From Chloroflexota bacterium (GTDB lineage: Bacteria; Chloroflexota; Limnocylindria; P2-11E; CF-107): a stretch of DNA of 50,680 nucleotides. Positions 1 through 50,680 of this stretch are shown here, one piece after another. Where the stretch lies: the NCBI GenBank assembly GCA_005881435.1, contig VBHP01000032.1, positions 11,277 to 61,956 on the forward strand. The letters run 5' to 3'. Positions within the stretch are counted from its first letter, which is position 1; each line of letters opens with the position of its first letter. Both the position numbers and the translations under genes were made by a program. The notes beneath the pieces are model-generated. The model made no database searches and was not told where the DNA came from. It was given only the letters and a program-made list of their open reading frames with translations.

Positions 1-644
1 CGCCAGAGGATCGCGGCCGCACCCTCCGGCGAGATCACCGAGTAAATGGCGTTCTCCAAAGCGACAACGACGTCTCCGACGGCGAGCGCAAGCGCGCCGC
101 CGCTGCCACCTTCGCCGAGGATGATCACAACGACCGGTGTGCGCAGTCGCGTCATCTCCAGCACGTTGCGGGCGATGGCCTCATGCTGCCCGCGCTCCTC
201 CGCCTCGGGCCCAGGGTAGGCGCCTGAGGTGTCGACGAGCGTCACGATCGGAAGCCCGAACTTCTCGGCGAGCCGCATGACCCGGAGCGCCTTGCGATAT
301 CCCTCCGGATGCGCCATCCCGAAGTTGCGCTCGATGTTCTCCTCTGTGGTCGAGCCCTTCTGCTGCCCGATCACCGCCACGGGTTTGCCGTCCAAGAGCC
401 CCAAACCCGCGACGACGGCCGGGTCGTCGCGGAACTGCCGATCGCCGTGGAGCTCCTGGAAGTTCGTGAAGACTCGGTTGATGACATCGAGCGCGTGCGG
501 CCGCTTCACGTTCCGCGCGAGTTGCACCGTCTCCCACGGGGTCCGGCGCCGCAGCTGAGCGAGATCGGTCAGTACTCCCTCGAGTGGCTGCGCGCCGTTG
601 CCATTCGGAGATGCGCGGCCGGTCACACGATCCAACATGCTCAT
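1..644 (-). CDS. accA: Acetyl-CoA carboxylase carboxyltransferase subunit alpha (partial)
   Basis: AccA forms the biotin carboxyl-carrier carboxyltransferase with AccD and transfers CO2 from biotin to acetyl-CoA, giving malonyl-CoA for fatty acid synthesis in the cytoplasm. The reading frame from ATG at 644 shows family hallmarks: [19 protein letters not shown] near residue 35, [44 protein letters not shown], the DTSGAYPG oxyanion segment and [10 protein letters not shown]. About 214 codons lie in the window and the 3' end runs off base 1. The start overlaps the stop of a short upstream ORF by ATGA; a second ATG lies at 638. It follows accD, as in many bacteria. Confidence 0.95.
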
Positions 645-889
645 CGCTTCGCCTCGCGCGTCGCGCGATAAGTGGCCCGGCGGGCGCCTTGGCGCCTGAT
701 GCGGTGCGCTCCCCGCTCCTTGTGCCCAGGGGTAGGGGCCCCTGAGCGCGAAGCGCTCCGGCGCGCTTTTCGGCGCCGGAGCACAGCCGCTCCGCGCAGC
801 CGCATTAGCACGCAGTCGCCGGGAGCGCCCCGCTCGGCGCCAGCGCGCGCCGCAGTCCTGACCAGTGCGCTCCGCACGGCTGCGCTCAT
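641..889 (-). CDS. Putative 82-aa basic ORF coupled between accD and accA
   Basis: This open frame fills the gap between accD and accA. Its ATG overlaps the accD stop (ATGA at 886-889) and its TGA overlaps the accA ATG (641-644). The product would be very rich in Arg and Ala with no domain I recognise. Composition like this is what random GC-rich DNA gives, and the same stretch holds strong inverted repeats, so it may be a repeat insertion that happens to keep the frame open. The exact overlaps at both ends are the only argument for translation. Confidence 0.25.
755..782. repeat. 10-bp perfect inverted repeat in accD-accA gap
   Basis: GCTCCGGCGC at 755-764 is matched by GCGCCGGAGC at 773-782 around an 8-nt loop. 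Nearby are CAGGGG/CCCCTG arms (about 727-744) and several variants of GCGCTCCG and GCAGCCG between 690 and 890. No T-run follows on either strand, so it is not a clear terminator. It looks like a REP-like or interspersed palindromic element. Confidence 0.6.
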
Positions 890-1734
890 AAAGCCCACCG
901 GAGCTCGTGTGGTGGTGGGCGCAGCATCGCCAGGAACGTGGCGACGCGCGCGCGCAGCTCCGCTCGAGGAACGACCTGATCGACGAAGCCGTGCGCCAGC
1001 AGGAACTCGGCGCGCTGGAAGCCCTTCGGCAGCTTCTCGCCGATCGTTTCGCTCGTGACACGCGCGCCGGAAAAGCCGATGAGCGCGTTGGGCTCGGCGA
1101 GCACGATGTCGCCGACGGCGGCGAAGGACGCCGCGACCCCGCCGGTGGTGGGGTCGGTGACGATCGAAACATACGGGATGCCGGCGTCGGAGATGCGTGC
1201 CAGGACGGCATTCACCTTCACCATCTGCATTAGTGAAAGGATGCCTTCCTGCATCCGCGCGCCACCGGATGCGGACACAACGATGAACGGCAGGCGTTCG
1301 GCCAGCGCGTGCTCGCCGGCACGCGCCAGCTTCTCGCCCACGACCGATCCCATGCTGCCGCCCATGAAACCGAAGTCGATCGCGGCGATGACCACGGCCC
1401 AATCTTCCAGCCGGCCGGTGCCCCACACCGCGGCATCCTTCAGTCCGGTCTTGGCCTGCGCCTGCGCCAACCGTTCGACGTATGGCTTGGAATCGACGAA
1501 CTGCAGGGGATCGCCACCGACGACGTCGGCGTCGTGCTCGTCGAAAGAGCGCTTATCCAGCAGCTGCTCGATGCGGTCGCGGGCGCCGATGCGGAAGTGG
1601 TGTCCGCACTTCATACAGACGGACAGGTTCCGTTCGAGCTGCTTGTTGAAGAGCATCTCACCACACGTCGGACACTTCGTCCACATCTGCGATGGGAACT
1701 CTTTGCGTCGAACGAACGGGATCCGCAGCCGCAC
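886..1734 (-). CDS. accD: Acetyl-CoA carboxylase carboxyltransferase subunit beta
   Basis: Beta subunit of the acetyl-CoA carboxylase carboxyltransferase. The 282-aa protein has the N-terminal zinc ribbon (Cys21, Cys24, Cys40, Cys43, spacing CxxC-x15-CxxC) typical of bacterial AccD, then the crotonase-like fold with [24 protein letters not shown] and [13 protein letters not shown], which bind acyl-CoA and form an oxyanion hole. Start is GTG at 1734, directly after the stop of the DegV gene (TAG-GTG). It lies in a minus-strand run birA-degV-accD-accA, so the enzyme and the ligase that biotinylates its carrier protein are probably co-expressed. AccB and AccC are not in the window. Confidence 0.97.
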
Positions 1735-2580
1735 CTAATCCTCCTTGAAGAAGCCCAACGCGACCACGCCTGGTCCGACGTGTGTCGCGAGCACCGGCCC
1801 GGCGTCCTGCTCGTGGTACTCCACGCAATGGAACGTACGCCTGGCCCACTCGCCGAGCTCGCGGGCGTCTTGCGGCGCGTTCGTATGCAGCACGTATGCC
1901 TGCGCACGAGAGCCCGCCGGGAGCTCGGCCAGGATGAGCTCACGGAGACGTTGCAATCCACGCGAGCGCGTACGGATCCGATCGATCATCTGCGGCTCGC
2001 CGCCGGCGAACCGGATGATCGGCTTGATCTGCAGGAGCGAGCCGATGAGCACGCGGATCGCCGGCACCCTACCGCTGCGCTTGATGAAATCCAGCGTGTC
2101 GATGTAGGCGATGAGCCGGACCCGCTCCGCCAGCTTTCGCGCCAGCGCCTCAGCCTCCTCCAGGGACGCTCCCTTCTGCCGGGCCCGCGCGCAAGCCATG
2201 ACGATGAGCCCCATGCCGCCCGAGACACTGCGCGAGTCTACGTTCGCGAAGCGACCCGGCATCGAATGCGATGCCGTGGCCATCGTCGCGTGCGTGCCCG
2301 ATCGCGTCGCGTCGACCGTGATCACGAGCACGTCCTTCGCGTACTTGAGCGCCGCTTCGTACGCGTCACGAATGTCCCCGAGCGACGGCTGAGAGGTGCT
2401 GGGGTGCTCCTTGCGCGTGCGGATGAGGTCGTAGAACTGAGCGTCGCTGAGGTCGACGCCGGGAGTGGAGGAGTCCATGCCGAAGCTGATGTGATCGTGG
2501 GCGATCGCCACCTGCTCGGATGCGAGAAAACCGGGCGGCAGTGTCACGCTGCCGTCGGTGACGATCGCGAAGCGACTCAT
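1735..2580 (-). CDS. DegV family fatty-acid-binding protein (FakB-like)
   Basis: 281-aa DegV-family protein. Visible hallmarks are the N-terminal IVTDGSVTLPP, TSTSQPS-type strand near residue 60 (here HPSTSQPSLGD), the SGTHATM helix start, DSRSVSGGMGLIV and the C-terminal HVGPGVVALGFF. Family members (FakB) bind one fatty acid and present it to the kinase FakA. FakA is not seen here. The ATG at 2580 overlaps the birA stop (ATGA), and the stop abuts accD, so the protein is embedded in the carboxylase operon and a role in fatty acid handling is a fair inference. Confidence 0.9.
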   Translation of the reverse strand: MSRFAIVTDGSVTLPPGFLASEQVAIAHDHISFGMDSSTPGVDLSDAQFYDLIRTRKEHPSTSQPSLGDIRDAYEAALKYAKDVLVITVDATRSGTHATMATASHSMPGRFANVDSRSVSGGMGLIVMACARARQKGASLEEAEALARKLAERVRLIAYIDTLDFIKRSGRVPAIRVLIGSLLQIKPIIRFAGGEPQMIDRIRTRSRGLQRLRELILAELPAGSRAQAYVLHTNAPQDARELGEWARRTFHCVEYHEQDAGPVLATHVGPGVVALGFFKED

Positions 2581-3263
2581 CTCGGTCGGATGCTGACGTC
2601 GCCCGCCAGCACGCGCTCCAGCGCTCCGTGGTGGCGGACGAGCAGCGCGCCGTCGGCGTCGACATCGACGGCCTCGGCCTCGAATCGCCGCCCGCCGTCC
2701 TCGACGAGCACCCGACGACCCAGGGTGGCGGACGCCGCGCGCCACTCCGACATCGCGGCGGTGCGCGCCGAGGCATCCGCGTCCAACAGACGCTCGAGCT
2801 CGACGGCGAGGTGGGCCAGCAACGCGAGGCGATCGACGTCGTAGCCTTCGCGCGCGAACGAGGTCACCTCGGTCCGCACCTCCTCCGGATGCTCGCGAGT
2901 GTGGATGTCGATCCCGGTACCGAGAACGAGCCAGTCCCCTGCCGTCATGCTCGCGAGCACGCCCGCCGTCTTGCGACCACCCAGGAGCAGGTCGTTCGGC
3001 CATTTTACCGACAGCTTTTCGACGCCCAACGATGTCGCGGCGCGCATCAGCGCGACCGAAGACAACACGGCGAACAGCGGCGCCACGGCGCTGTCGATGC
3101 GCAGGATCCAGCTCGCGAGAAGCTGTGTGCCCGGTCCTCCCAGACCCCATGAACGACCGCGCCGTCCTCGTCCCGCGGTCTGATGGTCTGCGACGACCAC
3201 GGTGCCGTCGACGGGCTCGGCGCGTACGAGCTCTTCGCCGCGCGCCATCGTGGTCGGTAGCAC
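2577..3263 (-). CDS. birA: Biotin--[acetyl-CoA-carboxylase] ligase
   Basis: Activates biotin to biotinyl-AMP and attaches it to the carrier protein of acetyl-CoA carboxylase. The catalytic signature QTAGRGRRGRSW, the SVKWPNDLLL motif and the GTGIDIHT segment followed by a C-terminal SH3-like domain (ALLVRHHG) are present. There is no N-terminal HTH, so it is a monofunctional class I enzyme. The GTG at 3263 is the only conventional start, but the family-conserved strand just upstream (GRAIEYHEVLPTT) stays open to about 3365, where CTG overlaps the stop of the preceding gene as CTGA. The true protein is therefore probably about 262 aa with a CTG start. Confidence 0.93.
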   Translation of the reverse strand: MLPTTMARGEELVRAEPVDGTVVVADHQTAGRGRRGRSWGLGGPGTQLLASWILRIDSAVAPLFAVLSSVALMRAATSLGVEKLSVKWPNDLLLGGRKTAGVLASMTAGDWLVLGTGIDIHTREHPEEVRTEVTSFAREGYDVDRLALLAHLAVELERLLDADASARTAAMSEWRAASATLGRRVLVEDGGRRFEAEAVDVDADGALLVRHHGALERVLAGDVSIRPR

Positions 3264-3361
3264 CTCGTGGTACTCGATCGCTCGGCCGACGCGTCGCGAC
3301 TCGAGTGCCGAGATGAAGGCGCCGCGGACGGCGCGATCGGACAGCAGCGCCAGACGATCGC

Positions 3362-3805
3362 TCAGCGCGACCGCACGATCACGACATAGATGATCGCCAG
3401 CGCGAGGGCGGCCCCGAGCCCTTGACCCAACAGCTCTGTCGCCGACAGAGCGGCGCCACTACGCTGCAGGAGCACCAGCGCCAGCCCGAAGCCGACGATG
3501 GACGCAGCCGCGATCACGCCGATCTTCGCGTTCGCGAGCCGTGCCTCGTAGCCGCCACCGCGGAGTCGGAACGAGATCAGGAACGTGGTGCCTCCCACTG
3601 CCAGCAGGACGATTGGCAGCACAGCGAGGGCGAGCCGCTGTGAACCTTCCGGCAGTGCGATGGCGACAACAGACGTGATCATCAGCGCGACCGTCACGGC
3701 GATGAATGCGTCTTTGGCCGCCGCGGTCTGGATCTCCCGGGTGCGCTCGTCGCTCGCGCGACGATTCAGCTCGATAAGTTGATTCCACCACGCAGGCGCG
3801 CGCAT
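3362..3805 (-). CDS. Small four-TM membrane protein paired with XRE regulator
   Basis: 147-aa protein with a short cytoplasmic N-terminal helix (about residues 1-30) and four predicted hydrophobic segments (about 33-51, 58-80, 93-113, 123-143). I cannot assign a function. Its ATG overlaps the stop of the upstream XRE-type regulator by one base (TGATG). Two-gene units of a small DNA-binding protein and a small integral membrane protein are common in Gram-positive-type genomes and often act as membrane-responsive autoregulators. This is by analogy only. Confidence 0.75.
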   Translation of the reverse strand: MRAPAWWNQLIELNRRASDERTREIQTAAAKDAFIAVTVALMITSVVAIALPEGSQRLALAVLPIVLLAVGGTTFLISFRLRGGGYEARLANAKIGVIAAASIVGFGLALVLLQRSGAALSATELLGQGLGAALALAIIYVVIVRSR

Positions 3806-4080
3806 CAGCGTCCTCCTCGGGCCGGCACGATCCGTTGTCGTCGGCGCGCGAGTTCGCTATACGCGCCGTTGCTCAACGCGAAGAGCTGATCGAACGGGAC
3901 CTCCAGAACCACCGACAGCCGCAACGCCAGAACGGTCGAAGGGCTGTAGTCGCCGCCCTCGATCGCGACGATCGTCTGGCGGCTCACGGCGACGCTTTCC
4001 GCAAGCTGCTCTTGCGTGAGGCCCGCGGCCATGCGTTCCAGCGCGACTCGGTTCGTCAGCTCGGGCTTCAGCCTGCCCAC
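3805..4080 (-). CDS. XRE-family transcriptional regulator
   Basis: 91-aa protein dominated by one helix-turn-helix of the Cro/C1 type: RMAAGLTQEQLAESVAVSRQTIVAIEGG, followed by the conserved PSTVLALRLSVVLEVPFDQLF tail seen in YozG-like regulators. I place the start at GTG 4080; the frame is open to a TTG at 4107, but that would put the palindrome at 4093-4109 inside the gene. It forms an operon with the membrane protein at 3362-3805 (TGATG overlap). Autoregulation through the palindrome is likely but inferred. Confidence 0.88.
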   Translation of the reverse strand: MGRLKPELTNRVALERMAAGLTQEQLAESVAVSRQTIVAIEGGDYSPSTVLALRLSVVLEVPFDQLFALSNGAYSELARRRQRIVPARGGR

Positions 4081-4092
4081 CCTGACAAGTCT

Positions 4093-4109
4093 ACTTGACA
4101 GAGTCAAGT
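4093..4109. promoter_or_regulatory. Candidate operator palindrome upstream of XRE gene
   Basis: ACTTGAC-AGA-GTCAAGT is a perfect 7+7 bp inverted repeat lying 13 bp before the GTG at 4080. On the minus strand it contains TTGACT, which could also serve as a -35 box, so a bound regulator would occlude the promoter. The position fits an autoregulatory site for the XRE protein. Confidence 0.55.
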
Positions 4110-4114
4110 GGGGG

Positions 4115-4798
4115 TCAGGGCAGCGTCTGGACCGGACCCGGCAGCTTGAGATCGGCGTCGGTGACGGTCGTGCTCACGTCGCTGGCCTCCATCGTGAACT
4201 CGCCGCTCGCTGAGCTGAAGTGCGAGTACAGCGGAAGGCCCTGCTCGCTGTAACACAATGTGCCCTGGCCATATTCGGCGCTGACATCGTTCACCTCGAA
4301 GCATTGGGCGCTGACGCCGGCGATCACCCGCGCCGCCACGACGGTCGACGTGAACCGTTCGGGATGGTCGCGAGCCAGCTGCTGGATCTGCGCGCTGGCG
4401 GTCTGCTGCATCTCGGCCGCGGACGCGATCTTGACGCACGACGGCGTCGGCTGCGCCCCCGAGCTGCAGATGAAGATGCCATCTTTCAAGTAGAAGAACG
4501 ACGAGGCTCCACCAAGCGGAGAAGCGAAATCCCAGCGCATGTCCGGCGGGCGCACGTAGGTCGTCAGCTCGACGGTCTGCGTTTGCTCGTTCTGCGTCAC
4601 GCGGTAGACGTACTTGATCTTGTACGAGGAGGACGCGCCGGCTCGAACGATCTCGGCGAAGATCGGGCCGGGAGCTCGCGTCGGCGATTCCGCCGCGAGG
4701 GTCGGCGCGCTCGCCGTTGGCGACGACGGCGTGGCTGTCGCCCCGGTCCCGCCGCAGGCGGCGAGAAGCAGCGCAACGCCGAGCAGCCGCATCCTCAC
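4115..4798 (-). CDS. Putative lipoprotein, unknown function
   Basis: 227-aa secreted protein with a short signal sequence ending in a lipobox (LLLAACGG, Cys at about residue 15), then a Ser/Thr/Pro/Ala-rich linker and a globular domain from about residue 45. The domain contains TYVRPPDMRWDF and LPLYSHFSS-like strands that recall LolA/LppX-type lipoprotein carriers, but I am not confident. Two starts are possible: GTG 4798 or ATG 4792. It directly follows another secreted protein gene (4808-5311) with 9 bp between, so the two are probably co-transcribed. Confidence 0.75.
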   Translation of the reverse strand: MRMRLLGVALLLAACGGTGATATPSSPTASAPTLAAESPTRAPGPIFAEIVRAGASSSYKIKYVYRVTQNEQTQTVELTTYVRPPDMRWDFASPLGGASSFFYLKDGIFICSSGAQPTPSCVKIASAAEMQQTASAQIQQLARDHPERFTSTVVAARVIAGVSAQCFEVNDVSAEYGQGTLCYSEQGLPLYSHFSSASGEFTMEASDVSTTVTDADLKLPGPVQTLP

Positions 4799-4807
4799 CG
4801 TCGAAAA

Positions 4808-5311
4808 CTAACGCGCGGTCAGGATGATCGGCACGCGCGCCTCGTCGTCGACGCTTCCGTCCTTCGCGCTGAAGCTCACGAGCGAAAGATACGCGTACGT
4901 ATCGCCCGTCACGGTGAACGTGACCGTGAAGGAGAACGTCCCGCGGGCCGGAGCGCCTGGTGATGCTTGACCCGTCCCTTTCGTCAGCTCCTTGCCGGCG
5001 AGGTCGACGAGCTTCCAGGAGAACCCGCCCTCGAACAGGCTGGCCGCGCCGCTCACCGTCAATGGCGAGGTGACGACGGCGAAGGCGCGGGGTTGGTCGA
5101 CCGTGATCGAGCCGCGCGGTGAGGTGTATCCGGCCGGTGCCGGCGTGGGCGTGGGAGACGGTGTCGGCGTTGGTGTCGGTGTCGGAGACGCAGTGGCGGT
5201 GACCGACGGCCGCGAGGTCGCGGTCGTCGTCACCGGTGTCGGCGTGGTGGCTGTCGGTGGTGTGCACGCGACCGAGGAGAGCGCGAGCAACGCCGCGAGC
5301 GTGATCAGCAT
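4808..5311 (-). CDS. Lipoprotein with Gmad2-like immunoglobulin domain
   Basis: 167-aa protein. Signal peptide with lipobox (ALSSVACT, Cys about residue 16), then a Thr/Pro linker with a run of TP dipeptides encoded by a low-complexity tract (about 5140-5200), then a C-terminal domain with ITVDQPRAFAVVTSPLTVSG, FEGGFSWKLVD and GTFSFTVTF. This is the pattern of the Gmad2 Ig-like domain found in cell-surface lipoproteins and spore-germination proteins. The frame is open further upstream to 5380 but that part overlaps thrB and lacks a signal sequence, so I start at ATG 5311. Cargo or partner unknown. Confidence 0.8.
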   Translation of the reverse strand: MLITLAALLALSSVACTPPTATTPTPVTTTATSRPSVTATASPTPTPTPTPSPTPTPAPAGYTSPRGSITVDQPRAFAVVTSPLTVSGAASLFEGGFSWKLVDLAGKELTKGTGQASPGAPARGTFSFTVTFTVTGDTYAYLSLVSFSAKDGSVDDEARVPIILTAR

Positions 5312-5336
5312 TCGATAACCCACTTCTGTTCCCTCT

Positions 5337-6248
5337 CTACTCAGTGGACTCGTGGCGCCGCGCTTGCGCACCGATGCCACGAACGCGCATGACCTGTGCC
5401 GTTCCGGCCCAACTCTCCTCCTCGGCGACGGCGTTCATCGCCGCGGCGACTCGCGGCGCGAGCCGCGCCGGCGCGATCGCGAGCACGGCGGGTCCAGCGC
5501 CGGACAGCACTGCACCGAACGCACCCGCTGCGCGCGCCGCCCGGGCAATGAAGTCGAGCGCCGGAACGAGTCGCAACCGGGCCGGCTCATGCAGACGATC
5601 GTGCATCGCCAGGCGCAGGAGCGTTCCGTCTTTCTTCAGCACCGCGGCGACGAAAATCGCGGTGCGCGCGAGATTGAATACCGCGTCGGCTCTCGCGACG
5701 CGCCGAGGCAGGATGCGGCGCGCCTGGCGCGTCGACAACTGACGGCCCGGCACGAAGATGACGGCCCGCCACGCGCGCGGGAACTCCAGGCTCGTCGCCA
5801 CCGGTCCCTCGGGCGACGGCGCCGCGATGGTGAATCCCCCGAACAACGCCGCCGCTACGTTGTCGGCGTGACCTTCGACGCCGGCCGCCGTGCGGAGCAA
5901 GCTCTGGCGGTCGAGCGGCCGGCCCAGGACCTCGTTCGCCGCGACACATCCGGCGACGATGGCGGCGGCGCTCGATCCAAGACCCCGCGCGATAGGGATC
6001 TCCGAGCGTTGGACCACGTGCAGGCCCTGCAGCTGCTCCTTCGCGGCTTTCGCCGTCGCACGCGCAGCGATCACCACGAGGTTCGAGCTGCCGCTCGGAA
6101 CGCCGTCGCCGTGGCCCTCGACACGCACCTCGTATCCCCGGCCGGGGCGCACATCGAACTCGGCGAGCAGCGGCAGCGCCAGGGCGAACGCGTCGAAGCC
6201 AGGGCCGAGGTTCGCGCTCGTGGCCGGGACGCGAACGCGAAATTCCAC
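5337..6248 (-). CDS. thrB: Homoserine kinase
   Basis: GHMP-family kinase that phosphorylates L-homoserine to O-phospho-L-homoserine, the substrate of threonine synthase. The 303-aa protein shows VPATSANLGPGFDAFALAL at the N-terminus, the ATP-binding GHMP motif PIARGLGSSAAA (about 85-96), and the C-terminal motif GAVLSGAGPAVLAIA. It sits 3 bp after thrC on the same strand, so thrC-thrB form an operon with ThrC translated first. Its product may also feed the second threonine-synthase-like enzyme at 40967-42202. Confidence 0.96.
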   Translation of the reverse strand: MEFRVRVPATSANLGPGFDAFALALPLLAEFDVRPGRGYEVRVEGHGDGVPSGSSNLVVIAARATAKAAKEQLQGLHVVQRSEIPIARGLGSSAAAIVAGCVAANEVLGRPLDRQSLLRTAAGVEGHADNVAAALFGGFTIAAPSPEGPVATSLEFPRAWRAVIFVPGRQLSTRQARRILPRRVARADAVFNLARTAIFVAAVLKKDGTLLRLAMHDRLHEPARLRLVPALDFIARAARAAGAFGAVLSGAGPAVLAIAPARLAPRVAAAMNAVAEEESWAGTAQVMRVRGIGAQARRHESTE

Positions 6249-6251
6249 TGG

Positions 6252-7316
6252 TTACACCACGGCCGAGGCGAAGACACGATCGCGCACCGCGGCGGCGGTC
6301 GCGGCGACGCGCTCGGGTGCGCGCGCCAGACGCCGAGCGGCATCGGGGTCCTTGAGTCCGCTGCCGGTGAGCACGCACACCACCACCTCGGCGCCTTCGA
6401 GGACACCGGTCGCGGCGCGCTTCAACAAGCCCGCGACGGATGCCGCCGAGGCGGGCTCGCAAAAGATCCCTTCCCGCGAAGCGAGCAGCGCGTACGCCGC
6501 GAGTATCTCTTCGTCGCTGACGGCTTCGATCGCGCCGCGCGATTCATCGCGCGCGCGCAGCGCGCCCTCCCAGGAGGCCGGGTTGCCGATGCGGATCGCG
6601 GTCGCCACCGTGTCCGGCCGTTCGACGCGCCGGCCCTCGACGATCGGCGCCGCCCCGGCGGCTTGGAAACCCCACATCCGTGGACGCCGCCTCGCCATTC
6701 GCGCCTCCGTGGCCTCGCGAAAGCCCTTCCAGTAGGCGGTGATGTTGCCGGCGTTGCCGACCGGGATACACAGGGCCTCGGGCGCGTCGCCAAGCGCCTC
6801 GCAGATCTCGAAGGCTGCGGTCTTCTGACCCTCGATCCGATGTGGGTTGACGCTGTTCACCAGCGCCGCGACCCCGTCGGCCGCCAGCTCCCGCGCGACG
6901 CGAAGGGCGTCGTCGAAGGAACCCTGCAGCGACAGGACACGAGCGCCGAAGACCTCAGCCTGCGCCAGCTTTCCGAGAGCGACCTGGCCCTCGGGGAGCA
7001 AGACGACGCAACGGAGGCCGGCGCGCGCGGCGTATGCGGCCGCGGATGCCGCGGTGTTCCCTGTCGAGGCGCACAACACCGCTCGCGCACCGCCCTCGAC
7101 GGCCTTCGCGACGGCGACCACCATGCCGCGGTCCTTGAACGAGCCGGTCGGATTCTGCCCCTCCACCTTGAGCCACACCTGCGCGATGCCGGTGCGCGCC
7201 TCGAGAGCAGGCGCCCGAACCAACGGCGTATCACCTTCGCCGAGCGTCAGTCGTGGTGTCGAGGCCGTGATCGGGAGGTGCGCCGCATAGCGCTCGATGA
7301 GCGGCCGCGGAAGCAC
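6252..7316 (-). CDS. thrC: Threonine synthase (actinobacterial type)
   Basis: PLP enzyme converting O-phosphohomoserine and water to threonine. The 354-aa protein lacks a zinc ribbon and resembles the actinobacterial form: [28 protein letters not shown] with Schiff-base Lys61, [38 protein letters not shown] and [16 protein letters not shown] chose GTG 7316; the frame is open to 7382, but upstream starts overlap the divergent gene beginning at 7376. Contrast with the zinc-ribbon paralogue at 40967, which carries the SAM riboswitch. Confidence 0.95.
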
Positions 7317-7375
7317 GGGTGGGGAGTATATGTCCAGCCCTACCAGACGTAGACGCGCGGTTAGCATGCTCGACG

Positions 7376-8497
7376 ATGCCACGTGACACGGAGCGGACCC
7401 TTCGCATCTCGACGCTCACACTCGCGGTCGTTGCGCTGTCGCTGTGGATCTTCGCGACGGTGGAGCAGCTCTTCGAGCGCGTCGCCGACGTCGTGCTGGT
7501 CTTTGTGTTCGCGTGGGCGCTGGCGTATCTCCTCGCCCCCGCGGTGATGTGGCTGGAGCGGCGCGCGCACCTCGGCCGCCTGTCCGCGGTGCTGATCGTC
7601 TACGCCGGAATGGTGGTCGGTCTGGCGATCGCCCTCGCGCTCGTCGTTCCGGTCATCGTGACGCAGCTCTCCGGCCTGGTCACAAACGCGCCGCAGTACG
7701 GTGAGGCGCTGGCGGGGCGCGTCCTGCAGCTGCAGCGCGACCTGACGTCGCGCGGCATCAACGTCGACCTGGCCACCATCTACGCCGCGATTCCCGAGCG
7801 GCTGGCGGCAATGGCCGCCGCGATCGCGTCGCAATCGGTCGCACTCGTCGGCGCCACCCTGACGCTGCTGTTCGACGTGACCCTGGTCGCGATCGTCGCC
7901 TTCTTCATGCTCATCGACGGCGAGCGGCTGTGGCTGGACCTCCTGTCGGCGCTTCCGGCGGACCTCCGCAGTGAGGCCGAGCTGCTGCGGTACAGCGCGG
8001 ACCGCTCGTTCGGCGGATTCTTGCGCGGCCAGCTGATCCTCGGCTTCGCCTACGGCGTGATCGTGCTGATCGCGTTCCTCATTCTCGGATTGCCCTTCGC
8101 GGTGCTGCTGGCGGTGTCGTCAGGCCTGCTGATGGTCATCCCGTTCTTCGGCGCGATCATCGCCACGTTCCCACCGGTACTGGTGGCGCTGACGCAGAGC
8201 CTCGAGCTCGCAGTGGGGACGTTCATCGCGGTCGCAGTGATTCAGAACGTGATGACGAACTTCGTCGGCCCGCGCCTGATGGCGCAGACGGTCGGCATCC
8301 ATCCGTTGCTCGTGTTCGCGGCGTTGCTTGTGGGCGCACGCGTCGCCGGCCTCTGGGGAGTATTCCTGGCGCTGCCGATCGCCGGGATCCTGAACGTCTT
8401 CGCGCGATACGCCCTGGAAGTCGCCTCGGGCCGGCGCGCGCGCACCGAGGCCTCGCGCATGTTGTCGGAGCGGGAGCAGCGCCGAGCACGCCGGTGA
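7376..8497 (+). CDS. AI-2E family (PerM/YdiK-like) transporter
   Basis: 373-aa integral membrane protein with the family pattern: two N-terminal TM segments, a long amphipathic middle region (about 85-160), then a cluster of TM helices with [24 protein letters not shown] and the conserved [15 protein letters not shown] and [26 protein letters not shown] motifs. Members export small molecules or ions; the name from AI-2 export is not evidence for that here. ATG 7376 is preferred over an upstream frame extension to 7319 because that would overlap thrC. The stop overlaps surE by 4 bp (GTGA). Confidence 0.9.
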
Positions 8498-9282
8498 CGC
8501 CGAACATCCTCGTCACGAACGACGACGGCGTCGACAGCGACGCGCTTCCACCGCTGGCGCGAGCGCTATCGAAGATCGGCTCGGTCCACGTCATCGCTCC
8601 GGAGCGGAACTGGAGCGGAGCCGGACACAGCATCACGCTGTACCGTCCGGTCCGCTGTCGCCCGACGCGGCTCGACGATGGGCGCGAGGCGTTCATGACC
8701 GATGGCAGTCCGACGGACTGTGTCCGTCTGGCCGTGCTGGGCTTTCTGAAAGTGCGGCCCGACCTGGTCGTGGCCGGAATCAACACCGGCGCGAACCTCG
8801 GCGACGACATCACGTATTCCGGCACGGTCGCCGCGGCGATGGAAGGATTGCTGTCCAGCATCCCGTCGGTCGCGATCTCGGTCGGCGCATTCGGCGCGGA
8901 TGTCGATTTCGTTCCGGCCGCGGCGTTCGCATCGCTCCTCGCGAGGAACGTGCTGGCCAATGCCCTGCCGAGTGAAGTCTTGCTCAACGTCAATGTTCCG
9001 GCGCTGCCGCTGGCGCAGATCAGAGGGGTGGCGGTCACCCGTCTCGGAAAGCGGCTCTATCAGGATCAGCTCATCGAGCGGCTGGATCCGTACGGCCAGC
9101 CGTATTACTGGCTGGGGGGTCCGGCGGCCGTCGCGGCGGCCGAGCCCGGAACGGACCTCGCGGCAATGGCCGAAGGCAAGATCAGCGTCACGCCGGTGCA
9201 TCTGGACCTGACCTCGCCGAAGCTCATCGACGAGGTCCGGCGATGGAGCTGGGAGTGGCCGCCGAAAGAGATCGCCGGCTAG
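8494..9282 (+). CDS. surE: 5'/3'-nucleotidase SurE
   Basis: Metal-dependent phosphatase that dephosphorylates nucleoside 5'- and 3'-monophosphates. The 262-aa protein begins NILVTNDDGVDS with metal ligands Asp10 and Asp11, followed by APERNWSGAGHSIT, TDGSPTDCVRLA, and VAGINTGANLGDDITYSGTV, the complete SurE signature. GTG start overlaps the transporter stop by 4 bp, so the two are co-translated. The stop TAG overlaps that of the convergent deacetylase gene within CTAG (9279-9282). Confidence 0.95.
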   Translation: MTPNILVTNDDGVDSDALPPLARALSKIGSVHVIAPERNWSGAGHSITLYRPVRCRPTRLDDGREAFMTDGSPTDCVRLAVLGFLKVRPDLVVAGINTGANLGDDITYSGTVAAAMEGLLSSIPSVAISVGAFGADVDFVPAAAFASLLARNVLANALPSEVLLNVNVPALPLAQIRGVAVTRLGKRLYQDQLIERLDPYGQPYYWLGGPAAVAAAEPGTDLAAMAEGKISVTPVHLDLTSPKLIDEVRRWSWEWPPKEIAG

Positions 9283-10277
9283 AAGCGGAGCGCGCCGGTG
9301 AGCGTGGTGACGGTGGCGTAGCCGCTGACGCGCGCGCGGCGCAGCGTGTACCGCCAGTCCGCGGATTGCGCTGAGCCACCACCTTTCAGGAAGGCGGCGA
9401 GGTAGCCGTTCGCCGCGAGGCCCTGGATGGCGGTGGCGTTGTAGTCGCCCGACGGATAGGCGAAGAACCGGACGTCGTGTCCGAGCTGCTGCGCGAGCGT
9501 TGCCCGTGCCTGTCCCATCTGATATGCGAGTCCCGACAGCGAGAAGGTCGACATCGGTTTGTGATCCATGGCGTGGGACTCGATGTCCATGCCACTGGCA
9601 TCGAGCTCGCGCACCTGATCCCAGCTCATGTATCCCGGCCGTCCGATGAGGTTGCAGGTCACGAAGAAAGTGCCGCTGAAGCCGTACTTCTTCAGTAGCG
9701 GCAGCGCGTTGGTGTAGGCGTCGGCGTAGCCGTCGTCGAAGGTCAGGACGATCGGCTTCGCCGGCAGCGCCGGGCCGCCGTTCAGCGCGTTCCACAGCGC
9801 TGGCACGCTCACCGTCTCGTATCCCTGCGCCCGCAAGTACGCCAGGTGCTGCTCGAAGAGATCCGGCGGCACGCGCAGGTCGATGGCAAAGCGGTCTGCG
9901 GCCTGATTCGGCGGGACCGCGGAGATGTAGTGGTACATCAGCACCGGCACATGCAGGACGCGGGCGGTCCGCTCCGTCGGCGCCACCGGTATCGACGCAC
10001 CGGGCGATGCGGGCGCCGGGGTTGGCGTGGGCGTCGCCGTCGGTACCGCCTCGAGGGGCAGTTGCATCTCGGTGACGACCGCGGTCGCATCGCTGGCCGA
10101 CTCCGGTAGCGACAGCGGAGCGCTCGTTCGCGACACGCTCGGGCTCTGCGGCGCTGATGCGCCGGTCGTGGGCTCCGCGCGCGAGGCCGCCGCAAAACCA
10201 TTGGCGCTGACGCCGACCGCCATCGCGGCGGCGATCAGAAATGCGAGCACCGGCAGGCGCTTGATAATTACTTCCAC
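9279..10277 (-). CDS. Secreted polysaccharide deacetylase
   Basis: 332-aa protein: N-terminal membrane/signal segment (residues 7-27), Ser/Thr/Pro-rich linker to about residue 105, then a NodB-type carbohydrate esterase 4 domain. Catalytic features are VPVLMYHYIS, LTFDDGYADAY (Asp181, Asp182) and SHAMDHKPM (His235, His239), and FAYPSGDYN. The family removes N-acetyl groups from cell-wall or exopolysaccharide glycans using a divalent metal. The arrangement resembles PgaB/YadE-type extracellular deacetylases. Stands alone; no neighbour indicates the substrate. Confidence 0.92.
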   Translation of the reverse strand: MEVIIKRLPVLAFLIAAAMAVGVSANGFAAASRAEPTTGASAPQSPSVSRTSAPLSLPESASDATAVVTEMQLPLEAVPTATPTPTPAPASPGASIPVAPTERTARVLHVPVLMYHYISAVPPNQAADRFAIDLRVPPDLFEQHLAYLRAQGYETVSVPALWNALNGGPALPAKPIVLTFDDGYADAYTNALPLLKKYGFSGTFFVTCNLIGRPGYMSWDQVRELDASGMDIESHAMDHKPMSTFSLSGLAYQMGQARATLAQQLGHDVRFFAYPSGDYNATAIQGLAANGYLAAFLKGGGSAQSADWRYTLRRARVSGYATVTTLTGALRF

Positions 10278-10304
10278 TTCCCGCTCGTTAAGCAGTCTAG
10301 GGGG

Positions 10305-11105
10305 CTAGCTGGCGGAACGGCCCGCACGCGTTATTGGTACTTCCGGCACGATCGCTGCCACGCCGTCGTGCCAGTACACCCTCGCCGGAACGCCGAACAC
10401 GTTCGCCAGCAGGCCCGCAGTGACCACCTCGGGGCCCAGACCGTCGGCAACGACGCGACCGACATTGAGAACGACGAGACGCTCGAAGTGCGATGCCGCG
10501 AGCGCGAGGTCGTGCATCACAGCGATCACGGTGATTCCCCGAGATGCCGCGAGCGCGCGGACCAGCGCCAGGATGCGGAGCTCGTGCTTCACGTCGAGAT
10601 GCGTGGTCGGCTCGTCGAGCAACAGGATCGCGGACTCTTGCGCCAGCGCCATCGCGAGCAGCACGCGCTGCCGCTCGCCGCCGGAAAGCTCGGCGAACGG
10701 ACGCTCGGCGAGCGAGGCGGCGTCCACTTCATCCAGCGCGCGATCGACCGCGACGCGGTCGGCGCGTGACTGGCTTCCAAAGAAGCCGACGTGCGGCGTG
10801 CGTCCCAGCGCTGCCACCTCGCGGGCGCTGAACGCGAATGGCAGCACGAACGTTTGCGGGACCATCGCGATTCGGCGAGCGCGCTCGCGGCGATCGATGC
10901 CGGCGAGATCGCGGCCGTCGAGCAGCGCGACTCCGGCTCGCGGCGCGAGGAGGCCGGCGAGCGTCTTGAGCAACGTCGTTTTGCCCGAGCCGTTCGGCCC
11001 TACGAGCGCGACGCATTCGCGACGTTCGACCGCCAGATCGACGCCGCGCAGCGCCAGCAACGGACCGTAGCCGGCCTGCAGGCTGCGGAGCTCGACCACG
11101 CTCAT
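10305..11105 (-). CDS. btuD: Cobalamin-type ABC transporter ATP-binding protein
   Basis: 266-aa ATPase of the BtuD/FecE/HmuV class. Walker A GPNGSGKTT (36-44), Q-loop MVPQTF, signature LSGGERQR (140-147), Walker B ILLLDEPTTHLD and the switch His in VMHDLALAA are intact. ATG 11105 overlaps the permease stop by 4 bp, so btuF-btuC-btuD are co-translated. Iron-siderophore and haem importers have the same architecture; the cobalamin riboswitch upstream of the operon (13063-13141) is what favours B12. The upstream frame extension to 11714 is a shadow of the permease gene. Confidence 0.9.
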   Translation of the reverse strand: MSVVELRSLQAGYGPLLALRGVDLAVERRECVALVGPNGSGKTTLLKTLAGLLAPRAGVALLDGRDLAGIDRRERARRIAMVPQTFVLPFAFSAREVAALGRTPHVGFFGSQSRADRVAVDRALDEVDAASLAERPFAELSGGERQRVLLAMALAQESAILLLDEPTTHLDVKHELRILALVRALAASRGITVIAVMHDLALAASHFERLVVLNVGRVVADGLGPEVVTAGLLANVFGVPARVYWHDGVAAIVPEVPITRAGRSAS

Positions 11106-12109
11106 AAGCGGTACCCGGCGCGATGTCGCCACAGCAGCGCGAAGAAGAACGGTCCGCCGATGAGGCCGGTGACGACACCCACCGGCAGCTCCGTCGGCGC
11201 CAGGGCGATCCGCGCCAGCAGATCGGCGGCGACGAGGAACGCCGCACCGGTGAGCGCGGCGGCGGGGATGAGCCGCGCGTGGCCCGGACCGAGCACGGCG
11301 CGCACCAGATGCGGCGCGACGAGCCCGACGAATCCGACCAGACCCGCCAGCGACACGGCCGCAGCCGCGAGCAACGCCGACGTCGCCAGCACCAGCCGCT
11401 TCGTCCCTTCGACGTCGACGCCCAGCGTCGCGGCGACGTCGTCGCCCAGGGAGAACGCATCGAGACGGTGCGCCACGGCGATCGCGACCGCGAGCGCCGC
11501 GCCGACGAGCACCGCGGCCACGGCGAGCTGGGCCCAGCTGATCACCGAAACACCGCCGACGAGCAGCCCGAGCAGCGTCGAGAGCCGGAGCTGCAGCCTG
11601 TCGCCCGCGACCTCGAGCAAGGTGATCAGAGAGCCGGCCACCGCGGAGAGCACCACGCCCGCGAGCAACAGCGTCACGACCGGCGTCTCGGCGCCGACTC
11701 GGGCAAGCCGCCACACCAGCACGACAGAAAGGAGTGCGCCGGCGAATGCCAGCGCCGGAACCGCGAACAAACCCAGCGCGCCGCCGAACAGCAGTCCGAC
11801 CACGGCCCCAAGCGCGCCGCCGGCGGATGTGCCGAGGACGTACGGGTCGGCGAGCGGATTGCGGAGCAGGCCCTGCAGCAGCGCTCCGGCGCCGGCGAGC
11901 GCCGCACCGACGAGCCCGGCGCCGAGCACGCGGGGAAGTCGCAGCCCGAGGATGATCGCCGTCTCCGTCGGATCGCCGCGCCCGGCGAGCGACGCGACAA
12001 CTCGATCCGGTGGGATCGCGACCGCGCCGTACGCGATGCCGAACACGATCGCGAGACAGACCACGGCCGCGAGCGCAGCCAGCGCGATCGCGAGCGGCAC
12101 TCGCGTCAC
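11102..12109 (-). CDS. btuC: Cobalamin-type ABC transporter permease
   Basis: 335-aa FecCD/BtuC permease with about ten TM helices. Conserved pieces are LRLPRVLGAGLVGAALAGAGALLQG, LRNPLADPYVLGTSAGGALGA, the SLGDDVAATLGVDV coupling region and LVGFVGLVAPHLVRAVLG near the C-terminus. It overlaps the upstream binding-protein gene by 4 bp and the downstream ATPase gene by 4 bp. Substrate call rests on the cobalamin riboswitch, not on the permease sequence. Confidence 0.92.
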   Translation of the reverse strand: MTRVPLAIALAALAAVVCLAIVFGIAYGAVAIPPDRVVASLAGRGDPTETAIILGLRLPRVLGAGLVGAALAGAGALLQGLLRNPLADPYVLGTSAGGALGAVVGLLFGGALGLFAVPALAFAGALLSVVLVWRLARVGAETPVVTLLLAGVVLSAVAGSLITLLEVAGDRLQLRLSTLLGLLVGGVSVISWAQLAVAAVLVGAALAVAIAVAHRLDAFSLGDDVAATLGVDVEGTKRLVLATSALLAAAAVSLAGLVGFVGLVAPHLVRAVLGPGHARLIPAAALTGAAFLVAADLLARIALAPTELPVGVVTGLIGGPFFFALLWRHRAGYRL

Positions 12110-13020
12110 GGTGTCGCCGCCAGGATCTGGTAATACGCCTCGGCCGCCTGCGGCAGGCGCGGTCCCGGGCGATTCAGCAACGAGCCCTCGACCTTGACGA
12201 TGCGCTTGTTTTTCACCGCGGTGATGACGGACCAGCCCGGCCGCGCCGCGATCTGCTCCGCCGTGACGCCGAACGAGCCGAACACGATGACCTGAGGATC
12301 GGCGCGGACGATCTCTTCGGGTGAGAGCTGCGGGTACTGCGAGCCGGCGCTCGCGGCGATGTTGATGCCGCCGGCGATGCCGATGAGGTCGTCGATGAAC
12401 GACCCTGGGCCGACGGTGAACAGCTTGTTCGGATCGCTGGCGTCGACCTCGTGGTAGACGCGCTTCTTCGGCAGCGTCGCCGCCTTCGTTCGTACGGCGT
12501 CGAGGCCGCTCTGCACTGTGTTTGCCAGCGCGTCGCCGTCCGCGCCGATGGCGCGCCCCAGGAGGATCGCCGTTCTGGCCACATCCCCCGCGCCTTGCGG
12601 ATTCACGATGAGCACGGCGATCCCCTGCGCGCCGATGCTCTGGAGGGATCCGTCGGAGATCTGCACGCTCACGACAAGGTCCGGCCGGAGCGAGACGATC
12701 TTTTCGACGTTCGGCTTGACGCCGCCGACCTTCTCCTTGTCTTTGGCGGCGGCGGGCTCATCGGAAAAGTCGTCGACACCGACGATGCGGTCCGCCGCAT
12801 TCAGAGCGAACAGAAACTCGGTGTTCGAAGGTCCGATGGACACGATCCGATCGGGGCGCTTGGCGATGGTGACGGACTTGTTCTGAAAATCGGTGACGGT
12901 CACGGGGAACGAGATCGGCGCGACGGTCGCGGACCTGCTCGCGGAAGGCAAGAGGGAAGCGGGACTGCCGCCACATGCGGCGAGGACGATGAGAAGGACA
13001 GCGAAGATGCTGCGTCGCAT
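12106..13020 (-). CDS. btuF: Cobalamin-type ABC transporter substrate-binding lipoprotein
   Basis: 304-aa class III binding protein. Lipobox VLAACGG (Cys about 16), Ser-rich spacer, then the TroA-like fold with RIVSIGPSNTEFLFAL, VGVDDFS, KVGGVKPNVEKIVSLRPDLVV and GSFIDDLIGIAGGIN, all typical of BtuF/FepB. First gene of the importer operon. Its leader contains the cobalamin riboswitch and a purine-rich ribosome site (AAAGGGG about 13026-13032) 5 bp from the ATG, so B12 could block translation or transcription here. Confidence 0.92.
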   Translation of the reverse strand: MRRSIFAVLLIVLAACGGSPASLLPSASRSATVAPISFPVTVTDFQNKSVTIAKRPDRIVSIGPSNTEFLFALNAADRIVGVDDFSDEPAAAKDKEKVGGVKPNVEKIVSLRPDLVVSVQISDGSLQSIGAQGIAVLIVNPQGAGDVARTAILLGRAIGADGDALANTVQSGLDAVRTKAATLPKKRVYHEVDASDPNKLFTVGPGSFIDDLIGIAGGINIAASAGSQYPQLSPEEIVRADPQVIVFGSFGVTAEQIAARPGWSVITAVKNKRIVKVEGSLLNRPGPRLPQAAEAYYQILAATP

Positions 13021-13062
13021 CGGTATCCCCTTTCTCGCGAAGGCGGAGTGACCAGCGCTGCA

Positions 13063-13141
13063 TTCGAAGGCGACCCGACTCTGCGCATCTCGCGCATCAC
13101 GGTGGCGGGACCGTGCCGGAATCTCACCGGCTTCGCTTCGA
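13063..13141 (-). ncRNA. Cobalamin riboswitch aptamer
   Basis: On the minus strand the leader holds the B12-box core: GCCGGTGAGATTCCGGC, then CACGGTCCCGCCACCGTGA (13097-13115), matching the conserved GGTGAAxTCC and GACCCGCxACTGT segments of the family. A later AGTCGGGTCGCC fits the J6-3 strand. Closing helix P1 is TTCGAAG (13135-13141) with CTTCGAA (13063-13069). The peripheral domain is short, as in class II-like aptamers. It lies about 43 bp before btuF. No intrinsic terminator follows, so control of translation initiation is more likely. Confidence 0.85.
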
Positions 13142-13152
13142 AGAGCGGTTAT

Positions 13153-14064
13153 TCAGTTGGCGCGTGGAGTATATGACGCGACCTGGCGGACGGACGCGGC
13201 CGGCGCCGCAGCGACACGATCCGACTGCAGCACCGAGGCGAGCACCTCGACACCCTCGATCAGCCGCGGACCCGGACGGCTGAAGTACGACGCGCCGTCG
13301 ACGGCGTAGATGCGTCCCGCGCGCGCGGCCGCGAGCGCCGCCCAGTCGTCGCGCGAGAGGAGGAGCTCGGCCTCGGCGGTTGCCCGCTCCACGCCGAAGC
13401 CACATGGCATGAGCACGATGAAATCGGGATCCGCGCGGCGAAGCTCCGCGAACTCGATCTCTCGCGAGCGCTCGCGCGCGCGGCCGAGGACGTCCTCGCC
13501 ACCCGCCAGTGCGACCTGCTCCGGCACCCAGTGACCGCCGTTGAACAGCGGATCGAGCCACTCCAGACACGCGACGCGGGGACGCGACACCCCGTCGACA
13601 GCGCAGCGGATCGCTTCGAGGCGGATCCGAAGCGACGTGGCGAGGGCCGCGCCACGCTCCTCGACGCCGAGTGCCACGGCTAAGCGCGCGAGATCATCGA
13701 ACATCCCATCCAGCGACGTGGCTTCCAGCGGGACGATGCGAGCGCGCATTGCGGCGGGCAGGGACTCGAGGGTCACAGCGCAGACCGCGCACAGCGTCTG
13801 TCCGACGATGACCTCGGGGTCAGCGGCGCGCAGCGCCTCGCCGTCGAGGTGAAAGGTGCTCTCGCCGACCGCCGCGGCCCGGCGTACGGCCGCGTCGATG
13901 GCGCCGCTCGATGCTCCGGCGGCGATCGTCGATCGCGTTACACGCGGTAGCGCTCGCACCTCGGGCGGGAAATCGCAATCGTGGGTGACGGCGACGAGCC
14001 ACGAACCCAGACCCAGCGCCGCGACCATCTCCGTGCCTGCCGGCACGAGCGACACGACACGCAC
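13153..14064 (-). CDS. Cobalamin-binding (BtuF-like) protein without signal peptide
   Basis: 303-aa TroA-like protein starting directly with the fold strand VVSLVPAGTEMVAALGLGSWLVAVTHDCDFPPEV, so it has no signal sequence or lipobox. Other motifs: GQTLCAVCAV, LEWLDPLFNGGHWVPEQVALAGGEDVLG, and SRPGPRLIEGVEVLA. The THDCDFP and CAVC segments are typical of the widespread cytosolic 'cobalamin-binding protein' branch whose role is unclear. GTG start at 14064. It ends 11 bp before the riboswitch of btuF and diverges from the Dph6-like gene with only 17 bp between starts. Confidence 0.88.
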   Translation of the reverse strand: MRVVSLVPAGTEMVAALGLGSWLVAVTHDCDFPPEVRALPRVTRSTIAAGASSGAIDAAVRRAAAVGESTFHLDGEALRAADPEVIVGQTLCAVCAVTLESLPAAMRARIVPLEATSLDGMFDDLARLAVALGVEERGAALATSLRIRLEAIRCAVDGVSRPRVACLEWLDPLFNGGHWVPEQVALAGGEDVLGRARERSREIEFAELRRADPDFIVLMPCGFGVERATAEAELLLSRDDWAALAAARAGRIYAVDGASYFSRPGPRLIEGVEVLASVLQSDRVAAAPAASVRQVASYTPRAN

Positions 14065-14081
14065 CTCCGTAGCGTAGTGGC

Positions 14082-14945
14082 ATGGCGCGCTACGCCGTGA
14101 TGTGGTCGGGAGGCAAGGACAGCGCCCTCGCTCTTCGACGCGCGCAGCGCGACGGCCTGGAGGTGGGCGCGCTCCTCAACATCATCGACGACAGCTCGCG
14201 ACGCGTTCGCTTCCATGCGACGCGCGCCGAGCTGATCGCGGCCCAAGCGTCGGTCCTCGAAATTCCGTTGCGGCAGATCGCCACCTCGTGGCCGAATTTC
14301 GAAGCGAGCTTCCGCGCCGCCCTCGCCTCCCTCGCGGCCGAAGGCTTCGGCGGCGTCATCTTCGGCGATATCCATTTGGCCGACGTCAGAGCCTGGTACG
14401 AGGTGCGAGTCCGTCAAGCCGGTCTGGACCACGTCGAGCCGCTGTGGGGCGAGTCGCCCGATGCGGTCGTGCGCGACTTTGTCCACGGCGGCGGCCGAGC
14501 CGTGATCACCTGCGTCGAGCTGCGACGGCTGCCGGCCTCGTGGCTCGGCCGCGTCATCGACCCCTCGTTTCCTGAGGCGATCGCGGCCTACGATGTCGAT
14601 CCCTGCGGCGAAAACGGCGAGTACCACTCCTTCGCGTTCGACGGCCCGCCCTTCGACCGCGCGGTGCCGTGGGCTCCCGATGGCACGCATCAAGAGCAGG
14701 GTTTCCTGCAGCTCGACCTCGTCGACCCCGTCGAGGTCGTCGCGGATGAAACGGTGAGCCAGAACCGCGAGCTCTTCGCCGACGCCGTCGCCGCGCGCCC
14801 AAAGGCCTGGGGCGCCCTCGCCGCGCGGGGCGTGATGCGCTACCGCGATCGCAGCGGGTCCGCGCCGGACGACGTGACACGACGAGCGATCTGGGCGGCG
14901 CTGTGGCGCCGGGTCGAAGCCGCTCGAGCGAACCGGACTACGTGA
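14082..14945 (+). CDS. Dph6-like diphthine--ammonia ligase family ATPase
   Basis: 287-aa PP-loop ATP pyrophosphatase. The N-terminal WSGGKDSALALRRA loop (about 8-21) binds ATP, and the C-terminal hallmark DPCGENGEYHSFAFDGPPF is specific for the Dph6/MJ0570 branch. In archaea and eukaryotes Dph6 amidates diphthine on elongation factor 2, a modification absent from bacteria, so the bacterial member must do something else. Its place back-to-back with B12-binding and uptake genes suggests a corrinoid-related amidation or salvage role; that is inference. ATG 14082 gives an essentially leaderless transcript from a 17-bp intergenic space. Confidence 0.9.
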   Translation: MARYAVMWSGGKDSALALRRAQRDGLEVGALLNIIDDSSRRVRFHATRAELIAAQASVLEIPLRQIATSWPNFEASFRAALASLAAEGFGGVIFGDIHLADVRAWYEVRVRQAGLDHVEPLWGESPDAVVRDFVHGGGRAVITCVELRRLPASWLGRVIDPSFPEAIAAYDVDPCGENGEYHSFAFDGPPFDRAVPWAPDGTHQEQGFLQLDLVDPVEVVADETVSQNRELFADAVAARPKAWGALAARGVMRYRDRSGSAPDDVTRRAIWAALWRRVEAARANRTT

Positions 14946-15216
14946 AGAGCGGCTGCGCTGTGATCTGCTCGCGCGCGTAGCGAGCTTCGTCGGAGAGATG
15001 GTCGCCGAACAGGCGCTCGAGCGCCATGACGTGCGCGCAAATCTTATGTACGGAGAAGTAATCGCAGGTGCATTGCCAGGCATCTCCCTCGAGTTTCACC
15101 CGATGCGCGTCGTTGTCGCCACGGAAGTCCACCTCGAAGTGACGGAACTTGACGCGCTCCGGCTCAGCGGCGTAACGCTTGGCCTTCTCGATCTTGGAGA
15201 TGAGGCTGGAGTTCAT
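14938..15216 (-). CDS. Small SWIM-type zinc finger protein
   Basis: 92-aa protein whose C-terminal half has the SWIM signature CxC-xn-CxH in WQCTCDYFSVHKICAHVMALER. The N-terminal part (KFRHFEVDFRGDNDAHRVKLEG) is the beta-strand region that precedes SWIM in other proteins. SWIM domains bind DNA or proteins and usually sit within helicases or transposases, but here it stands alone. A GGGAGG ribosome site lies about 9 bp before ATG 15216. The 3' end overlaps the convergent Dph6-like gene by 8 bp. Confidence 0.85.
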   Translation of the reverse strand: MNSSLISKIEKAKRYAAEPERVKFRHFEVDFRGDNDAHRVKLEGDAWQCTCDYFSVHKICAHVMALERLFGDHLSDEARYAREQITAQPLFT

Positions 15217-15572
15217 TCCCGCGATACCTCCCCACGCGATTCTTGGTACCGAGGACAGCCGAGGACGGCAGTATAGATTCCGCTTTCAGGCACTTCGAGG
15301 TGCCAAAGTGCCCCATAAATCCGCGGCTGTGGCTGCTCGCCTGCTATCTCGCCACAAGTTTGGTCGATCTGGTCAGGCGCCTGCCTAGCTTTGTCGCCGA
15401 CCGTTTCGCGTGCACCTCGGCGCTGATCTGATCGTTGATCGCACATGACTTTGCGTCTGCTGAGACGAAAGTATCTATTTCTCGCTTTTGCTTGTGACCG
15501 GCGTTGCTCCTTCCCATAATCCCGTGGCCGGTAACCGCAGGGGATCCACAGCAACAGAGGGGGAATTGATCA
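15217..15572. other. 356-bp intergenic region with divergent control signals
   Basis: No convincing gene in this stretch. It separates the minus-strand SWIM gene from the plus-strand sialidase-fold gene. Contents: a tandem CCGAGGACAG/CCGAGGACGG near 15250-15270, a short stem GGCAC-TTCGA-GGTGCC about 15293-15308, a more AT-rich stretch at 15440-15500, a candidate plus-strand promoter (15492-15520) and an AGAGGGGGAA ribosome site (15556-15565) before GTG 15573. Confidence 0.6.
15492..15520 (+). promoter_or_regulatory. Candidate sigma70-type promoter for secreted protein gene
   Basis: TTGTGA (15492-15497) and CATAAT (15515-15520) are 17 bp apart, with transcription expected to start near 15527, 46 bp before the GTG. 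It is among the better -35/-10 pairs seen in this GC-rich window. Confidence 0.45.
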
Positions 15573-17315
15573 GTGAAACCTGGCCGACGCGCGCTTCTCG
15601 TCATTCCAGCGGCCGCAGGTCTCGCGATCGCGAGCATCCTGTTCGGCCTGACCGCGACCGCGGTCCCGCATCCGCTCATCGATCCAGTCAACGGCCACCC
15701 GCATTTCGATAACGGCAAGGCGATCGCCCATCCCTCGGCAGGCTCCGAGGTCGCGTTCGACGACATGCGCGCGGAGATGGCCGACGTGCGCTCGTCTGTT
15801 GGCTCGGATACGCCACCGGACGCGACAGTATCGGCGCTCGGCTGCGCCAACCGCGGCAGCCTGACGAACCCGCGCACGAACCAAGACTGCACGCTCCGCC
15901 GTCAAGCCGAAGAACAAGTGGCGGTAAACCCGCTCGACCCGAACAACATCATCGTCGGGCAGAACGACAGCCGCGTCGGCTTCAACCACTGCGGCTTCGA
16001 CTACTCGCTCAACGGAGGTGCCACCTGGGGCGACGGCCAACCGCCGTTCTTCCAGCACCTCTCGCCGATCGGCCACACCTACGACGCCGCAAGCGACCCG
16101 GCGCTGACGTTCAACGGCAACGGCGTGGCCTGGTACAGCTGCGTCGTCTTCGACGTGAACAGCAACGCGAGCGGCCTCTTCGTCGTACCGTCGACCGCGG
16201 CGCTCAAGGGCTCCGCGTACTCCAATGTCGCGGCGGGCGCATCGCCATTCGTCGTCGGCACCGAGGACGCCAGCGGCGCTCACTTCTTCGACAAGGAGTT
16301 CATCGCCGGCGACATGCGCGCCGGACACAGCGAGGTCTACGTCACCTGGACCGACTTCCGTGCGGAGCCGCGATGCAAGCGGTCGATGAACCGCGGCGGC
16401 TTCTGCGAGGCGCCGATCATGCTGTCCAAGTGGGTGTTGACACCGACACCCCACTGGACCACGCCGATCGAGATCAGCGGACGTTCCCCGCTGTGCACGC
16501 TCGGCAACTCCTTCAACCCGCAGATCCCCGCAGACTCCTGCAACGTCGACCAGGGCTCGATGCCCGTGGTCCTTCCGAACGGCGATGTCTTCGTGGTCTT
16601 CAACAACTTCAACACCCCCACGCTGGTCAACCAGCAGCTCGGGGTGCGCGTCAGCGCGGACCTCTCGACGATCGGCGCGCCGGTGAAGGTCGGCGTCGAC
16701 GACGAGACGAACGCGGCGCTATGCGACTTCGGACGCGGTCCAGAGCAATGCGTCGATTCGCTGAACATCCGCAGCCAGGACTTCCCGCAGATCGCCCTCG
16801 ACCCCAGCAATGCGAATCACCTTGCGGCGGTGTGGACCGACACGCGCGGACTGACGGCGACGAACAAGGGCGCCTATAAGGTGATCGTCTCCGAGAGCAC
16901 CGATGGTGGCTCGCATTGGACTGACGCGAACGGCGGCGGGACCAGGCTCACGCCGGCCGGCACCGGGGCTTACTTCGAGCCATCCGTCGCGATCACGACC
17001 ACGGGCAAAGTTGCCGTGAGTACATACCGCGCGAACACCGCGCGGCACACCACGACCGTCGGTGACGGCACCTTTGGGTACGGCTACCTGGTCAAGTCGG
17101 GCGGAAGCTTCGGCTCGTACACCAATGCCAGCGACAGCCAGACCAACCCCAGCCCGCAGGCGAATGCCGCGCAGGCCGGATTCCTCGGCGACTACTCCAG
17201 CGTCGCGGCCGGCGCGGGCGGAACCGTCTACATGGTCTGGTCCGACACACGCAACGCCAGTGGACCGACCCACATCCCAGATGAAGACATCTTCATCTTC
17301 AAAGCCACGCCTTAG
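15573..17315 (+). CDS. Secreted sialidase-fold (BNR repeat) protein
   Basis: 580-aa protein with a long N-terminal signal segment (about residues 7-31), then a beta-propeller with Asp-box motifs: SLNGGATWGDG near 145 and STDGGSHWTDA near 447. Propeller-like sheets repeat PLDPNNIIVGQND, PSNANHLAAVWTDTRG and GGTVYMVWSDTRNA, typical of exo-alpha-sialidase/glycosyl hydrolase folds. I do not see an assignable catalytic Arg triad, so hydrolase activity is uncertain; it may be an adhesin or structural protein. Several Cys pairs suggest disulfides outside the cell. Strong ribosome site AGAGGGGGAA 7 bp before GTG 15573; followed by a hairpin at 17340-17368. Confidence 0.82.
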   Translation: MKPGRRALLVIPAAAGLAIASILFGLTATAVPHPLIDPVNGHPHFDNGKAIAHPSAGSEVAFDDMRAEMADVRSSVGSDTPPDATVSALGCANRGSLTNPRTNQDCTLRRQAEEQVAVNPLDPNNIIVGQNDSRVGFNHCGFDYSLNGGATWGDGQPPFFQHLSPIGHTYDAASDPALTFNGNGVAWYSCVVFDVNSNASGLFVVPSTAALKGSAYSNVAAGASPFVVGTEDASGAHFFDKEFIAGDMRAGHSEVYVTWTDFRAEPRCKRSMNRGGFCEAPIMLSKWVLTPTPHWTTPIEISGRSPLCTLGNSFNPQIPADSCNVDQGSMPVVLPNGDVFVVFNNFNTPTLVNQQLGVRVSADLSTIGAPVKVGVDDETNAALCDFGRGPEQCVDSLNIRSQDFPQIALDPSNANHLAAVWTDTRGLTATNKGAYKVIVSESTDGGSHWTDANGGGTRLTPAGTGAYFEPSVAITTTGKVAVSTYRANTARHTTTVGDGTFGYGYLVKSGGSFGSYTNASDSQTNPSPQANAAQAGFLGDYSSVAAGAGGTVYMVWSDTRNASGPTHIPDEDIFIFKATP

Positions 17316-17339
17316 TCAGGCGGCTCACGCCTCGCGCAA

Positions 17340-17368
17340 GGGAGCCGGCCACGTTGTGGCCGGCTCCC
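17340..17368. terminator. Bidirectional hairpin between convergent genes
   Basis: Perfect 13-bp stem GGGAGCCGGCCAC/GTGGCCGGCTCCC with a 3-nt loop, located between the stop of the secreted protein gene (17315) and the stop of the convergent NUDIX gene (17382). No T-run follows, so it is a strong hairpin of the GC-rich terminator type rather than a classic rho-independent site. Confidence 0.65.
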
Positions 17369-17381
17369 GCTCTATCCGCAG

Positions 17382-17786
17382 TTAGGGCCGTGGCGTCTCG
17401 AACGCGCGCCAGGTGTCGACCCCATGCGCGGTCGATGGCCAGGCGAGCTCCGCCAGCGGAGGAAGCTCCGCGCGCGGGAAGAAGGCGACGTCGCTTGCCT
17501 CCTCCGGCGCGGGCTTGAGGTCGCCGCCGACGATGCGACCGCGGTAGATCACGACCAGCACCGGGAAGCCCGGCCGCATCCAGGTCGTGAGCAATCCGTC
17601 GAGCTCCACGCGCAAGCCGGTCTCCTCCTCGGTCTCGCGCCGGGCCGCGGCCTCAGTGGTCTCGTCGTCCTCGACGAGTCCACCCGGCAGCGCCCAGCGC
17701 CCGCTCCGCGGGCCGTAGTTCAGCTTCACCAGCAGCAGGCCGTCGTCGCGTTCGACCGCAACGTTCGCGGCGACTTGGACCCACAT
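17382..17786 (-). CDS. NUDIX hydrolase, probably with N-terminal zinc ribbon
   Basis: Hydrolyses nucleoside diphosphate-X substrates. The complete Nudix box G-x5-E-x7-RExxEExG is seen in GGLVEDDETTEAAARRETEEETGL. ATG 17786 gives 134 aa with a full NUDIX domain. However, the frame stays open upstream to about 17888 and encodes YCPNDGTPL and RPACPSCGFADF, a zinc-ribbon-like leader found in many NUDIX proteins. No ATG, GTG or TTG is available for that extension, so the real start is unclear. It follows the isomerase gene immediately, suggesting co-expression. Confidence 0.85.
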   Translation of the reverse strand: MWVQVAANVAVERDDGLLLVKLNYGPRSGRWALPGGLVEDDETTEAAARRETEEETGLRVELDGLLTTWMRPGFPVLVVIYRGRIVGGDLKPAPEEASDVAFFPRAELPPLAELAWPSTAHGVDTWRAFETPRP

Positions 17787-17890
17787 GAAATCGGCGAAGC
17801 CGCAGCTCGGGCACGCCGGGCGATCGCGGCCGTCGATCCGGCTCGATACCAGCGGCGTGCCGTCGTTCGGGCAGTAGCGGAAGTGCGTTA

Positions 17891-18946
17891 CTACGTCTTG
17901 GCGAGCTGCGCCTTGAGGTAGTCGATGGACGTGTTCGGAGATGGATCCTCCCCGTTGAGCAGCGTGACATAGAAGGAGGCGAGATCGCCGAGGTACACGG
18001 CCTGCAGCGCTTCCGATAGTGGGTTCGCGCCGCGGAATGACAGCTGGTTCAGCGGTATCGCGGCACGCTCGAGCAGCTGCGCCGTGACGTCGTAGCGCGT
18101 CGAGACGCGCGGATTATCGCGCGAGCTGCGCAGGAAGATGATCGAAAGCGCCTCCGGTGCGATGTCGGGGTGCGGAAAGCCGACGACGGCATTGTGATTC
18201 AGCTCTGGCATCACGTCGAAGAACGACCAGTTCTTGGCGTTCTCGTTCCACTGTCCCTTCCAGCGCCGCGCCATCACGCCCATGACGCCGGCGCCGTACA
18301 CACCGACGATGCGGCCGAACAACGTTCGCGCCAGGTCCTTACCCAGGTCCGGCGTTCCCGCGTATCGATCCAGCTCCGTCAGCGCGGCCGTGATGTCGGA
18401 GGACAGGTCGCGGACCAGCCCGATCCGCGAGAGCGCACCGAGGACCAGGCCCAGCGACCAGCCCAGCGTCGCCCTTGGCCGCGCCTTGTACGAGAAGGTG
18501 ACGAGCGGAAGGTTCGCGGCCTTCGCTTCGTCGGCCAGCTTGCCACCGGTGGTGAGGACGAGGAGCTTCGCGCCGCGCTTCCGCGCTTCGGCGAAACCCG
18601 ACAGCGTCTCCTCGGTGTTACCGGAATACGAGGACGCGATCACCAGCGATTCGCGACCGACGTAGTTGGGACAGCCGTAGTCGCGGTGCACCTGCATCGG
18701 GACGGTCAGCTCGTTCGCCAGAAGCGCCGCGGCCAGGTCTCCGCCGATGGCCGACCCGCCCATGCCCAGCACGGTGATATCACGGACCTTGGCCAGATCG
18801 CGCGGCAGCTGCGCTTGCCCGGTGCGCTCCCACGCCTGCCGGATCTGCAGCCCGAGCTCGCGGATGCGATCGAGCATCCCTTCCGGATCCGCGGCGCGGA
18901 TCTTCTGTGGATCGTCGATGATCGAAAGATCTCGTAGCGTCGTCAT
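17891..18946 (-). CDS. Bifunctional phosphoglucose/phosphomannose isomerase
   Basis: 351-aa SIS-fold enzyme interconverting glucose-6-phosphate or mannose-6-phosphate with fructose-6-phosphate. Motifs: VLGMGGSAIGGDLAAALL (about 59-76), SSYSGNTEETLSGFAEA with the sugar-phosphate Ser/Thr site, and the C-terminal half with WNENAKNWSFFDVMPELNHNAVVGF, where the Glu and His act as catalytic residues in this archaeal/actinobacterial family. The ATG overlaps the stop of the phosphohexomutase gene (ATGA at 18943-18946), so the two enzymes form a sugar-phosphate pair, likely feeding glycan precursors. Confidence 0.92.
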   Translation of the reverse strand: MTTLRDLSIIDDPQKIRAADPEGMLDRIRELGLQIRQAWERTGQAQLPRDLAKVRDITVLGMGGSAIGGDLAAALLANELTVPMQVHRDYGCPNYVGRESLVIASSYSGNTEETLSGFAEARKRGAKLLVLTTGGKLADEAKAANLPLVTFSYKARPRATLGWSLGLVLGALSRIGLVRDLSSDITAALTELDRYAGTPDLGKDLARTLFGRIVGVYGAGVMGVMARRWKGQWNENAKNWSFFDVMPELNHNAVVGFPHPDIAPEALSIIFLRSSRDNPRVSTRYDVTAQLLERAAIPLNQLSFRGANPLSEALQAVYLGDLASFYVTLLNGEDPSPNTSIDYLKAQLAKT

Positions 18947-20382
18947 GCCTTCACCTCCGCAAGCTTCGCGCCCGCGTCGAGCATCGGCTGCACGTCGTCC
19001 GGCGTTCGCGTTTCGGTGTAGATGCGCATCAGCGCCTCGGTGCCGGAGAACCGGATCAGCAGCCAGGAGTCGTCGTCGCGGAAATACTTCACGCCGTCCT
19101 TCGTGTCGAGTGCCACGATGCGCTTAACGGCTTTGCCCGCCAGCGCCTCCGGATGCTCCTCGGCGAGACGCGCGAGCGTGCGTGTGCGGATCTGCTGGTA
19201 TTCGTCCGCCGGGAAGCGCACATCGCGACGCAGGTAGTACGAGGGCCCGTATTTCGCCTGCAGTTCGGCCAGCAGTTCCGACGGCCGCTTCTTCGTTTTC
19301 AGACAGAAGTCCAGGAGAAACAGGTCGGCGACGATGCCGTCGCGCTCGGGCAGGTGCATGGCGAACCCAAAACCACCGGATTCTTCCCCGCCCATCATCG
19401 CGCCCGTCTCTTGCATCTTGGGGCCGATGTATTTGAAGCCGACCGGCACCTCATACACCGGAACGCCATAAGCGGCGCCGAGGCGATCGGCCATCAGCGT
19501 CATGTTCACCGTCTTGACCACGGGCTGCCGCAATTTGCGGACCTCCAGCAGGTACCACATCAGCAGCGCGAAGACCTGAAGCTGGTTGATGAAGTTGCCG
19601 CGCTCGTCGGCGAGCCCGGCGCGATCGGCGTCGCCATCGACGGCCAGCCCGATGTTTGCGCGCTCCTTCGGGATGCGCGTCAGAAACTCATCGATGTTCG
19701 GCGGGATCGGTTCCGGATTGACGCCACCGAAGTAGGGATTGCGCTCGCTGTGCAGCTCGACGACCTTCGTCTTTCCGCCGCCGAGAAGCTCGGTGAAGTA
19801 ACCGCCGGCCGAGCCATACAGCGGCTCGGCGACGATGGTCCACCCCGAATCACGCATCTGCTGCAGATCGAAGAGCTGCGCGACGCGCGCCAGATACGGC
19901 CCTTTCGGATCGAAGGCGGGGATGGCCTGAGCATCGCCGGCGCGCTTCGGCGCGCGCTTGCCCGCTTCCATCTCGCGGATCGAGCGCTCCAGGATGGCGA
20001 GGATGTCCGGCGACGCCGCCGACCCAGATTCGGTCTTGACCTTGAAGCCGTTGTCGGTCCATGGATTATGCGACGCCGTGATCACTACGCCGCAGAACGC
20101 GTGATTCACCGGCACGGCATACGAGATCGATTGCGTTGGCGATGCCTTGTCGGCGAGGACCGTGCGGACGCCGTTCGCGACGAGGACCTCCGCCGCCGCC
20201 TGGGCGAAGAACTCGGAGCAAAAGCGCCGGTCGTAGCCGACGACAGCGCCACGTGCCCGCTCGCCCGCCGCATTCACCCAGTCCGCGACGGCCTGGGCGC
20301 AGATGCGCACGTTGTCATAGGTGTAGTCCTCAGCGACCCGGGCCCGCCACCCGTCGGTGCCGAAGACGATCGGCTGGGTCAC
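18943..20382 (-). CDS. Phosphoglucomutase/phosphomannomutase
   Basis: 479-aa alpha-D-phosphohexomutase. Four domains are visible through FGTDGWRARVAEDYT (domain 1), the phosphoserine loop TASHNPWTDNGFKVK, the metal loop AVDGDADRAGLADE, the sugar-binding GGEESGGFGF and the phosphate-binding RFSGTEALMRIYTE. It moves phosphate between C1 and C6 of glucose or mannose. GTG 20382 is chosen; the frame is open further but would overlap the divergent DMT transporter gene. Co-translated with the downstream isomerase. Confidence 0.94.
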   Translation of the reverse strand: MTQPIVFGTDGWRARVAEDYTYDNVRICAQAVADWVNAAGERARGAVVGYDRRFCSEFFAQAAAEVLVANGVRTVLADKASPTQSISYAVPVNHAFCGVVITASHNPWTDNGFKVKTESGSAASPDILAILERSIREMEAGKRAPKRAGDAQAIPAFDPKGPYLARVAQLFDLQQMRDSGWTIVAEPLYGSAGGYFTELLGGGKTKVVELHSERNPYFGGVNPEPIPPNIDEFLTRIPKERANIGLAVDGDADRAGLADERGNFINQLQVFALLMWYLLEVRKLRQPVVKTVNMTLMADRLGAAYGVPVYEVPVGFKYIGPKMQETGAMMGGEESGGFGFAMHLPERDGIVADLFLLDFCLKTKKRPSELLAELQAKYGPSYYLRRDVRFPADEYQQIRTRTLARLAEEHPEALAGKAVKRIVALDTKDGVKYFRDDDSWLLIRFSGTEALMRIYTETRTPDDVQPMLDAGAKLAEVKA

Positions 20383-20404
20383 GTGCGTGCGATGGTATGC
20401 GCAC

Positions 20405-21316
20405 GTGAGACTTCGTGACTGGGCTCTGATGGGCATCGTGGCGCTCACTTGGTCGGGGGGTTGGATCGCGGGAAAGATCGCCGATCAATCCGCGCCGCCG
20501 CTGGCATGGTCCGCGGTCCGCTTCCTCGCCGCGGGTGCCATCCTGCTCGCCCTGACGCGCGCCACGGGTTCGCGCATTCCCTGGTCTCGCTGGCCCGGAC
20601 TCACAGCTCTCGCCGCCAGCGGCATCGTCGCCTACAACGCCCTCGTGTTCATCGGGCTCCTGTCCGCGCCAGCGAGCGATGGCGGGTTGCTGGTGCCGAC
20701 GTTCACGCCCGCGCTCGCGACCGTTCTCGCTGCGCTCTTCGCCGGCGAGCCGCTGCGTCGCGACAGCGTAGTGGGGCTGCTGGTGTCCATGACCGGCGTG
20801 TCGCTCGTGGTCATCGGCGGTGCCGGGCTCACCGGCGGGCAGGGCACGGCGCGGCTTGTCGGCGATCTCCTCATCCTCGGCGGCGGGCTGTGCTGGGCGA
20901 TCTACACGATCATCGGGAAGTCCGTGCTGCGATCGGGCTCGCCGCTCGGGGTGACCGCGATCGCGGCCTTTGCCGGCGGGGTGATCCTCACGCCGTTGGC
21001 GCTGGCCGAAGGCGGCGTCGCCACGATTCCGGCGTGGCCGCTGGTGGCGTGGGCCGCGATCGGGTACATGGTGCTGTTCCCGACGGTGATCGGCTTCGTC
21101 GGCTTCTATCACCTCGTGGTGCGAGTCGGCGCCGGACGGGCCGCGCTGACGAGCTACATGGTCCCGGTCGGGACGCTGATCCTGGCGGCGGTGCTCCTCG
21201 GCGAATACGTCGCGCCGCTGCAGCTCGCCGGCGGCGCGCTGACCCTGGTGGGCATGCGCATCGCGACGCTTCCGGAGCGCGACGCCTTCTGGCTGCGGAG
21301 ACTCGTCGGGATCTGA
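20405..21316 (+). CDS. EamA/DMT-family transporter
   Basis: 303-aa membrane protein with ten TM helices arranged as two EamA repeats (about residues 6-135 and 145-285). Characteristic pieces are WSGGWIAGKIA, APPLAWSAVRFLAAGAIL, PTFTPALATVLAALFAGEPL, and in repeat two SYMVPVGTLILAAVLLGEYV. Family members export amino acids, nucleosides or other metabolites; substrate unknown. GTG 20405 is close to the divergent mutase start (22-bp gap). Confidence 0.9.
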   Translation: MRLRDWALMGIVALTWSGGWIAGKIADQSAPPLAWSAVRFLAAGAILLALTRATGSRIPWSRWPGLTALAASGIVAYNALVFIGLLSAPASDGGLLVPTFTPALATVLAALFAGEPLRRDSVVGLLVSMTGVSLVVIGGAGLTGGQGTARLVGDLLILGGGLCWAIYTIIGKSVLRSGSPLGVTAIAAFAGGVILTPLALAEGGVATIPAWPLVAWAAIGYMVLFPTVIGFVGFYHLVVRVGAGRAALTSYMVPVGTLILAAVLLGEYVAPLQLAGGALTLVGMRIATLPERDAFWLRRLVGI

Positions 21317-21326
21317 CCGGGCGCGC

Positions 21327-21680
21327 CTACTCCAGGACCGCGGTCTGGTTGTCGGCGCCGAGGACGGAGTAGTGCGTCATGTCCTGTCCGTCCGACGCGC
21401 CGTGAAAGTGCGCTTCTCCGGCTGGAATGACGACGACATCACCGGCAGCGACCTCGTGCTTTTCGCTCGGCGTGCCGACGACACCATGCCCGGCCTCGAT
21501 CAGCAGGATCTGATCCGAGGTGTGCCGATGCAGCTTGGTGCGCGCTCCGTTGACGAACGCGACCTCCAGCAGGCGTGGCCCCGCGCCGTCGTCGACGACC
21601 GGCTGCGTGTATGCCTCGCCGCGGAAGATCTCGCCGCGCGACCGCTCGCGTGCCGAGGGCCTCGGACGAATGACCCGCAC
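21327..21680 (-). CDS. Cupin-domain protein
   Basis: 117-aa single-domain cupin. Motif 1 is KLHRHTSDQILLIEAGHGVVG and motif 2 is GDVVVIPAGEAHFHGA, supplying His ligands for a metal. Small cupins of this type range from dioxygenase-like enzymes to sensor domains, and nothing nearby decides which. Starts divergently from the HAD gene with about 19 bp between. Confidence 0.85.
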   Translation of the reverse strand: MRVIRPRPSARERSRGEIFRGEAYTQPVVDDGAGPRLLEVAFVNGARTKLHRHTSDQILLIEAGHGVVGTPSEKHEVAAGDVVVIPAGEAHFHGASDGQDMTHYSVLGADNQTAVLE

Positions 21681-21699
21681 GACGCGCCATTATGGACGC

Positions 21700-22332
21700 G
21701 TGCACACGGTCTTCCTGCTCGACGTCGACAACACCCTGCTGGATAACGACCGCTTCAATGCCGACCTCGACCGTGAGGTGCGCGCGCTGCTCGGCGACGA
21801 GCACACCGCGCGATTCCACGCCATCTACGAAGAGGTCCGCATCGCGTGCGGCTACGTCGACTACCCCGAGACGCTCCGACGCTTCGCGCGCGAGTTCCCC
21901 GAAGAGCCGAAGTACACCGAGGTCTGTGCGCTCGTGCTCGGGCATCCGTTCGACCGATACGTTTTTCCGGGAGCCTTTGACACCATCCGCGCGCTCGGCC
22001 GACGCGGCACGACGGTGATCCTGTCCGACGGAGACCTCATTTTCCAGGCCACCAAGATCGGCCGTTCCGGTCTGGCGCGGGCGGTCGATGGCCGGGTCCT
22101 GATCTACGAGCACAAGGAGACGCGCCTGGAGGAGGTACGACGGCGCCATCCGGCCGAATGCTACGTGCTCGTTGACGATAAGCCGCGCATTCTCGACGAA
22201 GTCAAAGAGCGCGAGCCGGACGTCGTGACCGTCTTCGTGCGCCAAGGCAAGTACTCGCACGACACCGAGGGCTGCCGCGAGCCCGACCACACCGTCGCGC
22301 GCATCGCCGACGTCGCCGCGCTGCAGCTCTAG
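21700..22332 (+). CDS. HAD-superfamily hydrolase
   Basis: 210-aa haloacid-dehalogenase-like phosphatase. Motif I FLLDVDNTLLDND with the nucleophile Asp, motif II VILSDGD, a lysine in HKETRLEEV and motif III LVDDKPRILDEVK. A helical cap lies between motifs I and II. GTG 21700 gives the cleanest start; an upstream ATG at 21670 would overlap the divergent cupin. Substrate unknown. Convergent with the FAD oxidoreductase gene by a 4-bp overlap. Confidence 0.85.
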   Translation: MHTVFLLDVDNTLLDNDRFNADLDREVRALLGDEHTARFHAIYEEVRIACGYVDYPETLRRFAREFPEEPKYTEVCALVLGHPFDRYVFPGAFDTIRALGRRGTTVILSDGDLIFQATKIGRSGLARAVDGRVLIYEHKETRLEEVRRRHPAECYVLVDDKPRILDEVKEREPDVVTVFVRQGKYSHDTEGCREPDHTVARIADVAALQL

Positions 22333-23495
22333 AGCACCGACGGCGAGAAGGTCGAGCGTGCTCCGCGAAAGCGTTCGATAGAGAAGTCGCCGATGTCCAC
22401 GGTGCGTGAGACTCCGTCGGTCAGCAGCTCCGCGACGCAGGCGCCGACGGCCGCGGATTGCATGAACCCATGGCCGGAGAAGCCGGCCGCGACGAAGAGC
22501 CCTTCGACCTCCGGCACCGCGCCGATGATGGGGTGGTCGTCGGGCGTCATCTCGTAGTAGCAGGCCCAGGACTCCGCGAAGCGCAACGCGGCGAAGTCGG
22601 GATGTCGTGCCGCGGCCTTCTGACGCGTCCACGACAGCGCGCGAGGATCCACGATCAGCGGCGCCGCTGGTCCGCGTGACGTCGGCGCTTTCTCCAGCGC
22701 GCCGTCGCGGGTCAGGTTCGGCATCGAGAAGAGCTGATCGTCGCCGCGCGGCCGGAAATGCAGACCGGACTCGCATTCGATCGTCATCGGGATCTGCCGC
22801 AGCGCCGGGAACGGACCGGCCCGTGCGATCTGGCGGCGGTACGGCCAGATCGGGACCTCGACGCCGCACGTCGCGAGGACGTCCGCCGTCCACGCGCCAC
22901 AGGCCACGAGCACGCTCGCCGCGACGACGCTGAAGCCAGTCGACTCGACTTCGCGCACGTGGCCGTCTCGTGCGCGGATCGCGGTGACGTTCTGGCGCTC
23001 CACGATCCGCGCCCCCAGCTCGCGCGCCGCCGCGACCGTCCGTTCGAGCACCAGTCGCGGATCGCCCCAACCGTCGTCATCGCCGATGCGCCCGCCGAGC
23101 AGATCGGCGGTGACAATGCCCGGTATCAGTTCGGCGATGTCGCGCTGGTCGACCATGCGCACGCGCACGCCGAAGGCGCGCATCCCCTCGATGCCGTCAG
23201 CGAGCTCGCGCATGCCGGCTTCGGTCTCGGCCACGAACAGGTAGCCGCGCGGCGCGAGCGCCTCGGGGGCGAGCTCTCGGATGATCGGCAGGCTGGCGCG
23301 AACGAGCTCGGCGTCGACGGCGTCGGCGAACTGTTGGCGGAAGCCGCCCATCCCGCCCGACGATGAGCCGGCGCCCGGCCAGCCCCGCTCGAGGACGATC
23401 ACGTCGGCGCCGCGCTTCGCCAGCTGATATGCGGAGGCGCAGCCGACCAGACCGGCGCCGATGATGCACACGTCGGCGCGTACCGGGGACGTCAT
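22329..23495 (-). CDS. FAD-dependent amino-acid-type oxidoreductase (DAO family)
   Basis: 388-aa DAO-family flavoprotein similar to sarcosine oxidase beta and glycine oxidases. N-terminal dinucleotide fold CIIGAGLVGCASAYQLAKRGADVIVLER (GxGxxG at 13-18), the GGMGGFRQQF flavin loop, substrate domain, and C-terminal PEVEGLFVAAGFSGHGFMQSAAVG. It would oxidise a C-N bond of an amine or amino acid. ATG overlaps the stop of the metallo-beta-lactamase-fold gene by 4 bp, linking the two in an operon. Confidence 0.9.
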   Translation of the reverse strand: MTSPVRADVCIIGAGLVGCASAYQLAKRGADVIVLERGWPGAGSSSGGMGGFRQQFADAVDAELVRASLPIIRELAPEALAPRGYLFVAETEAGMRELADGIEGMRAFGVRVRMVDQRDIAELIPGIVTADLLGGRIGDDDGWGDPRLVLERTVAAARELGARIVERQNVTAIRARDGHVREVESTGFSVVAASVLVACGAWTADVLATCGVEVPIWPYRRQIARAGPFPALRQIPMTIECESGLHFRPRGDDQLFSMPNLTRDGALEKAPTSRGPAAPLIVDPRALSWTRQKAAARHPDFAALRFAESWACYYEMTPDDHPIIGAVPEVEGLFVAAGFSGHGFMQSAAVGACVAELLTDGVSRTVDIGDFSIERFRGARSTFSPSVL

Positions 23496-24328
23496 GGTTG
23501 CGCGGCGAGCTCCTCGAAGACGTACTTCCCATCGCGCTCGCGGACGTGACCGAAGCGAGGCAGGTCGTGCGTGAACGCGACGAGCCATTCCTCCGCGACG
23601 GCGCGCGGCAGTAGCTCCTTCTTGGCCGCGAGCGTGTCCATCGGATAGAGGTCCAGCGCCGGGATCCACGGCAGCGGCAGGTGATGACGCGACATCATGA
23701 AATCGCAGGAGAAGAACAGCGTCCGGCCATCCTGGCGCAGCAGCAGGTACTGGGTCGCGCGGGTGTGCCCTTTCACGCGGACGACGCGCAGCCCGGGGAG
23801 GATCTCGGCCTCGCCGTCGACGAACTCCGCCGCCCGCTCTAGCGGCGCGAAGTCGTCGGCGAAGTACGAGGCCCGGCTGCGCTCATGCGGATGCAGCGCG
23901 TCCTCCCACTCGACCCGCTGGATGACATAGCGCGCTCGTGGGAACGCGGGCTGTGGACGGCCACGCTCGCCGCGCACGGTGTTGCCGCCGGCGTGATCGA
24001 AATGGAGATGCGTGTTCAGGACGATCGTCACCTCATCGGCATCGATGCCCCGGTCCTTCAGCTTGTGCAGCACATGCTCGCGGGGGTCGATGCCCCAGAC
24101 GTCGAGCCACTTCGCCTCGAGCTTGTCGCCCGCTCCGGTCTCGAGCAGCACGACGTTGCGGTCGTCGCGCACGAGGAGGCAGTTCATCGGCACGGTGACG
24201 CGATTTCGGTCGTCTGGCTTGAGGGCGCGCTCCCAGACGACCTTCGGGACGACGCCGAACATCAAGCCGCCGTCCTGCTTGAAGACTCCTGCGGAGAAGA
24301 GATGGACCTCGAACCGGCCGAACCGCAC
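23492..24328 (-). CDS. Metallo-beta-lactamase-fold hydrolase
   Basis: 278-aa MBL-fold protein. The zinc-binding THLHFDHAGG motif supplies His107, His109, Asp111 and His112; VKGHTRATQYLLLRQ gives the next His and FFSCDF the bridging Asp. Length and the N-terminal FSAGVFKQDGG strand resemble quorum-quenching lactonase/glyoxalase-like MBL proteins that act on small esters or thioesters. Translationally coupled to the downstream FAD oxidoreductase. Confidence 0.9.
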   Translation of the reverse strand: MRFGRFEVHLFSAGVFKQDGGLMFGVVPKVVWERALKPDDRNRVTVPMNCLLVRDDRNVVLLETGAGDKLEAKWLDVWGIDPREHVLHKLKDRGIDADEVTIVLNTHLHFDHAGGNTVRGERGRPQPAFPRARYVIQRVEWEDALHPHERSRASYFADDFAPLERAAEFVDGEAEILPGLRVVRVKGHTRATQYLLLRQDGRTLFFSCDFMMSRHHLPLPWIPALDLYPMDTLAAKKELLPRAVAEEWLVAFTHDLPRFGHVRERDGKYVFEELAAQP

Positions 24329-24389
24329 GCCGCGATGGTATGAGTCGACAGAACAGGAAGAAGGAGAGCCGGTCCTCAGGCCGTCCTTG

Positions 24390-24890
24390 CTATGCGGTGC
24401 GAGGGACCGTGGTGAGCTCGGGCTCGAGACGCCAGCCGCGCACGCCGAGCTCTGTGGCGCAGAACGGACAGGCCGTCCAGCCGCTGCGTACGGTCTTGGA
24501 GCAGCTGGGGCACGAATGCGTCAGCACCGCGCTGCAGTGCGCGCAGTAGCGCCAGTCCAGTTCCGCCGGGGCGTCGCAGGAGGGGCAGCGTGGCGTGCGG
24601 GCGAGCTCAGCGTCGAGGGCGTGACTGGCCAGCTCCGCCTCACGCGTCTCGGCCAGCGTCCGCGAGGGCCGAATGAGGATGTACAGCGCCATCCCGATGA
24701 ACGGCACCGCAGCCAGGAGCGTGAGCAGGACGACGAGCCGGCGATCGAAGATGCGGCTGGCAGCGTCCCGGGCGGCCCAGAAGACGGTGGCGAGATAGAG
24801 CCCGGTCATGTACAGCGCAACGGTCCGCATGAACGCCTGGGTCGTGGGATTCGCCAGGAAGTTCTCGATGATGCCGTTCAGATCCACCAC
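24390..24890 (-). CDS. Membrane protein with C-terminal double zinc ribbon
   Basis: 166-aa protein: an amphipathic N-terminus, two TM helices (about residues 22-40 and 52-72), a short helix, then two tandem zinc ribbons. The Cys pairs are CPSC/CAHC and CPSC/CPFC (about residues 101-146). The ribbons would face the cytoplasm and are common in bacterial membrane scaffolds of unknown role. No functional assignment. Confidence 0.82.
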   Translation of the reverse strand: MVDLNGIIENFLANPTTQAFMRTVALYMTGLYLATVFWAARDAASRIFDRRLVVLLTLLAAVPFIGMALYILIRPSRTLAETREAELASHALDAELARTPRCPSCDAPAELDWRYCAHCSAVLTHSCPSCSKTVRSGWTACPFCATELGVRGWRLEPELTTVPRTA

Positions 24891-24981
24891 CGCCGTACTC
24901 CTTTCGGCCCATGAGCTCGCGCCCCGGCCGGAAGGCGTTTAAGCAGGCGTCGTGCCAAATCGGGAGCGGCCGGGCGAGCTT

Positions 24982-25653
24982 TCAAAACAGGTGCGTCAAC
25001 CAGCGCAACCGCTTCTTCGCGACCTGCGGCTCGACCCACGGATCGCCGAGCTTGAGCACCTCTTCGCGCAGCCAGGCGGCGACCCGTTCGGTGTTCTCCT
25101 TGTTCGGTTCGAGGTCGGGGACCGACACCGGGACGCCGATCTTGGCCAGAACCTCGCGACCGAGGTAGAGCTCCCCGGTCCCCCGCATCCAGATCGGGAC
25201 GACCGGCACCTTGGCGCGCAGCGCCAGAAAGCCGACGCCTCTGCGGAAGGGATCGACGCGCTCCTCGTCGTGCGCCGGCAGGCCCTCGGGAAAGAACACC
25301 AGCACGCCGCCCTGGCCGAGCAGCTTGAGCGTGTCAGCCACCGCGCTCCGGTCGAAGGCCGCCCGGCGGTCGACGAGCACGAACGCTCCGAGCGATCCGA
25401 TGATCAGTCGCTTCCACCAGGATCCGGCCGTCGCGTTCCAGTCGGCGAAGAAATAGAGGCGTGGCTCGGCCGGCAGCTCGCTCAGGAGCATGAAACCGTC
25501 GAGCCAGGAGCGGTGGTTCGCGACGATCAGGTACGGACCCAGGGAGGGCGCGGTGCCGACGACACGCGGGCGGAACACGAGGCGCATCGCGACGCGCAGG
25601 GCGGCGCGTAGAAAGCGCGGCCACGGCGGCATGCGCGAGAGGTCGTCAGCCAC
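24982..25653 (-). CDS. plsC: 1-acyl-sn-glycerol-3-phosphate acyltransferase family protein
   Basis: 223-aa membrane-associated acyltransferase for phospholipid synthesis, transferring an acyl chain to lysophosphatidate-type acceptors. The catalytic HX4D motif is NHRSWLD (His47, Asp52), block III is VFFPEGLP (Glu123) and block IV VPVVPIWMRGTGEL. An N-terminal hydrophobic/basic helix anchors it. Other glycerolipid acyltransferases share these motifs, so the exact acceptor is open. Confidence 0.88.
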   Translation of the reverse strand: MADDLSRMPPWPRFLRAALRVAMRLVFRPRVVGTAPSLGPYLIVANHRSWLDGFMLLSELPAEPRLYFFADWNATAGSWWKRLIIGSLGAFVLVDRRAAFDRSAVADTLKLLGQGGVLVFFPEGLPAHDEERVDPFRRGVGFLALRAKVPVVPIWMRGTGELYLGREVLAKIGVPVSVPDLEPNKENTERVAAWLREEVLKLGDPWVEPQVAKKRLRWLTHLF

Positions 25654-25662
25654 GCCTGGAGA

Positions 25663-26493
25663 TTAAGCGCTGCGGCGAAGGCGAGGATCGAGCGCATCGC
25701 GGAGCGCGTCGCCCAGGAAATTGAAGGAGAAGACGGCGAGAAAGATGCCGAGCCCCGGTCCGACGCTCATCCACCACTTGAGGTTCACCAGCCAGCGCTC
25801 GGAGTAGAAGATGTCGGCGCCCCACGTCGGCGTGGGCGGCTGCGCGCCCAGGCCGAGGAACGACAGCGTCGCTTCGGCGAGGATGGCGAAGGCGATCGAG
25901 AGCGTCGCCTGCACCACCAGCGGATTGGTGATGTTGGGGAAGATGTGTCGCAGCACGATGCGCAGCGGCGGCACCCCGACCGTGCGAGCCGCGACGAGGT
26001 ACTCGCGCTCGCGGACCGAGAGCACCTGGCCTCGCGTGAGCCGCGTGTACACCGGAACGGCCACGACGCCGATGGCGATCATGGCGTTCTCGATCTGCGG
26101 TCCGAGCGCGGCGGTGATGGCGATGGCCAGGATCAACGCCGGGAACGCCAGCAGTGCGTCGATGGCACGCATCGCGACGAGATCGAAGATGCCTCCGAGG
26201 TAGCCCGCAGCGAGTCCCAGCGAGACGCCGACGATGAAGCCGATCGACACCGAGATCAGACCCACCTTCAGCGAGATCTGCGAGCCCCAGATCACTCGCG
26301 ACAGCACGTCGCGTCCCAGGTCATCCGTGCCGAGCCAGTGCGCCGTCGACGGGGGCAGGAGGGCCTGCGAGACGTCGACCTCGACGGGGTCGTATGGCGC
26401 GATGAGCGGCGCGGTGAAGGCGACGAGCAGGAGGAACAGCACCAGCACGCCACCGACGAGGATGCGCGGATTCCGGCGGATGAACCAACTCAT
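25663..26493 (-). CDS. Dipeptide/oligopeptide-type ABC transporter permease (DppC-like)
   Basis: 276-aa inner-membrane permease. N-terminal OppC-type segment with IAPYDPVEVDVSQALLPPSTAHWLGTDDLGRDVLSRVIWG, five more TM helices and the EAA coupling loop around ARTVGVPPLRIVLRHIFPN. ATG 26493 overlaps the DppB-like gene by 4 bp. The ATPases expected for this importer (DppD/F) are not in the window. Confidence 0.93.
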   Translation of the reverse strand: MSWFIRRNPRILVGGVLVLFLLLVAFTAPLIAPYDPVEVDVSQALLPPSTAHWLGTDDLGRDVLSRVIWGSQISLKVGLISVSIGFIVGVSLGLAAGYLGGIFDLVAMRAIDALLAFPALILAIAITAALGPQIENAMIAIGVVAVPVYTRLTRGQVLSVREREYLVAARTVGVPPLRIVLRHIFPNITNPLVVQATLSIAFAILAEATLSFLGLGAQPPTPTWGADIFYSERWLVNLKWWMSVGPGLGIFLAVFSFNFLGDALRDALDPRLRRSA

Positions 26494-27446
26494 GAGCGCT
26501 GCCCGCCGTAGGAGATCCGTGGATCGAGCCATGCGTACAGGACGTCGACGACGAGCGTGGTGCACATGTACGAGAGAGCCGACAGCAAGACGATCGTCTG
26601 CACCACCGGGTAGTCACGCCCGCCGATGCTGTCGACCGCGAGCTTTCCGATCCCCGGCCACGAGTAGACCTGCTCGGTCACGATCGCTCCCTCGATGATC
26701 GCGCCGACCTGCAGCCCGATGATCGTCACCACCGGGATCAGCGCGTTCTTCAGCGCGTGGCGCAGGATGACGATCGAGCTGGTCAAGCCCTTGGCGCGCG
26801 CGGTGCGGATGTAGTCCTGGGTGAACGTGTCCAGGAGGCTCGAACGGACCTGCCGCATGTTCACCGCGAGCGATGCCGTCGCGAGCGTGATCGCCGGCAG
26901 GACGAGGTGACGGAGGTTGTCGACCGGCTCTCCAAAGAGAGGCGCGTAACCGCCGGGCGGGAAGAGTCGGATCCCCAGCGAGAACACCAGGATGAGCACG
27001 AGACCAAGAAAGAAATTTGGCAGCGATACGCCCGCGACGGTGAAACCGGTGGCGAGAAGATCCAGCGGCGAGTTACGTCGCACGGCCGAAAGGGTGCCGA
27101 CCAGCAGGGCCAGGCTCACGGAGATCAGCAGTGCCGCCAGCCCAAGCTCCAGCGTGGCCGGGACGCGCTCGACGACAGCCTCCAGCACCGGCTGCCGCGT
27201 CCGCAGAGATCGGCCGAGATCACCCTGCACCGCGTGGCCGAGCCAGGAGACGTACTGCACCGGAAGCGGTTGATCCAAGCCGTACTCGTGACGGAGCTGT
27301 TGGAGCGCGACCGGATCGCGTTCGTCGCCGGCGTAGAGCAGGACCGGGTCGCCGGGCGAGAGGTGGACCAAAACGAACACGATGATGCTGACCAGGACCG
27401 CCACCGGGATCATGAGCAGGAGGCGGCGAAGGATGTACGCGCCCAC
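26490..27446 (-). CDS. Dipeptide/oligopeptide-type ABC transporter permease (DppB-like)
   Basis: 318-aa permease with the DppB/OppB pattern: N-terminal YILRRLLLMIPVAVLVSIIVF, the LSPGDP motif, the periplasmic insert LRHEYGLDQPLPVQYVSWLGH, and the EAA loop YIRTARAKGLTSSIVILRHALKNALIPV. Ends with WLDPRISYG typical of the family. Lies 35 bp downstream of the binding-protein gene that carries an internal stop. Confidence 0.94.
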   Translation of the reverse strand: MGAYILRRLLLMIPVAVLVSIIVFVLVHLSPGDPVLLYAGDERDPVALQQLRHEYGLDQPLPVQYVSWLGHAVQGDLGRSLRTRQPVLEAVVERVPATLELGLAALLISVSLALLVGTLSAVRRNSPLDLLATGFTVAGVSLPNFFLGLVLILVFSLGIRLFPPGGYAPLFGEPVDNLRHLVLPAITLATASLAVNMRQVRSSLLDTFTQDYIRTARAKGLTSSIVILRHALKNALIPVVTIIGLQVGAIIEGAIVTEQVYSWPGIGKLAVDSIGGRDYPVVQTIVLLSALSYMCTTLVVDVLYAWLDPRISYGGQRS

Positions 27447-27481
27447 GTCGCCTCCTGCTCCTCTTTAGAAGATCGCCTCTC

Positions 27482-29083
27482 CTACTGCGCCATCGACATG
27501 AGGTGGTATCGCACGATCTGGTCGGCGTAGACCGGGGGCGCTTTCACCTTCTTGGAGGTGAGCAGCTGCGCGGCCGCGAACCCGAGCCAGATACGCGCCG
27601 GATCGTCCACCACATAGATCTGCTCGGCGGAACGGAACGCCGCCTTGCGTTGCGCTTCGTCCGTCGTGGCACGCTCTTGGTCGAGGAACTTGTCCACATT
27701 CGTGTTCGTGTAGGACGAGTCATTGAACGGCCGTTTGGTGTAGACGTGGTCGTAGGTGTTGCCGTCGGGGTCGACCCGCCCGCTCCAACCGACGAACGTC
27801 AGCCCGGCGAAGGTGTGCGCCGTCTGCAGCTCCAGGATCTTGGCGAATTCGAGCTGGTTGAGGTTCGCGGTGATGCCGGCCTTGGACAGCTGGGCCTTCA
27901 TGAGCTGCGAGATCGTCAGCAGCGCCGGATCGCCGGCGGGCACCAGGAGCTCGAAGGTGAGCGGCTTGCCCACCGCGTCGATCAGCTTCTTGGCGCCGTC
28001 TGGATCTGCCTTCTCGAAGGGCTTGAAGTTGGGGTCGAAAGCGAAGTGGGACGGCGCGATCGTGCCGTATCCCGCGACGCCCAGATCGAAGTAGCCGCTG
28101 TGCAGCAGCTCGGTGCGGTCGATGGCCATGGACACGGCCTTCACGTACCGCCCGTCCTCGAAGACATAGCCTTTGGCGCGATTCGGGATCAGGCTGCGGA
28201 AGCCGTACGCCGGTCGCTCCTGATAGTTGAGCGAGCTGTCGGATCTCGCGGCGGGTACGTCCTTGCCGGCGATCGCATTCGCGACCTGAGCGTCGCCTGT
28301 CTTCAGATTGGTAAAACGCACGTCGCTGGACGTGATCGGCTTGACGGTGATCTTGTCCAGGTACGGTAGCTTGCTCCCATCCTTGTCCGTGCCCCACCAG
28401 TTCGGGTTCTTCTCGAGCGTGATGTGGTCGTCCTTGACCGCCTAGGTGAGCATGAACGGACCGCTGCCCGCCTTGAACGCCTTTCGGGTGAAGTCGTCCG
28501 GGTTCCCGATCGCGTCGTACGCCTTCTGCGACACCATCATGCCGGCGCGATCGATGAGATTCGCCAGCAACGGCGAGAACGGCGCTTTGAGGTTGAAGAC
28601 CGCCGTCGTGGCGTTGGGCGCATCGACGCTGGCCACGGACGCCAGTTCGCCCGTGCGTGCCGAGCCCGTCGTCTTCTGGTACCGCTCGATGTTCCACTTC
28701 ACGTTCGCGGCGTCGAACTTGGTGCCGTCGTGGAAGGTGACGTCGTCACGCAACGTGAACGTGACCGTCTTCCCGTCGCTCGAGATGTCCCATTTGGTAG
28801 CGAGCCACGGAATGATCTTCTGCGTCTCGTCGACTCGGACCAGAGAGTCGTAGATCTGATAGTGGACGTTGCGATCGACGAACGCGTTGGACTTGAGCGG
28901 GTCGAAGTTGATGACGTCGTTCTCGAGCGCCATCGTTACCGTCCCGCCGTACTTAGCCTTCCCAGCGCTGGCAGAGGGTTGCGTGCCCCCGCCTGGCGAG
29001 GTCGGGGTGCAGGCGACGGCCGCGAGAGCCCCCGTCGCGATGAGGAACCTGCGCCGCGTGAGATGCGGTGTCTTGACGACCAT
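27482..29083 (-). pseudogene. Family 5 extracellular solute-binding protein interrupted by in-frame TAG
   Basis: A single reading frame of 533 codons encodes a DppA/OppA-type binding protein, interrupted by TAG at 28442-28444 (codon 214). Before it: Tat-like signal RRRFLIATGALAAVACT with lipobox Cys, then YGGTVTMALENDVINFDPL and WDISSDGKTVTFTLRDDVTFHDGTKFDAANVKW. After it, with no frame change, the fold resumes with DDHITLEKNPNWWG, which in this family directly follows the GPFMLT-type strand. A one-base change of GAG, CAG, AAG or TGG would make the TAG. Other genes here end in TAG (surE, degV), so window-wide recoding is unlikely. Either a nonsense mutation, an assembly error or local readthrough. 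Confidence 0.85.
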
Positions 29084-29184
29084 GTGCTCGTTCTCCCCCT
29101 TCGAAAGAGCTCGCTGCTCAATACTTACGCTTCGCGCAGCAAAACGGCTCAATTCCAAGCGCCGAAAAGGTAGAGTGGCCGGAA

Positions 29185-30117
29185 GTGCTGCGAGCTTCCC
29201 TGATCGCGCTCCTCGTCCTCGCCGCCGCTTGCTCTCCGTCGCCCGTGCCGCCGACGCCATCACCGACAAGCGAGACGACGATCAACGCGATCGTCGTCGG
29301 GGCTGACGAAGCCGGCGACCTGAGCCGTCGCGCGGCGCTGGTGCCGGCCGGATCGCGCACGTTCAAGCCGGCCCACCGCGGCGTCGACGCGCTCGCCGAC
29401 ATGGTCTCGCGGTCCGATGTGCTGGCGATCGTGGACGAGCGCGCCATCGCCGGGGAGCTGCTCGACGGCGCGACCCCACGGCTCGAAGAGCAGGTCCCGG
29501 TGGCGCGGCTGGCAAGCGCTCCGATCGTCGTCGCCGTCGCGCCGAGATCGCCGATCGCCGACGCCGCCGGACTGAAGAAGAAGCTCACCGAGGACGCGTC
29601 GACGGTGCGCTTCGCCGGCGCGGAGATCGGCGCCGTGGAGCATCTGGTGGCGGCGCTGCTGGTCAAGGATGCCGAGAACGGCGGCGGCGCGCTGGTGTTC
29701 GCGGCATATGGCACGGTGGGTGAGGCGGCGACCGGCGTCGCGTCCGGCCAGTCCGACGTCCTCGTCGCGCGCTACGCCGACGTCAAGGCCTTGTTGGCAG
29801 CGGGGACGCTGCGCGCGCTCGGAGTCACCGGCGAGAGCCGGCTGCCGGGCATCGATCTGCCCACGTTGCGCGAGGCCGGCATCGACGTGACGCAGACGGA
29901 CTGGTCGCTGCTGGTGGCTCCGGCCTCGATCACCGCGGCGCGCCTCGCCGCGCTTCGCGGCCTCGTCGATCGACTCCGCGCCACCGCCCAGTGGGCTGAC
30001 GCGGTGCGAGCCGGCGGCTGGATCGACGACACCACTACGCAAGCGACGACGACGTTCCTCGGCACGCAGCTGTCACGGGTCACGGGCCTCTATGCCGAGC
30101 TGGGATTGCGCCGCTAG
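29185..30117 (+). CDS. TctC/Bug-family substrate-binding lipoprotein
   Basis: 310-aa extracytoplasmic binding protein. Lipobox LAAACSP (Cys about 16), then the tripartite tricarboxylate transporter receptor fold: VARLASAPIVVAVAPRSPI, VRFAGAEIGAVEHLVAAL, GQSDVLVARYADVKALLAAGTLRALGVTG and PGIDLPTLREAGIDV. The family normally works with TctA/TctB permeases, which are not in the window, so it is an orphan receptor here. GTG 29185 lies close to the divergent binding-protein gene. Confidence 0.85.
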   Translation: MLRASLIALLVLAAACSPSPVPPTPSPTSETTINAIVVGADEAGDLSRRAALVPAGSRTFKPAHRGVDALADMVSRSDVLAIVDERAIAGELLDGATPRLEEQVPVARLASAPIVVAVAPRSPIADAAGLKKKLTEDASTVRFAGAEIGAVEHLVAALLVKDAENGGGALVFAAYGTVGEAATGVASGQSDVLVARYADVKALLAAGTLRALGVTGESRLPGIDLPTLREAGIDVTQTDWSLLVAPASITAARLAALRGLVDRLRATAQWADAVRAGGWIDDTTTQATTTFLGTQLSRVTGLYAELGLRR

Positions 30118-30119
30118 GG

Positions 30120-30590
30120 TCAGCGCAGCTGCAGGACGGTGACTTCCGAGCCCTGTCGCGCGAAACGCGCCAACGCATCCGCCGCGCCGCGCCAGTCGCC
30201 GTTCTCGGCGAGCTTCATGAAGCTCTTGGCCACATCGACGCGCGGCCACAACAATGCCACCCGTGAGATCGCGGGGCACGCGGCGAGGAAGCGACGCAGG
30301 TCGTCCTCGCTTCGGAGAACGACTGCCTGGCTGCCTCGATCCGGATGCCACGCGATCTCGAACGCACCGCTATCGGCATCCTCTGGTTCCCACGACACGC
30401 GACGCGGAGACCACGGCTGGCACCACGAGGCGTCACCCGCGACGAGCGCCAGGACGGGCGGCGTGGCGTACTCCCAGAGAAAGCGGACAAGGTGTCCGAC
30501 CTCTTCTCGGTCGGCGAGAGGCGTATAGCCGGGCTCGGGCATCGGCAGCTCCACGAAGAAGCGGTCGAACGCGACCTGGCTCACGCGCAT
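30120..30590 (-). CDS. Conserved-looking protein of unknown function
   Basis: 156-aa cytosolic protein without signal or TM segments. It begins RVSQVAFDRFFVELPMPEPG and has a hydrophilic C-terminal helix region with VAKSFMKLAENGDWRGAADALARFARQG. I do not recognise the family. ATG 30590 is chosen; another ATG at 30608 is possible. Convergent with the TctC-like gene, 2 bp apart. Confidence 0.6.
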   Translation of the reverse strand: MRVSQVAFDRFFVELPMPEPGYTPLADREEVGHLVRFLWEYATPPVLALVAGDASWCQPWSPRRVSWEPEDADSGAFEIAWHPDRGSQAVVLRSEDDLRRFLAACPAISRVALLWPRVDVAKSFMKLAENGDWRGAADALARFARQGSEVTVLQLR

Positions 30591-30669
30591 GGATAAAGCA
30601 AAGCGCATGCCGACGTGGGCGACGCGACCGCATCGGGGGATGACCCTACGTACGTTCGGACCAGTACCG

Positions 30670-31269
30670 CTAGCCGGCGGCCGTCTTCTCGTCGCGGCCG
30701 AGGATCAGGTGGCCCATGCGCGCGGCCTTCGTCTCGAGGTACCGCAGGTTGACCAGGTTCGGACGAACCTCCAGCGGGACGCGCTCGACGACGGCGATAC
30801 CGGCCGCTTCGAGCGCGGCTTGCTTCCGTGGGTTGTTGGTGACGAGCCGCACCCGCCGCAGCTTCATCGCCCGCAGGACGGCCGCCGCGTGCCGATACTC
30901 GCGCGCGTCTATGGGCAGTCCCAGCGCCACGTTGGCGTCGACGGTGTCGTAGCCGCGGTCTTGAAGCGCGTACGCCCTGATCTTGTTGGCGATCCCGACG
31001 CCGCGGCCCTCCTGGCGTAGATACAGGAGCGCGCCGCTGCTGCGCGCGATCATTCGTAGCGCGGCATCGAGCTGTTCGCCGCAATCGCAACGAAGCGATC
31101 CGAAGGTGTCGCCGGTGAGGCATTCCGAATGAAGGCGGACCAGTGGCGCGTCGCCGGAGAGCGGTCCGCGAACGAGCACCAACGCCTCGGCCGCGCCGTC
31201 CTGATACGCGGCCACGCGAAAGTCACCGTAGCGTGTCGGCATCGCCGCCTCGGCGATGCGTGTCGCCAC
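30670..31269 (-). CDS. ribA: GTP cyclohydrolase II
   Basis: First committed enzyme of riboflavin synthesis, opening GTP to a diaminopyrimidine with release of formate and pyrophosphate. The 199-aa protein is the single-domain RibA form: zinc ligands in CLTGDTFGSLRCDCG (Cys50, Cys61, Cys63), LRQEGRGVGIANKIRAYALQ and RLVTNNPRKQAALEAAGI. GTG 31269 gives VATRIAEAAMPTRYGDF, matching the usual start of the family. No RibB domain and no FMN riboswitch; other rib genes are not nearby. Confidence 0.94.
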   Translation of the reverse strand: MATRIAEAAMPTRYGDFRVAAYQDGAAEALVLVRGPLSGDAPLVRLHSECLTGDTFGSLRCDCGEQLDAALRMIARSSGALLYLRQEGRGVGIANKIRAYALQDRGYDTVDANVALGLPIDAREYRHAAAVLRAMKLRRVRLVTNNPRKQAALEAAGIAVVERVPLEVRPNLVNLRYLETKAARMGHLILGRDEKTAAG

Positions 31270-31298
31270 GGCGACCTTCCGCGACGGCCGCGCGGAGG

Positions 31299-32027
31299 TC
31301 AGCGCTGGACCTCGGTGTCCTCGCGAACGGGCTCGCCGTCGCGCTCCGCACCGGCCGGACGCGCCGGCGGCACGAGCGCTTCGCCTTCGCGCCCGCTCCC
31401 TGTCGTGACTTCGCGCTCGCGCACAACCTCCTCGTCCTTGCCGGTCATCTTGTCCCAGAAGGACGGCTCCGGCTGGCGTACGGGACGCTCCCGTACGACC
31501 TCTCGCTCGCGCTGCGCGATCACAGGGGCGGGACGCCTGACCACGGCCGGACGTGGCGCGACCGCGGGCACAAAAGCTTCCGGCGACAGCAATCCGCCGA
31601 GCCAGCCACCGATGATCGCCGCGGCGATGCCGAGCACGAACCCGAACACGGTGGCGTTGCCGAACCCGGTCAGGCTGAGCTGCGGCAGCGAGGCCGCCGC
31701 GTCCCCCAGGGCGCCAGCGTTCAATCCGGCGACGAGAGCAACGACGAGCGCAACGAACAAGCCCCACACCGCGCTCATCAGCCCATGCCAGCTGCGGCGG
31801 TAGCCCGCCATCCTGCCGGCGACGTAGCCGCCGAGCAGCCACGACACGAAGAGCGCGAGCACTAGCGGTAGCGCGAGCGTCGGGTCATCGACGCGGGCCT
31901 GCGCGGCCGGCGACACGCCCGCGGCGAGCGCCGCGATCGGGAAGAAGATGGCGAGCGACCCAAGCGCGGCAAGCCAGCCGCCGAGCACGCTGCCCCAGGA
32001 AGTCGAACGAGGATGGACGTACGCCAT
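31299..32027 (-). CDS. Multi-TM membrane protein with charged C-terminal tail
   Basis: 242-aa protein with four hydrophobic segments (about residues 14-38, 51-72, 84-106, 121-146), the glycine-rich LLGGYVAGRMAG repeat-like region, then a cytoplasmic tail from about 160 rich in Arg, Glu and Pro with repeated REREVV-type units. The tail suggests a flexible linker for protein contacts. Strong ribosome site GGAGGTGA before ATG 32027. Function unknown. Confidence 0.75.
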   Translation of the reverse strand: MAYVHPRSTSWGSVLGGWLAALGSLAIFFPIAALAAGVSPAAQARVDDPTLALPLVLALFVSWLLGGYVAGRMAGYRRSWHGLMSAVWGLFVALVVALVAGLNAGALGDAAASLPQLSLTGFGNATVFGFVLGIAAAIIGGWLGGLLSPEAFVPAVAPRPAVVRRPAPVIAQREREVVRERPVRQPEPSFWDKMTGKDEEVVREREVTTGSGREGEALVPPARPAGAERDGEPVREDTEVQR

Positions 32028-32123
32028 TGCAGCTCACCTCCGCGCATCGGCGCGGCACATGTCATGCCAGCCGCGACCTACGGCGCGCTCGCCGGTCGCA
32101 CGGCCGGGCGAACGGCCGCGACG

Positions 32124-33341
32124 CTACGTCGCCGCGACCGGCGGCGCGACCCCGGCGTCGCGCGCGAGCGTCGTCGCCAGGTCGGTGCGCTCCCACGGCA
32201 GATCCAGATCGGCTCTGCCGAAATGCCCGTAGGCCGCGGTTTGCCGGTAGATCGGCCGCTGCAGCCGGAAGCGCGAAATGATCGCGTGCGGCCGCAGGTC
32301 GAGGTGCTTCTCGATGAGCTGCAGGATCAGCGCGTCTGGGACCACCGCGGTGCCGTACGTCTCGACGTTGAGCGAGATCGGACGCGCCAGGCCGATGACG
32401 TACGCCAGCTGCACCTCGAAGCGCTCGGCGAGCCCGGCCATGACGACGTTCTTGGCGATGTATCGCGCCGCATATGCGGCCGAGCGGTCGACCTTCGTCG
32501 GATCTTTTCCGCTGAACGCGCCACCGCCGTGGCGAGCATAGCCGCCATAGGTGTCGACGATGATCTTGCGGCCGGTGAGCCCGGCATCGCCCATCGGACC
32601 GCCGATCACGAACCGGCCGGTGGCGTTGATGATGAAACGCGTGCCGCGGTCCAGTAGCTCAGCAGGGATGGCGCGCTTGATGACCTCTTCCTCGATGCCC
32701 TCGCGGATCGTCGTCTGCGCGACGTCCGGATCGTGCTGCGCGGCGACGACCACTTTGTCCACGCGATGCGGACGGCCATGGCGATATTCGACGGTGACCT
32801 GGCTCTTGCCGTCCGGTCGCAGGAACGAAAGACGCCGCGCCTTTCGCGCGGCGGCCAGCTCCTTCGCCACCCGATGCGCCAGGGTGATCGGCATCGGCAT
32901 CAGCTCCGGTGTCTCCTTGACCGCGAAGCCGAACATCATGCCCTGATCCCCGGCGCCGATCTCGTGCGCGTCCATGCCCTCTTTGGCCTCGAGCGCCTCG
33001 TCGACGCCGGCGGCGATGTCTGGAGACTGTTCCTTGATCGCGGTCAGCACGCCGCAGGTCTGATAGTCGAAGCCGTAGTCGGCGTTGGTGTATCCGATGT
33101 CGCGGACGACGCCGCGAACGATGTGATTGACGTCGACGTAGGCACTGGTAGTGACCTCGCCCGCGACGAGGACCGTGCCGGTCGTCGTCGCGGTCTCGCA
33201 TGCGACGCGCGCATCGGGGTCGTCGGTCAGGATGGCGTCGAGCACCGCGTCCGAGACCTGGTCGCACAGCTTGTCGGGATGGCCCTCCGTGACCGACTCG
33301 CTGGTGAAGAGCAGGCGGTCTGCGTGCGTGAAGCTGTACAC
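32124..33341 (-). CDS. metK: S-adenosylmethionine synthetase
   Basis: Makes SAM from ATP and methionine. The 405-aa enzyme shows [22 protein letters not shown], the ATP-binding [12 protein letters not shown] and the phosphate loop [26 protein letters not shown] 33341 follows the ahcY stop by 2 bp; an upstream GTG at 33362 would overlap ahcY. Last gene of the GNAT-ahcY-metK operon, so SAM synthesis and SAH removal are co-expressed. The terminator-bearing leader at 35533-35609 may govern all three. Confidence 0.96.
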
Positions 33342-33343
33342 GC

Positions 33344-34615
33344 TTACGTCCCCGACTTCCACGAGGCCGCGTACAGGCGCTGCTCCTCGGACATCTCGTC
33401 GATGCGCATGCCCATCGCGGCCAGCTTCGACGCGGCGATGCGCTCGTCGATCTCGCGTGGCACGGGATAGACCTGGGGCTTGAGCTCTTTGGCCTTCTTC
33501 GCCAGGTGCTCGACGGCCAGGGCCTGATTCGCGAAGGACATGTCCATCACCGCCGCGGGATGCCCCTCGGCCGCGGCGAGATTGACCAGCCGCCCGTCGG
33601 CCAGAACGACCACGCTGCGGCCGTTCTTGAGCCTGTACTCCCTGACGAACGGTCGGACCTCGCGGCAGGCAGTCGCGATCGCAGTCAGATGGGCGAGATC
33701 GATCTCGTCGTTGAAGTGCCCGGCGTTCGCCAGGATGGCGCCGTCACGCAGCGCGGCGATGGCGTCCTTGCCGATGACGTTCACGTTGCCTGTCGCGGTG
33801 ACGAAGAGCTCCGCACGCTTCGCCGCGTCGACGATGGTCGTGACTTCGAATCCATCCATCGCGGCCTCGAGCGCGCGAAGCGGATCGACCTCGCACACGA
33901 GCACGATCGCGCCCATGCCGCGCATGCGCGAGGCGATCCCGCGCCCGACCCACCCGTGACCGACGACCGCGACCGTGCGGCCGGCGAGCAGCAGATTCGT
34001 GGCGCGGAGGATGCCGTCGACCGCGGACTGGCCCGTGCCGAAACGGTTGTCGAAGAGGTGCTTGGTGAAGGCGTCGTTCACGGCCACGATCGGGTACGAC
34101 AGCACGCCCTCCGCGGCCATGGCGCGAAGGCGCGTCACACCGGTGGTGGTCTCCTCGGTGCCGCCGCGCACCCCTGGCAGCAGCTCGCGCCGCTTGGTGT
34201 GGAGCTCCGTCACCAGGTCGGCGCCGTCGTCCATCGTGATCTGCGGCGCCGTGGCCAGCACGGCATTGATGTGCGCGTAGTACGTGTCCCGGTCCTCTCC
34301 CTTCCGCGCGAACACGGCGATCCCCTCGCGCGCCGCGAGCGCGGCGGCGACGTCGTCCTGGGTCGACAGCGGGTTCGAGGCCGCGAGCGCGATGCTGGCG
34401 CCGCCGTCGCGCAGGACGATCGCGAGATTCGCGGTCTCGGCCGTCACGTGCAGGCAGGCGCCGATGCGGACCCCGGACAGCGGCCGCTCCGTGCGGAAAC
34501 GCTCGGCGATGCCGCGCAGGACCGGCATCTCGCGTCCGGCCCAGGCGATCTTGTCCGCGCCCGCACCGGCGAGACGGATATCACTGACGTCGTGCTCGCG
34601 TGTGGTGATGCTCAT
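33344..34615 (-). CDS. ahcY: Adenosylhomocysteinase
   Basis: Hydrolyses S-adenosylhomocysteine to adenosine and homocysteine, relieving inhibition of methyltransferases. The 423-aa protein has [46 protein letters not shown], the NAD-binding [15 protein letters not shown] and NAGHFNDEI motifs. It is the shorter form lacking the eukaryotic insertion. ATG 34615 overlaps the GNAT stop by 4 bp. Apt (38301) would salvage adenine derived from the same cycle. Confidence 0.96.
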
Positions 34616-35448
34616 ACGCTCCCCTTGAAGATGTTCTGGACGACGCGGCGCAGGCCAACCCTGCGATAGCCGACGCTCTCGATGAACGGACGATGCACGC
34701 GGAACCCGAGCCGCCGGTACACGGCGATGGCCGGATCGTTGTCCTCGCGAACGTTCAAGACCACGTCGCGGTGCTCGGTCATCGCCGCGACCGTCACCGC
34801 GGCGGTGCACGCGGTGCCATACCCACGATTGCGATACGGCGCGCGGGTGAGGACGTTGCCGACCGCGGCCAGGCCGAACTCCGACGATCGCACGTGCGTT
34901 CCGGCGGCCGCGATGAGCGCATCGCCTTCGAAGATCCCGAAGTAGAGCTCGCGCCCAAGTCGACGCGGCGTGAAGTAGCTCCGCGACGCGAGGCCGTACA
35001 GCTCGATGACGGCGTCGACGTGTTCCGCTCCGAGGCGGACGCAGCCATCGGTCGGGACGGCGCGGAACGTCTTGGCGTCGACGACCATCCGCAGCATCCG
35101 GTCGACGCGCTCGAGACGGTACACGTCTTCGATCGCCGGCCGGTGCTCGGGCGGAGCGGCCACGATCACGCGCGGCTCGCGCACACCCTGACGCAGCAGC
35201 GTCCCGGTCCCCTGCACGTCGCCGGTCAGAAACAGCGGCCGGAACGAAAGGTCGAGCATCGCCAGGGCCGCGGCGATCGGCGTCTCGCCACGCCGCGCGA
35301 GCCACCACCGCGCTCCCGACACATTGGCGCCGTCCAGGTCGGCCAACGCATAAGCGGAGAAGAGCCGGTCCTCGGACAGGAACCGCGCCAGAGCGTCCCG
35401 CGTGGCGATCCGATCGATCTCGATCCCCGGGAGTGCGGGCGCGGCCAT
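34612..35448 (-). CDS. GNAT-family N-acetyltransferase in ahcY-metK operon
   Basis: 278-aa protein. The C-terminal half carries the acetyl-CoA binding loop VLTRAPYRNRGYGTACTAAV and the beta-bulge strand DVVLNVREDNDPAIAVYRRLGFRVHRPF. The N-terminal half is a degenerate GNAT-like domain. ATG 35448 is joined to a tiny upstream ORF by TGATG, and its stop overlaps ahcY. Acceptor unknown; the operon context suggests a link to SAM/SAH metabolism, but no direct evidence. Confidence 0.85.
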   Translation of the reverse strand: MAAPALPGIEIDRIATRDALARFLSEDRLFSAYALADLDGANVSGARWWLARRGETPIAAALAMLDLSFRPLFLTGDVQGTGTLLRQGVREPRVIVAAPPEHRPAIEDVYRLERVDRMLRMVVDAKTFRAVPTDGCVRLGAEHVDAVIELYGLASRSYFTPRRLGRELYFGIFEGDALIAAAGTHVRSSEFGLAAVGNVLTRAPYRNRGYGTACTAAVTVAAMTEHRDVVLNVREDNDPAIAVYRRLGFRVHRPFIESVGYRRVGLRRVVQNIFKGSV

Positions 35449-35507
35449 CAGACCAACGTACCCGCGACGAGGAGCACGAGCGGCCCCACGACGACGACCT
35501 CAGACAC
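35448..35507 (-). CDS. 19-aa hydrophobic micro-ORF coupled to GNAT-ahcY-metK
   Basis: GTG at 35507 is preceded by a full AGGAGGT ribosome site 4 bp away, the best Shine-Dalgarno in the area. The peptide, VSEVVVVGPLVLLVAGTLV, would span a membrane once. Its TGA overlaps the ATG of the GNAT gene (TGATG). It lies 24 bp after the T-run of a conditional terminator. It could be a small membrane protein or a leader whose translation opens the next start. Confidence 0.5.
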   Translation of the reverse strand: MSEVVVVGPLVLLVAGTLV

Positions 35508-35532
35508 GTCTACCTCCTGCGCGCGCGGCAAA

Positions 35533-35564
35533 GAAAAAGGCGCTCCCCGACATGGGAAGCACCT
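35533..35564 (-). terminator. Intrinsic terminator/attenuator ahead of GNAT-ahcY-metK
   Basis: On the minus strand an 11-bp stem (AGGTGCTTCCC with GGGGAGCGCCT, two wobble pairs) around a 5-nt loop is followed by TTTTTCTT. Only 24 nt separate it from the micro-ORF start, too little for a promoter, so the operon must be reached by readthrough. The stem starts with AGGTGC, a string shared with the SAM-I core at 40857. Confidence 0.75.
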
Positions 35565-35609
35565 CTGCGAGACTTCGCCGGTTGCCGGGGTTCCACCCCG
35601 CGGCGAATG
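35565..35609 (-). promoter_or_regulatory. Structured leader, possible SAM/SAH-sensing attenuator
   Basis: Upstream of the terminator the minus-strand RNA can pair TTCGCCG with CGGCGAA (7 bp, 35574-35580 with 35601-35607) enclosing CGGGG-TGGAA-CCCCG, with GGCAACC between. An alternative hairpin GCGA-AGTC-TCGC competes with the outer helix. CCCCGGCAACC and the following AGGTGC resemble pieces of the S-box core, but the P1 and kink-turn strands of SAM-I are missing. Two mutually exclusive pairings before a terminator are what an attenuator needs. Ligand unproven. Confidence 0.45.
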
Positions 35610-36599
35610 TTACCAGCCCTCGGCCCGCTTCAGGTACATGACCTTCTCGCCCAGCGGCTCGTACCCCATGGATTCGTTCAGATGGAGGATCGGCGCGTTC
35701 TGGTAGTCGTTGTCGGTGCGCACCGAGGCCACGCCGAGATCGATCGCCTGCAGCACCGTCTCGCACTTCAGCGCCCGCGCGACTCCCTGTCCCCGCGCCG
35801 ATCGAGCGGTGCCGGTCCAATCGGTGGCGACATTCCCGCGGACCGGCGGGTACGACAGCACCGAGATCCCGACGATGCTGTCGCCGACACGGGCGATCCA
35901 GGTGCGATCCTCGCGAAGACCGGGTGATCGCATCCATTCCATGAAGGCGTGGAAGGGCGACGCCACGAATGGTGTGCTGCGCGGGATGTCGCGCTCGGCC
36001 TCGTCGGTCATTCGCCAGAGCTTCTGGTATTTCTCCGGATCGTCGTCCTCGGCGACGGTCAGGATGCGGATCCCCTGCGCGCGCATCCGTTCGCGCGAGT
36101 CGCTGGTCATGCGCTCGAGGCGTTCGCGGTTCCGGCCGAGGTGCAGCTCCCAGTAGCGCTGCCGACGCTCCTCACGAAAACCGCGTTTCGCTAACGCCCC
36201 GTTCAGCAGGCCATCGCGATCCCAGGCCCAGGCCGTGAACCGGCGCGCGCCCTCGGCGGCGGCGCGGCTCTCCAGCAAGGCGAGGAGCGCCTGGAGACGA
36301 GCGGTGGTGCGCGCCGGCGGCAGCAGCTCCGCGCTGAGGCGCTCGAATCGTTCGCTTGCCTCGGAGGGATGCCGCCGCAAGGCAAATCCCACGGCGCGGC
36401 CCTCGAGCCAGACGATGAACCGCTCGACCTGCAGCACGAGCTCCTCGTCCTTCCACCAGTTCCGCCACAGCAGCGGATCCTCGGGATCGCGCGGCTGCGC
36501 CGCCGTCGCGACGTCCGACGCGAATGCGGCGTCTTCGAGCGTCGCCGGGCGCAGCGTCATGTCCGCGACGGACAGCGGCGCGGGCGCGGAGGTCGTCAT
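35610..36599 (-). CDS. Two-domain GNAT N-acetyltransferase (copy A)
   Basis: 329-aa protein with two GNAT-like halves. The C-terminal half holds IARVGDSIVGISVLSYPP, the acetyl-CoA loop TGTARSARGQGVARALKCETV and the NESMGYEPL tail. The N-terminal half has a weaker domain ending in RRFTAWAWDRDGLL and FREERR. It is clearly a paralogue of the next gene upstream (36596-37600), with conserved RERMRAQGI and ILHLNE(S/D)MGY. Overlaps that gene by 4 bp. Acceptor unknown. Confidence 0.85.
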   Translation of the reverse strand: MTTSAPAPLSVADMTLRPATLEDAAFASDVATAAQPRDPEDPLLWRNWWKDEELVLQVERFIVWLEGRAVGFALRRHPSEASERFERLSAELLPPARTTARLQALLALLESRAAAEGARRFTAWAWDRDGLLNGALAKRGFREERRQRYWELHLGRNRERLERMTSDSRERMRAQGIRILTVAEDDDPEKYQKLWRMTDEAERDIPRSTPFVASPFHAFMEWMRSPGLREDRTWIARVGDSIVGISVLSYPPVRGNVATDWTGTARSARGQGVARALKCETVLQAIDLGVASVRTDNDYQNAPILHLNESMGYEPLGEKVMYLKRAEGW

Positions 36600-37600
36600 G
36601 ACGACGCCGCACGGTGGTATTCGATCCAGCCGGGGATGCGCTGGTACCCCATGTCCTCGTTCAAATGCAGGATCGGCGCGTTCTCGCCATCGTTCGCGGT
36701 CCGGACGCGCGGCACGCCAAGCCCGATGGCCTGCGCGACGGTCTCGAGCTTGAGCCCACGCGCGACGCCCTTGCCACGGATCCGCCGCGCGGTCCCGGTC
36801 CAGTCCGTCCAGACGTGGCCGACGCTCGGGGGGTACAGCAGCATCGAGATGCCGACGATGGCGTCACCTTCACGCGCGATCCAGATCCGGTCGGGACGAA
36901 GACCCGGCGACTCCTCGATCCACTTCCGGAACGTCTCGAACGGCGACTCGACGTACGGCACGGTCGTCGGGATATCCGATTCGGCCTCGTTCGACATCCG
37001 ATACAGCTTCTGCAACTTCGCCGGATCCGGATCCTGACCCAGCGTCGTGAGCACGATCCCCTGCGCGCGCATCCGCTCGCGCGATCGTTCCAGCATGTCG
37101 AGGAGACGACCCCGGTGACGAACGAGATCGAGCTCCCAGGCCTTCATGCGTCGCTCCTCCCGATAGCCCCGGCCCTGGAGGAACCCCTGCCGCTCGAGCT
37201 CGGACTCGTGCGAGCCCGAGACCAGCGTCAGTGCACCGTCACCTCGCGCGCGAGCTTCGACGACCTCGTACAGCGCCGCCAGCCGCCCGTCGGTGCGGAC
37301 CTCGGGCAATACCGCGGCGGAGACGTGGGCGAAGCGCTCTGGCATCTTCTCCCATGGCGCATGCTGCAATGAGGCGGTGCCGATGTCGCGGTCGTTCTCG
37401 CGCACGACCCAGCGCTCCGTCGTCCACGCCGGATCCTCGTTCGACCACCAGTGCCTGGTCATCGCCGGATCCGCCGGCTCGTCGGGATGCAGCGCCGTAT
37501 CCAGCCGGGCATCGAACTCGGCGTCATCGAGCGTCGCGGGGCGGAGCGCCATCGTCCCGACGGACAGCGTCGTCGGCGGAACAACCGGTGTTGGGGTCAT
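36596..37600 (-). CDS. Two-domain GNAT N-acetyltransferase (copy B)
   Basis: 334-aa tandem paralogue of the preceding entry. Shared features are ATLDDAEF at the start, GYREERRMKAWELDL, RSRERMRAQGIVLTTLGQDPDPAKLQKLYRM, WIAREGDAIVGISMLLYPP and TDWTGTARRIRGKGVARGLKLETVAQAIGLGVPRVRT. The conserved C-terminal loop binds acetyl-CoA. Tandem duplication with divergence suggests different acceptors. Starts 6 bp after the HAD gene stop. Confidence 0.85.
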   Translation of the reverse strand: MTPTPVVPPTTLSVGTMALRPATLDDAEFDARLDTALHPDEPADPAMTRHWWSNEDPAWTTERWVVRENDRDIGTASLQHAPWEKMPERFAHVSAAVLPEVRTDGRLAALYEVVEARARGDGALTLVSGSHESELERQGFLQGRGYREERRMKAWELDLVRHRGRLLDMLERSRERMRAQGIVLTTLGQDPDPAKLQKLYRMSNEAESDIPTTVPYVESPFETFRKWIEESPGLRPDRIWIAREGDAIVGISMLLYPPSVGHVWTDWTGTARRIRGKGVARGLKLETVAQAIGLGVPRVRTANDGENAPILHLNEDMGYQRIPGWIEYHRAASS

Positions 37601-37605
37601 GGGAC

Positions 37606-38280
37606 CTACGAGTCTATCGCGACGATCTGGCGCGCAATGTCAAACAGATCGCGTCCGATGAGGTCCGGCCGGCCGGCGGTGGGGTCGAGGATCTGGCCCG
37701 GACGAGCGACGAACGCCGTCGCGCATCCAGCCGCGCCAGCGCCGGCGACATCCCAGAAATGCGCCGCCACCAGCCGCACCCTGTCCACGTCGACACCAAG
37801 CTGCCGGGCCGCGTGGCGATACGGCTCCGGCGCCGGCTTCAGCCGCCGCACCGTGTCGGCGGAGAACACCTGCTCGAACAGCGGCCGCAGGCCCGAGCTG
37901 GTCATCTGCGCCTCAGCGACTTCGAGCGTCGAGTTCGTGAGCGTGGCCAGGCGGAAACCACGGCCGCGAAGGTGCAGCAGCGCGTCGCGCGTTTCCGGAT
38001 GCGGCGGCAGTCTGCGCATCGTCCCGAGGATCGCCTGCCGGTCGGCGTTGGACAGCTCCTTGCCCAGCCGCTGCGCGACCATCTCCAACGCGCCTCGTCC
38101 CAGCGCGCCGAAGTCCGTGTACGCGGCCGTGATGGTGGAGACGAACGCGGAAGCGAGCAACTGCTGGAACCACTGCCGCCGCACCGCCGCGTCGCCGAAC
38201 ACGCGCGCGAACTCGGGATCGAGCGCGGCAAGGTCGAGGAGCGTTTCGTTGACGTCGAAGACGATCACGCGCTGCGGCAC
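37606..38280 (-). CDS. Type II haloacid dehalogenase-like hydrolase
   Basis: 224-aa HAD enzyme. Motif I VIVFDVNETLLDL with the nucleophile Asp, motif II LATLTNSTLE, lysine motif RLKPAPEPYRHAARQLGV and motif III VAAHFWDVAGAGAAGC. The FDVNETLLD and AHFWDVAGA strings are typical of L-2-haloacid dehalogenases, which remove halide from 2-haloacids, though phosphatase-like members exist. GTG 38280. Lies 20 bp after apt. Confidence 0.9.
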   Translation of the reverse strand: MPQRVIVFDVNETLLDLAALDPEFARVFGDAAVRRQWFQQLLASAFVSTITAAYTDFGALGRGALEMVAQRLGKELSNADRQAILGTMRRLPPHPETRDALLHLRGRGFRLATLTNSTLEVAEAQMTSSGLRPLFEQVFSADTVRRLKPAPEPYRHAARQLGVDVDRVRLVAAHFWDVAGAGAAGCATAFVARPGQILDPTAGRPDLIGRDLFDIARQIVAIDS

Positions 38281-38300
38281 TGGTCCGCGAGCCTCTACCG

Positions 38301-38819
38301 CTAGTAGCGGATCAGCGTGATGATGTCGTAGCCCTTCAGCCGGTCGCGGCCCTTGAGGAAGCTGAGCTCGATCAGGAACGCCAGCGCCACGACTTGACCC
38401 TTGAGCTGCTTCACCAGCTCGATCGTCCCGGCCACGGTACCCCCAGTTGCGAGGAGGTCGTCGACGATCAGCACCCGCGAGCCTGGGGCCATCGCGTCTT
38501 TGTGCATCTCGAGCGTGGCCGAGCCGTATTCGAGCTCGTACTCGACCGAGACCACATCGGCCGGAAGCTTTCCGAGCTTGCGCACCGGGACGAATCCGAC
38601 GCCGAGCTTGTACGCGATCGGCGCCGCGAAGATGAAGCCGCGCGACTCCATACCCACGACCACGTCGATCTTCCGCGGACCGATCCGCTCCAGGAGCCCG
38701 TCGATGGCGGCGCGGAACGCGGCGCCGTCCTTGAGCAGCGTGGTGATGTCTTTGAACTGGATGCCCGGCTTCGGAAAGTCCGGGATGTCGCGGATCTTCG
38801 AGGCGAGCTCGATCGTCAC
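38301..38819 (-). CDS. apt: Adenine phosphoribosyltransferase
   Basis: 172-aa enzyme converting adenine and PRPP to AMP. Family signature [43 protein letters not shown], and the PRPP loop [13 protein letters not shown]. Its neighbours HAD-GNAT-GNAT-(leader)-GNAT-ahcY-metK run on the same strand, so adenine salvage lies just upstream of the SAM-cycle genes. Confidence 0.96.
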
Positions 38820-38849
38820 GGCGGTGGAGTGTATCCGCGCCCCGATCGC

Positions 38850-39296
38850 CTACGCGCGGGAGACGTGCCGCGGCGTATGGCGCGTCGTGGTCACGCGGAT
38901 CTGGCCCAGCCGCAGTCCGACGACGTCCACGTCGATGCTCCGATGCGTCTCGACTTCGAGGTCGACCGCCTCGGCGTCGACGCCTGCCCCAGACGAGGGA
39001 ACCGGGCACGAGACGATGAGCCCTTCGCGAATCGCGATAGCGACGGCCTCGGTGCGGCTCGCCGCCGCGAGCTTCTCCAGAGCGTTGGAGATGTGCCAGT
39101 TGACCGTCGTCAGGCCAATGCCGAGCCGGGCGCTGATCTGTTTGCTGCTGCGACCACACGAAACCGATTCGAGGATCTCGATCTCGCGCGGCGACAGACG
39201 CTCCGTCACGATCCGCTGCGCTGCAGGGCTCTTGCCAGGACCCTCACAAATCAGGGCTTCCGGCAGCGCGCTTCTCTCGCCATTGTGCGACCGCAT
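38850..39296 (-). CDS. LuxR-type HTH regulator without receiver domain
   Basis: 148-aa protein with a GerE/LuxR DNA-binding domain at about residues 30-90: ERLSPREIEILESVSCGRSSKQISARLGIGLTTVNWHISNALEKL. There is no response-regulator or autoinducer domain; the C-terminal 55 residues are a separate beta-rich segment of unknown role. ATG 39296 is chosen; its start codon overlaps that of a small divergent ORF on the plus strand (CATG). Confidence 0.8.
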   Translation of the reverse strand: MRSHNGERSALPEALICEGPGKSPAAQRIVTERLSPREIEILESVSCGRSSKQISARLGIGLTTVNWHISNALEKLAAASRTEAVAIAIREGLIVSCPVPSSGAGVDAEAVDLEVETHRSIDVDVVGLRLGQIRVTTTRHTPRHVSRA

Positions 39297-39450
39297 GGAC
39301 ACGCACGGCATCGCGACGATCTGCACCCACCACGCCTCGATCCGCTGGGCCGATGACCTTGTCGAATGGTTCTGCCGGATCTGTGGCAAGGTCCTGCGGC
39401 GCGAGCCGCTGCCATCCGGTCAGGCCGCCAGCCGACCGCCGGAACGTTAA
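39295..39450 (+). CDS. Small Cys/His-containing ORF divergent from LuxR gene
   Basis: 51-codon ORF whose ATG overlaps the ATG of the minus-strand LuxR gene within CATG. The product has Cys/His clusters in ICTHHASIRW and WFCRICGKVLRRE, suggesting a zinc ribbon, followed by a Pro-rich tail. No ribosome site is visible and part of the frame is open upstream as a shadow. Real gene status is uncertain. Confidence 0.35.
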   Translation: MDTHGIATICTHHASIRWADDLVEWFCRICGKVLRREPLPSGQAASRPPER

Positions 39451-40091
39451 CCCTCCGGCGCCTCGCTCCCGGCCGGCACGTGCGCGTCATCGAAGAGCTT
39501 TACGGCCCGATGGGTGCGCCCGTCGGTCTCGATGATGGTGACGTTCGTGTTCGCGGAGTTGTGCCTTCCGAGTTCGGGCAATGTGGCCAGCAAATGCGCG
39601 GCGATGATGCGATTGGTCATGCCGTGTGCGACCAGGCAGACCGTGCGTCCGAGCGAGATCGGGACGAGGTCATCGACGAAGCCGGTGACGCGCGCGACGA
39701 TCTCCTCGAACGACTCGCCGCCCGGGACGCGCGAGCCCGGCTCGAAGAACGCGGCGACGTCGCCGTAGCGGCTGAGCGTTCCGTCGCGGTCGAGGCCCAC
39801 GAGCTCGCCGACGTCCCACTCGCGGAGCGCCGGCGTGGTCTCGACCGGCACGCGGTGCCGTCGCGCCACTGCCTCGGCCGTATCTCGCGCGCGAGAAAGG
39901 TCGCTGGCGATCACCCGCGAGATCGGTTCGGCCGCCAGCGCGTCCGCGAGCGCCTCAGCCTGCTGGCGGCCGGTCTCGGTGAGCGGCGAATCGCTCTGTC
40001 CGGCGAAGACCCGCCGACGGTTGGCCTCGCTCTCGCCGTGGCGCGCGACGATCAGGCGGGCCGGTGCCGTGCCTTGCTGACGAGACGTCAG
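39447..40091 (-). CDS. Histidine phosphatase family protein
   Basis: About 214-aa phosphoglycerate-mutase-like phosphatase. RHG motif LIVARHGESEANRRRVFAG (phospho-His about residue 18), PLTETGRQQAEALADAL, SDLSRARDTAEAVARR and the second catalytic His in CLVAHGMTNRIIAAHL. No ATG, GTG or TTG lies between the upstream gene's stop and the RHG motif; CTG 40091 is the nearest plausible start, 2 bp after that stop. Substrate unknown. Confidence 0.85.
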   Translation of the reverse strand: MTSRQQGTAPARLIVARHGESEANRRRVFAGQSDSPLTETGRQQAEALADALAAEPISRVIASDLSRARDTAEAVARRHRVPVETTPALREWDVGELVGLDRDGTLSRYGDVAAFFEPGSRVPGGESFEEIVARVTGFVDDLVPISLGRTVCLVAHGMTNRIIAAHLLATLPELGRHNSANTNVTIIETDGRTHRAVKLFDDAHVPAGSEAPEG

Positions 40092-40093
40092 GC

Positions 40094-40729
40094 CTACGCC
40101 CGCTGCGCACCGGGATGCTCGGGAACGAGCTCGCGCACGACCTCGTCCCAATCGCGAACGCGATGCACCAGCGGATGGGCGAGGTCGCCGTTCCACGGAC
40201 GGTCGAAGAGGAACACCGGCACGCGCTCGTCGACGAGCCGGCGGGCGATGATCGGATCGTCCTCGCAGAAGCGGTCGAGCTCGAGACGCCGAGCGACCGC
40301 GGCCTTGTACTCGCCCGAGCCCGACGAATCGTACGACCGCGGCACGAAGTCGCCGATCGGCTTGAGCTGCAGGCTGGCCGCGTGCCGCAGGAGTCCCTTC
40401 CGCTCGAGCCACTCGGCGGTGATGCGACGTCGTCGCTCGGAGCGCGCGGTGATGAAGTGCACCTCGTGCCCGGCCGCGACGAGGCGCGGGAGCGCGTCGG
40501 TGCAACCGGGATAGCACTCGAGCTCGGAGAAGAACGTCCCGTCGTAGAGGTTCATGCGGAACTCGTCCTTCTTCTGTTTGGGTATCTGGGTGAAGGAATC
40601 GAGAAGCGGCCAGCCGAGCGTGCCGTCGCCCAGATCGACCCCGAACTCCTTCGCGAACGCCCGCAGGTAGGGGGCCGCGCACTCCGCGATCACGTCGTCG
40701 ATGTCCACGCCGATCCGCATCTGCGCCAC
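40094..40729 (-). CDS. 5'-nucleotidase-like HAD phosphatase
   Basis: 211-aa HAD protein of the cytosolic 5'(3')-deoxyribonucleotidase (NT5C-like) class. Motif I RIGVDIDDVIAECAAPYLRAF with nucleophile Asp, motif II HFITARSERRRRITAEWL, and a late acidic FCEDDP. The RPWNGDL loop near 178 is typical of the subgroup. Starts divergently from the SAM riboswitch transcript, sharing the 40730-40790 region. Operon with the histidine phosphatase gene downstream. Confidence 0.82.
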   Translation of the reverse strand: MAQMRIGVDIDDVIAECAAPYLRAFAKEFGVDLGDGTLGWPLLDSFTQIPKQKKDEFRMNLYDGTFFSELECYPGCTDALPRLVAAGHEVHFITARSERRRRITAEWLERKGLLRHAASLQLKPIGDFVPRSYDSSGSGEYKAAVARRLELDRFCEDDPIIARRLVDERVPVFLFDRPWNGDLAHPLVHRVRDWDEVVRELVPEHPGAQRA

Positions 40730-40790
40730 ATTGTGCGATGTGCACCGCGATCCGGTCGCGTGTGTTAACCTCTTCCGGCAATTGAATACG

Positions 40791-40904
40791 CGCTCTTATC
40801 AAGAGGGTGGAGGGAGACGGCCCGATGAAACCCGGCAGCCTGCGGCTCCAGTCCGCAAGGTGCCAAGTCCGCCGGATCCGTAAAGGATCCGGAAGATAAG
40901 AGGC
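40791..40904 (+). ncRNA. SAM-I (S-box) riboswitch aptamer
   Basis: Canonical S-box core: P1 CGCTCTTATC paired with GATAAGAG(G)CG (5' strand ends at 40800, 3' strand starts at 40895), then AAGAGGGTGGAGGGA, the GATGAAACCCGGCAGCC segment, a P3 hairpin, AGGTGCCAAGTCC and a P4 hairpin GGATCC/GGATCC. Binding of SAM stabilises P1 and lets the terminator at 40916-40945 form. It controls the threonine-synthase-like gene 40967 and the CysO-like gene behind it, placing them in methionine/SAM supply. Confidence 0.95.
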
Positions 40905-40915
40905 GGAACTGAAGG

Positions 40916-40945
40916 ACGACCCCGTCGGGGTCGTTTTTCTTTTTC
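40916..40945 (+). terminator. Riboswitch-controlled intrinsic terminator
   Basis: ACGACCCC-GTC-GGGGTCGT (8-bp perfect stem, 40916-40934) followed by TTTTTCTTTTT. It lies 11 nt after the SAM-I aptamer and 21 nt before ATG 40967, as expected for a transcriptional OFF switch. Confidence 0.93.
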
Positions 40946-40966
40946 CCCTCGTTGGAGGTAAGCGTC

Positions 40967-42202
40967 ATGTCCCAGCGATACTCGCTTCGCTGCCGTGGAT
41001 GCGGCGCCGCGTATCCCGCCGACGACCGGCACGCCTGCGAGCGCTGCCTCGGCCCGCTCGAGGTCGTGTACGAGCTCGACGGCAGGGGCGATGCGCTCCG
41101 CCGCACGATCGAATCGGGAGACGGCTCGATCTGGCGCTACTGGCCGCTTCTGCCCATCGACGAGCCGCGCGATCCCGGCCAGGTGGGCTGGACGCCGCTG
41201 CAACGCGCCGACCGTCTCGGCCGGCAGCTCGGCCTGCGCAACCTGTTCCTCAAGAACGACACCGTGAATCCGTCCTTCTCGTTCAAGGACCGCGTCGTCG
41301 CGATCGCGGCGCAGAAGGCGCTCGAGCTGGGGTACGGCACGATCGCGTGCGCCTCGACGGGCAATCTCGCCGGTGCGGTCGCGGCGGCGGCGGCGCGACT
41401 GGGGCTAGAGGCCGTGGTCTTCGTTCCGTCGACGATCGAACCGGCCAAGCTCACGGCGCCGACGGTGTACGGGGCCAAAGTCGTCGAGGTCGATGGCACC
41501 TACGACGAAGTGAACCGGCTCTGCGCGCAGGTGGCGGATGAGCGGCACTGGGCTTTCGTCAACTTCACGCTCCGCCCGTACTACGTCGAGGGCTCGAAGA
41601 CCCTGCTGTTCGAGACCGCGGAGCAACTCGAGTGGCGCCTTCCGGACGCGGTCGTCATCCCGGTCGCGTCAGGGGCGCTGTTCGTGAACACGGCCAAGGC
41701 AGCGCGAGAGCTCGTTGACGCTGAACTGGTGCGGCCTCTTCGGGCTCGTCTTTTTGGCGCGCAGCCGGAGGGCTGCGCACCCGTCGCCGCCGCCTTCGAT
41801 CACGGCGAGGACCACTACGTGCCGGTGCGCACGCCGAGGACGATCGCGCACTCGCTCGCGATAGGCGCCCCCGCCGATGGCAACGCCGTTCTCGCGCTGT
41901 CGCGTGACAGCGGCGGTGCGGTCGTGTCCGCGGATGACGACGCCATCGTCGCTGCGATCCGCACGGTCGCGGAGGGCGAGGGCATCTTCGTCGAGCCCGC
42001 GGCCGGCGTGACCCTCGCGTGTCTAGCCCGTCTCGCGCGCGAAGGCGCGATCGAGCCGGACGATCTCGTCGTCGCGTATCTGACTGGCAACGGCTTCAAG
42101 ACGCCCGAGGTCGTGCCGGCGCCGGAGGATCGGCGCATCCGGATCGGTGCGCGTCTCGACGATTTCGAGCGCGCCTTTCCGCAAGCTTTGGAGGTGGCGT
42201 GA
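40967..42202 (+). CDS. Threonine-synthase-like PLP enzyme, candidate homocysteine synthase
   Basis: 411-aa fold-type II PLP enzyme. An N-terminal zinc ribbon (Cys9, Cys12, Cys24, Cys27) is followed by GWTPLQRADRLG, NDTVNPSFSFKDRV with Schiff-base Lys107, ACASTGNLAGAVAAAAARLG and VAYLTGNGFKTPEV. By sequence it is a threonine synthase paralogue and probably binds O-phosphohomoserine. But a true ThrC is already present (6252), this one is under a SAM-I riboswitch, and its stop overlaps (TGATG) a CysO-like sulfur carrier. I infer it uses carrier thiocarboxylate instead of water to make homocysteine, as CysM does with O-phosphoserine. Ribosome site GGAGGT at 40953-40958. Confidence 0.85.
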   Translation: MSQRYSLRCRGCGAAYPADDRHACERCLGPLEVVYELDGRGDALRRTIESGDGSIWRYWPLLPIDEPRDPGQVGWTPLQRADRLGRQLGLRNLFLKNDTVNPSFSFKDRVVAIAAQKALELGYGTIACASTGNLAGAVAAAAARLGLEAVVFVPSTIEPAKLTAPTVYGAKVVEVDGTYDEVNRLCAQVADERHWAFVNFTLRPYYVEGSKTLLFETAEQLEWRLPDAVVIPVASGALFVNTAKAARELVDAELVRPLRARLFGAQPEGCAPVAAAFDHGEDHYVPVRTPRTIAHSLAIGAPADGNAVLALSRDSGGAVVSADDDAIVAAIRTVAEGEGIFVEPAAGVTLACLARLAREGAIEPDDLVVAYLTGNGFKTPEVVPAPEDRRIRIGARLDDFERAFPQALEVA

Positions 42203-42468
42203 TGGCTCGCGTTCGGCTTCCCACGGTCTTGCGCCCGCTTGCCGGCGGGGTGACGACCATACCGATCCAGGCCTCGCGGCTCGATGCGCTTCCGGCGGAG
42301 CTCCGCGCCTCGCAACCGAAGCTCGCCGAGCGGGTCCTTGCGGGCGATTCCTTCTCCGAGTTCGTGAGCGTCTTCGTCGACGGCGAAGACGCGCGTTATC
42401 TCGGAGCCGAGATCGCGCTGGGCGAGGCGACGGAGGTGACGCTGCTGCCGGCGATCTCGGGCGGCTAG
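42202..42468 (+). CDS. CysO/MoaD-like sulfur carrier protein
   Basis: 88-aa beta-grasp protein ending in the diagnostic Gly-Gly that is activated to a thiocarboxylate by a ThiF/MoeB-type enzyme. It resembles mycobacterial CysO: RLPTVLRPLAGG near the N-terminus, FVSVFVDGEDARYLG in the middle and the C-terminal VTLLPAISGG. ATG 42202 overlaps the TGA of the threonine-synthase-like gene, so the two are made in fixed ratio. The E1-like activator and any Mec-type peptidase are not in the window. Confidence 0.92.
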   Translation: MARVRLPTVLRPLAGGVTTIPIQASRLDALPAELRASQPKLAERVLAGDSFSEFVSVFVDGEDARYLGAEIALGEATEVTLLPAISGG

Positions 42469-42480
42469 CCTTCGGCCGAG

Positions 42481-43236
42481 TTGACGACGCTCGCGCTGAA
42501 GCTGGTGCTGACGCCGGTGCTGATCGGCGGCGCGAGCCTCATCGGACGCCGCTTTGGACCCGGCGTCGCGGGATGGTTGATCGGGCTGCCGTTCACGTCC
42601 GGGCCGATCGCGTTCTTCCTGACGCTCGAACGAGGTGAGGCGTTCGGCGCCGCGGCCGCGGCGGGCATTCTCGCGGGCACGGCGTCGCAAGCGGCTTTCT
42701 GTCTGGCCTATGCCTGGGCCGCGCGCCGGCGCCAGTGGCCGGTGGCGCTTGGCGCGGGCAGCCTCGCGTTCGTGCTCGTCACCGTTGCGCTCAATAGCGC
42801 CTCGCCGCCGATCGTGACGACGGTGATCCTGGCCATCGCCTCGCTGTTGATCTCGATCCCGCTCTTACCTCGCGGCGTTCCGCCGCGCGCGAGTCCGGCG
42901 CTGCCGGCCTGGGATCTTCCGGCGCGAATGACTCTGGCCACGGTCTTCGTCCTGGTGCTGACGACCATCGCCGCCGCCCTCGGACCGTATCTGACGGGTC
43001 TGCTGTCGCCGTATCCGTTGTACGCCGCGATCCTGGCCGCGTTCGCGCAACACCACGACGGTCCGCAGGCCGCGACGCGAACCCTGCGCGGCCTTCTCTT
43101 CGGGCTCTTCGCTTTCGCCGGCTTCTTCTTGGCGTTGAGCCTGTCCCTCGAGACGCTCGGCGTCGGGGCCGCGTTCGCGGCGGCAATCGCCGTCGCGCTA
43201 GTGATCGAAGCGGCTTCGTTCCGGCTGGCGCGCTAA
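42481..43236 (+). CDS. Multi-TM membrane protein downstream of sulfur-carrier gene
   Basis: 251-aa protein with about seven or eight hydrophobic segments: LALKLVLTPVLIGGASLIG, GVAGWLIGLPFTSGPIAFFL, GILAGTASQAAFCLAYAWA and later pairs to the C-terminus. Conserved-looking GWLIGLPFTSGP could line a substrate path. Start TTG 42481 lies 12 bp after the CysO-like gene and so probably in the SAM-controlled operon. No family recognised; a transporter is possible. Confidence 0.72.
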   Translation: MTTLALKLVLTPVLIGGASLIGRRFGPGVAGWLIGLPFTSGPIAFFLTLERGEAFGAAAAAGILAGTASQAAFCLAYAWAARRRQWPVALGAGSLAFVLVTVALNSASPPIVTTVILAIASLLISIPLLPRGVPPRASPALPAWDLPARMTLATVFVLVLTTIAAALGPYLTGLLSPYPLYAAILAAFAQHHDGPQAATRTLRGLLFGLFAFAGFFLALSLSLETLGVGAAFAAAIAVALVIEAASFRLAR

Positions 43237-43258
43237 GCGCGGATCGGGTCGCCCGAGA

Positions 43259-43720
43259 TCACGTCCGCAGCGCGCGCTCGATGTCGTCGAGGTGCTCTCG
43301 CCGGTGCTCGGCGCGCGCCAGGTTGAACGGACCCTTCGCTCGTATCTTCGTCACCATCTCGTCGCTCAGCGCCTCGACCCTCCCGTCCGCCTCCTCGGCC
43401 AGACGAAGCGCCAGCCGCGCCGCGTCGCGCGGCTGAAGCGCCAAACAAAGCGGTTTGGCCGAGTCGTTGATCCACGACGGGTCTTCGGGCTCGTAGTCGC
43501 CGGGTGGCGGCTCGATACCGCGTGCCCATTTCTCGAGCGCGAAGATCGCGCGCGCGTCCCAAAAGCCCACGTGCGCGAGCAATGCCGCCACGGTCCAGCC
43601 GGCCGGCATGGGCCGACGGAGCTGCTCGTCGGTCAAACGCGTCACCAGCGCGCGCAGCCGTTCGCGCTCCGTGTCGTTCTCGGCATCGTGAGCGCGATCA
43701 ACCAGAACATCCTTCCGCAT
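43259..43720 (-). CDS. DinB/maleylpyruvate-isomerase-like four-helix protein
   Basis: 153-aa protein with the DinB-like opening: RLRALVTRLTDEQLRRPMPAGWTVAALLAHVGFWDARA, where the His and later ones (EHRREHLDD) bind a metal. The fold serves thiol-dependent transferases (mycothiol, bacillithiol) and damage-induced proteins. ATG 43720 is used; the frame is open to 43846 without similarity there. Divergent from the MmcQ-like gene. Confidence 0.82.
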   Translation of the reverse strand: MRKDVLVDRAHDAENDTERERLRALVTRLTDEQLRRPMPAGWTVAALLAHVGFWDARAIFALEKWARGIEPPPGDYEPEDPSWINDSAKPLCLALQPRDAARLALRLAEEADGRVEALSDEMVTKIRAKGPFNLARAEHRREHLDDIERALRT

Positions 43721-43799
43721 CACAGCCTCCCGGAATCGGCATTCTATGAGTGCCGGACGACGTCGCGAAAAGGCCACTGCGCGGCGGGTCGAGGTCTCT

Positions 43800-44186
43800 A
43801 TGGTCGTAGCCGCAATGCCTGTTGCTTCTCGTGCCGCGCTGATCAAGGTCCGCCGGATCTGTCTCGCGCTGCCGCAGACGACCGAGCGGCTGAGTCACGG
43901 CGCGCCGACGTTCTTCATCCGCGAGAAGCGCTCCTTCGCGACGTTCCTGAACGACTTCCACGGCGACGGCCGGCTCGCGCTGTGGTGCGCGGCGCCGCCT
44001 GGCGTGCAGCGCGCGCTCGCGACGGCGCGGCCCGAGCAGTTCTTCGTGCCGCCATACGTCGCTCATCTCGGCTGGCTCGGCGTGAGACTCGATCGCGACC
44101 TCTCCTGGCAGGAGATCGAACGCGTCCTCCAGGACGCCTACGTCACCGTGAGTCCGCGGGCCCCTCGCGGCCGAACCGCTCGATGA
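43800..44186 (+). CDS. MmcQ/YjbR-family protein
   Basis: 128-aa small alpha/beta protein of the MmcQ/YjbR family: RICLALPQTTERLSHGAPTFFIREKRSFATFL, then RPEQFFVPPYVAHLGWLGVRLD and DLSWQEIERVLQDAYVTVSPR. The fold resembles a CyaY-like DNA-binding domain, but the biochemical role is unknown. ATG 43800 has GAGG 8 bp upstream; ATG 43815 is also possible. Confidence 0.85.
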   Translation: MVVAAMPVASRAALIKVRRICLALPQTTERLSHGAPTFFIREKRSFATFLNDFHGDGRLALWCAAPPGVQRALATARPEQFFVPPYVAHLGWLGVRLDRDLSWQEIERVLQDAYVTVSPRAPRGRTAR

Positions 44187-44213
44187 GCTCGTCGACTGTC
44201 GCTCGCGACACGC

Positions 44214-44693
44214 TTATTCGCCCGCGATCGGCGGTTGAAAGTCGCGCAGCACGCGAATGAACAGCAGCGCCGGATGCGACAGCCGGGTGAGCAATCCGAT
44301 CATCAGCAGCCACACTGAGCCGAGAGCGACGTTCAACAGGTTGAAGGCGACCTGTGAGGCGGCGACGGCGATGTAACGCCGGACCCAGTCCCGTGACTGC
44401 CATTCGTTGCGCTCGGCCAGCGCGTTTCGAACCTCCCACACTTCCGCGATGACGAGGAGCAAGCTGGAGAGCCGTATCGCCAGCATCTCGTCACCCGCGA
44501 CGGCGTAGTAGAGCGGTAGCGGAGCGAGCGCCAGGAACATGCACACGAAACCGAGTAGCACGATGCTCCGCAAGCGCCAGAGCTCCGTCCGCGACCAGGC
44601 CGCATCGCGGCGGAACGTGGCCACGAGGGCGCCGAAGCCGGCGATGCTCAGCGCCAGACCGGCGATCGCGGTAAAGAAGAATTGACCGGTCAT
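44214..44693 (-). CDS. Four-TM membrane protein of unknown function
   Basis: 159-aa protein with hydrophobic segments at about residues 5-26, 42-67, 72-86 and 108-132. Charged loops such as TFRRDAAWSRTELWRLRS lie between. No family recognised. Its ATG overlaps the mfd stop by 4 bp, so it is co-translated with the repair factor. Confidence 0.65.
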   Translation of the reverse strand: MTGQFFFTAIAGLALSIAGFGALVATFRRDAAWSRTELWRLRSIVLLGFVCMFLALAPLPLYYAVAGDEMLAIRLSSLLLVIAEVWEVRNALAERNEWQSRDWVRRYIAVAASQVAFNLLNVALGSVWLLMIGLLTRLSHPALLFIRVLRDFQPPIAGE

Positions 44694-47600
44694 GCGGCGA
44701 GCTCTCCCAGCACGCGCGTCACGGCGTCGCGCCAGTCGGCCCTGATCGGCAGCTGACCGCGGATCTGGCGGTGCCCGACGACCAGTTTCGGGAACGCCTT
44801 CTCGATGCGACGGCGCTCGTCGAGGCGGATGTCCCGGCGGGCGATGATCCGCAGCTCCCCCTTGCGCGCCCGCAATTCCGCGACGCCGGCGCGGATCGCG
44901 CGGAGCTTGACCTCGAGACCGAACAGGAGGTTTCGCACCGGTTCGGGCGGCGTGCCGTAGCGATCGCGAAGCTCCGCGGCGAGCTCCTGTAGCTCCTCCG
45001 GCTCGCGCACGCCGGCGATCCTGCGGTAGAGCTCCAACTTTCGTACCCGGCTCGGTACGTACGTATCAGGTATCGCGGTCGGGAGCGCGAGGTCGATCGT
45101 CACCGGCGGGAGGTCGGCGCGCCGCTCGACCGGCTCGCCCTTGAGCTCCTCGATCGCCTCCTGCAGCAACTGCGTGTACAGCTCGAAGCCGACGGCGGCG
45201 ATGTTGCCGTGCTGCTCGACGCCGAGCAGGTTGCCGGCGCCCCGGATCTCGAGGTCGTGCATCGCGATCTTGAACCCGGCGCCGAGCTCGTTGGCCTCGA
45301 ACAGCGCCTGCAATCGCGCCCGCGCCTGTGCCGTCAGCTGCTCCTGTTTGTTGTAGAGCAGGTACGCGAAAGCCTTCTCGCTCGAGCGGCCGACGCGGCC
45401 ACGCAGCTGATACAGCTGCGCCAGGCCGAACGTGCCGGCGCGGTTGACGATGATCGTGTTCACATTGGGGATGTCGAGGCCGGACTCGATGATGGTGGTG
45501 CAGACCAGGACGTCGTGATCGCCGCGCGCGAACTCGGTCATCACCCGCTCCAGCCGGTCCTCATCCATCTGCCCGTGCGCGACCGCGTATTTGGCCTGCG
45601 GCGCCATGTGCTCCAGGCGACGGGTGACGTGCTCGATGCCCTGGACTCGGTTGTGCACGAAGTAGACCTGGCCGCCGCGGTCGATCTCGCGGAGGAGCGC
45701 CTCCCGAACGACATCGTCGGAGTATTCGACGATCTTGGTCTCGATCGGCTGACGGTTCTCCGGCGGCGTCTCGATGACGGAGATGTCGCGCACACCCGAC
45801 AGCGCCATGTGCAGCGTGCGCGGGATCGGCGTCGCCGTCATCGACAGGACGTGCACCTCGCTGCGCATCTGCTTAAGCCGCTCCTTATGCCGCACGCCGA
45901 AGCGGTGCTCCTCGTCGATCACCAGCAGACCGACATCCTTGAAGGACACATCGGACTGCAACAGCCGGTGCGTGCCGATGACGATGTCGACCTCGCCGAG
46001 CGCGAGGCCGGCGACGACCTCGCGCTGCTCCTGGGGCGAACGGAAGCGAGAGAGCATCTCCACTTTCACGGGGAAGGTGGCCAGACGCTCGCTGAAGGTC
46101 TGGAAGTGCTGCTGCGCCAGCACGGTGGTCGGCACCAGCACGGCGACCTGCTTGCCGTCCATCACGGCCTTGAATGCAGCGCGCAAGGCGACCTCGGTCT
46201 TGCCGAAGCCGACGTCGCCGACGATCAGGCGGTCCATCGGACGCGCTCGCTCCATGTCTTTCTTGACGTCCTCGATCGATTGCACCTGGTCGGGCGTCTC
46301 GGTGTACGGGAAGGAGTTCTCCAGCTCGATCTGCCACGGCGTGTCCCGGCCGAACTGATGCGCCGGCACGATCTCGCGCTTGGCGTAGATGCGGAGGAGC
46401 TCGCGGGCGATGTCCAGGACGGCCTTCTTGACCTTTTTCTTGGTCTTCAGCCAGTCCGCGCCGCCGAGCTTCGACAGCGCCGGCGGCGTGCCTCCGACGA
46501 AGCGCGTGATCTTGTCGATGCGCTCAGTCGGCAGAGAGACGCGGTCGGTGCCGGCGAACTGCAGCTCCAGATACTCGCGCTCGACGCCGGCGACCTCCTT
46601 GGTCACGAAGCGCTCGAACCGCGCGATGCCGTGCTCCTCGTGCACCACCAGATCGCCTGGCTTGAGGTCCATGAGCGCCTGCGCGAACGCAACGCGGCGT
46701 CGGCGCCGCTCGGGATGGCGCGGCTTGCGGAAGCCGAACATCTCCGCGTCGGTGAAGACGCGAAGTCCGATGTCGGGCGCGACAAAACCCTCGGCCAGCG
46801 GGACGTGCAGCAGCTCGAGCGCTCCGGCGCCCGGGATCTCCTGCAACGAATCGTGCGGCGCGACGTGCACGTCGCGCTCGGCCAGCAGCTCCGCCAAGCG
46901 TTGAGCCTGCGGCGAGGCGATGACGTCACGGGCTTCGCGCGCCCCGGCGATCATCGCCAGGAACTGCTCCAGCCGCCCGGCGTAAGACGGCGCGCTGCCC
47001 CAGCCGAGCCGGATGGCCTCGCCGGCTCCGCTCAAACGCACGCTGCCGCGTTCGGCCGCGAAGGCGTCGAGGCGTTCGCGCTCCACGTACGCAGGAGGGA
47101 GCGATGCGACCGGAAGGCCGTGTTCGGCGAGCTCGTCGCGACGCTCCTCGGCCTGACCCTCGAGCGCATCCCGGCCGAGCTCCAGCTCCATAGTCTCTTC
47201 CAGGACGAGCGTCGATCGCTCCGGCAGATGATCGAGCAACGAAGACCGCGCGCCGACGAGCGGCGCAAGCGCCTCCATGCCGTCGGCGTACCCACCACCG
47301 CGCAGACGGTCCAGGAACACGCGCCATGGCGCGGTGTCGTCGCCGTAATCCAGATCGTCCCAGCCGTGCGCGCCGAGATACGCCGCCGCCTCCGCCGCGC
47401 GCTCGAGCGCGAGCTCGCGAGCCGGAAGGATCACGACCTCGGCCACAGCGTCGAGCGAGCGCTGCGTCGCGGGATCGAAACGTCGCAGCGACTCGATCTC
47501 GTCTCCGGCCAGCTCGATGCGCACAGGGGCCTCGTCGGAGATCGGGAAGACGTCGAGGATCCCGCCGCGTCGCGCGAACGTCCCGGGCTCGGCGACCTCC

Positions 47601-48133
47601 GTGACCGGCTCGTAGCCGATAACGAACAGCCATTCGGCCACCTCGTTCCAGGACAACCGATCGGCGGCGTGAAACGCGCGCGAACGCGCGCTCAGATCTT
47701 CCGGCGACAACGTGTGCTGCAACAGCGCGCGAAGCGAGACCACGACCGCCATCGGCTCCGGCCGCTTCGCCAACGACCATAGCGTCCAGAGGCGAGCGGA
47801 TACGTGCTCACGCGAGGGGGCGGTGAGCTCGTACGGCATCGTCTCCCGATCGGGGAACGCGAGCACGCGATCCTCGCCCAGCCAGGCCGCGAGCTCGGCG
47901 CGCCAGCGGCGCGCGCGATCTTCGTTGGGCACGACGATGCAGACGCTTCGCGCGCCCTCGGCCACAAGCGAGGCATAGAGGTACGCCCTGCCACCGGCGA
48001 CCGCCTCGCCGAGCACGATGTTGCGCCTGGCCTCGAGCGCGTCGGCGATGGCCCGGAACGGTGCGGCCTCCCGCGCCAGCGCGGTGACGCCACCGAGACG
48101 GACGCCGTTCGACGTCTTAGTCGTCTGCAGCAT
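44690..48133 (-). CDS. mfd: Transcription-repair coupling factor
   Basis: 1147-aa ATPase that removes stalled RNA polymerase and recruits UvrA to transcription-blocking lesions. N-terminal UvrB-like modules include VPNEDRARRWRAELAAWLG and VISLRAL-type region; the RNA polymerase interaction domain is DLVVHEEHGIARFERF; the translocase has GDVGFGKTEVALRAAFKAVMDGKQ (Walker A), VIDEEHRFGV (DEEH) and LRGRVGRSSEKAFAYLLY, and the TRCF C-terminal domain is present. ATG 48133 overlaps pth by 17 bp. Full length for the family. Confidence 0.96.
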   Translation of the reverse strand: MLQTTKTSNGVRLGGVTALAREAAPFRAIADALEARRNIVLGEAVAGGRAYLYASLVAEGARSVCIVVPNEDRARRWRAELAAWLGEDRVLAFPDRETMPYELTAPSREHVSARLWTLWSLAKRPEPMAVVVSLRALLQHTLSPEDLSARSRAFHAADRLSWNEVAEWLFVIGYEPVTEVAEPGTFARRGGILDVFPISDEAPVRIELAGDEIESLRRFDPATQRSLDAVAEVVILPARELALERAAEAAAYLGAHGWDDLDYGDDTAPWRVFLDRLRGGGYADGMEALAPLVGARSSLLDHLPERSTLVLEETMELELGRDALEGQAEERRDELAEHGLPVASLPPAYVERERLDAFAAERGSVRLSGAGEAIRLGWGSAPSYAGRLEQFLAMIAGAREARDVIASPQAQRLAELLAERDVHVAPHDSLQEIPGAGALELLHVPLAEGFVAPDIGLRVFTDAEMFGFRKPRHPERRRRRVAFAQALMDLKPGDLVVHEEHGIARFERFVTKEVAGVEREYLELQFAGTDRVSLPTERIDKITRFVGGTPPALSKLGGADWLKTKKKVKKAVLDIARELLRIYAKREIVPAHQFGRDTPWQIELENSFPYTETPDQVQSIEDVKKDMERARPMDRLIVGDVGFGKTEVALRAAFKAVMDGKQVAVLVPTTVLAQQHFQTFSERLATFPVKVEMLSRFRSPQEQREVVAGLALGEVDIVIGTHRLLQSDVSFKDVGLLVIDEEHRFGVRHKERLKQMRSEVHVLSMTATPIPRTLHMALSGVRDISVIETPPENRQPIETKIVEYSDDVVREALLREIDRGGQVYFVHNRVQGIEHVTRRLEHMAPQAKYAVAHGQMDEDRLERVMTEFARGDHDVLVCTTIIESGLDIPNVNTIIVNRAGTFGLAQLYQLRGRVGRSSEKAFAYLLYNKQEQLTAQARARLQALFEANELGAGFKIAMHDLEIRGAGNLLGVEQHGNIAAVGFELYTQLLQEAIEELKGEPVERRADLPPVTIDLALPTAIPDTYVPSRVRKLELYRRIAGVREPEELQELAAELRDRYGTPPEPVRNLLFGLEVKLRAIRAGVAELRARKGELRIIARRDIRLDERRRIEKAFPKLVVGHRQIRGQLPIRADWRDAVTRVLGELAA

Positions 48134-48737
48134 TCGCCGTTTCCCGGTTGAACTTCTCCATCGCGCGCTCGATCCCATCGCGCAGCAGCACCTCGATCGC
48201 CTCGGACGCGCGCATCACCATGTCCTCGGCCTTCGCCTTCTCCTCGCCCTCGAACGGGGAGAGCACGTGGTCGGTGAGATCGCCGCGCTGGCCTTCGGGA
48301 TGGATCCCCAGACGGACGCGGGGAAAGGACTCCGAGCCGATCTCGGCCACGATCGAGCGCATTCCGTTGTGCGTACCAGGACCACCCGAGGGGCGGATGC
48401 GGATCTTGCCGAGCGGGAGGTCAATATCGTCATAGACGACGACAAGGTCTTTCGGCTCCAGCCGATAACGCTGCAGCAGACGGCGTACAGAGTGGCCGCT
48501 GTCGTTCATGAATGTCCCGGGTCGAGCGATGGCGATCCGCGTCGTGACCAAGGTTCCCTCGGCGATGCGCGCGTCGGCCGCTTTGCTCTTGAATTCAATG
48601 CGGAGCCGCTTGGCCAAGCGATTCGCCACTTGGAATCCGACGTTGTGGCGCGTTCCGGCGTATTCCTCGCCGGGGTTTCCGAGCCCGACGATCAAGCGAT
48701 CGGCCCGCGGGGCTTCGCCGCGCGAGAAGAAGCGCAT
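48117..48737 (-). CDS. pth: Peptidyl-tRNA hydrolase
   Basis: Recycles peptidyl-tRNAs released from ribosomes. The 206-aa protein shows GLGNPGEEYAGTRHNVGFQVANRLA (catalytic His about 31), ARPGTFMNDSGHSV, VVYDDIDLPLGKIRIR and GGPGTHNGMRSI. ATG 48737 has GGAGG 4 bp upstream. A strong minus-strand terminator ends only 18 nt before the start codon, so pth-mfd expression would need a promoter inside or readthrough of it. The pth-mfd order is widely conserved. Confidence 0.95.
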   Translation of the reverse strand: MRFFSRGEAPRADRLIVGLGNPGEEYAGTRHNVGFQVANRLAKRLRIEFKSKAADARIAEGTLVTTRIAIARPGTFMNDSGHSVRRLLQRYRLEPKDLVVVYDDIDLPLGKIRIRPSGGPGTHNGMRSIVAEIGSESFPRVRLGIHPEGQRGDLTDHVLSPFEGEEKAKAEDMVMRASEAIEVLLRDGIERAMEKFNRETANAADD

Positions 48738-48755
48738 CCATCCTCCGCAGACGCC

Positions 48756-48784
48756 AAAAACGGGCCCACCGCGTCGGTGGGCCC
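48756..48784 (-). terminator. Intrinsic terminator 18 nt upstream of pth
   Basis: On the minus strand GGGCCCACCG-ACG-CGGTGGGCCC, a 10-bp perfect stem, is followed by GTTTTTGG. No minus-strand gene lies upstream in this window; genes there run on the plus strand. It may stop antisense transcription or act as an attenuator for pth-mfd. Confidence 0.75.
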
Positions 48785-48820
48785 TTGCGCCACTAGCGTA
48801 TCGCGTCGGCGGCACCGCTG

Positions 48821-49237
48821 ATGCATTGGTCTCGCGGGATGAGGCGGACCGCGGGACTCATCGGTGGTCTGGCCCTCGCGGTCGTGCTCGTGTTCGCCGC
48901 GGGCGTGATCGGGCACGATCCGCTCGCCGCACTCTTCCCCAGCGCGCAGGCCGTCGCCGACGATCCTCCGGCGTGGATGAGCGAATACGCCACCGCGTTC
49001 TGCGGCGGCGATACAGCCAAGGTCGCGTCGCGCGTCGACGTGTCGCTCGCGAGCGAGGACGACGTGCAGCAGGCTTTTGCTCGTCGGGACTGGGGCTGCG
49101 ACGCGGTGCGTTATCTCGGCGCATCGACGGGCAAGGCCGGCACGGCGTACATCTACATCCTGCACGACCCGAGCACCGGCCTGGACAACTGGTGGGTCTT
49201 CACCGCGGCGGGCCAGAAGATCGTAAGGATCGACTAA
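48821..49237 (+). CDS. Membrane-anchored extracytoplasmic protein, unknown
   Basis: 138-aa protein with an N-terminal TM/signal segment (about residues 11-29) and a small globular domain of about 90 residues containing two Cys (FCGGD, WGCDAVRYLG). The strand pair TAYIYILHDPSTGLDNWWVFTAAGQKIVRID ends the protein. Start ATG 48821 or ATG 48839. First gene of the redox-like cluster by position, though its own role is unknown. Confidence 0.7.
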   Translation: MHWSRGMRRTAGLIGGLALAVVLVFAAGVIGHDPLAALFPSAQAVADDPPAWMSEYATAFCGGDTAKVASRVDVSLASEDDVQQAFARRDWGCDAVRYLGASTGKAGTAYIYILHDPSTGLDNWWVFTAAGQKIVRID

Positions 49238-49250
49238 GCCCTCGCGAGCG

Positions 49251-49284
49251 GTAACGCGTCCGAAAGGATCGCCCCGGCAAACTC
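49251..49284 (+). promoter_or_regulatory. 34-bp duplicated upstream motif, copy 1
   Basis: The motif starts GTAACG, has an invariant TCCGAAAGGATC (small hairpin, GAAA loop) in the centre and ends CGGCAAACTC, 6 bp before ATG 49291. A second copy (28 of 34 bases identical) lies 7 bp before apbE at 50175-50208. GTAACG resembles the -35 of some ECF sigma promoters. No third copy seen in the window. Confidence 0.6.
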
Positions 49285-49290
49285 CCCGGC

Positions 49291-49584
49291 ATGACCACAC
49301 CGATCCGATTCACACGCGAAGAGCGTGAGCGCGGGCTGCGCCGCGTCACGCAGATCACGCGCGCCACCGCACTCGGCGGCCTCGCCGCGGTCGTGGGATT
49401 CGCCTGCGCCGCAGCCGCAACGAATCCGGGAAAAACCACCGCCACCGCCACGACGACGGCAGCCATGGCAGTCGCCGCCTCCAGCGCGACGACGACCACA
49501 ACGACGACCACGACAGCGCTGCAACGCACCACGACGCCGACCACGACCTCGAGTCGCGGCGTGGTCACGACCGGAGGTTCCTAG
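49291..49584 (+). CDS. Small Thr-rich single-TM protein
   Basis: 97-aa protein: basic N-terminus with FTREERERGLRRVTQ, one TM helix (about residues 27-44, ALGGLAAVVGFACAAAAT), then an outside tail made almost only of Thr, Ala and Ser, including a run of nine Thr. Encoded by repetitive ACC/ACG codons. Low-complexity tail suggests O-linked modification or a flexible linker. Four bp from the haem-type membrane protein gene, so likely part of that complex. Confidence 0.7.
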   Translation: MTTPIRFTREERERGLRRVTQITRATALGGLAAVVGFACAAAATNPGKTTATATTTAAMAVAASSATTTTTTTTTALQRTTTPTTTSSRGVVTTGGS

Positions 49585-49587
49585 TTC

Positions 49588-50178
49588 ATGAACGACACGA
49601 TCCTGTGGTACGCCACGCGGGGCGCGGGCGCCGTATCGCTGCTCCTGCTGACGGCAGTCGTCTGCCTCGGCATCGTCACTTCGCTGAAGTGGCAAAGCCG
49701 TGCCACACCGCTCTTCCTCTCTGTGAACCTGCACCGCAATCTCAGCTTGCTGTCGATCGTGTTTCTTGCGCTCCACATCGTCACCGCGGTCGTGGACCCA
49801 TTCGCGCACCTCGGCATCATCGCCGCGCTCGTTCCGTTTTCCTCCTACTACCGCACGTTCTGGCTCGGCCTTGGCGTCGTCGCCTTAGATCTCTTCCTGG
49901 CGCTGATCCTGACGAGTGTCTTGCGAGCTCGCGTCGGACAGCGCGCCTGGCGTGCGGTCCACTGGCTCTCGTACGCGCTGTGGCCGATCGCGATCGTGCA
50001 CGGCATCGGCACCGGCACCGATTCAGCGGCGCCGTGGATGCTCGCCGTCGACGCCGTGTGCCTGCTGCTGGTCGCGGGCGCGGTGACCTGGCGCGTGTCG
50101 GCGCGACCGAAAGCGATCCACGCCCCTTCCCCCTCCAGCGCGGCGGGAATCCCCTCGCCGCACCGCGCTCAGTCGTAA
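49588..50178 (+). CDS. Ferric-reductase-like transmembrane protein
   Basis: 196-aa protein with about six TM helices of the ferric reductase/MsrQ type. Haem-ligand histidines are arranged as His49-His63 and His125-His138, 12-13 residues between the members of each pair, fitting two stacked haem b groups. Motifs include NLHRNLSLLSIVFLALHI and AVHWLSYALWPIAIVHGIGTGTD. It would pass electrons across the membrane. Followed by apbE, whose product attaches FMN to proteins, so a flavin-haem electron chain is likely. Confidence 0.85.
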   Translation: MNDTILWYATRGAGAVSLLLLTAVVCLGIVTSLKWQSRATPLFLSVNLHRNLSLLSIVFLALHIVTAVVDPFAHLGIIAALVPFSSYYRTFWLGLGVVALDLFLALILTSVLRARVGQRAWRAVHWLSYALWPIAIVHGIGTGTDSAAPWMLAVDAVCLLLVAGAVTWRVSARPKAIHAPSPSSAAGIPSPHRAQS

Positions 50179-50208
50179 CGGTTCCGAAAGGATCAGCGCG
50201 GCAGACTC
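50175..50208 (+). promoter_or_regulatory. 34-bp duplicated upstream motif, copy 2
   Basis: Second copy of the element at 49251. It begins GTAACG, overlaps the TAA stop of the ferric-reductase-like gene, keeps TCCGAAAGGATC exactly and ends CGGCAGACTC, 7 bp before ATG 50216. Conservation at two different genes of the cluster argues for shared control. Confidence 0.6.
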
Positions 50209-50215
50209 GATCGTG

Positions 50216-50680
50216 ATGAAGATCGCCACGACCGGCTGGCGCGCGCTTGGCACGTCCGTGCACGTGCTCGTCAGCGGCGCCGCTGCACTCGGGCCGGCCT
50301 CCACAGCCGTCAACGACACGCTTCGTGCCGTCGATCTCGCGTACAGCCGCTTCCGCCCGGACAGCGAGCTCGCCACCGTGAACACGCACCAGGGTCGGCC
50401 CGTTGCCGTGAGCGCCCTGTTCGCCGACGCCGTCGCCGCGTCCCTGCGCGCGGCCCGCGAGAGCGATGGGGCGGTTGACCCAACGGTCGGGAGGGCAATG
50501 CGGGTCGTCGGATACGACGACGATTTTCCGCGCCTCGCGCGCAGCGCCGGGCCGCTCACCTTACGCGTCGAGCCTGTGCCCGGCTGGCGGAGCATCCGCT
50601 TTGACCGCGAGAGCCGGACCATCGCCCTTCCGCCGGACGTCGAGCTCGACCTCGGATCGACCGGCAAAGCCTTCGCCGCG
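50216..50680 (+). CDS. apbE: FAD:protein FMN transferase (partial)
   Basis: First 155 codons of an ApbE-family enzyme, which moves FMN from FAD onto a Thr/Ser of target proteins outside the membrane. Visible features: WRALGTSVHVLV near the start, the SRFRPDSELATVN segment, ESDGAVDPTVG, and ELDLGSTGKAFAA, the flavin/metal-binding region, just before the window ends. No signal peptide is seen. Cut by the window edge. The flavinylated partner should lie beyond base 50680. Confidence 0.9.
   Translation, partial: MKIATTGWRALGTSVHVLVSGAAALGPASTAVNDTLRAVDLAYSRFRPDSELATVNTHQGRPVAVSALFADAVAASLRAARESDGAVDPTVGRAMRVVGYDDDFPRLARSAGPLTLRVEPVPGWRSIRFDRESRTIALPPDVELDLGSTGKAFAA

Follow-up and report, generated by a model that had tools for sequence, protein, structure and literature searches.

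The window analysed here, a stretch of 50,680 nucleotides of Chloroflexota DNA, very probably carries a MetM/MetO operon governed by a SAM-I riboswitch, which is the best explanation of what we found. With equally high probability, we predict from the sequence that its two genes make homocysteine from O-phosphohomoserine with sulfur delivered by a carrier protein. Hasebe et al. 2024 (AEM 90:e01247-24), in the part of their work recounted in PMC12172450, describe MetM of Streptomyces as a homocysteine synthase that converts O-phosphohomoserine to homocysteine, and metO, a gene of the sulfur-carrier family, as its partner. A sequence-only reading of the window had proposed such a homocysteine route as a novelty; the predicted function fits all the evidence, and the idea is right in kind but not new, because, as far as that account goes, MetM/MetO had already been described. 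The window pair is a further, well-supported example of the Streptomyces chemistry: the reaction itself was published by others for the homologues from Streptomyces, and by analogy the window copy would carry out the same one.

Table 1. Positions in the window of the predicted operon and of the genes sharing its substrate.
Feature	Position	Strand	Basis
SAM-I (S-box) riboswitch aptamer	40793..40902	+	Rfam RF00162, 82.6 bits, full length
Riboswitch expression platform, an intrinsic terminator with a 13-bp stem, a 3-nt loop and a run of U	40911..40939	+	Terminator scan and fold
metM-type gene for a 411-aa PLP enzyme with a zinc ribbon, of the threonine-synthase kind and predicted to make homocysteine from O-phosphohomoserine	40967..42202	+	PF00291, MetM-type clade, STGNLA
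metO-type gene for an 88-aa sulfur carrier like ThiS/CysO, with Gly-Gly at the C-terminus	42202..42468	+	PF02597, relative of 3dwg_C, conserved beside metM
Ordinary threonine synthase thrC, STGNT motif, competing user of O-phosphohomoserine	6252..7382	-	Search match, motif
Homoserine kinase of the thrB type, expected to supply O-phosphohomoserine	5337..6248	-	Recognised from sequence (GHMP-type), adjoins thrC

In the Rfam search of the window, the aptamer matched 108 of 108 model positions and far exceeded the gathering score (82.6 against 44.4 bits). The terminator stem is directly followed by TTTTTC, and the leader folds into the aptamer plus this 13-bp stem at -74.4 kcal/mol, compared with a mean of -53.7 for shuffled sequences (z -5.1). 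With a full aptamer above the curated score and an expression platform both present, the leader is a SAM-I riboswitch, just as the sequence-only reading had stated. Its place upstream of the metM-type gene matches the arrangement at S. albulus metM, for which PMC12172450 relays a SAM riboswitch.

The product of the metM-type gene, whose ATG is preceded by GGAGG, matches the PALP family (PF00291) at 2.8e-73 in the Pfam search and exceeds the TIGR00260 cut-off for the threonine synthase family. It opens with a CxxC…CxxC zinc ribbon (C9..C12 and C24..C27), and K107, within SFKDR, is the predicted PLP lysine. The substrate-binding motif of ordinary threonine synthase is altered: the window's own ThrC and four solved threonine synthases carry STGNT, and the metM-type protein carries STGNLA instead, as do all 107 of the 107 MetM-type proteins that we checked. 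Judging from this pattern, the residue that separates the two motifs may set the choice of nucleophile. STGNLA offers a simple annotation marker that separates MetM from ThrC.

In a tree of 58 proteins, built by a quick method and with a long ThrC branch, the window protein falls into one clade with homologues from Chloroflexota, Actinomycetota, Cyanobacteriota, Nitrospirota and Aquificota, and the split that leaves ordinary ThrC and a third ThrC-like paralogue outside has an SH-aLRT of 99. Among 61 genomes (the host and 60 relatives), 26 contain a MetM-type protein (E < 1e-100), clearly separated from both ThrC and the third paralogue. The nearest named relatives are Chloroflexota, and Actinomycetota homologues are about 46-53% identical to the window protein. 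As proxies for S. albulus MetM we used the Nonomuraea homologue (49% identity over 92% of the protein) and those of large genomes of the Actinomycetota phylum (46-48%). The third paralogue itself lies on another contig of the host (C115, L109:8421-9605, minus strand) and is a threonine synthase by NF006050 (576 bits); it sits near cystathionine-beta-synthase-like and cystathionine gamma-synthase/lyase genes and is kept in relatives.

The carrier gene is joined to metM by a TGATG overlap of the metM TGA with the metO ATG. Its product matches ThiS (PF02597) at 3.1e-8, ends in …ISGG, and has a mycobacterial CysO-type chain, 3dwg_C, as its best solved relative (7e-11). The earlier description of the locus as a zinc-ribbon threonine-synthase paralogue whose stop overlaps an 88-aa Gly-Gly carrier is therefore borne out by PF00291, PF02597, the CxxC pairs and ISGG. 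Twelve bases past the carrier stop begins an ORF for a membrane-protein-like product of 251 aa (42481-43236, plus strand, TTG start) that has no match in Pfam or NCBIfam; it may or may not belong to the metM-metO operon.

The sequence-only reading had proposed looking for conservation of the pair behind SAM-I in related genomes, and this is what we observed. The metM-type gene is followed closely by a carrier gene in 21/26 relatives, within 1.6 kb downstream in 71/82 wider loci from other phyla, and nearby on the same strand in 18/26 loci from the phylum of an Actinomycetota MAG, two genomes larger than 9 Mb included. The gene order of the window pair is also that of Actinomycetota loci, namely Nonomuraea (L191) and the large genomes L219 and L220. 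SAM-I precedes the metM-type gene in nine relatives besides the window, in eight loci of Chloroflexota, Actinomycetota or Bacillota plus Nonomuraea, and in 12 of the 20 loci of a further set that includes genomes of the Actinomycetota phylum; it was not found in the sampled cyanobacterial, Nitrospira and Aquificaceae metM-type loci. Five relatives of family f3 (L011, L023, L025, L028 and L031) have SAM-I and the metM-type gene with no adjoining carrier. Each of these five has a ThiS gene beside an E1 or JAMM gene elsewhere in the genome, and this ThiS protein may serve as their carrier.

Across genomes, MetM-type and MetX/MetY genes are for the most part mutually exclusive. In families f1-f3, 22 genomes have MetM only, 12 have MetX/MetY only, 4 have both and 5 have neither (Fisher p=0.0004, indicative only because related genomes were treated as independent). 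Across the full set of 61 genomes, which takes in the MetM-free families f4-f5, p = 0.03. Swaps between the two routes occur inside single genera. The exclusion is incomplete: four relatives carry both the MetM and MetX routes, and MetX is also present in 5 of 19 more distant MetM genomes. We called MetX at E <= 1e-20, since the curated cut-off was reached by no genome, controls included; nearly all of these matches adjoin a MetY match.

In the host genome itself, profile searches gave no match for MetX or MetA, and none above cut-off for MetY, with the limit that, the genome being 92% complete, MetX/MetY could sit in a gap of the assembly. The situation that the sequence-only reading had named as speaking against it, a full MetX/MetY route and no co-conservation of the pair, is thus not what we found: our searches of the host yielded none of MetX, MetY and MetA, and the pair is widely conserved. 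As a caveat to this absence, the host encodes two other PF01053 (Cys/Met-metabolism PLP) enzymes, of which one scores above a cystathionine gamma-synthase cut-off and the other stays below all cut-offs. The gene of the former adjoins a cystathionine-beta-synthase-like gene, which suggests reverse transsulfuration; homocysteine could therefore also feed cysteine. The E1 and the JAMM peptidase expected by the sequence-only reading were both located: the host encodes one rhodanese-ThiF E1 (399 aa) and one JAMM protein, whose gene lies beside a CysM-like gene, as well as several ThiS proteins. Elsewhere in the window, an AdoCbl riboswitch (13018-13157, minus strand) stands directly before genes for an ABC binding protein, permease and ATPase (12106-13020, 11102-12109 and on), in what resembles an ordinary operon for cobalamin import.

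We propose the following sequence of events for the window pair. When SAM is low, the terminator would not form and both genes would be transcribed. The rhodanese-ThiF E1, encoded elsewhere in the genome and presumably the one that serves this carrier, would adenylate and thiocarboxylate its Gly-Gly end. MetM would bind the O-phosphohomoserine supplied by ThrB and eliminate the phosphate as in threonine synthase, and sulfur from the carrier thiocarboxylate would then be added at C4 in place of water to yield homocysteine, the product being released by a JAMM-type peptidase or by hydrolysis. In the 2024 work on Streptomyces, thiocarboxylated MetO reportedly donates sulfur to O-phosphohomoserine on MetM.

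The fold and family of the enzyme are those of threonine synthase, as the TIGR00260 match attests, so that it might be a plain second threonine synthase, perhaps with threonine deaminase activity, with its carrier neighbour and SAM control incidental. A Microcystis homologue, annotated ThrC and 51.6% identical to S. albulus MetM, lends some substance to this: it has threonine synthase and threonine deaminase activity in vitro and gave no clear homocysteine production there (PMC12172450). According to the same paper, its neighbour gene resembles S. albulus metO and belongs to the sulfur-carrier family. The MetM-type family may therefore not be uniform. For the window, however, we rejected this explanation as very unlikely. 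An ordinary thrB-thrC pair lies in the same window, in agreement with the sequence-only reading; a role in threonine synthesis would give no reason for SAM control; the carrier has been kept in several phyla; the change from STGNT to STGNLA is invariant; and MetM largely excludes MetX/MetY.

Other PLP enzymes of the MetM-type fold use sulfide, and the five relatives whose MetM lacks an adjacent carrier could be taken to mean that free sulfide or cysteine is the main sulfur donor to the same substrate, the enzyme being an O-phosphohomoserine sulfhydrylase or cystathionine gamma-synthase with an auxiliary carrier. This is highly improbable given that the carrier is translationally coupled in the window and the pairing widespread elsewhere, and those five genomes may use the ThiS gene that lies beside E1/JAMM on one contig. 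A cysteine synthase of the CysM/CysO kind, acting on O-phosphoserine, has in its favour that the closest solved chain to the carrier is of the mycobacterial CysO type. We rejected it as extremely improbable, since the enzyme is of the ThrC and not the CysM kind, a separate CysM-like gene lies beside the host JAMM gene, and the SAM riboswitch points to methionine.

Homocysteine synthesis by a MetM/MetO pair is thus the reading that we retain, and the window pair shares with its Streptomyces counterpart a ThrC-like enzyme, a downstream carrier gene and an upstream SAM riboswitch, along with the conversion of O-phosphohomoserine to homocysteine, which for the window pair is a prediction. It differs in coming from another lineage, with Chloroflexota relatives, and in the overlap of the metM stop with the metO start. 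In the mycobacterial CysM/CysO/Mec system, which makes cysteine from O-phosphoserine, a PLP enzyme likewise takes sulfur from a Gly-Gly carrier thiocarboxylate, and CysO is a sequence relative of the window carrier; the window enzyme, by contrast, is ThrC-like, its substrate is one carbon longer, and the CysM-like gene beside JAMM in the host is a separate one. Wolinella HcyS / MetY makes homocysteine from a carrier thiocarboxylate, as predicted here, but with O-acetylhomoserine as substrate and an enzyme of the MetY type, whose PLP fold is a different one, and neither MetX nor MetY was found in the window's host genome. The MetM/MetO route is not confined to Streptomyces and is likely the methionine route of many bacteria without MetX/MetY. 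Such genomes are often annotated with a spare threonine synthase, and predictions of methionine auxotrophy would be corrected by recognising it as MetM.

Upon inspection of the relatives' loci, we noticed that the carrier, which in the window is unfused and ends at Gly-Gly, can be part of a larger protein. Ten relatives, which belong to two genera, have a carrier ORF just after the metM-type gene that is fused in frame to a broad-specificity-type class I/II aminotransferase (PF00155) (L012, L014, L015, L017, L019, L020, L026, L027, L029 and L030). At the junction, …SGG is followed by a linker of 15-18 residues and then the PF00155 domain, with no intervening stop. Four of the ten linkers contain no ATG, GTG or TTG codon, so separate initiation of the aminotransferase is unlikely there, and the arrangement is likely a true fusion that needs cleavage. 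In one further relative (L009:494-1480, minus strand), the in-frame fusion instead joins the carrier to DUF4395 and a thioredoxin-like domain. A limited literature search found no paper on a carrier-aminotransferase fusion, and the observation may be new.

MoaX of M. tuberculosis provides a precedent in that its internal Gly-Gly must be cleaved (PMC4326299). The fusions resemble it in joining a carrier domain with an internal Gly-Gly to a second domain, which is MoaE in MoaX and a PLP aminotransferase in the relatives. By analogy with this cleavage, the fused carriers should need a peptidase. We consider it an even call whether fused MetO would have to be cut after the internal Gly-Gly before thiocarboxylation, so that methionine synthesis in those relatives would depend on MoaX-like processing. 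Eight of the ten fusion genomes contain a JAMM gene above cut-off and the other two are incomplete, but JAMM is common throughout the genome set. The fused forms would allow the release of a sulfur carrier by cleavage to be put to the test.
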